NCBI GenBank assembly: GCA_016283615.1 | Contig: JAEENG010000017.1 | Location: 1-33,843 of the forward strand | Source: Treponema sp. | Lineage (GTDB): Bacteria > Spirochaetota > Spirochaetia > Treponematales > Treponemataceae | Reading direction: 5' to 3' | DNA: 33,843 nt | Part shown: positions 1 through 33,843 of the stretch, in pieces | Position numbering within the stretch: position 1 is the stretch's first letter | How the letters are laid out: every line of letters begins with the position of its first letter | Program-made: the position numbers and the translations under genes | The notes under the pieces: model-generated | Databases searched by the model: none | What the model was told of the DNA's origin: nothing | Seen by the model: the letters and a program-made list of their open reading frames with translations, nothing else

Positions 1-1214
1 ATTTCAAGTTCGCTGCCATTTACCGTGTGAATTCCGGTAACTGTTTTTCCATACAGGTGGCTGATAATACTGTCAACTACCGAGTCACGCAGCGGAACTG
101 CAACTTCAATTCCAATTTTACGGGCAACATCAATAAACTGGCCGTTGCTTACAAGTGCGATACTGTTTTTAACGCCGAGAGACTCGATATAAGCGGCCAT
201 AACGATATTCATTTCGTGATTGCTTGTCGCACAGATTACAAGGTCAAATTTATCGATACCTTCTTCCTGAACAAAGCCTTCTTCAGTTACGTCAGCCTTA
301 AATACCTTAACATCCTTGAATTTTTCGCTGGCATTTTTTGCATTTGTTTCATTGCTGTCGATAATTACAAAGTCCTGAACTTCCTTATTTCTCGCACCAA
401 AAAGCTTGGAAAGCAGGTTTCTTTTAGGTTTAATGAGCTTTTCTGCAACAATTGTTCCGATACGGCCGGCCCCTACGAGGGCAATTTTTTTAACAACCTT
501 GAGCTGACTTCCGCACAGCCCGAGGAATTCAGTCAGGTCGGCGCGGTTCATCAGGATACCGATGCACGCACCATCATGAATTATTGTTTCGCCGTTTGGC
601 AGGAAGGTTTCGCCGTTGGATTCAACATAAGCAATAACCAGTTTTTTGTCAGTAAAGTTTCTGATATCACAAATACGGGCGCCGTCAAAAACACTTCCCC
701 GTTCAACAGAGATTCTCACCAGCTCATAATCAGAGTCCTCAAATTGAATTGAATCCGTAATCGCACCGCGTTCAACAGCATTTACAATCGCCTGAGCCGC
801 TTCAACGTCCGGATGTACCATATAGTCAATTCCGTACAAAGGACGGTGCTTTCCCGAAAAAGTTCCGGCGTGTTTTTCTACAGCCGAAGCCGAGTTTATA
901 TAGTATGCGTAATTTCGTACACGGGCAATTTTGAGAAGGTCCGGATAAACTGCGTCCACGAGCGAACAGGTAATCATGTTTACTTCGTCGCTGCTTGTAA
1001 CACAAATCAGGGCATCTGCCTTATCAATTCCGGCCTCTTCAAGGGTAACAAGATTATTGCCGTCTGCGTTAACTACATCGCAGTCCAGGCGGTTTGATAC
1101 GTGACGGACGGTTTCTTCATCATTATCAATAAGAACTACATCGTTCTTTCCGTTTATAAGTCTTTTTGCAAGCTGGATTCCTGTAAATCCAGCTCCTACA
1201 ATAACTACTTTCAT
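1..1214 (-). CDS. trkA: Trk-type K+ uptake regulatory subunit TrkA (3' end off window)
   Basis: Peripheral cytoplasmic NAD(H)-binding subunit that gates a TrkH/KtrB potassium channel. The reverse strand is open from an ATG at 1214 to the window edge (404 codons), so the C-terminus is missing and the ORF track lists only shadows here. The protein starts MKVVIVGAGFTGIQLAKRL, a Rossmann GxGxxG, followed by an acidic beta-2 end (VVLIDNDEE). A second Rossmann copy, KKIALVGAGRIGTIVAEKL, follows about 230 residues later, with a TrkA-C-like stretch between. This RCK_N-RCK_C-RCK_N order is that of full-length TrkA rather than single-domain KtrA. No Shine-Dalgarno precedes the ATG; a TATAAT box ends 7 nt upstream. 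The channel subunit is not in the window and may lie beyond the left edge. Confidence 0.93.
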   Translation of the reverse strand, partial: MKVVIVGAGFTGIQLAKRLINGKNDVVLIDNDEETVRHVSNRLDCDVVNADGNNLVTLEEAGIDKADALICVTSSDEVNMITCSLVDAVYPDLLKIARVRNYAYYINSASAVEKHAGTFSGKHRPLYGIDYMVHPDVEAAQAIVNAVERGAITDSIQFEDSDYELVRISVERGSVFDGARICDIRNFTDKKLVIAYVESNGETFLPNGETIIHDGACIGILMNRADLTEFLGLCGSQLKVVKKIALVGAGRIGTIVAEKLIKPKRNLLSKLFGARNKEVQDFVIIDSNETNAKNASEKFKDVKVFKADVTEEGFVQEEGIDKFDLVICATSNHEMNIVMAAYIESLGVKNSIALVSNGQFIDVARKIGIEVAVPLRDSVVDSIISHLYGKTVTGIHTVNGSELE

Positions 1215-1221
1215 AGTAAAA

Positions 1222-1227
1222 ATTATA
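1222..1227 (-). promoter_or_regulatory. -10 box of trkA, leaderless layout
   Basis: A perfect TATAAT on the minus strand ends 7 nt before the trkA ATG, which puts the expected transcription start at or one base before the start codon. The -35 region at 17-18 bp is poor. There is no purine-rich SD. Confidence 0.45.
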
Positions 1228-1378
1228 TATTGATTTTAAATGAATTTATAGCATTTTTTTTTGCAAAGTTGTATTCTGCATTTAAGCGCATTGACTGTCG
1301 TTGATAGCAGTGACGCGGTTTTTTTAACAACACAATATAGACACGATCCTGACAGCCATGTCAGAAAGGACGGGTACT

Positions 1379-2155
1379 ATGACACTCACACTGGATGTTG
1401 GAAATTCCAACATTGTCGGTGGAATTTTTGACGGCGGAAAGCTGGTGCTTCAGTTCCGGCAGACAACCAGTCAGAATTCATCCTCCGATGAACTCGGCAT
1501 TTTTCTCCGGTCAGTTTTACGGGAAAACTCCATCGATCCCGGCAAAATCGATTCGGTCGGAATCTGCTCGGTAGTTCCACCTATCAACTACTCCCTCTCA
1601 AGTGCAATTGTAAAATACTTTGGTGTTGAACCTCTGTTAATTCAAACAGGAATTAAAACCGGTCTTCAATTAAAGTATCCAAACCCAAAAGAAATCGGTG
1701 CAGATTTAATCGCCGGCGCCCTGGGAGCGGTAATGCTCGTGCCGGACAAAGATTTAGTCATCGTCGATATGGGTACAGCCACAACAATTACCGCCGTAAC
1801 CAGAAACAAAGAGTTTATCGGCGGCTCAATTATGCCTGGCTTAAAAATTTCAATTCAGGCACTTGCCAGCGGAACCTCAAAACTTCCAAATGTTGAAATC
1901 GCCAGACCACAAAACGCCTGCGGCAAATCAACCATCGAAGCAATTCAATCTGGAATTTTTTATGGGGCTATGGGCTCACTAAAAGAATTAATCCATTACT
2001 TTAAAAAAGACGCCCTCAAAAACCCGGACGCATTTGTTATTGCAACCGGCGGCTTTGTAAAAAATTTTGAACCTTTTGGTCTTTTTGACAAAATCGTCCC
2101 TGAACTTGTACTTCTCGGAATCAAAAAGGCAATCGAATTAAATTCAACTAAATAA
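1379..2155 (+). CDS. coaX: Type III pantothenate kinase
   Basis: Phosphorylates pantothenate with ATP, the first committed step of CoA synthesis in the cytoplasm; type III enzymes belong to the ASKHA fold. Visible motifs: LDVGNSN at residues 5-11 (phosphate loop), GADLIAGALGA (pantothenate-site region) and IVDMGTATTITAV (second phosphate motif), then GGSIMPGL. At 258 aa it matches the family length. The ORF track begins at 1358, but I place the start at 1379 because AGAAAGGA sits 8 nt upstream and the protein then begins directly at the conserved first strand. The peptide-transporter lipoprotein gene follows after 11 bp, so they are probably co-transcribed. coaBC, a later step of the same pathway, is 2.4 kb away on the other strand. 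Confidence 0.95.
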   Translation: MTLTLDVGNSNIVGGIFDGGKLVLQFRQTTSQNSSSDELGIFLRSVLRENSIDPGKIDSVGICSVVPPINYSLSSAIVKYFGVEPLLIQTGIKTGLQLKYPNPKEIGADLIAGALGAVMLVPDKDLVIVDMGTATTITAVTRNKEFIGGSIMPGLKISIQALASGTSKLPNVEIARPQNACGKSTIEAIQSGIFYGAMGSLKELIHYFKKDALKNPDAFVIATGGFVKNFEPFGLFDKIVPELVLLGIKKAIELNSTK

Positions 2156-2166
2156 GGAATACCCAA

Positions 2167-3654
2167 ATGAAAAAAATTATAAAACTTTTATCAGTGCTCA
2201 CACTTGCACTTACTCTTGTATCCTGCACTTCAAAAAAGGACAAAAACGTTCTCCGCATGAACATGCTCACAGAACCTGACAGCTTCTTCCCATGGGAATC
2301 AGCCGCAACAGACACATCAGCCGTTAACTACAATATTTATGAAGGTCTGATGGGATTCGATTCTACAGGTGCAGTTTTTCCTCTTCTTGCAGAAAGCTTC
2401 ACAATTTCAGAAGACAAACTTTCTTACACATTCAAAATCCGTCAGGGCGTTACCTTCCACGACGGACAGGCTCTTACAGCAGATGATGTTGTTTGGACTT
2501 ACCAGAATCTCGTCGGTCTGAACGGATACACCAAACGCAATGATAAACTTCATATTATTGAATCTGTATCTTCTCCAGACAGCAGCACTGTTGTAATTCA
2601 GCTCAAAAAGCCTGCCGCAGGATTTATTCTCCTTGCAATCCAGCCAATACTCAAACAGGGATTTGAATACAGCAAAATCAATGCAAACGGAACCGGTCCT
2701 TACAAACTCGCCGGCTACGAACTTCATCAGAAGATTACACTCGCTAAAAACGACAACTACTGGAACCCTGAACGTGCCGCAAAAATCCCGACTGTTGAAA
2801 TCCACATCGTAAGTGACGAAGCCGCTGCTATCAGTGCACTCCAGTCAGGCCAGCTTGATTTGATTCAAAAAGTTACCGCAGGTAACGCAAAATCACTCGC
2901 TGATCAATTTAAAGTAATCGGTCAGCCGCAGAACATGGCCCAGGTTTTTGCAATGAACACATCTGTTCCTGAATTGAGCGATCTCAACGTTCGTCTTGCA
3001 ATCAGCTGTGCCGTTAACAAACAGGAAGTAATCGACGGAGCCCTGGACGGAGCCGGAGATATTATTTATTCAAACTTCTCGCCGCTTATGTCTGAGTATT
3101 ACAACGACAAATTAACCGGTGTTACTCCTTTCAACCTTCAGAAAGCAAAGGAATACATGAGCAAATCAGCTTATCCGGAGGGTTTTGAACTTAAAATCAC
3201 CGTTCCAGCAAGCTATCCTATGCACGTAAATGCTGCACAGATTATCGCTTCTCAGCTTGCCGTCCTGAACATCAAGTGTTCCATCGAACCGATTGAATGG
3301 GCAACCTGGCTCGATCAGGTTTATTCAAAGGCTAATTATGAATCAACTGTAATTGCATTCAGCGGAAAGCTTGATCCTTCAGAAATCCTCATCCGCTATT
3401 TCTCCACATATAAAAAGAACTTTACCCGCTTTAACAATGGGGATTACGACAGGGCATTTACAGCAGCAGAAACAGAAGTTGACCAGGCAAAACGCGTAGA
3501 GCTCTACAAGGAATGCCAGCGCATCCTCGCTGAACAGGCTCCTGCAGTTTATCTTTCTGACCTTCACAACAACGTTGTAATGGATAAAAAACTAATGGGA
3601 TACAAACAATTCCCTGTTTCTTTCTACAATGTTGCCGAAATGTACTTTGACTAA
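2167..3654 (+). CDS. Peptide ABC transporter substrate-binding lipoprotein (SBP family 5)
   Basis: Extracytoplasmic solute receptor of the OppA/DppA type, expected to capture oligopeptides and deliver them to the permeases encoded downstream. The N-terminus MKKIIKLLSVLTLALTLVSC is a lipoprotein signal with lipobox LVSC, so the mature protein should be anchored through Cys20. The body has SBP_bac_5 hallmarks: an early EPDSFFPW substrate-entry segment, YNIYEGLMGFD, a TFKIRQGVTFHDGQ strand-turn, DDVVWTYQNL and NGTGPYKL. At 495 aa it is of usual size. AAGGAA lies about 6 nt before the ATG. It follows coaX by 11 bp and precedes permease B by 47 bp. Substrate (peptide versus nickel or sugar) cannot be fixed from sequence alone. 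Confidence 0.93.
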   Translation: MKKIIKLLSVLTLALTLVSCTSKKDKNVLRMNMLTEPDSFFPWESAATDTSAVNYNIYEGLMGFDSTGAVFPLLAESFTISEDKLSYTFKIRQGVTFHDGQALTADDVVWTYQNLVGLNGYTKRNDKLHIIESVSSPDSSTVVIQLKKPAAGFILLAIQPILKQGFEYSKINANGTGPYKLAGYELHQKITLAKNDNYWNPERAAKIPTVEIHIVSDEAAAISALQSGQLDLIQKVTAGNAKSLADQFKVIGQPQNMAQVFAMNTSVPELSDLNVRLAISCAVNKQEVIDGALDGAGDIIYSNFSPLMSEYYNDKLTGVTPFNLQKAKEYMSKSAYPEGFELKITVPASYPMHVNAAQIIASQLAVLNIKCSIEPIEWATWLDQVYSKANYESTVIAFSGKLDPSEILIRYFSTYKKNFTRFNNGDYDRAFTAAETEVDQAKRVELYKECQRILAEQAPAVYLSDLHNNVVMDKKLMGYKQFPVSFYNVAEMYFD

Positions 3655-3691
3655 CGAACAGTCGTAAGTAAACTATCGTTAGTTAGTCCGG
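3650..3691 (+). repeat. Palindromic ACTANCG-type repeat between SBP and permease B
   Basis: The spacer holds ACTAACG, then ACTATCG fused to CGTTAGT, giving inverted arms GACTAACGA and TCGTTAGTTAGTC. The first arm overlaps the SBP stop codon. No T-tract follows, so it is not a standard terminator. Similar heptamer clusters recur at 9888, 11455 and 15314. Confidence 0.4.
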
Positions 3692-3701
3692 AAAAGCTGC
3701 T

Positions 3702-4616
3702 ATGTTTTACTACATAAAGAAGTTTATAGATTTTATAACTACTCTCATTCTGGTTTCCGTAGTAACTTTTCTTACCTTCCAGCTCCTGCCTGGAAACCCT
3801 GCCCTCACCATCCTCGGCCCGGAAGCAGAGGATGCCCAGATTGCAGCCCTTGAACAGGAGCTCCAGCTGGACAGACCCCTTTACCAGAGATATATCAAAT
3901 GGGTTAAGGGGGTCTTTTCCGGCAATCTTGGAAAGTCCTATAAATACGGTCAGAGTGTTACCTCAATCATCCTGGAAAGGGTAAAAACTACCGCAGCCCT
4001 GGCAGGCCTTTCGCTCATCTTTTCTTTTGGATTAGGCTTAATTCTGGGACTTTTTTTCGCAATTTCACGCAAAAACCGCTATTTAAAGCCGCTTTTTTAT
4101 ATAGATCAGATATTTATCAGCATTCCGTCATTTTGTACGGCACTTCTTTTAATTCTCTTTTTTACAGTGCTTTTAAATCTTCTACCGAGTATAGGTGTGA
4201 GCGGATTCCGGTCGTTTATCCTGCCGGCCCTCTCACTCTCTTTAGGTTCAAGTGCAATTCTTGCAAGATACATTAAAACCGCTGTTGATGATGAATACAA
4301 AAAGGATTATGTAAGAACTGCCCGCAGCAAGGGGCTCACAGAAAGCCAGATAATTTACCGCCACATTCTGCGTAATGCAATTATTCCGTCGATTACAACG
4401 CTTGGACTTATCGCCACCGACATCTTTGGCGGGAGCATAATTGTAGAAAACGTATTTTCTCTCCCCGGAATAGGCAAACTTATCGTTACTTCGATTTCTT
4501 CCAGAGATTTTCCTTTGTTACAGGGCCTGACCCTCTACCTTTCGGCAATCACATTGTTCTGTAACTTTGGAGTAGATATTTTATATTCAGTCGTTGACCC
4601 GCGCACCAGAAATTAA
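3702..4616 (+). CDS. Peptide ABC transporter permease (OppB/DppB type)
   Basis: First inner-membrane permease of the peptide importer. The 304-aa protein has about six membrane segments, starting with FIDFITTLILVSVVTFLTFQLLPGNP, where the FxxxLLPGNP ending is typical of OppB/DppB. The EAA loop that docks on the ATPases is visible as YVRTARSKGLTESQIIYRHILRNAIIP, and the C-terminal segment contains NVFSLPGIGKL, a conserved OppB feature. The ribosome site is weak (GGAAAAG about 8 nt before the ATG). Its last 30 bp overlap the 3' end of coaBC, which converges on it. The partner permease C lies beyond coaBC, so the usual B-C adjacency is broken. Confidence 0.94.
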   Translation: MFYYIKKFIDFITTLILVSVVTFLTFQLLPGNPALTILGPEAEDAQIAALEQELQLDRPLYQRYIKWVKGVFSGNLGKSYKYGQSVTSIILERVKTTAALAGLSLIFSFGLGLILGLFFAISRKNRYLKPLFYIDQIFISIPSFCTALLLILFFTVLLNLLPSIGVSGFRSFILPALSLSLGSSAILARYIKTAVDDEYKKDYVRTARSKGLTESQIIYRHILRNAIIPSITTLGLIATDIFGGSIIVENVFSLPGIGKLIVTSISSRDFPLLQGLTLYLSAITLFCNFGVDILYSVVDPRTRN

Positions 4617-5783
4617 AGTTAAAAGTTCATCAGCAACTTCTTCTTTAGACATCTTTGGAAGTTCAATTTCATTATCTTTTGTAATTATTGTCACGATATT
4701 TGTATCTGTTCCAAAGCCTGCACCGCTGACCTTCAGGTTATTGGCAACAATCATGTCTAAATTCTTTTTGGCAAGTTTTGCCCGTGAATTTTCAACCATG
4801 TCCTGAGTTTCCATGCTAAATCCGCACAAAAACTGCTTCTTTTTATTCTGTCCGAGATATTTGAGGATATCGTCAGTTTTTTCCATTTCCAAAGCAAGTG
4901 AAGTGTCAGTTTTCTTGATTTTTTCGCCTGAAACATTTTTTGGACGATAATCAGCCACAGCCGCAGCCTTGATTACAATGTCGCAGCTGTCAAATTCTGC
5001 CTTTACCGCGTCAAACATCTCTTTTGCGCTTTTAATGTTTACAAGTTTAACACCTGCAGGCTTTTTTAATTGAACCGGTCCGCTGACAAGCGTTACATCC
5101 GCCCCCCTCTGTGCAGCCACTTTTGCAACCGCATAGCCCATCTTTCCTGTCGAGTGATTTGTTACATATCTTACAGGATCAATTGCTTCCTGAGTCGGGC
5201 CTGCTGTTACGAGGATTTTTTTACCTTTCAAGTCCTTTTTGCGGCTGATTTCCAGGCAAATATGTTCAAAAATCTCTTCCGGTTCGCTCATTTTGCCACG
5301 GCCAACATCACCGCAGGCAAGGAGACCCTCTACCGGTTCAACTAGTTTATAGCCGTATTTACTGCAGAGTTTGATATTGTCCTGGGTAACCGGATTGTCA
5401 TACATCGCAGTGTTCATTGCGGGACAAATCAATTTAGGGCATTTTGATGCAAGGAAGGTAGTACTAAGCATATCATCAGCCAGCCCGTGAACCACCTTTG
5501 CAATCACATTTGCCGTAGCCGGAGCAATGACAAAGATATCTGCTGCTTTTGCAAGCGATACATGTTCAACCTTGAATTCAAAATTTCTGTCAAAAGTATC
5601 TACGAGACATTTATTTTTAGTCAGTGTTTCAAAAGTAATGGGATTGATAAAATTCAATGCATTTTTAGTCATAATTACATGAACATTTGCATGATTTTTT
5701 ACCAGCAGACTTGCAAGAGAAGCAGCTTTATAAGCGGCAATACTGCCTGTTACACCAAGAATTACGGTTTTTCCTTTAAGCAT
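4587..5783 (-). CDS. coaBC: Bifunctional phosphopantothenoylcysteine decarboxylase/synthetase
   Basis: Two consecutive CoA-synthesis steps: ligation of cysteine to 4'-phosphopantothenate (CoaB, C-terminal half) and FMN-dependent decarboxylation (CoaC, N-terminal half). CoaC motifs: GVTGSIAAYKA near residue 10 (FMN), the active-site His in VEHVSLAKAAD, the PAMNTAMYDNP substrate loop and the redox Cys in LACGDVGRGKM. CoaB motifs: VTAGPTQEAIDPVRYVTNHSTGKMG, AAAVADYRPKN and a late KKNLDMIVANN dimer segment. At 398 aa it is full length. It lies antisense inside the peptide transporter set, overlapping permease B by 30 bp at the 3' end. There is no SD; a TTGACG...TAATTT promoter sits so close that the mRNA should start at or near the ATG. 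Confidence 0.96.
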   Translation of the reverse strand: MLKGKTVILGVTGSIAAYKAASLASLLVKNHANVHVIMTKNALNFINPITFETLTKNKCLVDTFDRNFEFKVEHVSLAKAADIFVIAPATANVIAKVVHGLADDMLSTTFLASKCPKLICPAMNTAMYDNPVTQDNIKLCSKYGYKLVEPVEGLLACGDVGRGKMSEPEEIFEHICLEISRKKDLKGKKILVTAGPTQEAIDPVRYVTNHSTGKMGYAVAKVAAQRGADVTLVSGPVQLKKPAGVKLVNIKSAKEMFDAVKAEFDSCDIVIKAAAVADYRPKNVSGEKIKKTDTSLALEMEKTDDILKYLGQNKKKQFLCGFSMETQDMVENSRAKLAKKNLDMIVANNLKVSGAGFGTDTNIVTIITKDNEIELPKMSKEEVADELLTLISGARVND

Positions 5784-5789
5784 GAGTTT

Positions 5790-5818
5790 AAATTATTATT
5801 TTTAGCAGTACTCGTCAA
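5790..5818 (-). promoter_or_regulatory. coaBC promoter
   Basis: On the minus strand TTGACG (5 of 6 to consensus), a 17-bp spacer and TAATTT, with 6 nt to the coaBC ATG. The predicted start of transcription coincides with the start codon. Confidence 0.45.
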
Positions 5819-5829
5819 GGCAATAGTAA

Positions 5830-5858
5830 TTATCATAAAAGCCGTAAAGTTATATAAT
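5830..5858 (+). promoter_or_regulatory. Promoter for permease C-ATPase D-ATPase F
   Basis: TTATCA, a 17-bp spacer and a perfect TATAAT ending 5 nt before the GTG start at 5864. It gives the second half of the transporter its own promoter, back to back with the coaBC promoter in an 80-bp gap. Confidence 0.5.
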
Positions 5859-5863
5859 AAAAC

Positions 5864-6685
5864 GTGTTTTCAATTGAATTAAATTCATATTTTAAAAACA
5901 AAAAAATCCTCACCGGCTCAATTCTTTTAGGCCTTATTCTGATTCTGATGATTACAGGCTTTTTTTACCTTCCGTTTGATTCCAGCCAGATAGATGTTAA
6001 TTCAAAACTTGAGTGGCCTTCTTTCACACATCTTTTAGGCACAGATAATCTTGGCCGCGACGTTCTTTCCCGCATCATGGTCGGAATACGCATTTCCCTT
6101 TTAATCGGTCTTGTCGTTATGATTTTTGGACTTGTCGTTGGCGGCCTTTTGGGTTCATTTTCCGGCTATTTTGGTGGGCCTGCCGACACAATTATCATGA
6201 AACTTGTAAGCACACAGATGGCCTTTCCAGGCATTCTTTTGGCCCTCATGCTGGCAGCAGTTTTTAATCCAAATATTTATGTCACAATTCTTGCACTCTG
6301 TTTAATGAGTATTCCGCGCTTTACAAGAATCACACGCTCCGGTTTTATTGAATTTAAAAATTCGACCTTTGTAAGGGCCGCAAAATCCAGAGGGGCCTCT
6401 AATTTACGCATAATGTTTATTCATATTCTGCCAAACATTATCCCGGAACTAATTGTAACTGCCACCCTTTCTTTTTCCATGTCGATTTTAAGTGAATCCG
6501 GCCTGAGCTACCTCGGGCTCGGTGTGCAGCCGCCACATCCAAGTTTTGGCCGCATGTTAAACGACGCACAGCAATACATCTTCAGAAACCCGTTTGGTGT
6601 TATCTGCCCCGCATTCTTCCTGATTATTCTTGTTTTGAGTTTTAATCTCATCGGGGACGGCATTTCGGAGGTTAACAACAAATGA
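5864..6685 (+). CDS. Peptide ABC transporter permease (OppC/DppC type)
   Basis: Second inner-membrane permease of the importer, 273 aa. It opens with a short cytoplasmic tail and one membrane helix (ILTGSILLGLILILMITGFFYL), then the OppC-type periplasmic signature FTHLLGTDNLGRDVLSRIMVGIRISL. Further hydrophobic segments follow, with the EAA loop FVRAAKSRGASNLRIMFIHILPNIIPE and the conserved LSYLGLGVQPPHPSFGRML near the end. The start is a GTG; no upstream ATG or SD is available and a TATAAT box sits 5 nt away, so I infer a leaderless GTG start. The stop overlaps the next ATG (ATGA), indicating translational coupling to the first ATPase. Confidence 0.93.
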   Translation: MFSIELNSYFKNKKILTGSILLGLILILMITGFFYLPFDSSQIDVNSKLEWPSFTHLLGTDNLGRDVLSRIMVGIRISLLIGLVVMIFGLVVGGLLGSFSGYFGGPADTIIMKLVSTQMAFPGILLALMLAAVFNPNIYVTILALCLMSIPRFTRITRSGFIEFKNSTFVRAAKSRGASNLRIMFIHILPNIIPELIVTATLSFSMSILSESGLSYLGLGVQPPHPSFGRMLNDAQQYIFRNPFGVICPAFFLIILVLSFNLIGDGISEVNNK

Positions 6686-7500
6686 GCCTTCTGGAAGTTA
6701 AAAACCTTACAGTTGAATTTGACGCGGCCGACCAAACAGGAAAAAGCTTTAAGGCAGTCGACAATGTTTCCCTTTCAATCGAAAAAGGTGAATTTATTGC
6801 TCTTGTCGGAGAATCCGGTTCAGGAAAAACCGTTACTTCTTTAAGTATTCTGGATTTACTGCCTGAATCTGCCAGAAAAACATGCGGAACTATCACTTTT
6901 AACGGCACTACAAAATCAGTTGTTTTCCAGGAACCGATGACAAGCCTTAACCCGCTCATCAAAATAGGAAAACAAATCCAGGAATCTGCACTTATCAAGG
7001 GCTATTCAAAAGAAGAAGCATACAAAAAGGCTGTTGAACTTGCAACTTTGACCGGTTTAACTGACATTGACCGCATTTTTAATTCATACCCTCATCAGTT
7101 ATCCGGTGGAATGCTCCAACGTGTTATGATTGCTTCTGCCCTTATGACAGACCCTCAGCTTTTAATCGCTGACGAACCGACAACTGCGCTTGATGTTTCT
7201 ACACAGAATGAAATCATCAAAATTATTTATGACCTCAACAAACGGTTCAATATGTCACTTTTGCTGATTACTCACGACTTTACAATCGTAAAAAGAATGT
7301 GCTCAAAGATTTACATCATGTACAAAGGCAAAATTGTTGAATCCGGCCCGGCCGACCAGATATTCAATGACCCCAAACATCCCTACACAAAGGCCCTCTT
7401 GAATTCAATTCCGACTCCGCAAAAGCGGGGCAAAAAACTGCCCGTTTTCTTTGATGAACCATCTTTTTCCCGCGCAAAGGAGGTAACACATGAAAACTAA
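6682..7500 (+). CDS. Peptide ABC transporter ATP-binding protein (OppD/DppD type), compact
   Basis: Cytoplasmic ATPase that powers peptide import as a heterodimer with the next gene product. Walker A is GESGSGKT, the Q-loop is VVFQEPMTSLNP, the signature is LSGGM, Walker B with catalytic Glu is LLIADEPTTALD, and the switch His is in LLITHD. Two things are unusual. The stretch between Walker A and the Q-loop is short (GTITFNGTTKSVVFQ), lacking the roughly 20 residues that normally describe the loaded motif and the basic segment. The C-terminus stops after the HPYTKALLNSIP motif, without the Cys-containing oligo_HPY tail, leaving 272 aa against about 320-330. It overlaps permease C by 4 bp and ATPase F by 11 bp. 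Confidence 0.92.
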   Translation: MSLLEVKNLTVEFDAADQTGKSFKAVDNVSLSIEKGEFIALVGESGSGKTVTSLSILDLLPESARKTCGTITFNGTTKSVVFQEPMTSLNPLIKIGKQIQESALIKGYSKEEAYKKAVELATLTGLTDIDRIFNSYPHQLSGGMLQRVMIASALMTDPQLLIADEPTTALDVSTQNEIIKIIYDLNKRFNMSLLLITHDFTIVKRMCSKIYIMYKGKIVESGPADQIFNDPKHPYTKALLNSIPTPQKRGKKLPVFFDEPSFSRAKEVTHEN

Positions 7501-8278
7501 AACTCCCCTGGTTGAATGCGTTAATCTCTGCAAAACTTTTTCTGATTCAAAAAAAGAAACCCGCGCGGTGGACAATGTAAACCTCAAAATCTACAAAGGA
7601 GAATGCTACGGCCTTGTCGGTGAGTCTGGCTGCGGAAAATCTACACTTTCTTCGATGATTTCTGCCCTGCTCACTCCAACTTCCGGAACAGTTCTTTTTA
7701 AGCAGAGCGATATTTCAAAATTCAACAAAAAAGAATTAAAAGAATTCAGAAAACAGCTCCAGATTGTTTTTCAGGATCCATATTCTTCACTCAATCCCAA
7801 GCATAAAATCAAAAATATCATCCGCGAACCGTTAAAAATTCACAAAATCGGCACAAAAGAAGAACAGATCCGGCTTGTTAATGAAATCAGAACCCTCATC
7901 GGCCTTCCGCCGGATTCTCTGGAAAAATATCCGGCCCAGCTTTCCGGAGGCCAGAGACAACGCGTTGCAATCGCTGCAGCCATGATTTTACGTCCGGAAT
8001 TTGTCATCTGTGACGAAAGTGTCAGCGCGCTCGATGTTTTGATTCAGGCACAGATTTTAAACCTCTTAAAGTCCATGCAAAAGTCGCTCAAACTGACATT
8101 TTTATTTATCAGCCATAACCTGAACGTTGTTGCCTACATGGCCGACAGAATCGGAGTAATGTACCGCGGACAAATCGTTGAAGAAGGCACGGCAGAAGAA
8201 ATTCTTAAAAACCCGCAGCATCCTTACACAAAACAATTGCTGAAAGCGGCAGGCCTTTTAAACGAACCTACTTCCTGA
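7490..8278 (+). CDS. Peptide ABC transporter ATP-binding protein (OppF/DppF type)
   Basis: Second ATPase of the importer, 262 aa. Walker [10 protein letters not shown]-loop [12 protein letters not shown], signature LSGGQRQRV, Walker [14 protein letters not shown] with Ser in place of the usual Pro after the catalytic Glu, and H-loop LFISHN. This residue pattern is normal for OppF subfamily proteins. It ends shortly after [11 protein letters not shown], so like its partner it lacks the extended Cys-rich tail. Translation is coupled: AAAGGAGG lies inside the end of the upstream gene and the ATG overlaps it by 11 bp. Its 3' end overlaps the converging EamA gene by 11 bp, with no terminator hairpin visible between them. 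Confidence 0.93.
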
Positions 8279-9194
8279 TTTCGCTTATTAAAAGTCCACT
8301 GATTGTAAGAATTGCGCCGACAGCTCCCATCAGAGTAATTTTTTCTCCAAGCGCAAAATAAGCAAAGATAATCGTCACCACAGGAATCATGTAAATTCCG
8401 ACAGTTGCAGTTACAGTACCAATGATCGAACAAACCTTGTTCCAGACGGCAAAGGCAAAAGCACTTGCACCAAGGCCCAGAAAACACAGGTTCAGATAGT
8501 TGTAAAAGTCACTCCAGCGAGCCTTATTCAAGAGGGGGTCGGTATTTATGTATGCAGAGCTGTCAGGACCTGCCATAAAGGCACCATAAAGCGCTATAGG
8601 AATCATAAATACGAGCGCCCAGAAAAATACACGCCTGGTAGCACAAATCGGCTCGTAACCGGCCTTATTGATTTTACTCACAAAAAGACTGTAAAAACCC
8701 CAGCTCACAGCAGATGCAAGAGCCAGAAGGTCTCCTTTCGGGCTCACATGAAGCACTACTGCTCCGTTAAAACTTACCAGCGCAATACCCATTATTGCAA
8801 TCAGAAATCCGATGTTAAAAAAGATATTGAGATGCTTTTCCCTGAGCCAGATCTGGGCAAAAATCGCCGTAAACATCGGGCATATTGAAACAATAATGCT
8901 TACATTTGACGGACTGGTAAAACTTATTGCCGTATTTTCCATAAACTGATAAACCGTAACACCTGCAAGTCCTGCTGCCATAAAAAGAAGTTCATCTTTG
9001 TTGCGGAACAGCTTGAGTGCCTTTGGTTTTAAGAGCCAGAGTCCAAGATATGCGATAATAAAACGAAGGATAAGAATTTCAAATGCACTGAAGGATCTTA
9101 AAAGGTATTTGGTACAGACAAAAGTGATTCCCCAGATAAATATTGTGACTGCAGCCAGAAGAATGCCGAAAGTTTTGGTTGAATTTTTAAACAT
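8268..9194 (-). CDS. EamA/DMT-family membrane transporter
   Basis: Inner-membrane exporter of the drug/metabolite superfamily, 308 aa, with two EamA repeats and about ten hydrophobic segments. The first repeat starts with TFGILLAAVTIFIWGITFVCTKYLL and contains FEILILRFIIAYLGL, a typical EamA arrangement. The second begins around GDLLALASAVSWGFYSLFVSK and ends with LGEKITLMGAVGAILTISGLLI. The ORF track extends to 9275, but the added residues are not family-like and I start at the ATG at 9194, where homologous proteins normally begin. No SD is present; TACACT preceded by TGT forms an extended -10 ending 5 nt upstream. Substrate is unknown; amino acid or metabolite efflux is common in the family. 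Confidence 0.9.
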   Translation of the reverse strand: MFKNSTKTFGILLAAVTIFIWGITFVCTKYLLRSFSAFEILILRFIIAYLGLWLLKPKALKLFRNKDELLFMAAGLAGVTVYQFMENTAISFTSPSNVSIIVSICPMFTAIFAQIWLREKHLNIFFNIGFLIAIMGIALVSFNGAVVLHVSPKGDLLALASAVSWGFYSLFVSKINKAGYEPICATRRVFFWALVFMIPIALYGAFMAGPDSSAYINTDPLLNKARWSDFYNYLNLCFLGLGASAFAFAVWNKVCSIIGTVTATVGIYMIPVVTIIFAYFALGEKITLMGAVGAILTISGLLISEIRK

Positions 9195-9199
9195 ATTGA

Positions 9200-9205
9200 A
9201 GTGTA
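9200..9205 (-). promoter_or_regulatory. Extended -10 of the EamA gene
   Basis: TGT-TACACT on the minus strand, ending 5 nt before the ATG, with TTGCTT at 18 bp as a weak -35. The layout predicts a leaderless transcript. Confidence 0.3.
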
Positions 9206-9256
9206 ACAAATTCAACTTGCAAAAAGCAACTACTACCACCTGAGCCGATTTCTCAG

Positions 9257-9262
9257 TAAAAT
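9257..9262 (+). promoter_or_regulatory. -10 box of hrpB, leaderless layout
   Basis: TAAAAT followed by 6 nt and the hrpB ATG, so the expected +1 is the A of the start codon. No SD is present and the -35 is weak. Confidence 0.35.
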
Positions 9263-9268
9263 GAATTA

Positions 9269-11728
9269 ATGGCAACTTACCCGAAAGCGATTCAGGATTT
9301 ACCGATCACAGAACATCTTGATTCGATTTGTCAAACATTAAAAGACTCTCCTTCACGAATTTTAATACTCACTGCGGAAACCGGTGCAGGAAAATCAACC
9401 GCCCTCCCTCTCGCTCTTTTAAAACACTTTGACGGAAAAATAGCCATGCTTGAACCTCGCCGTCTTGCAGCCACAGCTGTTGCCTCACGGGTAGCAAATC
9501 TTCTGGATGAGGAGGTGGGACAGACTTCAGGGTACACTGTTCATCTGGATTCAAAGACCGGTAAACAAACTCGCTTTACTGTAATGACAGACGGTGTTTT
9601 TGTAAAACAAATCCAGAGCGACCCATTTTTAGAGGGGGTCAATGTTGTTGTCCTTGATGAATTCCATGAGCGCTCCTTACAGTCTGATTTATCCCTGGCA
9701 TTTTTGCGCCAGACAATGCAGGCCCGGGATGATTTGTATCTGGTCATAATGAGTGCTACGATCGACGCAAAAGCAATTTCAACTGAATTAAACGCTCAAA
9801 TTCTTCAAATTCCGGGCAAATTGTACCCTGTTCAGGTTGAATTTGAACCATCAAAGTCCGTCACATCTGTGATAATTAATGAAATAACTAACGCTCGTAA
9901 GCCTACTACCGACCGTTCGGTAGCCACCAAAACTGAAGAAAACTATCGTAAAGACACGATTCTCGTCTTTCTTCCCGGCATATACGAAATCCGTAAAATT
10001 CAGTCAGAACTCCAGGAAAAGCTCATTGACAATTCAATTGATATAAAAATCCTGCATTCCTCAATCTCCCTTGCCGAGCAGAAAGAAGTTTTAAATCCTG
10101 TTCCCCAAAATTTGCCTCAGAGGGTAATCCTGTCTTCGGCAATTGCAGAGACCTCTCTCACAGTACCGGGAGTAAACACTGTAATTGACAGCGGCTGGAT
10201 GAGGCTTAACCGGATAAATCCCCGCCTTTCCATGCAGACCCTCGTTACGGAACGTGTTTCTCTTTTTAACGCCCAGCAGAGAACAGGTCGTGCCGGACGA
10301 CTGGGACCGGGTCGCTGCATCCGTCTCTGGGACAAAAATGAAGTTCTGGTTAAACAGGTTGATCCGGAAATCCTGCGCTCGGATTTAACACCATGCGTTC
10401 TTGAATGTGCACAGTGGTCAAGCGCAGCTATCAGCAGCCTGGAGTGGCTTACTCCTCCACAGCCGTCCGCCTGGAATTCAGCCGTGAACCTTCTGGAAGG
10501 TCTTGGCTTATTAAAAGACAACAAAATCACCGGTGACGGAGAGGTTGCGCTAAGCCTTCCCCTGCATCCCCGCTTTGCCGCAGCACTCATCTTTGCTTTA
10601 AAATCAGGTAAAAAAGCAGAGGGGGTCGGCTTTGTTTCACAGTATGCTGAACAAAATAACCTTTCGCCAAAGCAGATTGAAAAATTCAAGGCGGAATTAA
10701 ATTCAAAAATAGACCGCCTTAATATCAGCACGGTCAGCAGTATGAGCAAATCCTACAGCAGGGCAAAGTTACTGCTGGCAGGCTTTCCGGACAGGCTCGG
10801 CCTGAAAACTGACGATAAATCATCAAAGGAAGGCTCAACCTATCAGTTTGTAAGCGGCAGAAAAGCATTTCTTGCCAAAAATCCATCTCAGTGTCCGGAA
10901 TGGATTATCGCAACTGATGTTGATGCGGGCACGACAACCGGCAAAATCTACGCCTTTGAATCTATAAACGAAAACGAAATCCAGAATTACATCGAAACAA
11001 ATTCAAAAGAAACAACCCGGGTTTATTTTGAAGGCAAATCCGATAAAATCAAAAAAGTTAAAATCCGTTCCCTGGGAGCAATCATCCTTAACGAAACTCC
11101 CCTTCAAGTTGATGCGGACGACTTTGCAAAAGCAATTATTAATTCAGTCAAGGAAAACGGTCTGGATTCAATTGAAATTGATGCAAGGACAAAAAACTTT
11201 TTGATGCGTTCCATTTTTTATGCTCAAAAAAAATCCCGCGAGCTTTTTACCAGACTGGAACATCTCTCCTCAAACGCAGAAGAATGGCTTTTACCTTTTA
11301 TAACCTCAAACAAACTGCAGGCTCAGACGATTTATGACGCCCTCTACTATTACCTGAACGGCCAGGAAATTGATTCAAATGTTCCTGAAATTCTGGTGCT
11401 TTCCAACGGAAAAAAGGCCAAAATTCAATATCAAATCCAGAATTCAGGGGATAACCTAACTATCGATAGTTTGCTAACTACCGTTCGTACGTTAAAAATT
11501 CAGCCGACTATTGAGATAATAATACAGCAAATCTTCGGATGCCTTTCCAATCCGACGGTCCTCGGGGAACCCGTTCTGCTTAAACTGCTTTCTCCGGCAA
11601 GACGCCCTCTGCAGATAACAACTGATCTTGCCGGTTTCTGGGACGGCGCATGGATTGAGATTTGTAAAGAAATGAAGGGGCGGTATCCGAAACATAACTG
11701 GGATTACCGCCTTGTCCAGAAAGATTAG
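9269..11728 (+). CDS. hrpB: ATP-dependent RNA helicase HrpB
   Basis: DEAH-box helicase of the HrpB family, 819 aa, close to the usual 800-850. Its cellular role is poorly defined. Visible helicase motifs: Walker A AETGAGKS at residues 36-43, motif Ia PRRLAA, motif II as DEFHER (the HrpB variant of DEAH), motif III SAT, TILVFLPGIYEI in helicase domain 2, SSAIAETSLTVPGV, and motif VI QRTGRAGR. The HA2-like and HrpB-specific C-terminal regions follow, ending in WEICKEMKGRYPKHNWDYR-like sequence expected of the family. Between the two helicase domains (around residues 205-230) there is an odd TNARKPTTDRSVATKTEE stretch encoded by ACTANCG-type repeats, and a second such stretch lies near residue 735. 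It overlaps the converging GH43 gene by 4 bp. Confidence 0.94.
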   Translation: MATYPKAIQDLPITEHLDSICQTLKDSPSRILILTAETGAGKSTALPLALLKHFDGKIAMLEPRRLAATAVASRVANLLDEEVGQTSGYTVHLDSKTGKQTRFTVMTDGVFVKQIQSDPFLEGVNVVVLDEFHERSLQSDLSLAFLRQTMQARDDLYLVIMSATIDAKAISTELNAQILQIPGKLYPVQVEFEPSKSVTSVIINEITNARKPTTDRSVATKTEENYRKDTILVFLPGIYEIRKIQSELQEKLIDNSIDIKILHSSISLAEQKEVLNPVPQNLPQRVILSSAIAETSLTVPGVNTVIDSGWMRLNRINPRLSMQTLVTERVSLFNAQQRTGRAGRLGPGRCIRLWDKNEVLVKQVDPEILRSDLTPCVLECAQWSSAAISSLEWLTPPQPSAWNSAVNLLEGLGLLKDNKITGDGEVALSLPLHPRFAAALIFALKSGKKAEGVGFVSQYAEQNNLSPKQIEKFKAELNSKIDRLNISTVSSMSKSYSRAKLLLAGFPDRLGLKTDDKSSKEGSTYQFVSGRKAFLAKNPSQCPEWIIATDVDAGTTTGKIYAFESINENEIQNYIETNSKETTRVYFEGKSDKIKKVKIRSLGAIILNETPLQVDADDFAKAIINSVKENGLDSIEIDARTKNFLMRSIFYAQKKSRELFTRLEHLSSNAEEWLLPFITSNKLQAQTIYDALYYYLNGQEIDSNVPEILVLSNGKKAKIQYQIQNSGDNLTIDSLLTTVRTLKIQPTIEIIIQQIFGCLSNPTVLGEPVLLKLLSPARRPLQITTDLAGFWDGAWIEICKEMKGRYPKHNWDYRLVQKD
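9888..9926 (+). repeat. ACTANCG-type palindromic repeat inside hrpB
   Basis: Contains ACTAACG-CT-CGTAAG followed by CTACCGA-CCGT-TCGGTAG, with a further ACTATCG about 25 bp later. It encodes part of a low-complexity linker between the helicase domains rather than a conserved motif. Confidence 0.4.
11455..11493 (+). repeat. Second ACTANCG-type palindromic repeat inside hrpB
   Basis: Contains the perfect palindrome AACTATCGATAGTT and then ACTACCG-TT-CGTACGT. It encodes a short variable stretch in the HrpB C-terminal region. Confidence 0.38.
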
Positions 11729-13284
11729 TGAAGGGTTTTTACATTATAATAAAGCACATTACCGTCTACATTTCCGATTGCGTATAAGCCATAGCGGCCG
11801 CCAACCCAGTGTGCGTTTTCTGTGCTGTAATATTCGCTCTTCCACTTGAATTTCTTAATTATCGTTCCCGCAGTGACTGTAAATTGAATTGCCCCTGAAT
11901 AAATACTGAATGGCATAAAATCCATTCTAAAGCGGATTCCCCGGTCACCGATATCGGGCAATACAACGCGTTCAACTTCTTTTTCACTGCGGCGGGCGTC
12001 TGTCAATTCATTATTAACTGACTTGATGTAAATCAACTCAATTCCACGGTCGGTGCGTTCAACGGCAACTGTTGCGTAATCCTCTCCCTGATGAATTACA
12101 CCCGTGCGGCAGCCTTTCGGCAGCGTTGTGGAATCAAGTTCCGCAATAAAATAAAAGCTCTCATAACAGATTTTCTGAGTAAGTACATTTGATGAATGCC
12201 ACAAAACAGGATAAACGTCATGGCTATATGCTGCTACATTCAATATATTCAATTTGAATGATTCAATATCCGTATTTACGGCACCAACCTGAGTTGCAAA
12301 GTGTTCGCCGTGGTTACCGCTCCACTGCCAGTGAAGATTAGCTTTTTCAAAAGCCCGGGTGTTGCGGCTGATATCAAGTGCCGGAAGCGATCTGTGTTTA
12401 ACTTTCGGACTTTTGTATTTAAGGACAGGTTCGCCAGGGCTTACCAGGGTTTTAACCGATGTTCCCATTAAAGGCCAGTCGTCTTTCCAAATCATCGGTT
12501 CAAGATGAATGATGCGGCCAAAAATGCCGCGCTCCTGAAAATGAATAAACCAGTCTTCATCACAACTTGTATGAACCCATGAACCCTGATGAGGCCCGTT
12601 GATTCCTGAATGACCTTCCTTGAGGAGTATTTTGTCTTCATAGGGACCTTCAAGATTTTTTGAACGTAAAACACTCTGCCAGCCGTCTGCAACGCCGCCG
12701 GCAGGTGCAAAAATGTAGTAATAACCGTTTCTTTTGTAAACTTTCGGGCCTTCAATTGTCGGCTGCTTTTGGGTTCCGTCAAAAATGATTTTATCTTCGC
12801 CAACGCACTTCATCTGAACCGGATCATATTCCATCAGGCCGATTTTGCTGTTGAATCCGCAGCGGCTCTTTGCAAACGCGTGAATTATATATGCTTTTCC
12901 ATCATCATCCCAGAAAAGTACAGGATCGATAAAACCCTTACCCGGATGAATCTGCTTGAGGGGGCTCCATTTTCCAAGCATATTCTCTGTCTCAGTGATA
13001 TAAAGTCCTTCATCAGGAAGACCTGTAACTATATAATACTTTCCGTTGTGAACTGCAAAACTTGGCGCCCAGATTCCCTGAGCGTTCTGAGGATATGTGT
13101 AGCGTGAAATAGGGATGTTTTCTGCAGCGTAATTGACGAGTTTCCAGTCTACAAGGTTCTTTGATACCAGAATCGGCAGCCCGGGTGTAAAGTTAAAACT
13201 TGAAGCCACCATATAATAAATATCATTGACCATTATTACATCTGGATCTGCATAATCACATAAACAAACCGGATTTGTATACAT
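11725..13284 (-). CDS. Glycoside hydrolase family 43 (beta-xylosidase/arabinofuranosidase type)
   Basis: Predicted to cleave xylose or arabinose units from short xylan-type oligosaccharides. The five-bladed propeller catalytic domain carries the GH43 triad: general base Asp13 in YADPDV, pKa modulator Asp120 in GFIDPV and general acid Glu178 in TIEGPKVY. Residues from about 320 on form a C-terminal beta-sandwich of the kind found in many beta-xylosidases (YESFYFIAELD, KGCRTGVIHQGEDYATV). At 519 aa it is the expected two-domain length. There is no signal peptide, so it probably acts in the cytoplasm on imported oligomers. AAGGGGG lies about 6 nt before the ATG. It is divergent from the pectinesterase gene, with 113 bp between starts. 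Specificity between xylosidase and arabinofuranosidase cannot be settled here. Confidence 0.92.
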   Translation of the reverse strand: MYTNPVCLCDYADPDVIMVNDIYYMVASSFNFTPGLPILVSKNLVDWKLVNYAAENIPISRYTYPQNAQGIWAPSFAVHNGKYYIVTGLPDEGLYITETENMLGKWSPLKQIHPGKGFIDPVLFWDDDGKAYIIHAFAKSRCGFNSKIGLMEYDPVQMKCVGEDKIIFDGTQKQPTIEGPKVYKRNGYYYIFAPAGGVADGWQSVLRSKNLEGPYEDKILLKEGHSGINGPHQGSWVHTSCDEDWFIHFQERGIFGRIIHLEPMIWKDDWPLMGTSVKTLVSPGEPVLKYKSPKVKHRSLPALDISRNTRAFEKANLHWQWSGNHGEHFATQVGAVNTDIESFKLNILNVAAYSHDVYPVLWHSSNVLTQKICYESFYFIAELDSTTLPKGCRTGVIHQGEDYATVAVERTDRGIELIYIKSVNNELTDARRSEKEVERVVLPDIGDRGIRFRMDFMPFSIYSGAIQFTVTAGTIIKKFKWKSEYYSTENAHWVGGRYGLYAIGNVDGNVLYYNVKTLH

Positions 13285-13314
13285 AAATCCCCCTTAAATT
13301 CAATTTTATCATCT

Positions 13315-13342
13315 TTGCAGATTTTATCTACCCTTGTATAAT
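13315..13342 (+). promoter_or_regulatory. Pectinesterase promoter
   Basis: TTGCAG, 16-bp spacer, perfect TATAAT. It predicts a transcript with a leader of about 50 nt containing the GGAGG ribosome site of the pectinesterase. Confidence 0.5.
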
Positions 13343-13397
13343 AAAGTATAAAGCAGTCATTTTATTATGACAAAATTTTATGGAGGATTTTTTTATA

Positions 13398-14900
13398 ATG
13401 AAAAAATTTATTCTTGCTGCCCTTACACTTTCGGCTTCTGTTTTTGCCGCAAGTGCTGTGACACTCTCGCCTGCCAACGGAGCAAAAGATGCTCCTTATG
13501 ACGGACAGCTTGTTGTCACTTTTGACGCTGCACAGAAAATTGCCGCAGACGCCAAAGTTATCATTTCTGACGAAGCAGGAAATACAGTTGATACTATTCT
13601 TGCTGCTGACGAAGTTCAGACATTCAGTGACGGAGCTAAAGTTAATGTCGGCTCTCAGCTGATTCGTGCCGATGGAAACAAAGTTTTCATCACTCCGCAC
13701 AATGGTTCACTCAAACCAGGTTCAACCTATTCCGTTAGCTTTGATGGTGCCGGTGAATGGAAATTCACTACAAAGGCTGCTCCTGCCGCATTTGCAGACG
13801 GTGCAACAATCAAAGTAAACCTTGACGGTTCAGCTGACTTTACATCTATTCAGGCTGCTCTGGATGCCGCCGCTGCAACACCTGGAACTTACACAATTTC
13901 TCTTGCTGCAGGCCACTACTATGAACTTTTGCACTACACCGGTTCATCAAACATTATTCTTCAGGGACCTAAAGGAAACAACCGCGGTGATAACTGTGTA
14001 ATCGAATACATCAACTGCAACGACCTGAACGCCGGACAGAAAGAACGCGTTTCATTCTACTTCAAGGGAACTGACGCAAACCTTACACTTGAAAACCTTA
14101 CTTTGATTAACAGCGCTGATGGAGAAAAAGTATATTCTTCTGCAGTACAGTATGCCAGCGGCAACGCTCAGGCAGAAACGATTTTCTTCCACAACGGTAA
14201 GGGACACAGACTTCTTGCCAACAACTGCAGTTTTAAAGGACACCAGGACACAATGCAGATCAGCGGAAAATGCTGGTTCTACAACTGCTATGTAGAAGGT
14301 GACGTTGACTACATCTGGGGTTATGTTGATGTAGCACTCTTTGAAAACTGCGAACTTAACTGTGTACGCTATGTTAAGGACCGTGCATACCTCTTTGAAT
14401 GCCGCGTTGGTTCAAAAGAAGAAAACATTGTTCCAAAGGGATTTGTACTGTTCAATTCAACTGTAAATGTTGAAGAACGCCAGACTGCATTTATCGCACG
14501 CCGCGCTACAGCAGTTGAAAAGGCAAAAATTCCTTACTACGACCAGTGTGCAGCCATCAACGTAAACTTTAAGGGACCGGGAAGCTTTAACCCGATGTAC
14601 TACTACGTAGGAAAGGCTCCGCAGTTTGAAGGCGACTGTTCTGCAATCGGATGGAAGTCATACAACCTGAACTTTAAGGAACTTGCAGGAACAAAACCTA
14701 CAAAAGAAACTGAAGCAAAACGCTATAAGGATTCTGCAATTCTTAACAAAAAACAGTACAAGGCTGAATTTGCAAACCGTAACCTGATTATGAACCGTGT
14801 TTATAACAAGTCTACAGGCAAATATGAAGCTGATAAAGATATCTGGGATTTGAACAAAGTAATCGCTGACCGCGGTTACAGCATCAAACCTGTAAAATAA
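13398..14900 (+). CDS. Secreted pectinesterase (CE8) with N-terminal Ig-like domain
   Basis: Removes methyl esters from pectin outside the cytoplasm. I start at 13398, not 13380, because GGAGG lies 10 nt upstream and the protein then opens with a clean Sec signal (MKKFILAALTLSASVFAASA). Residues about 22-125 look like a bacterial Ig-like (Big_5) domain, LSPANGAKDAPYDGQL to GEWKFTTK. The CE8 beta-helix follows: transition-state Gln in CSFKGHQDTM, catalytic Asp in GDVDYIWG (usually VDFIFG). The usual LGRPW arginine motif is not literal; FIARRA occupies that place and may supply the Arg. The 500-aa product is exported by its signal; whether it stays periplasmic or is released is unclear. A strong hairpin terminator follows. 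Divergent GH43 suggests a plant-polysaccharide locus. Confidence 0.9.
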   Translation: MKKFILAALTLSASVFAASAVTLSPANGAKDAPYDGQLVVTFDAAQKIAADAKVIISDEAGNTVDTILAADEVQTFSDGAKVNVGSQLIRADGNKVFITPHNGSLKPGSTYSVSFDGAGEWKFTTKAAPAAFADGATIKVNLDGSADFTSIQAALDAAAATPGTYTISLAAGHYYELLHYTGSSNIILQGPKGNNRGDNCVIEYINCNDLNAGQKERVSFYFKGTDANLTLENLTLINSADGEKVYSSAVQYASGNAQAETIFFHNGKGHRLLANNCSFKGHQDTMQISGKCWFYNCYVEGDVDYIWGYVDVALFENCELNCVRYVKDRAYLFECRVGSKEENIVPKGFVLFNSTVNVEERQTAFIARRATAVEKAKIPYYDQCAAINVNFKGPGSFNPMYYYVGKAPQFEGDCSAIGWKSYNLNFKELAGTKPTKETEAKRYKDSAILNKKQYKAEFANRNLIMNRVYNKSTGKYEADKDIWDLNKVIADRGYSIKPVK

Positions 14901-14916
14901 TAATCAGTTTGCTGAC

Positions 14917-14949
14917 AAAAAAGGAGCGCCAGGAGGTGCTCCTTTTTTT
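14917..14949. terminator. Bidirectional rho-independent terminator
   Basis: A-tract, GGAGC stem, loop, GCTCC stem and seven T on the plus strand. It serves the pectinesterase. Read on the minus strand it also ends in a T-run and overlaps the stop of the converging methyltransferase gene. Confidence 0.8.
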
Positions 14950-16606
14950 ATGTGTTGAATCTGATTATTGCAATCTGCTCTACTTCGTCTACTTTTTCTT
15001 TTATCAGCCTGTACAAGTCAGGCGTTTTTTTGTCCAGCTGCCGAACTTCGCTGAGCATGGTGTAAAACAAATCTCTGTATTTTTTCTGGGCAAACTTTTT
15101 TAATGTGGCTGGAATTGCGCGGATATATTTTTTATTGTTTGCCCCCGGCCTCTGGCTTAATTCAATCAGTTGTTCCAGCTCTTCCTGTTTTGTAGAACAT
15201 ACGCATTTTTCAAGGACAGTAAGGAGAGCAGACAGGTCTTCGTATGAAAGAGATTCAAGTTCTGTCAGGAGATTGAGTGTAAAATTGTCAGTGCTTTCGA
15301 ATTCTACTGTTTTACTACCGAGCGTTAGTTTTAAGCCCTCAGCACCATTTATTTTAAAGTTTTCCTTTACCCTCTGGCAGCAGTACCTTCGTTTGAGCAT
15401 CAGAAGAACTTTCTTTTCCAGCACAACCTTGTCGATATTTACCCCGCATTCCTTTCTGCTCTTTCTGCATGTGTCGATTACGAGGATAAATTCAATGTCT
15501 GAATTCAATCTTTTGTTGCTCTGCTTGCCGCCGCGATATTTAACGTAGTCGCTTGTTACGATTGAAACATAACCCTTGTTGAGGCAGATCCGCTTCATCT
15601 CGTCAAAGGGGATGATTCCGTCGGAACTGTAGCTGATTAAAATGTATTTTGAATTAATATTTTTGATTAACTCTTCAAACACCTGAACAGCTGTATCCCT
15701 GTAACAATATGGTGAACGGGTCTTTACCCAGTCAGTTCGGATACCGGCCTTGTTTTTGAGGACACCCTTTTCATTTAATTCAAGAGGTTCCGGGATTTTG
15801 TCCCAGCGGGCAATTGTATTGAGCATGTGATAATTGCTTCCGTACTGGTGCTGGTTGTACGGAGGGTCAAGGTAAACCACGTCCATCGCAGGAAGTTCTT
15901 TTACCAGCTTATTTGCGTCCTGGTTATAAACAAATACATCGCGGTCGCTGTCTATGAGTTCGTTCGGGTGCAATTCAATCTGACCGAGGATGCGGGTAAG
16001 TGCGTCCTTTCCGTGGCCGCCAAACTCTTTGTGATATGCCTTAAAAACTCCGCTTGTGTTTGTGTGGGTTGCACTTTCGTACAAAAGATTTGCAATCAAT
16101 ATACTTCTGGCAAGATTTTTTTCAGGAAAGTTCTGTTCGATGTAGTTACGGATTTTATCGATTGCAAGTGCGTTCTGGTGTGTGTAAAACAGGCGTTCGG
16201 TTTTGTTGTCCGCCTTGGAAATATCGTCCTTGTGTGCCGCATAATAGCGCGCAATGTACTGATCTTTTTTTGCCGGAGCCGGGAGCGAATTTATCTCGTT
16301 TATCAGTTTTTCGTACTGGTCGGTTCCACCGAAAAGTGCCCTTAAATCGCGTTTATTGGCCTTTATAAAGCCTTCCGCGAGCAAAGTGGCATAATATTCC
16401 CAGTCGTTGCAATGAATCTCAAATCCGAGGCTTTTGGCGAATCTGGAAACAACACCGGAGCCGCAGAACAGGTCTGCAAATTTTATGTTGTCGCCTTCGT
16501 GAATCCGGCAAAGTTCAAGTGCCTTGTAAATCAGAGATAGAAGTTTTCGTTTGTTTCCGATGTAGGCGATTATCTGTTTTGTGAGGTAGGCACTTTCTAA
16601 ATTCAT
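14948..16606 (-). CDS. Adenine-specific DNA methyltransferase, alpha class (D12 family), solitary
   Basis: Transfers methyl from SAM to adenine in a DNA target. The motif order is that of the alpha class: motif X IIAYIGNKRKLLSLI near the start, motif I ADLFCGSGVVSRF, a target-recognition stretch of about 150-200 residues, then catalytic motif IV YLDPPYNQHQYGSNYH. The last ~180 residues are a helical extension (for example LLTELESLSYEDLSALLTVLEK) that I do not recognise. I start at 16606 (MNLESAYLT...) because the preceding residues of the ORF-track version are not family-like; 552 aa result. No endonuclease gene is adjacent, so it may be an orphan regulatory methylase or the single-gene remnant of a restriction system. 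The target sequence is unknown. An ACTACCG/CGTTAGT repeat lies in its 3' half. Confidence 0.88.
   Translation of the reverse strand: MNLESAYLTKQIIAYIGNKRKLLSLIYKALELCRIHEGDNIKFADLFCGSGVVSRFAKSLGFEIHCNDWEYYATLLAEGFIKANKRDLRALFGGTDQYEKLINEINSLPAPAKKDQYIARYYAAHKDDISKADNKTERLFYTHQNALAIDKIRNYIEQNFPEKNLARSILIANLLYESATHTNTSGVFKAYHKEFGGHGKDALTRILGQIELHPNELIDSDRDVFVYNQDANKLVKELPAMDVVYLDPPYNQHQYGSNYHMLNTIARWDKIPEPLELNEKGVLKNKAGIRTDWVKTRSPYCYRDTAVQVFEELIKNINSKYILISYSSDGIIPFDEMKRICLNKGYVSIVTSDYVKYRGGKQSNKRLNSDIEFILVIDTCRKSRKECGVNIDKVVLEKKVLLMLKRRYCCQRVKENFKINGAEGLKLTLGSKTVEFESTDNFTLNLLTELESLSYEDLSALLTVLEKCVCSTKQEELEQLIELSQRPGANNKKYIRAIPATLKKFAQKKYRDLFYTMLSEVRQLDKKTPDLYRLIKEKVDEVEQIAIIRFNT
15314..15329. 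repeat. 16-bp near-palindrome ACTACCG-AG-CGTTAGT in the methyltransferase gene
   Basis: Best example of the ACTAMCG-NN-CGTTAGT family seen in this window, with one mismatch between arms. It is in the coding sequence of the uncharacterised C-terminal extension. Confidence 0.4.
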
Positions 16607-16686
16607 CAAATTTTCTCTAATAAAAAAAATTTTACCAAGAGAATTCCTGAGTGTCAATCCGATTGACCATTGGTTTAAAACCCAGA

Positions 16687-16707
16687 AGACCGGCCAAAAG
16701 CCGGTCT
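16687..16707 (-). terminator. Hairpin downstream of nifJ
   Basis: Perfect 8-bp stem AGACCGGC/GCCGGTCT with a 5-nt loop, about 75 bp after the nifJ stop. The T-richness after it on the minus strand is modest (GGGTTTT), so termination may be inefficient. Nothing else coding is seen between 16607 and 16781. Confidence 0.5.
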
Positions 16708-16781
16708 CCTGTCGTTTTTGAAATTAATTTGGCACGCTGCGTATTTTGCAAAGCAAAACACGAGTCGTGTCAGCATAAAAC

Positions 16782-19700
16782 CTATTTATACAACTCAATA
16801 AGCTTCTGCAGGTGAACGAATCTTGCTTTAGCAGCTTCTTCGTTTCTGTCGAAGAGAACTTTAGCGCGTTCAGGGAACTTACGTGTAAGTGCCGAGTAGC
16901 GTGTTTCGTTGTTAAGGAATGCCTGGTAAGTTCCGTCGCCTTCTTTTGAAGTAAGGGTGAACGGATTCTTGCCTTCTGCTTTAAGGGCAGGGTTGAAGCT
17001 GAAGAGGTTCCAGTAACCAGCCTTAACAGCAGCTTTCATTTCGTCCTGACAGTGGTTCATACCGCCCTTAACGCCATGAAGTTCACATGGAGCGTAGCCG
17101 ATGATGAGTGAAGGACCATTGTAAGCTTCTGCTTCCTGAATAACCTTGAGGGCCTGTGCAGGGTTAGCACCGAGGGCAATCTGTCCAACGTATACATAAC
17201 CGTAGCTCATAGCGATTTCAGAAAGGGATTTTTTGCCCATTTCCTTACCGGCAGCAGCGAACTGACAAACTTCACCGATGTTTGAAGCCTTAGATGCCTG
17301 TCCACCTGTATTTGAGTACATTTCTGTATCGAATACCATAACGTTGATGTTTTCGCCTGAAGCAAGAACGTGGTCGAGACCGCCGAAACCGATATCGTAA
17401 GCCCATCCGTCACCACCGAAGATCCATACAGATTTCTTAGAGAGGTAAGCTTTCTTTTCCAGGATTTCTTTTGCTTCTGCCGAACCGTCTTTTTCCAGAG
17501 CTGCAATAAGGGCTTCAGCTGCAGGAGCATTTTCCTTTGTGCTGTCCTTTGTAGCCATGAAAGCGTCAATTGCTTCTTTGAGAGCGCCTGAAGCGTTCAT
17601 TGCATTAAGCTTTTCGATAAGACCGTCGCGGATATATTTCTGGCCTGAGTACATACCGAGACCATGTTCAGCGTTGTCTTCAAAGAGTGAGTTAGCCCAT
17701 GCAGGACCTTTCTTTGAATCCTTGTTGATTGTATATGGTGCTGTTGCAGCAGGACCACCCCAGATTGAAGAACAGCCTGTAGCATTTGAAATGTACATGT
17801 GTTCGCCGAAGAGCTGAGTGATTAAGCGTGCATAAGAAGTTTCTGCACAGCCTGCACATGAACCAGAGAATTCAAGGAGCGGCTGGTTGAACTGACTTCC
17901 CTTAACTGTGTTGTCGCCGAAGCCTGAATCTGCTTTCTTTGAAACGTTTGCAACGAGATAGTTCCATGCCGGCTGTTCTGAAAGGCGTGATTCCTGTGGA
18001 ACCATTGTAAGTGCCTGAACAGGACAAACTGTTGTACATTCGCCACAACCCATACAGTCAAGCGGTGAAACAGAAAGTGTGAACTTGTATTTGCCTGCCT
18101 TTGGCTTGAGGTCAACTGCTTTTCCGCCGTTCTTTTCAACTTCAGCTGCTTCTGCATCTGTAAGGAGGTATGGGCGGATTGTTGCGTGTGAACAAACGAA
18201 TGCACAGTTGTTACACTGAATACATTTTTCTGAATCCCACTGCGGAACGTTAACTGCAGTACCGCGTTTTTCGTAAGCAGAAGCTCCCAGCTGGAACTGA
18301 CCGTCTGCAATGTCCTTGAATGCTGATACAGGAAGATTGTCACCGTCCATGAGGGCGATAGGGTTCATGAGTTTTTCTACCATTTCTACAGTAGCTTTTT
18401 CACCCTTAAGGGCAGGTTTAGCTGCATCCGGAGCCGGGTTCTTCCATGAAGCAGGAATCTTAACTTCGTGGAGAGCACCTGCACCCTGGTCGATAGCCTG
18501 ACAGTTCATGTCTACAACGTCCTGACCTTTCTTAGAGAATTTAGCAACAACCTTTTCTTTCATGTAGCTGATTGCTTCTTCTGCAGGGAGAACGTTTGCA
18601 AGCTTGAAGAATGCTGACTGAAGAACTGTAGAAGTGCGTTTTCCGAGACCGATTTTTGTTGCGATATCAACAGCGTCTACAGTGTAAACTTTGATGTTGT
18701 GGTCAGCGATGTATTTCTTTGATTCAGCAGGAAGGTGCTTGTCCAGTTCTTCATCAGACCACTGGCAGTTGATGAGGAATGTACCGCCGTCCTTAACATC
18801 CTGAACCATCTTGTAGCCCTTGATGATGTAAGACTGGTTGTGACATGCAACAAGGTCAGCCTGGTTGATGTAGTATGGTGAGCGGATCGGTTTGTCACCA
18901 AAGCGGAGGTGAGAAATTGTGATACCGCCTGTTTTTTTAGAGTCATACTGGAAGTATGCCTGAATGTATTTGTCTGTGTGGTCACCGATGATTTTTGTAG
19001 AGTCTTTGTTTGCACCTACAGTGCCGTCACCGCCGATACCCCAGAATTTACATTCAACTGTACCTTCAGCAGATGTGATTGGAGCCGGTTTAACTTCCGG
19101 AAGTGAGAGGTTTGTAACATCATCAACAATTCCCAGAGTAAAGCGTGGTTTAGGATCTTTTTTAGCAAGTTCTGTGTAAACAGCGAATACTGAGCTTGGA
19201 GGTGTATCTTTTGAACCGAGACCGTAGCGGCCGCCTGAAAGAACAACGTCGTTAAGACCAGCTTCGCGGAGAGTTGCTGCAACATCCAGGAAGAGTGGTT
19301 CACCCAGAGAGCCCGGTTCCTTTGTGCGGTCGAGAACTGCAACCTTTTTAGCTGTTTTAGGGAGTTTTTCAAGGAATTTTGCAGATACCCAAGGTCTGTA
19401 GAGGTGAACCTTGATAAGTCCGACTTTTTCACCTTTCTTTGTAAGGTAGTCGATAACTTCTTCTGCAACATCACAGATTGAACCCATTGCAACGATTACG
19501 CGGTCTGCATCTTTTGCACCGTAGTAGTCGAAAAGGCCGTAGTTTGTGCCCAGCTTTTTGTTAATTTTGTCGATGTATTTTTCAACAATTGCAGGAAGTG
19601 CATCATATGTTGAGTTACATGCTTCGCGGTGCTGGAAGAATACGTCACCGTTTTCGTGTGAACCGCGCATAGCAGGATGTTCAGGATTTAATGCATGGTC

Positions 19701-20312
19701 ACGGAATGCTTTTACTGCATCCATGTTTACCATTTCTTTAAGATCTGCATAATCCCATGTTTCGATTTTCTGAATTTCGTGTGAAGTACGGAAACCGTCA
19801 AAGAAGTTGATGAATGCAACTTTGCCTTCCAGGGCTGCAAGGTGTGCAACCGGAGCCAGGTCCATAACTTCCTGTGGGTTTGATTCAGCGAACATAGCAG
19901 CACCTGTCTGACGGCAGGCATAAACGTCTGAATGATCACCGAAGATGTTCAAAGACTGTGTAGCAACACAGCGTGCAGCAACATGGAATACACAAGGGAG
20001 CTGTTCAGCAGCAATCTTGTACATGTTAGGAATCATCAGGAGAAGACCCTGTGAAGCTGTAAATGTAGTAGTAAGTGCACCAGATGCAAGTGAACCGTGA
20101 ACTGTACCTGCGGCACCGGCTTCTGATTCCATTTCGATAACCTTTACTTTGTTACCGAAGATGTTTTTCTGACCACTTGCAGACCAGTTATCAACCCAGT
20201 CAGCCATTGGTGATGACGGAGTGATTGGATAAATACCGGCAACTTCTGTAAAGGCATAAGCAACGTGTGCGGCAGCCTGGTTACCATCCATAGACTGTTT
20301 CTTTCTGGACAT
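16782..20312 (-). CDS. nifJ: Pyruvate:ferredoxin (flavodoxin) oxidoreductase
   Basis: Single-chain PFOR converting pyruvate and CoA to acetyl-CoA, CO2 and reduced ferredoxin, the central energy step of many anaerobes. At 1176 aa it has the complete fused order: pyruvate/TPP pyrimidine-binding domain (MDGNQAAAHVAYAFTEVAGIYPITPSSPM), transketolase-like domain II, a gamma domain (FWGIGGDGTVGANK), two 4Fe-4S ferredoxin motifs (CIQCNNCAFVC and CMGCGECTTVC), and the C-terminal TPP domain (SGSCAGCAETSYARL with the proximal cluster cysteine, TGCSSIWGG, IFGGDGWAYDIGFGGLDHV). AGGAGG is 7 nt upstream of the ATG. It is divergent from dfx, and a hairpin lies about 75 bp past the stop. No missing catalytic region is apparent. 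Confidence 0.97.
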   Translation of the reverse strand: MSRKKQSMDGNQAAAHVAYAFTEVAGIYPITPSSPMADWVDNWSASGQKNIFGNKVKVIEMESEAGAAGTVHGSLASGALTTTFTASQGLLLMIPNMYKIAAEQLPCVFHVAARCVATQSLNIFGDHSDVYACRQTGAAMFAESNPQEVMDLAPVAHLAALEGKVAFINFFDGFRTSHEIQKIETWDYADLKEMVNMDAVKAFRDHALNPEHPAMRGSHENGDVFFQHREACNSTYDALPAIVEKYIDKINKKLGTNYGLFDYYGAKDADRVIVAMGSICDVAEEVIDYLTKKGEKVGLIKVHLYRPWVSAKFLEKLPKTAKKVAVLDRTKEPGSLGEPLFLDVAATLREAGLNDVVLSGGRYGLGSKDTPPSSVFAVYTELAKKDPKPRFTLGIVDDVTNLSLPEVKPAPITSAEGTVECKFWGIGGDGTVGANKDSTKIIGDHTDKYIQAYFQYDSKKTGGITISHLRFGDKPIRSPYYINQADLVACHNQSYIIKGYKMVQDVKDGGTFLINCQWSDEELDKHLPAESKKYIADHNIKVYTVDAVDIATKIGLGKRTSTVLQSAFFKLANVLPAEEAISYMKEKVVAKFSKKGQDVVDMNCQAIDQGAGALHEVKIPASWKNPAPDAAKPALKGEKATVEMVEKLMNPIALMDGDNLPVSAFKDIADGQFQLGASAYEKRGTAVNVPQWDSEKCIQCNNCAFVCSHATIRPYLLTDAEAAEVEKNGGKAVDLKPKAGKYKFTLSVSPLDCMGCGECTTVCPVQALTMVPQESRLSEQPAWNYLVANVSKKADSGFGDNTVKGSQFNQPLLEFSGSCAGCAETSYARLITQLFGEHMYISNATGCSSIWGGPAATAPYTINKDSKKGPAWANSLFEDNAEHGLGMYSGQKYIRDGLIEKLNAMNASGALKEAIDAFMATKDSTKENAPAAEALIAALEKDGSAEAKEILEKKAYLSKKSVWIFGGDGWAYDIGFGGLDHVLASGENINVMVFDTEMYSNTGGQASKASNIGEVCQFAAAGKEMGKKSLSEIAMSYGYVYVGQIALGANPAQALKVIQEAEAYNGPSLIIGYAPCELHGVKGGMNHCQDEMKAAVKAGYWNLFSFNPALKAEGKNPFTLTSKEGDGTYQAFLNNETRYSALTRKFPERAKVLFDRNEEAAKARFVHLQKLIELYK

Positions 20313-20344
20313 TTTGTCCTCCTATATAGAAAATCGATACAAAA

Positions 20345-20370
20345 GAAAACGCATGAGAATTTACGTTTTC
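20345..20370 (-). promoter_or_regulatory. Leader hairpin of nifJ
   Basis: GAAAACG and CGTTTTC form a 7-bp stem with a 12-nt loop in the predicted nifJ leader, about 20 nt before the SD. It might affect mRNA stability or translation. No known riboswitch is recognised. Confidence 0.3.
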
Positions 20371-20400
20371 CTTAAAGTAGATTATTTTGTTATTGTCTCT

Positions 20401-20429
20401 AGAATACTCCGAATACGCAATTTTCACAA
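20401..20429 (-). promoter_or_regulatory. nifJ promoter
   Basis: Minus strand TTGTGA, 17-bp spacer, TATTCT (4 of 6 in each box), predicting a leader of about 80 nt with a strong SD. Confidence 0.4.
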
Positions 20430-20515
20430 GGGTTTTTAATTCTTTAAACACCTGACGGACATCAAAACAACACTATTTTTATTCAAGATTATTGTTATAT
20501 TAGGATTTTTGAACC

Positions 20516-20544
20516 TTACAACAAAACTGCATTCATGCTATAAA
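20516..20544 (+). promoter_or_regulatory. dfx promoter
   Basis: TTACAA, 17-bp spacer, extended -10 TGC-TATAAA. The predicted leader is about 40 nt and contains the GGAGG site. No clear PerR box is seen. Confidence 0.5.
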
Positions 20545-20591
20545 GAAATAAACACCCCTCGCATTTGCGAAAATATACGGAGGTACATAAG

Positions 20592-20969
20592 ATGAATATT
20601 CAATTCTTTGTTTGCAAAAAATGTCAGAAAATCGCAGTTATCGTAAAACCGTCTTCATGCCCTACAGTTTGCTGCGGCGACGAAATGGTTGAACTCAAAG
20701 CTGCCAGCACGGACGGAGCAACAGAAAAACACGTTCCTGTCATCACGGTAAACGGACAGACAGTAAATGTGGCAGTTGGTTCAGTTGACCACCCTATGCT
20801 CCCGGAACACTATATTGAATGGATCCTTCTCCAAACCGACAAAGGAATCCAGAAAAAAACCCTGGAACCGGGCCAGCCGCCAAAAGCCGACTTTGCCCTC
20901 CTTCCGGATGAAAAGGTCGTAGCCGCCTACGAATACTGTAACCTCCACAGATTGTGGAAGAGCAACTAA
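20592..20969 (+). CDS. dfx: Desulfoferrodoxin (superoxide reductase, two-iron type)
   Basis: Reduces superoxide to peroxide without releasing oxygen, a standard anaerobe defence. I start at 20592, where GGAGG is well placed, giving 125 aa, the usual length. The N-terminal desulforedoxin-like centre I has four cysteines, Cys8 and Cys11 (CKKC) plus Cys27-Cys28 (CCGDEM). Catalytic centre II has Glu46-His47 (EKHVPVI), His67 (DHPM), His73 (EHYIEWI), Cys116 and His119 (CNLH), which fit the known His4-Cys iron site. The well-known T. pallidum protein lacks the centre I cysteines, so this one is the fuller form. It is divergent from nifJ, whose clusters it would protect, and is followed by a strong terminator. 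Confidence 0.95.
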   Translation: MNIQFFVCKKCQKIAVIVKPSSCPTVCCGDEMVELKAASTDGATEKHVPVITVNGQTVNVAVGSVDHPMLPEHYIEWILLQTDKGIQKKTLEPGQPPKADFALLPDEKVVAAYEYCNLHRLWKSN

Positions 20970-21011
20970 AAAAAACGCCGGCTCCACGCAAATTGTGGAA
21001 CCGGCGTTTTT
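20968..21011. terminator. Terminator of dfx
   Basis: Long stem AAAAACGCCGG/CCGGCGTTTTT extended by TCCAC/GTGGA, loop GCAAATT, and a T-run on both strands. It begins at the dfx stop and could also serve carB read from the other side. The 59 bp between it and carB hold nothing evident. Confidence 0.85.
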
Positions 21012-21070
21012 GCACTAATTTCCAAGGTGCACGCGAGTTTTAATGTATAAACTCGCATGCTTGATGAGCG

Positions 21071-24000
21071 TTAGCGAATCAACGCATGGTACTCTTGCAG
21101 AGACTTAACCCCGCCTTCACCACCGTTGCCGTTCTTAACTGCTGCAATTCCCTGAACGGCTGCAACTGCTCCGGCAAGTGTTGTAATATATGGAACCTTG
21201 TACTTAAGGCAAACCTTGCGGATTGTCTTGCGGTCTTCGGCGTAATTGCGTTTTGCCTTTGGTGTATTGATTACCAGGCAAACTTCCTTGTTCATAATTA
21301 CGTCTACTACGTCTGGACGACCACCGCCGATTTTGTTAACGAGGTCACATTTGATTCCATTTGCATTGTAGAAGTCAGCAGTTCCCTGTGTTCCGCAGAG
21401 TGTAAAGCCGAGGTCTTTGAGTGTTTTACCAATCATCAATACCTGGTCTTTCTGACCTTCCTTGTTGCTGAGGCTGATAAGTACCTTTTTGTTTTCCCAT
21501 GCAGCCGGTGCGTGTGGAAGTTCACTTCCAGCAGCTTCCTGTGATTTATAGAATGCGAGAGGGAAGTTTTCTGCAAGACCGAGAACTTCACCTGTTGAAC
21601 GCATTTCAGGTCCGAGGATCGGGTCAACTCCCGGGAAGCGTGCCCATGGAAGAACTGCTTCTTTTGCTCCGTGGTAAGGAATTACCTTTTCCTTGAGGCC
21701 GAGAGATTCAAGAGATTCACCAAGCATCATGCGTGTTGCAAGACGTGCCATCTGTGTATCACAAACCTTTGATACGAGCGGAACTGTGCGGCTTGCACGA
21801 GGGTTAGCTTCAATTACGTAAACCTTTCCGTCTTCAATTGCGTACTGCATGTTCATCAAACCGCAAACGTGGAGGCTCTCTGCAATCTTCTTTGTATATT
21901 CTTTGATTGTATCCAGATTGTTTTTTGGAATGTTAACCGGTGGAAGTACACAGGCAGAGTCACCAGAGTGAACACCTGCAAGTTCTACGTGTTCCATAAC
22001 AGCCGGAATGTATACGTGTGTGCTGTCTGCCAACGCATCAGCTTCACATTCAAGGGCGTTCTTAAGGAAGCGGTCGATAAGAAGAGGACGGTCAGGAGTT
22101 ACACCAACTGCCTTTTCAACGTATTCCTTCAAAGTTGGTTCATCATAGATTACTTCCATTCCCCGGCCACCGAGAACGAATGAAGGACGAATCATAATCG
22201 GATAACCGATTTTGTCTGCACAGGCCTTTGCTTCGGCAAAGTCGATTGCCATTCCGCTTTCAGGCATCGGGATTTCAAGTTTTTCCATCATGTGGCGGAA
22301 GAGGTCGCGGTCTTCTGCGATATCAATTGAATCAATTGAAGTACCGAGAATGTTTACGCCGTTTTCCTGAAGTTCCCGGGCAATGTTGAGCGGAGTCTGG
22401 CCGCCAAACTGAACGATAACACCGAAAGGCTTTTCCTTTTCGTAAATCTGAAGAACATCTTCTGTAGTAACTGGTTCAAAGTAAAGTTTGTCAGAAGTAT
22501 CGTAGTCTGTAGAAACTGTTTCCGGGTTACAGTTAACGATGATTGTTTCGTAACCCAGTTCCTTGAGCTGCATTGCGGCGTGGCAGCAGCAGTAGTCAAA
22601 TTCAATACCCTGACCGATTCTGTTTGGACCACCGCCCAGAATCATGACCTTCTTCTTGTTGTCAGTTGCAACGCTCTTATCTTCGCAGTTATATGTTGAA
22701 TAGTAGTAGTTTGCGTTTTCAACACCGCTTACCGGAACAGCGAGCCAGCCTTCCTTGATGCCCAGTTCGTTGCGGCGCTTGCGGATGTCTTTTTCTGCAA
22801 CCTTAAGAATTTTAGAAAGATATTTGTCTGAGAAACCGTCTTTTTTAGCCTGAATCAAAAGCTTGTCTTCCGGAACGCGTCCAGGATTTTTGAGCATTTC
22901 TTCTTCAAGGTCAACGAGTTCCTTCATCTGTTCGAGGAAGTACATCTTAACATAGGTAATGTCGTGAAGTTTTTCCAGAGAAACTCCCTTGCGGATTGCT
23001 TCGTACAACTGGAAATATCTTTCTGAACTTGCAGTTTTGAGCATTTCGCAAAGTTCATCAGCTGATTTTTTGTTAAAGTCTTTTGCAAAACCAAGACCTG
23101 AGCGGCCGTTTTCAAGACCACGGATAGCCTTCTGGAAAGTTTCCTTGAAAGTTTTACCGATAGCCATTACTTCACCAACGGCTTTCATTGAAGTACCCAG
23201 TGAGTCTTCTGCACCACGGAATTTTTCGAATGCCCAGCGTGCAAATTTAAGAACTACGTAATCTCCGTCCGGAGCTCCGCCCGGAGTATATTTTTCAAGT
23301 GTTCCGTCACGCCAGTACGGAATTTCGTCCAGTGTAAGTCCTGAAGCGAGTTTTGCAGAAATCAAAGCGATTGGGAAACCAGTAGCCTTAGAAGCAAGTG
23401 CTGAAGAACGTGATGTACGTGGGTTGATTTCGATAATTACAACTTCGCCTGTTTTAGGGTTGTGTGCAAACTGAACGTTAGTTCCGCCGATAACACCGAT
23501 TGATTCAACAATCTTGAATGCCATTGCCTTGAGTTTTTCTTCAAGTGCCTTGTCGATTGTCATGAAAGGTGCAGAACAGAAAGAGTCACCTGTATGAACA
23601 CCAACAGCGTCGATGTTTTCGATAAAACAGATTGCAACCATCTGGTTTTTCTTGTCGCGTACAACTTCAACTTCAAGTTCTTCCCAGCCAAGAATTGACT
23701 GTTCAATAAGACACTGGTGAGTCATTGAAAGGTCGAGACCGTTGGAAACGATTGTGCGGAGCTCTTCAACATTGTAGCAGAAACCGCCGCCCTGGCCGCC
23801 CATTGTGTAAGCCGGACGAACTACAAGCGGGAATCCGATTTCGCCTGCAATTTTTTCTGCACCTTCAACAGTGTGACAAATGTCAGATTTTGGAGTTGCA
23901 ATGCCGAGTTTCTGCATTGTTTCCTTAAAGATTTCGCGGTCTTCACCACGTTCGATAGCATCCAGGTTTACACCGATAACCTGAACGCCGTACTTTTCAA

Positions 24001-24319
24001 GAACGCCGGCCTTGTTCAATTCCATAGCCATGTTCAAACCGGTCTGTCCGCCGAGGTTTGGCAAAAGTGCATCCGGGCGTTCCTTTTCGATAATCTGAGA
24101 AAGACGCTCAACATTAAGCGGCTCAATATAAGTAGCGTCGGCCATAACCGGGTCAGTCATAATTGTAGCCGGGTTTGAGTTTACCAGTACAATTTTGTAA
24201 CCCTCTTCACGCAGAGCCTTACAAGCCTGTGTTCCCGAATAGTCAAATTCACATGCCTGTCCAATGACAATCGGTCCCGAACCGATAATCATAACCTTGT
24301 TGATGTCTGTTCTTTTCAT
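21071..24319 (-). CDS. carB: Carbamoyl-phosphate synthase large chain
   Basis: Makes carbamoyl phosphate for arginine and pyrimidine synthesis, using ammonia passed from the CarA glutaminase subunit. It contains two homologous ATP-grasp halves: the first opens with MIIGSGPIVIGQACEFDYSG and contains RPAYTMGGQGGG; the second opens with MILGGGPNRIGQGIEFDYCC and contains RPSFVLGGRGMEV. The C-terminal MGS-like allosteric domain covers about the last 140 residues. I start at 24319 (MKRTDINKV) because AAGGAG lies 8 nt upstream; the extra 35 residues in the ORF track translate the dispersed repeat. The product is 1082 aa, a normal length. carA is not adjacent, so subunits are encoded apart. Transcription may enter from the KilA-N gene through the repeat. 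Confidence 0.97.
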   Translation of the reverse strand: MKRTDINKVMIIGSGPIVIGQACEFDYSGTQACKALREEGYKIVLVNSNPATIMTDPVMADATYIEPLNVERLSQIIEKERPDALLPNLGGQTGLNMAMELNKAGVLEKYGVQVIGVNLDAIERGEDREIFKETMQKLGIATPKSDICHTVEGAEKIAGEIGFPLVVRPAYTMGGQGGGFCYNVEELRTIVSNGLDLSMTHQCLIEQSILGWEELEVEVVRDKKNQMVAICFIENIDAVGVHTGDSFCSAPFMTIDKALEEKLKAMAFKIVESIGVIGGTNVQFAHNPKTGEVVIIEINPRTSRSSALASKATGFPIALISAKLASGLTLDEIPYWRDGTLEKYTPGGAPDGDYVVLKFARWAFEKFRGAEDSLGTSMKAVGEVMAIGKTFKETFQKAIRGLENGRSGLGFAKDFNKKSADELCEMLKTASSERYFQLYEAIRKGVSLEKLHDITYVKMYFLEQMKELVDLEEEMLKNPGRVPEDKLLIQAKKDGFSDKYLSKILKVAEKDIRKRRNELGIKEGWLAVPVSGVENANYYYSTYNCEDKSVATDNKKKVMILGGGPNRIGQGIEFDYCCCHAAMQLKELGYETIIVNCNPETVSTDYDTSDKLYFEPVTTEDVLQIYEKEKPFGVIVQFGGQTPLNIARELQENGVNILGTSIDSIDIAEDRDLFRHMMEKLEIPMPESGMAIDFAEAKACADKIGYPIMIRPSFVLGGRGMEVIYDEPTLKEYVEKAVGVTPDRPLLIDRFLKNALECEADALADSTHVYIPAVMEHVELAGVHSGDSACVLPPVNIPKNNLDTIKEYTKKIAESLHVCGLMNMQYAIEDGKVYVIEANPRASRTVPLVSKVCDTQMARLATRMMLGESLESLGLKEKVIPYHGAKEAVLPWARFPGVDPILGPEMRSTGEVLGLAENFPLAFYKSQEAAGSELPHAPAAWENKKVLISLSNKEGQKDQVLMIGKTLKDLGFTLCGTQGTADFYNANGIKCDLVNKIGGGRPDVVDVIMNKEVCLVINTPKAKRNYAEDRKTIRKVCLKYKVPYITTLAGAVAAVQGIAAVKNGNGGEGGVKSLQEYHALIR

Positions 24320-24352
24320 ATATCTAATACTCCTTAATAAAAACCAATTTTT

Positions 24353-24525
24353 GGGCGTTACCCTCCAGTCTGTCATTGCCCGGCTCGCTTGAAACTTTGT
24401 TGCGAATAGACCGGGCAATCCCATCCTTACGGGTCGGGCTTTTCGGGGTTCCGCTGTCGCTCCAGCCTCCTCGCTCGCTTTGCTCGCTGCGGTGGCCGCT
24501 TCGCGCCCCTACAATCCCTAACGCT
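24353..24525. repeat. Dispersed palindromic intergenic element (~173 bp)
   Basis: Bounded by short terminal inverted repeats (GCGTTA on the left, TAACGC on the right). It contains a perfect internal inverted repeat ATTGCCCGG/CCGGGCAAT and GC-rich runs such as GGGTCGGGCTTTTCGGGG and CGCTCGCTTTGCTCGCTGCG. It has no plausible coding. One end lies 3 bp past the KilA-N stop codon; the other is 33 bp before the carB start. From memory, similar sequences recur in intergenic spaces of Treponema and other gut bacteria, which would need a genome search to confirm. It fills the gap between carB and KilA-N. Confidence 0.7.
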
Positions 24526-24528
24526 TTT

Positions 24529-24879
24529 TCACTTCAACAGCTTCCTGTCTTCAACCGCTTCCAGAACCTTCATTTGCTGAATTGCAATTTTATTCAGTTC
24601 CGTAAGCCGCTCGCTCTGTTCCATCCCTTTCTGAATGAACACAGCATTCAGATTCTCCAGATAAAAGGGGTCGAATTCGACCCCTTTGAAATCGGGATTA
24701 TTCAGCATTTCCCAAAGACCTAAATACTCAAGTGTATTTTTAGAACGAAGCCAATTTTTTACAACATCTTTTGGCTCAAGAGGATTTTTCTGTCTGGCAA
24801 TGTCAGTAATGCAGATATAATCAATATCATTAACTTTGATTGTACGAATAATTGCGTCTTTGACCGTAATCTTTGCCAT
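24529..24879 (-). CDS. KilA-N domain protein with large internal deletion
   Basis: The first ~65 residues match the start of bacterial KilA-N proteins (DYICITDIA, VKNWLRSKNTLEYLGLWEMLNNPDFKGVEFD). The last ~45 match the end of the same family (LENLNAVFIQKGMEQSERLTELNKIAIQQMKVL). The middle, including the second half of the KilA-N DNA-binding domain, is absent, so the protein is 116 aa instead of roughly 260-290. The join is in frame and falls in a perfect 24-bp palindrome. A very strong ribosome site (AAGGAGGTGAT) precedes the ATG, so the shortened gene is probably still translated. It may be a decayed phage-type gene, or a shortened regulator kept in this form. Function is unknown. It lies between a terminator-bearing leader and the dispersed repeat. 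Confidence 0.8.
   Translation of the reverse strand: MAKITVKDAIIRTIKVNDIDYICITDIARQKNPLEPKDVVKNWLRSKNTLEYLGLWEMLNNPDFKGVEFDPFYLENLNAVFIQKGMEQSERLTELNKIAIQQMKVLEAVEDRKLLK
24664..24687. repeat. Perfect 24-bp palindrome at the KilA-N deletion join
   Basis: The half AAAGGGGTCGAA is followed directly by its exact reverse complement, so the two 12-base arms meet at an EcoRI-type GAATTC centre. It encodes KGVEFDPF exactly where the protein jumps from the N-terminal to the C-terminal family blocks. Confidence 0.9.
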
Positions 24880-24908
24880 TACATCACCTCCTTACAAAAG
24901 ATTTTTCC

Positions 24909-24943
24909 TAAAAAAAAGGCGAACTCTAAAAAGAATTCGCCTT
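24909..24943 (-). terminator. Rho-independent terminator in front of the KilA-N gene
   Basis: On the minus strand AAGGCGAA, a 12-nt loop, TTCGCCTT and a run of T. The T-run ends only about 16 nt before the SD of the KilA-N gene, so transcription of that gene must read through or start inside this site. Confidence 0.75.
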
Positions 24944-24948
24944 AGAAA

Positions 24949-25020
24949 TCACAAATAAAAATGAAAACCGCAAACGCAAGTTTTGAGAATCATCATGTAA
25001 TTGCACTGTTCAGTTTTCAT
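24949..25020 (-). CDS. Possible 23-codon leader ORF
   Basis: Reads MKTEQCNYMMILKTCVCGFHFYL. It starts about 5 nt after the predicted transcription start and stops 6 nt before the terminator stem. There is no SD, but several other genes here appear leaderless. It has three Cys, two Phe and two Tyr, with no run of one amino acid. It is too short to distinguish from chance on its own; position is the only argument. Confidence 0.25.
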   Translation of the reverse strand: MKTEQCNYMMILKTCVCGFHFYL

Positions 25021-25031
25021 ACTGAAACAAT

Positions 25032-25060
25032 ACTATATCAGAAATCACTTTTTCGGGCAA
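25032..25060 (-). promoter_or_regulatory. Promoter of the leader/small RNA unit
   Basis: Minus strand TTGCCC, 17-bp spacer, extended -10 TGA-TATAGT. It lies about 90 bp past the terminator of the BspA-like gene, so it is not simply part of that transcript. Confidence 0.42.
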
Positions 25061-25147
25061 TAGGGGGAATTTATGTTTTCGGCAAGAAGCCTAAGTTTCA
25101 TATCATCGGGATTTTCGCAGGAAAAATCACTTATACCTCTGGATTTG

Positions 25148-25177
25148 AAAAAAACAGCTCCCCATTTTGGGAAGCTG
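25148..25177 (-). terminator. Terminator of the BspA-like lipoprotein gene
   Basis: Minus strand CAGCTTCCC, AAAAT loop, GGGGAGCTG and seven T. It is 112 bp past the stop codon, leaving an unusually long structured 3' region. Confidence 0.85.
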
Positions 25178-25210
25178 CCCGAAAATCGTTCAGCCCGGAC
25201 TGCACACACA

Positions 25211-25254
25211 CATGGGAAAGCCCCCCGCCCGTGAAGGCGGCTTTCTTTCCCATG
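25211..25254 (-). other. 3' hairpin after the BspA-like gene, possible DGR target hairpin
   Basis: Perfect 10-bp outer stem CATGGGAAAG/CTTTCCCATG with an inner CCGCC/GGCGG stem. It is separated from the stop codon by a GC-rich stretch (CGGCGCGGGCGC on the minus strand) and lacks a T-run, so it is not the terminator. Known DGR target genes carry a GC-rich element and a hairpin or cruciform just past the variable region. Confidence 0.4.
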
Positions 25255-25289
25255 CCGTGTTTGCCTAAGAAGGCTGTGCGCCCGCGCCG

Positions 25290-25430
25290 CTAAAAAGCAC
25301 GAACTGTACAAACCGACCATTTGACGTCCTTGCCGTAGTCGTCCAAGGTGCCGTAGCCGAAATCCACAGTCCAGGCAGTGTGAATGTATGAAGCAGCGAC
25401 TTGACTAGACGACCAATAGACTGTATCAGC
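25290..25430 (-). other. Candidate diversified (VR-like) 3' end of the BspA-like gene
   Basis: The last ~45 codons encode the Lcl/DUF1566-type tail from YWSSSQ to VCTVRAF. Within it many codons end in C (GGC TAC GGC ACC, GAC GAC TAC GGC, GAC GTC), as expected if template AAC codons are mutated at A. No template repeat or reverse transcriptase is in this window, so this is a hypothesis. Confidence 0.35.
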
Positions 25431-28400
25431 GATTTTCGTTCCGCCGGCTTTTTCAAGCGCGCTGTTCACGGTGTCTTTTACCCGGTACAGCATAGAAAGT
25501 TCTGCGACCGTGGGAAGATACCAGCCGTTTGCATAACTGTCCGCAAGTGAATTTTCCGTAGCGTAGGCGTTCACCCACTCCCATGCAGGATAGTTTCCGC
25601 TCGTGCCTTCGTCGCTTACCGCATCGCAGAGAGTCTTCCAGTTGTCGCTTCCGTCTGTGTCGCCCGTGAATGTCGCTGTCGCCGCTGCTGTCTCTTCATC
25701 TGCTGGTTCTGTCTCTTCATCTGCTGGTTCTGGTTCTGTCTCTTCATATGCTGGCGTACACTGTATTGCCGTGATGTTCGTGTCGATATTCTTCGCCCAT
25801 GCAAGGAGGCTGTCAGTTCCCGTGTTCTTCAAGCCCACGCCAAGTGTTTTTGCTCCGAGCGTGTCGCTCGCGCTTCCCGCATAGTAAATCACTGCGATGG
25901 CGGCATTTTTCTCTTCGTCTGTGAGCGTGAGTCCCTCGCTGTACGGCGTTGCGCTTCCGTCCGAGAACACAATGTCGCCCACTGCGTCCGGCTTAGACTT
26001 GCTTCCAATCAGTTTTAGCGTGAAGTAGCCGGGTGAAGCCGAATCCGGGCCACCGTCTATGCGGGCGTAGGTGACATAAATATTGTTTTCATCGTAAGTT
26101 GTGCCAGACCCGCCTACAAGCTTCGAACACTGTTCAAAGCAGTCATCGCCGTTATTGACACTTGTGGTTACGAATTTGTCTGTGGCGTAAATTGTCATGA
26201 GTTCTTTGCAGCCAGAGAACATTTTTTTCATATCTGTGACATTGCTCGTGTCAAACTTGCTCAAATCAAGGCTGGTGAGTCCTTCGCAGCCAGAGAACAT
26301 GTATGACATACCTGTGACACTGCTCGTGACAAACTTGCTCACATCAAGGCTGGTGAGTCCTTTGCAGCCATTGAACATGACTGTCATCATTGTGACTTCG
26401 CTCGTGTTAAAGCCACTCACATCAAGGCTTTTGAGACCAGAACATCCTTCGAACATGCCATACATATCCGTGACATTGCCCGTGTTAAATCCAGTCACAT
26501 TAAGGCTGGTGAGTTTAGAGCAGCCAGAGAACATATTTTTCATACTTTTGACATTGCTCGTGACAAACTTGCTCACATCAAGGCTGGTGAGTCCTTCGCA
26601 GCCAGAGAACATTTCTTCCATATTTTGGACATTGCTGGTGACAAACTTGCTCACATCAAGGCTGGTGAGTTTAGAGCAGTCAGAGAACATATTATTCATA
26701 CCTTTGACATTGCTCGTGTTAAAGCCAGTCACATCAAGGTTTGTGAGACCAGAACAATAAGAGAACATCTCTGACATATCTGTGACATTGCTCGTGACAA
26801 ACTTGCTCACATCAAGGCTTGCGAGACCAGAACACCCGGAGAACATGCCTGACATATCTGTGACATTGCCCGTGACAAACTTGCTCACATCAAGGCTGGT
26901 GAGTCCTTTGCAGCCAAAGAACATGCTTGACATAACTGTGACATTGCTCGTGACAAACTTGCTCACATCAAGGCTGATGAGACCAGAACAACCCATGAAC
27001 ATGGCTGACATATTTGTGACATTGCCCGTGTCAAACTTGCTCAAATCAAGGCTTGTGAGACCAGAACAACCGTAGAACATGCCTGCCATATTTGTGACAT
27101 TGCTCGTGTCAAAGCCAGTCACATCAAGGCTGGTGAGTTCAGTGCAGAAAAGGAACATTGCTGAGCTGTCTTCGTTCATCACGGGCGTGTATCCGTCTGG
27201 GACATAGTAATAAACCTCTGTACCCTCTGACCATACAGGGATGTATTTTTCCTCTGTGTCAAGATACAGGGTGGCTTCTTCTTTGTTTGTAGCACTCCTT
27301 GCAAATTTTGTACATGCAGGGTATCCATAGTCGTTTTTACACAACTTCACAAGTATTGAATTGATATCAGCGCCAGTTTTGAGTTTGAGGGTGAGGGGAG
27401 AAGCCTCTGTCACCGTAAGCGTGTAGCTCGCGGTCTTCGTGGCGTAGGTGTAGTTGTCGGTGTCTGCTACAGTTGCTGTGATAGTTGTTTCACCTGCTCC
27501 CTTGATGGTCACTAAGCCGTTTTGGGTATTTACTTCGGCTACAGCTGTTTTGCTTGAAGCGTAGGTAACTGCGCCGTCGCCTGTATTGGTAAGGGTGTTG
27601 GTGAAAGCCGCGGCGGCGGTAGTCTTGCTTACGCTCGTGGTGGCGTAGCTGATGCTGCCTGCAGCCTTTTGTGGTGTAACAGCCGTCTCCGTCCACTTCG
27701 CATACAGCGTGATGTCTTTCTTAATTGCCGTGTCAAAACTGAAAGGAGTTGTCAGGCCGCTGTCTGAATACCAGGCATCGAAGGTGTATTTTGTAGTTGT
27801 CGTTGCCGTTTTTGTAGGGTCGGCAGGCTCGGTTGCTGTTGCTCCATAACGCAGGGACTGTGAGGAAACATCACTTCCGCCGTTCGAGTCGAATGTTACT
27901 GTGTAAGTGTTGCGGTTGTATTTGATTTCCACCTCTGTTCCGCTCGCCGCAACTGTCACTTGTGTGACTGTCTGTGCCGTGAAGCCCTCATAAGATTTTG
28001 CGCTTGCATCCGTAGGCTGGCCGACTGTGCCTGTCTTCGTTTCGCTTTCTTTGAGTGTGTAATTGTTATCGGCTATATTCTGCTGAAAGTGCTTAACCGT
28101 GTAGCTTGCGTTTTTTGGCTCGGCCGCTGCTTTAAGTTCTGCATATTTAGTTTCAGCGGCTGTCAGCAGGGCCAGCGTCTCTTCTGGAACAAGTTCCTTC
28201 TGTGCCTCGGTGAGTGCCTCATAAGCCGCGCGGGCATCGTCTATCTTTTCCTTGCTTTCATCCGTGTAGGTGACTGTGCTGATGGCGGTGATTTTTGCGA
28301 TAACCGCAGCTACTGCTTTCTGGTTTACAGTTTCCGCAGTCTCCTTGAATGTGGCGCTTACAGTCACGTTGCTTTCTGGCATGGTGAAAGTGCCGTCCTT

Positions 28401-28661
28401 AACCGTAATGGTGTTTGATTTTTCATCCTTTACGTTGTATGAGTCCAGCTCATAGCCACTATCTGCTGTCGCGGCAAGTTTTACTGTCGCTCCCGCTTCT
28501 GCCGATGTCTTGTCAACGCTCACTTTTCCATGCTCAATGGAAGATGAGACTGTGACCGTGTACATGGTCGGGTCGTCATCGTCTGTCTTACAGGCGATGG
28601 CGCAAAAAGTGAGCGCAAGAATTGCACTCATTAATGTGAAAACTTTTGAGAATCTTTGCAT
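25290..28661 (-). CDS. BspA-like surface lipoprotein with DUF285 repeats and Lcl/DUF1566-type C-terminus
   Basis: A 1123-aa predicted surface adhesin-like protein. Signal MQRFSKVFTLMSAILALTFC leads to a lipobox ending at Cys24 (AIAC). Then come an InlB-B-like repeat (about 33-112), a helical Ala/Glu spacer (about 112-180), a MucBP-like stretch, a Listeria-Bacteroides Flg_new repeat (TVTFDSNGG to LYAKWTE), a Big_2-like Ig domain, and 12 full 26-residue BspA/DUF285 repeats (509-820) plus a degenerate one. A segment with an acidic PADEETE linker follows, then a C-terminal domain with GWYLPTVAELSMLYR and YWSSSQ, as in Lcl/DUF1566 proteins of the C-type-lectin-like group. AGGAGG sits 7 nt before the ATG. 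Likely role: attachment or ligand display at the cell surface. The 3' end has features of a DGR target. Confidence 0.88.
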   Translation of the reverse strand: MQRFSKVFTLMSAILALTFCAIACKTDDDDPTMYTVTVSSSIEHGKVSVDKTSAEAGATVKLAATADSGYELDSYNVKDEKSNTITVKDGTFTMPESNVTVSATFKETAETVNQKAVAAVIAKITAISTVTYTDESKEKIDDARAAYEALTEAQKELVPEETLALLTAAETKYAELKAAAEPKNASYTVKHFQQNIADNNYTLKESETKTGTVGQPTDASAKSYEGFTAQTVTQVTVAASGTEVEIKYNRNTYTVTFDSNGGSDVSSQSLRYGATATEPADPTKTATTTTKYTFDAWYSDSGLTTPFSFDTAIKKDITLYAKWTETAVTPQKAAGSISYATTSVSKTTAAAAFTNTLTNTGDGAVTYASSKTAVAEVNTQNGLVTIKGAGETTITATVADTDNYTYATKTASYTLTVTEASPLTLKLKTGADINSILVKLCKNDYGYPACTKFARSATNKEEATLYLDTEEKYIPVWSEGTEVYYYVPDGYTPVMNEDSSAMFLFCTELTSLDVTGFDTSNVTNMAGMFYGCSGLTSLDLSKFDTGNVTNMSAMFMGCSGLISLDVSKFVTSNVTVMSSMFFGCKGLTSLDVSKFVTGNVTDMSGMFSGCSGLASLDVSKFVTSNVTDMSEMFSYCSGLTNLDVTGFNTSNVKGMNNMFSDCSKLTSLDVSKFVTSNVQNMEEMFSGCEGLTSLDVSKFVTSNVKSMKNMFSGCSKLTSLNVTGFNTGNVTDMYGMFEGCSGLKSLDVSGFNTSEVTMMTVMFNGCKGLTSLDVSKFVTSSVTGMSYMFSGCEGLTSLDLSKFDTSNVTDMKKMFSGCKELMTIYATDKFVTTSVNNGDDCFEQCSKLVGGSGTTYDENNIYVTYARIDGGPDSASPGYFTLKLIGSKSKPDAVGDIVFSDGSATPYSEGLTLTDEEKNAAIAVIYYAGSASDTLGAKTLGVGLKNTGTDSLLAWAKNIDTNITAIQCTPAYEETEPEPADEETEPADEETAAATATFTGDTDGSDNWKTLCDAVSDEGTSGNYPAWEWVNAYATENSLADSYANGWYLPTVAELSMLYRVKDTVNSALEKAGGTKIADTVYWSSSQVAASYIHTAWTVDFGYGTLDDYGKDVKWSVCTVRAF
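25690..25754 (-). repeat. 21-bp tandem repeat encoding an acidic linker
   Basis: Copies of a 21-bp unit (TCTTCATCTGCTGGTTCTGT on the plus strand) give PADEETE-type repeats before the C-terminal domain. The repeat number could vary between strains. Confidence 0.7.
26202..27137 (-). repeat. Twelve 78-bp repeats coding DUF285/BspA units
   Basis: The period is 78 bp (26 aa) with consensus LTSLDVSKFVTSNVTDM followed by xxMFSGCSG. Twelve complete units plus one degenerate unit (LMTIYATDKFVTTSVNNG) are seen. High DNA identity between units makes expansion or contraction likely. Confidence 0.93.
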
Positions 28662-28683
28662 AAGTGCCTCCTAAAATGCTTAA

Positions 28684-28713
28684 AATATACATGTTTGCTT
28701 TTTTCTGTGTGAA
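28684..28713 (-). promoter_or_regulatory. Promoter of the BspA-like lipoprotein gene
   Basis: Minus strand TTCACA (5 of 6), 18-bp spacer, TATATT, giving a short leader of about 16 nt with AGGAGG. Confidence 0.5.
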
Positions 28714-28877
28714 TTACAGCACATATTGGATACTGTAACACGGAAATTTCGTTTTTGGGAAAAGTTCTTAAATTTAATAAAAAATTATGGGAAAGTGGAA
28801 CACCTTGAAGCTGTCCGTTTAGACAGCACATTGTTTCCCGCAATTCATTTTTATTTCTCCAGCCCACATTTTTTTGT

Positions 28878-28883
28878 TATAAT
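28878..28883 (+). promoter_or_regulatory. Extended -10 of the NUDIX gene, leaderless layout
   Basis: A perfect extended -10, TGT-TATAAT, followed by 7 nt and the ATG. The predicted transcription start coincides with the start codon. The -35 is weak, which extended -10 promoters tolerate. Confidence 0.55.
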
Positions 28884-28890
28884 TGAATTC

Positions 28891-29361
28891 ATGAAATCAC
28901 AGCTCACAACACTATGCTATATTCAGCAGAACGACTCATATCTTATGCTCCACCGCGTGACCAAAAAAAATGACATAAACCATGACAAATGGATTGGCGT
29001 CGGCGGTCATTTTGAACACGGCGAAAGTCCCGAAGAATGTCTCCTGCGCGAAGTTAAGGAAGAAACAGGCCTCACCTTATTGAATTATAAATTCCGTGGA
29101 ATCGTTACATTTGTTTCGGACGATAACCCGGCTGAATATATGTGTCTTTATACCGCCGACGAGTTTGAAGGTGAATTAAAAGAATGCGACGAAGGTAAAC
29201 TTGAATGGGTTACTTTTGATAAAATTCCATCACTGGAATTATGGGAAGGCGACCGTGTATTTCTGAATCTGCTCAAAAAAAATGCGCCGTTCTTCTCACT
29301 AAAATTAGTGTACAAAAACGGCGCTTTGATTCAGACCGTGCTTAACGGCCAGCCGATGTAG
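28891..29361 (+). CDS. NUDIX hydrolase (MutT-like, 8-oxo-dGTP diphosphatase type)
   Basis: Hydrolyses a nucleoside diphosphate linked to another moiety. The Nudix box is perfect: Gly39, five residues, Glu45, seven residues, Arg53-Glu54-Val55-Lys56-Glu57-Glu58-Thr59-Gly60-Leu61. The N-terminal part (MKSQLTTLCYIQQNDSYLMLHR) and the KWIGVGGHFEHGE approach are typical of the MutT/YtkD-like group often annotated as 8-oxo-dGTP diphosphatase. The ORF track begins 55 codons earlier, but that extension is not family-like. I start at 28891, where TGTTATAAT ends 7 nt upstream, giving 156 aa. It converges on pheT with only 12 bp between stops. The exact substrate cannot be assigned from sequence. Confidence 0.92.
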   Translation: MKSQLTTLCYIQQNDSYLMLHRVTKKNDINHDKWIGVGGHFEHGESPEECLLREVKEETGLTLLNYKFRGIVTFVSDDNPAEYMCLYTADEFEGELKECDEGKLEWVTFDKIPSLELWEGDRVFLNLLKKNAPFFSLKLVYKNGALIQTVLNGQPM

Positions 29362-29373
29362 TTGTAAGATTCC

Positions 29374-31137
29374 TTACATCAAATCTTCAATATTAATTTC
29401 TCCGGCAACGCAAGGAACGTTGATTGACCAGTTTTCCAGAACCTGCGGATGAACTTCGCCAAAAACGCCTACCTGTTTACCGTTTACCATGATTGCAGCC
29501 TGACGTCCAGGAATAAATCTCGGGTCGCTTACTTCCTTTACATCGTATTTGTGGTCAAGGAGGTAAAGCAATGAACTAACTTCACTTGCCAGGTCGTTGA
29601 AGTTTGCGTTGTTAACGGCTGTCATAAATCCAAGGGACTGGATTGTTTTTGTTCCTGTGTTTTCTTTTGGATCGAGGAATGCAACCTTACCGATTTCAAA
29701 AATTTTGTGCGGGAACACAGCCTGTCCTGCGGCACTTTCTGCGCGGAGCAGTGATGAAATAATTGACGGGCGTACAAACTGATAGTTTTCGCTCATCGGG
29801 TTCGCAATTTCAATTACATTGTCAGCGCTTACATTCATTCTGTCGATGTAGTCGCGTTTAGAACCAAGGTAGTTGAAAATCATTTCCTGGTATCCGAGAC
29901 CAACCATGATTTCCTTTGCCTTGCGGCTGAAAATTGTTACGTCAGAAAGTTTACCAACTGTAAAGTCGTTCGGGCGCTGCGGCTTAAAGTTATCAAGGCC
30001 GACACCGATCATTACGTCTTCAATGATATCAACTTCGTGGAGGAAGTCGTTGCGGTATGGTGGCGGATTCAATACGAATTCAACATCAGAATTATTTGCC
30101 TTGCAGTATTTTTTTGTTGCGTCAGTAACAGGAATATCTTTTGCAGTTACATCGTTGTCCATTCTTGAAAGTGCATCAAGAACTTCTTTTTTGGTTAAGT
30201 CGCAGCCAAGTTTCTTGTTGATTGCGGCGAGAGTTGCTTTTGTAGGCTGCTGGAAATAGAACGGAACTACGATTTCTTTTCCCAGACCTGTGTCATATGG
30301 ATGAACGACTTTTACCGGAAGAATTTCATAACCTGCATCGTAGAAGTCACATGCAACGATGTTTGCGGCAAGAACCAGGTTTTCCATTTCGGTACCTGTA
30401 AGTTCAACCATAAGATCCTTGTCACCAACCTGAACGGCACCAAGAGTTGCTGAGTTGATAATCGGTGCCATGGAAAGAACTTCGTCCTTATCATCTGTGA
30501 GCAGCGGGAATTTTTTAAAGCCTTCCAGAATCCATCCAAAGTCTTTTCCTTTCGGATGTTCTGTCAAAATCTGACGGCATGTCATCGGCTGTTCGCACTG
30601 AAGCGGAACGAAAGAAGTTTTATCAGGATCAACTGCCTTGTAGTGACACGGCCATTTAATCTGGCTCATGCGGTAAACACCCATGGAAATTGACTTACGT
30701 TTGCGGCCAAAGTTCCAGCAGAGTTTTTCCTGAGTCTGGATGATATCTTTGAGCATCGGATCATCAATAGCTTTTCCACTGATTACAAAACTAACCATGT
30801 ATGGACGGATGTCTTTAAGATCTTTATCAACAGTAATTATACGATTGCCAAAATCTTTGATGTCGCCTTTTCTTGAAAGAAATTTGCTGTAGTCTGAACG
30901 CTTTGCTCCTTCGTGCAAACGGAGCTGACGGCTGACACCACCTGTAGACCAGAGGTCAGGGCGGTTTGTATCGTTCAATTCAATTTTGATAACACGTTCA
31001 TCAGCGCTCTGCGACATATCTGGTTTTTCATCAAGTTCAGCTTTTCCAAAAGTAAGCTTTTTTTCCAGTGTGTCGTAATCGTATTTTTTTCCAAGAAGAT
31101 TAAAAAACAGTTTTTCGTTTACTTCAATTTTTGGCAT
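29374..31137 (-). CDS. pheT: Phenylalanine-tRNA ligase beta subunit, short archaeal/spirochaete type
   Basis: Beta chain of the alpha2-beta2 enzyme that charges tRNA-Phe. At 587 aa it is much shorter than the ~800-aa standard bacterial chain and lacks the N-terminal tRNA-binding (EMAP-like) and C-terminal anticodon-binding (FDX-ACB) domains. It starts MPKIEVNEKLFFNLLGKKYDYDTLEKKLTF, as in archaeal/eukaryotic-type PheT. A B3/4 editing region follows (TDRPDLWS-like early segment, PIINSATLGAVQVGDKDLMVELTGT), then B5 (NPPPYRNDFLHEVDIIEDVMIGVG), and the catalytic-like core with FEIGKVAFLD ends at VFGEVHPQVLENW. Spirochaete PheRS of this type is documented. GAGGA precedes the ATG. pheS is not adjacent. 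Confidence 0.95.
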   Translation of the reverse strand: MPKIEVNEKLFFNLLGKKYDYDTLEKKLTFGKAELDEKPDMSQSADERVIKIELNDTNRPDLWSTGGVSRQLRLHEGAKRSDYSKFLSRKGDIKDFGNRIITVDKDLKDIRPYMVSFVISGKAIDDPMLKDIIQTQEKLCWNFGRKRKSISMGVYRMSQIKWPCHYKAVDPDKTSFVPLQCEQPMTCRQILTEHPKGKDFGWILEGFKKFPLLTDDKDEVLSMAPIINSATLGAVQVGDKDLMVELTGTEMENLVLAANIVACDFYDAGYEILPVKVVHPYDTGLGKEIVVPFYFQQPTKATLAAINKKLGCDLTKKEVLDALSRMDNDVTAKDIPVTDATKKYCKANNSDVEFVLNPPPYRNDFLHEVDIIEDVMIGVGLDNFKPQRPNDFTVGKLSDVTIFSRKAKEIMVGLGYQEMIFNYLGSKRDYIDRMNVSADNVIEIANPMSENYQFVRPSIISSLLRAESAAGQAVFPHKIFEIGKVAFLDPKENTGTKTIQSLGFMTAVNNANFNDLASEVSSLLYLLDHKYDVKEVSDPRFIPGRQAAIMVNGKQVGVFGEVHPQVLENWSINVPCVAGEINIEDLM

Positions 31138-31158
31138 AATTTTCCTCTATAAAAATCG

Positions 31159-31187
31159 ATTATACCGAAATCAAAGTCTACTGTCCA
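31159..31187 (-). promoter_or_regulatory. pheT promoter
   Basis: Minus strand TGGACA (5 of 6), 17-bp spacer, perfect TATAAT. It predicts a leader of only about 15 nt with AGAGGA. This short leader leaves no room for a T-box or a Phe leader peptide. Confidence 0.65.
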
Positions 31188-31191
31188 CAAA

Positions 31192-31569
31192 CTAATTTTT
31201 CCGGCCGTCAAAGTGGCGGGTCTGAAAAATGGTTTCCTGGGAAACATTCTTCTCGACCAGATTGTTCATGTACTCGCTGTATCTGCTTTGTTCAACCTTT
31301 ATGTTTTCCATAATCGAATTGAATTTTTCCCGGCTGATAAACTTACTGTCAGGAGCAGCCAGAAGTTCCATCGAATCAAGTCCAAAGGTGTTTGTCAGTT
31401 TTACGTAGGTTTCGCACTCAGGCCAGGTCCTGCCCGATTCAATTTTTTGAATTGCCTTTACGGTAACTCCGCAAAGTTCGGCCAGTTTGTCTTGAGTCAA
31501 ATTATTTTTAAGTCTAAAAAACCGCACATTATTTCCGAGCACGATTTTCAGTTTTTCAGCATCAAGCAT
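31192..31569 (-). CDS. XRE-family helix-turn-helix regulator
   Basis: Predicted DNA-binding repressor, 125 aa. Residues about 8-62 form a Cro/CI-type HTH: LGNNVRFFRLKNNLTQDKLAELCGVTVKAIQKIESGRTWPECETYVKLTNTFGL, with the LTQDKLAELCGVT recognition region clear. The C-terminal half (SREKFNSIMENIKVEQSRYSEYMNNLVEKN) is helical and might mediate dimerisation; no ligand domain is recognised. It lies upstream of pheT on the same strand, but pheT has its own promoter in the gap. It is divergent from the YhbY-type gene. A near-palindrome overlaps its own start codon and -10, consistent with autoregulation. Targets are unknown. Confidence 0.88.
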   Translation of the reverse strand: MLDAEKLKIVLGNNVRFFRLKNNLTQDKLAELCGVTVKAIQKIESGRTWPECETYVKLTNTFGLDSMELLAAPDSKFISREKFNSIMENIKVEQSRYSEYMNNLVEKNVSQETIFQTRHFDGRKN

Positions 31570-31586
31570 ACGATAAATTTATATGC
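31566..31586. promoter_or_regulatory. Possible XRE operator over its own -10 and start codon
   Basis: GCATA and TATGC flank the perfect palindrome ATAAATTTAT. TATAAA on the minus strand (31578-31583) is the likely -10, 8 nt before the ATG. Binding here would block transcription. Confidence 0.3.
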
Positions 31587-31688
31587 AAAAAGACCAACAC
31601 AAAATCCACGCGAAGTTACTTTATAAATTCAATACAGGAACTTTATGTTCCCCAGGATTTGAATTCAATTTGTCTCCCCCTGCACCGA

Positions 31689-31717
31689 TTGAATTTTAAT
31701 TTCTTTATAGTTATTAT
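31689..31717 (+). promoter_or_regulatory. Promoter of the YhbY-type gene, leaderless layout
   Basis: TTGAAT, 17-bp spacer, TATTAT, then 6 nt to the ATG, so +1 should equal the A of the start codon. No SD is present. The rest of the 154-bp divergent gap holds only a small GGAAC/GTTCC hairpin at about 31637. Confidence 0.5.
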
Positions 31718-31723
31718 CTGCCT

Positions 31724-32038
31724 ATGATTGAATTAACAAGCAGACAGAGAAAGATTCTGGAAAAAGAAGCTCAGCCGATGAGCGCTGTAATCCAGGTTGG
31801 AAAGTACGGGGTTTCAGAAGAACTCGTTAAACAGATTCAGGCCGCAATCTCAACAAAAGAACTTATCAAAATTAAGTTCAATGAATTTAAGGACGAAAAA
31901 AAGGACCTGAGTTACGAAATTGCCGAACACACAGATTCAACTGTTGTCCGAATCATCGGTAACACAACTATTCTTTACAAAGAAGCTGCAGAACGGGAAA
32001 ACCGCAAATACGCATCACTTCTTGCCAAAGCAAATTAA
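31724..32038 (+). CDS. yhbY: CRM-domain RNA-binding protein, YhbY type
   Basis: Small RNA-binding protein, 104 aa, of the CRS1-YhbY family, whose bacterial members associate with pre-50S ribosomal particles. The sequence matches the family from end to end: LTSRQRKILEKEAQPMSAVIQVGKYGVSEELVKQIQAAI, then the strongly conserved ELIKIKF, and near the end VRIIGNTTILYKEA. The GKYG loop corresponds to the usual GxxG RNA-contact loop. It starts directly after a TATTAT box with no SD, so translation probably uses a leaderless mRNA. queH begins 58 bp downstream on the same strand; no terminator hairpin is obvious between them. Confidence 0.92.
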   Translation: MIELTSRQRKILEKEAQPMSAVIQVGKYGVSEELVKQIQAAISTKELIKIKFNEFKDEKKDLSYEIAEHTDSTVVRIIGNTTILYKEAAERENRKYASLLAKAN

Positions 32039-32096
32039 CCCGCCTTTTTTTTCTAACTAATAGTCCAAACTCTTTCGATAATCTATAAGTATAATT

Positions 32097-32780
32097 ATGG
32101 AAAAAATTAATTATCAGAAAGAGCTGGACAAAATCCTGACAGACATTTCCGGCCGACAAAATTCTGAAAAACCAGATTTACTTCTCCACGCATGCTGCGG
32201 TCCGTGCAGTTCCTATGTTATCGAGTACCTGTCTTCCATTTTTAATATAACAATTTATTATTATAACCCCAACATTCATCCGGCAGAAGAATATTACCGC
32301 CGCCTTAACGAATTAAAAAAGTTTTTGACGGTTTTTCCTGACGCGGTAAAAAATCAGGTTCAACTTGTTGAAGATAATTACGACCCGGAAGAATATTTTG
32401 CGGCCGTCAATACAAGGGAAGAAACTGAACTTTGCACCGAGCCCGAAAAAGGTGAACGCTGCCGGCGATGCTACAAGTTAAGAATGGAACGCGCCTGGAA
32501 ATATGCGTGTCAGAATAATTTTGACTGGTTTACAACAACGCTCAGCATCAGCCCGCACAAAGACAGTCAGAAAATAAATACAATCGGTTTACAGCTCGAC
32601 AAAGAGTTTGCTGAGTCAGTAAACAACTCCGGGGGAAGCTCTTTGTCCCGCACAAAGTTTTTGCCGTCGGACTTTAAGAAAAATGGAGGCTTTTTACGAA
32701 GCACTCAGTTAACTAGCGAATACGGTTTATGGCGGCAGGATTATTGCGGCTGTATATATTCAATGAGGAATAAAAAATGA
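32097..32780 (+). CDS. queH: Epoxyqueuosine reductase QueH
   Basis: Reduces epoxyqueuosine to queuosine at the tRNA wobble base, replacing the cobalamin-dependent QueG. At 227 aa it is the usual size. Metal and cluster residues known in QueH are visible: Cys33-Cys34 and Cys37 in HACCGPCSSY near the N-terminus, CRRCY in the middle, and YCGC close to the C-terminus. The SPHKDSQKIN and GLWRQDYCGC stretches are typical of the DUF208 family. No SD is present. TATAAG ends 7 nt before the ATG and GATAAT lies slightly further out, so a leaderless start is likely but less clear than for yhbY. The stop codon overlaps the argA start by 4 bp, indicating coupling. Confidence 0.94.
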   Translation: MEKINYQKELDKILTDISGRQNSEKPDLLLHACCGPCSSYVIEYLSSIFNITIYYYNPNIHPAEEYYRRLNELKKFLTVFPDAVKNQVQLVEDNYDPEEYFAAVNTREETELCTEPEKGERCRRCYKLRMERAWKYACQNNFDWFTTTLSISPHKDSQKINTIGLQLDKEFAESVNNSGGSSLSRTKFLPSDFKKNGGFLRSTQLTSEYGLWRQDYCGCIYSMRNKK

Positions 32781-33843
32781 AACAAAATTCAATTCAATTA
32801 AAAGCAGAAAGAATTCGTGACGTAATCCGTTACATCAGCCGTTTTAAAAATGCAACGGTCGTAATTTACATCGACGACAATATCATCGACTCGTCAATTT
32901 TTGCAAACCACATTCATGATATTTCTCTGATAAAAGAAGCCGGCTTAAAAGTTTTAATCGTGCCGGGTGCCCACCGCCGCATCGACGCAATGTTAAAAGA
33001 CAACAGAGTTGAATGGACACTTCAGAACGGAATCCGCGTAACTTCGTCCGAAGCAATGCCGTTAATCAAAACCGCCGCATTTGAAGTTGCAAATAATGTA
33101 ATGACAAGTCTGGCCGGCGAGCATTTAACTGCCGTAATCGGAAACTGGGTTCGTGCCCGCGGAAAAGGTGTCGTAAACGGAATCGATTATGGAACTGCCG
33201 GAGAAATCGATAAAATAGATGATCTGACTTTAAACACCGTTTTGAACGATGGAATTATTCCTATCTTTCCGTGCATCGGATGGAGCCTGAACGGAAAACC
33301 GTACAACATTTCTTCGATGCAGCTTGCCGCACAGCTTTCGATTCACATCAAGGCAGACAAATTATTTTTCCTCGTTCCGGACGCAGAACTTACTGACAGG
33401 TATTTTATAATTCCAAAAGACATCGGTTTGTCCCCGGAAGGAAACATCCCGGCAATGAACATACAGGAATTGAATTCATTTATTGAACTGAATTCCAGTC
33501 CGGCAAAAAAATTATCCAAAGCAGACCAGTCACTTTTTAGCCGCATTATTTCTATTCTTGAACTTTCGAGGTCCGCCTGCGAATCTGGAGTTTCGCGCTC
33601 GCATATTTTGAACGGCAGCATCGACGGAATTATCCCGTGCGAAATCTTCAGCAATCTTGGTTCGGGAACAATGATTTATTCAAACAATTACGGAAAGATC
33701 CGTGCAATGCGCCGCGAAGATATTCCGCAGGTAATGTCAGTTACACGCCCGTTCGTAGAAAACGGAATTCTTCTGCCAAAATCAGAAACATATCTGGAAA
33801 CCCATTTTAACGACTTTATCATTTCCGAAATCGACGGTTCTGT
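32777..33843 (+). CDS. argA: Amino-acid N-acetyltransferase (N-acetylglutamate synthase), 3' end off window
   Basis: Acetylates glutamate from acetyl-CoA, the first step of arginine synthesis. The ORF, open to the right edge, has 355 codons and is not in the ORF track because it has no stop. It starts MKQNSIQLKAERIRDVIRYISRFKNATVVIYIDD, as in the ArgA family, followed by the amino-acid-kinase-like domain (LKVLIVPGAHRRIDAML, VVNGIDYGTAGEIDKID, IIPIFPCIGWSLNGKPYNI). The C-terminal GNAT domain has just begun near MRREDIPQVMSVTRPFVENGILL when the window ends. GAGG lies 9 nt before the ATG, and the ATG overlaps the queH stop. The missing part should hold the acetyl-CoA site. Confidence 0.93.
   Translation, partial: MKQNSIQLKAERIRDVIRYISRFKNATVVIYIDDNIIDSSIFANHIHDISLIKEAGLKVLIVPGAHRRIDAMLKDNRVEWTLQNGIRVTSSEAMPLIKTAAFEVANNVMTSLAGEHLTAVIGNWVRARGKGVVNGIDYGTAGEIDKIDDLTLNTVLNDGIIPIFPCIGWSLNGKPYNISSMQLAAQLSIHIKADKLFFLVPDAELTDRYFIIPKDIGLSPEGNIPAMNIQELNSFIELNSSPAKKLSKADQSLFSRIISILELSRSACESGVSRSHILNGSIDGIIPCEIFSNLGSGTMIYSNNYGKIRAMRREDIPQVMSVTRPFVENGILLPKSETYLETHFNDFIISEIDGS

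Follow-up and report, generated by a model that had tools for sequence, protein, structure and literature searches.

A probably orphaned target of an Lcl-type diversity-generating retroelement in Treponema

The window, which is a stretch of 33,843 nucleotides from a Treponema sp. genome (assembly GCA_016283615.1, contig JAEENG010000017.1), carries on its minus strand an open reading frame at 25290..28661, here called the target gene, which encodes a predicted surface lipoprotein of 1123 aa that combines InlB-type B-repeats and DUF285/PARCEL leucine-rich repeats with an Lcl domain at the C-terminus. Sequence comparison identifies the 3' end of this gene as a variable region (VR) of a diversity-generating retroelement (DGR). 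The best explanation, held at a probability of about 0.75, is that the VR was written by an Lcl-targeting DGR lineage, of which the gene now most likely represents an orphaned target. A DGR formed by a template repeat (TR), Avd and a reverse transcriptase (RT), of the kind that persists in the sister species G119, would have had its AAC-rich template copied to RNA, this RNA would have been reverse-transcribed with errors at adenines, and the cDNA would have been pasted over the last ~125 bp of the target gene; this would have altered the loops that a C-type-lectin-like domain exposes at the cell surface. A GC block and a hairpin found after the stop codon would serve as the docking signal, and the diversification would have taken place formerly, in trans or prior to the loss of the cassette.

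Variable region and the template of a sister species

The 3' end of the target gene was searched against 200 genomes of the genus, and homologues are found in 12 other genomes, the species comparison being based on one genome per species. G119 (Treponema sp. RGIG4455, a MAG from roe deer omasum) holds a complete DGR with the order TR-bAvd-RT-Lcl target, which is accompanied by a RelE-like toxin gene. The RT has the DGR-like motifs IGNLTSQ and YVDD, and the AAC-rich TR encodes WSSSQNASNNNNAWNVWFDDGNLNNNNKNNNKSVCTVRAF. Of the Lcl genes in G119, which number two, the first is local and the second is remote, on another contig (C20). Each has 21 mismatches to the TR, with 19 of them at TR adenines; the remote gene is apparently a target acted on in trans.

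The VR of the window (25292..25417, minus strand) is homologous to the G119 TR, to which the whole-genome search aligns it over ~124 nt (E=5e-20), and shows 27 mismatches to this TR, 20 of them at TR adenines, which make up 33% of the sites. With this sister-species TR as the reference, 20 of 40 adenine sites are changed against 7 of 83 others (Fisher p=5.6e-7). In other species the mismatches to the same TR also fall at adenines: 15/15 in G023, 16/17 in G189, 21/22 in G179, 22/23 in G186 and 19/21 in G206. The hypervariable codons of the window correspond to aa 1088-1115 (VAASYIHTAWTVDFGYGTLDDYGKDVKW; 25317..25400, minus strand), while the VR 3' end (TCGGTTTGTACAGTTCGTGCTTTTT; 25292..25316, minus strand) is invariant, is the same in the G119 TR and is a candidate IMH. 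The original prediction that the gene is a DGR target is thus borne out as regards the homology of its 3' end to a TR and the placement of the mismatches at TR adenines, but the TR of this genome itself, described below, does not match.

The codon positions of the VR behave in an inverted manner. Among 12 genes, the differences per codon position 1/2/3 are 0.111/0.125/0.243 upstream and 0.446/0.427/0.136 in the VR, so positions 1 and 2 are ~4x more variable than upstream and position 3 is less variable. This pattern is not expected of ordinary divergence or selection, and the rewriting of AAC/AAT codons gives it. Loops of Lcl domains face ligands, and the domain is divergent in other bacteria too, which speaks for ordinary positive selection on the ligand-binding loop of a surface lectin, with no DGR involved. 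Such selection is nevertheless very improbable as the explanation, because it does not account for third positions that vary less than upstream while the first two vary far more, because the mismatches track the adenines of a genuine TR that adjoins an RT, and because the adenine bias is mostly absent from non-DGR homologues. For this last point, nine more distant Lcl homologues were compared likewise with the G119 TR: four have no adenine bias (p 0.18-0.49), two are non-significant (p 0.06 and 0.09) and three are biased (T. socranskii, p=7e-5; G031, p=0.005; L187, p=0.007), which may have a DGR history of their own. The homologue of Treponema socranskii ATCC 35535, an oral species (L178, C-terminus at 10432), has 29 of 39 adenines and 29 of 81 other sites mismatched to the G119 TR and is a possible DGR target.

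The codon usage of the gene alone does not reveal the rewriting. The last 45 codons were predicted to be rich in NNC codons as a trace of adenine mutagenesis, but NNC reaches 36% there against 34% over the full length of the gene and 37% over the leucine-rich repeat part, so this argument is invalid, and the codon signature is visible only through comparison with relatives. NNY codons make up 71% of the last 45 codons against 57%.

Besides the adenine differences, the window VR has the seven non-adenine mismatches and one additional codon relative to the G119 TR, which means either that it was written from a different allele of the template or that the gene drifted. Three of the seven mismatches fall in a single codon (TGG to GAT), which reads AAT in the three other TRs, and this one-codon cluster suggests that the template was probably an allele differing from the G119 TR. 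The TRs of G196, G114 and G118 were rejected as its source, as each of them has 26-27 non-adenine mismatches to the window.

Template and cassette in this genome and across the genus

No cognate TR is found in the genome assembly by BLAST, by an adenine-tolerant pattern, by TR homology or by an N-run motif search. The TR homology search is sensitive, as it recovered TRs at 70-76% identity adjoining RTs in G196, G118, G114, G062, G115 and G112. The adenine-tolerant pattern is insufficient alone, for it allows three non-adenine differences and the window has four in the core relative to the G119 TR; the absence of a TR therefore rests on the BLAST, TR homology and N-run searches. An N-run match on contig C14 was rejected, since it is the start of an unrelated lipoprotein. 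A relative was also looked for in viral contigs and none was found. Neither an RT nor a template repeat is present in the window, as had been noted from its letters, and no genome-wide search locates one in it.

The single RT of the genome lies on contig C26 and is of DGR type, with the motifs GCRTSQ and YMDD. This resident DGR (L001) has a bAvd gene, a FGE-sulfatase-type variable protein, a VR at 369-517, a TR at 983-1131 and the RT at 1294-2313, and all 14 of its VR/TR mismatches are at TR adenines. A DGR-type RT with Avd, as expected of a resident DGR, is thus present, but with its own FGE-type TR and VR. That this DGR mutates the target gene is hardly credible: it is the sole RT-bearing element, complete with Avd and TR and with an adenine-specific record, but its TR finds no match at the Lcl gene in the genome searches, DGR homing requires TR-VR homology, and a second, Lcl-type TR would be needed, of which none was found. 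For this reason the C26 DGR was rejected as the writer. Its TR has one additional match, within a TolC-like gene on C129, which is due to chance. The C26 RT is nearly identical to the RT of another species, G136, and the MAG is 5.4% contaminated, which suggests transfer or contamination of the contig. Further DGRs with adenine-only TR/VR pairs were seen by a simple scan in many other genomes of the genus (L127, L125, L129, L131, L132, L135 and L136), and the genus is rich in DGRs. The genome search for an RT and a matching TR, which had been proposed with the original prediction, yields a canonical DGR with its RT on C26 and no matching TR; the RT half of the result that was to speak against the prediction, an absence of both from the genome, is therefore false, and the TR half holds so far.

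The VR type occurs in twelve genomes (G000, which is the genome of the window, G001, G023, G112, G114, G118, G119, G179, G186, G189, G203 and G206), of which G119 alone has the cognate TR. The core is present in diverged form in G112, G114 and G118; in the other 8/12 genomes no RT of the Lcl-type lineage is detected. In G119 the cassette, 4.3 kb long, separates two genes that are neighbours where it is absent, with a gap of ~74 nt in G000, ~119 nt in G206 and ~250 nt in G112. A degenerate TR copy is seen in G118 (C37, L078:1762-1871), preceded by the TR leader and joined to a stop codon and the 3' flank of the VR; its 5.5-kb contig has no RT, and its mismatches to the neighbouring VR fall at 13 of 29 adenines and 4 of 73 other sites, so that it is possibly a snapshot of a decaying DGR. 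The cassette-free junctions, the distribution of the TR and this remnant indicate gain and loss of the cassette, with orphan targets left behind.

Since the cognate cassette is not in the assembly, the target gene has probably been orphaned, and the cassette would have been lost as opposed to not assembled. The assembly is a MAG of 209 contigs, so that a resident cassette may have been left unassembled. The target gene would then be a currently active remote target, whose cognate TR, with or without an RT, is in the real genome and was missed by assembly or binning, and the fact that TR/VR repeats can break assemblies and that the C20 Lcl gene of G119 matches a TR on a different contig agree with this. 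It is an appreciable but minority possibility, because VRs without a cognate TR are also found in G206 (94% complete, ~10 contigs), G001 (97%, ~6 contigs) and G203 (98%), and because neither G000 nor G206 has the cassette at the corresponding junction. The action in trans that had been predicted accordingly has a precedent in the remote target of G119, but with no cognate TR in the assembly and the TR of this genome unmatched, present-day targeting in trans is not supported and an orphaned target is more likely.

Conserved 3' flank and the history of the variable region

The order of elements after the stop codon, predicted as a GC-rich block, a 10-bp hairpin and then a terminator, is found as described. 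The GC-rich block CGGCGCGGGCGC (25278..25289, minus strand) is right after the stop codon and is conserved in sister species. It is followed by a hairpin or cruciform candidate (25211..25254, minus strand) with a 10-bp outer stem, whose arms at 25245-25254 and 25211-25220 pair perfectly, a 6-bp inner stem and a 4-nt loop. An intrinsic-terminator-like hairpin with a T-run is separate (25148..25177, minus strand). A 79-nt flank, which begins at the stop codon, takes in the GC block and ends with the hairpin, has 85-99% identity among eight other genes across species. The conservation stops at the 3' arm of the hairpin, and past it the identity is ~36-56%, the syntenic G206 excepted. The local G119 target and G023 have another hairpin, of 12-14 bp, at a similar distance. 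The GC block and the hairpin are likely a docking signal.

In the BPP-1 phage, the required target region is closed by a hairpin that tolerates different stem sequences (PMC3240598). Likewise, the Treponema VRs have an invariant 3' end, of 25 nt; the hairpin after it has GC in its stem and marks the end of conservation, and the stem sequence varies between targets. Unlike in the phage, the hairpin here starts ~37 nt past the VR (published phage range 4-34) and has a two-part stem, its loop is TCAC and not the phage consensus GRNA, and its docking role is putative.

The conservation of the flank also bears on where the VR was written. The 79-nt flank is near-identical between species with far larger upstream differences; that of G112 is identical at 77 of 79 positions, although the coding sequence just upstream of the VR differs by ~35%, and the Lcl gene of G112, ~36% divergent upstream, has only 6/83 non-adenine differences from the G119 TR. 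A VR that was not written in the lineage of the window, and reached it from another treponeme, already diversified and together with its flank, via horizontal transfer or gene conversion, would fit these values. This transfer is rather unlikely, as the locus is syntenic on the carB side, where the target gene adjoins carB in G000, G206, G189 and G179, and no VR sequence is common to any two genes; the VR would be DGR-made even so. In G186 (C21, L077:6878-10882), a single ORF has two tandem Lcl domains with VRs, the first of which lost its stop codon, and a third copy, 0.8 kb further, retains only the VR end and the 79-nt flank.

The comparison with the syntenic G206 gene places part of the rewriting after the split of the two species, for 20 of 40 TR-adenine sites differ between them against 7/83 non-adenine sites and 14/234 (6%) in the upstream Lcl domain, so that rewriting of the VR has since occurred in one lineage or in both. 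In G023, G189, G206, G179 and one G186 gene (G186a), non-adenine mismatches of the VR to the G119 TR are 0-2/83 against ~9-13% upstream divergence from the G119 genes. In the window, the non-adenine divergence from the G119 TR is 8.4% against 12.8% upstream, a difference that is non-significant (p=0.19), and a recent overwriting of this VR by a G119-type TR is therefore not supported.

A broader and tentative proposal, somewhat doubtful at present, is that in rumen treponemes the Lcl-type TR-Avd-RT core is a mobile cassette that would enter genomes, rewrite resident Lcl lipoproteins in trans via the 79-nt flank as a portable docking unit, and then be lost, leaving fresh orphan VRs, a hit-and-run diversification across species. 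Non-adenine sites that match the G119 TR almost perfectly, in genomes without this TR, make such mobile, trans-species DGR action directly testable.

Encoded protein and relation to known DGR targets

The 1123-aa protein, which appears to be a lipoprotein from its N-terminus MQRFSKVFTLMSAILALTFCAIAC, has Pfam and NCBIfam matches to DUF285, Flg_new, Flg_new_2, LRR_5, Lcl_C and 12 PARCEL repeats, and its surface display and ligand binding are presumed. The Lcl_C/DUF1566 match at the C-terminus scores 30.2 bits in the whole-protein scan, slightly below the Pfam cut-off of 34.9, and 36.8 bits, exceeding it, in the genome search, where the target gene is the sole Lcl_C match. The motifs GWYLPTVAEL, YWSSSQ and SVCTVRAF are all present in this domain.

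The Lcl or C-type-lectin-like domain (25293..25982, minus strand) contains the VR and has a profile match to 4eps, and its AlphaFold model has a pLDDT of 93.0 and a pTM of 0.90. The top Foldseek match is the C-terminal domain of the Legionella pneumophila Lcl (PDB 8q4e; E=2.1e-4, prob 1.00), although with ~25% identity over 102 columns only and TMq 0.29 and TMt 0.49, and the matches after it are C-type lectins with weak scores. The model and its matches thus give the C-type-lectin-like scaffold that is expected of a DGR target.

Lcl-type DGR targets have been described before, as have orphan VRs in Treponema. Among the Pfam target domains of the human-microbiome DGR set, DUF1566 is the most frequent (PMC4159848, PMC6642488), and as in those DUF1566/Lcl_C proteins, which are related to structure 4EPS, the VR here is at the C-terminus of the domain. 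For those proteins a TR is reported in the same element, unlike the target gene, which is without one, and no description of the B-repeats, PARCEL/LRR and Lcl architecture was seen for that set. In T. denticola, DGRs have remote targets, and isolates without TR or RT keep targets that differ from the TR of a relative mainly at adenines and that the study interprets as leftovers (PMC4891356). Both cases are Treponema DGRs with remote and leftover target genes; however, the T. denticola targets are all of FGE-sulfatase type and from a single species, whereas here the target is an Lcl lipoprotein with PARCEL repeats and the matching TR is in another species.

The cross-species pattern of orphan VRs is the most interesting part, the target domain class itself being known. 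Large DGR surveys count RT-adjacent targets and state that remote ones are missed (PMC8144416). With a cognate template in 1/12 genomes and the lineage RT undetected in two thirds of them, DGR-made surface diversity may exceed such RT-centred counts. The target protein also combines, in one chain, the DGR target domain with the twelve PARCEL (TIGR02167) repeats at ~26082-27224 of the window, a repeat family for which horizontal spread is reported (PMC2996958).
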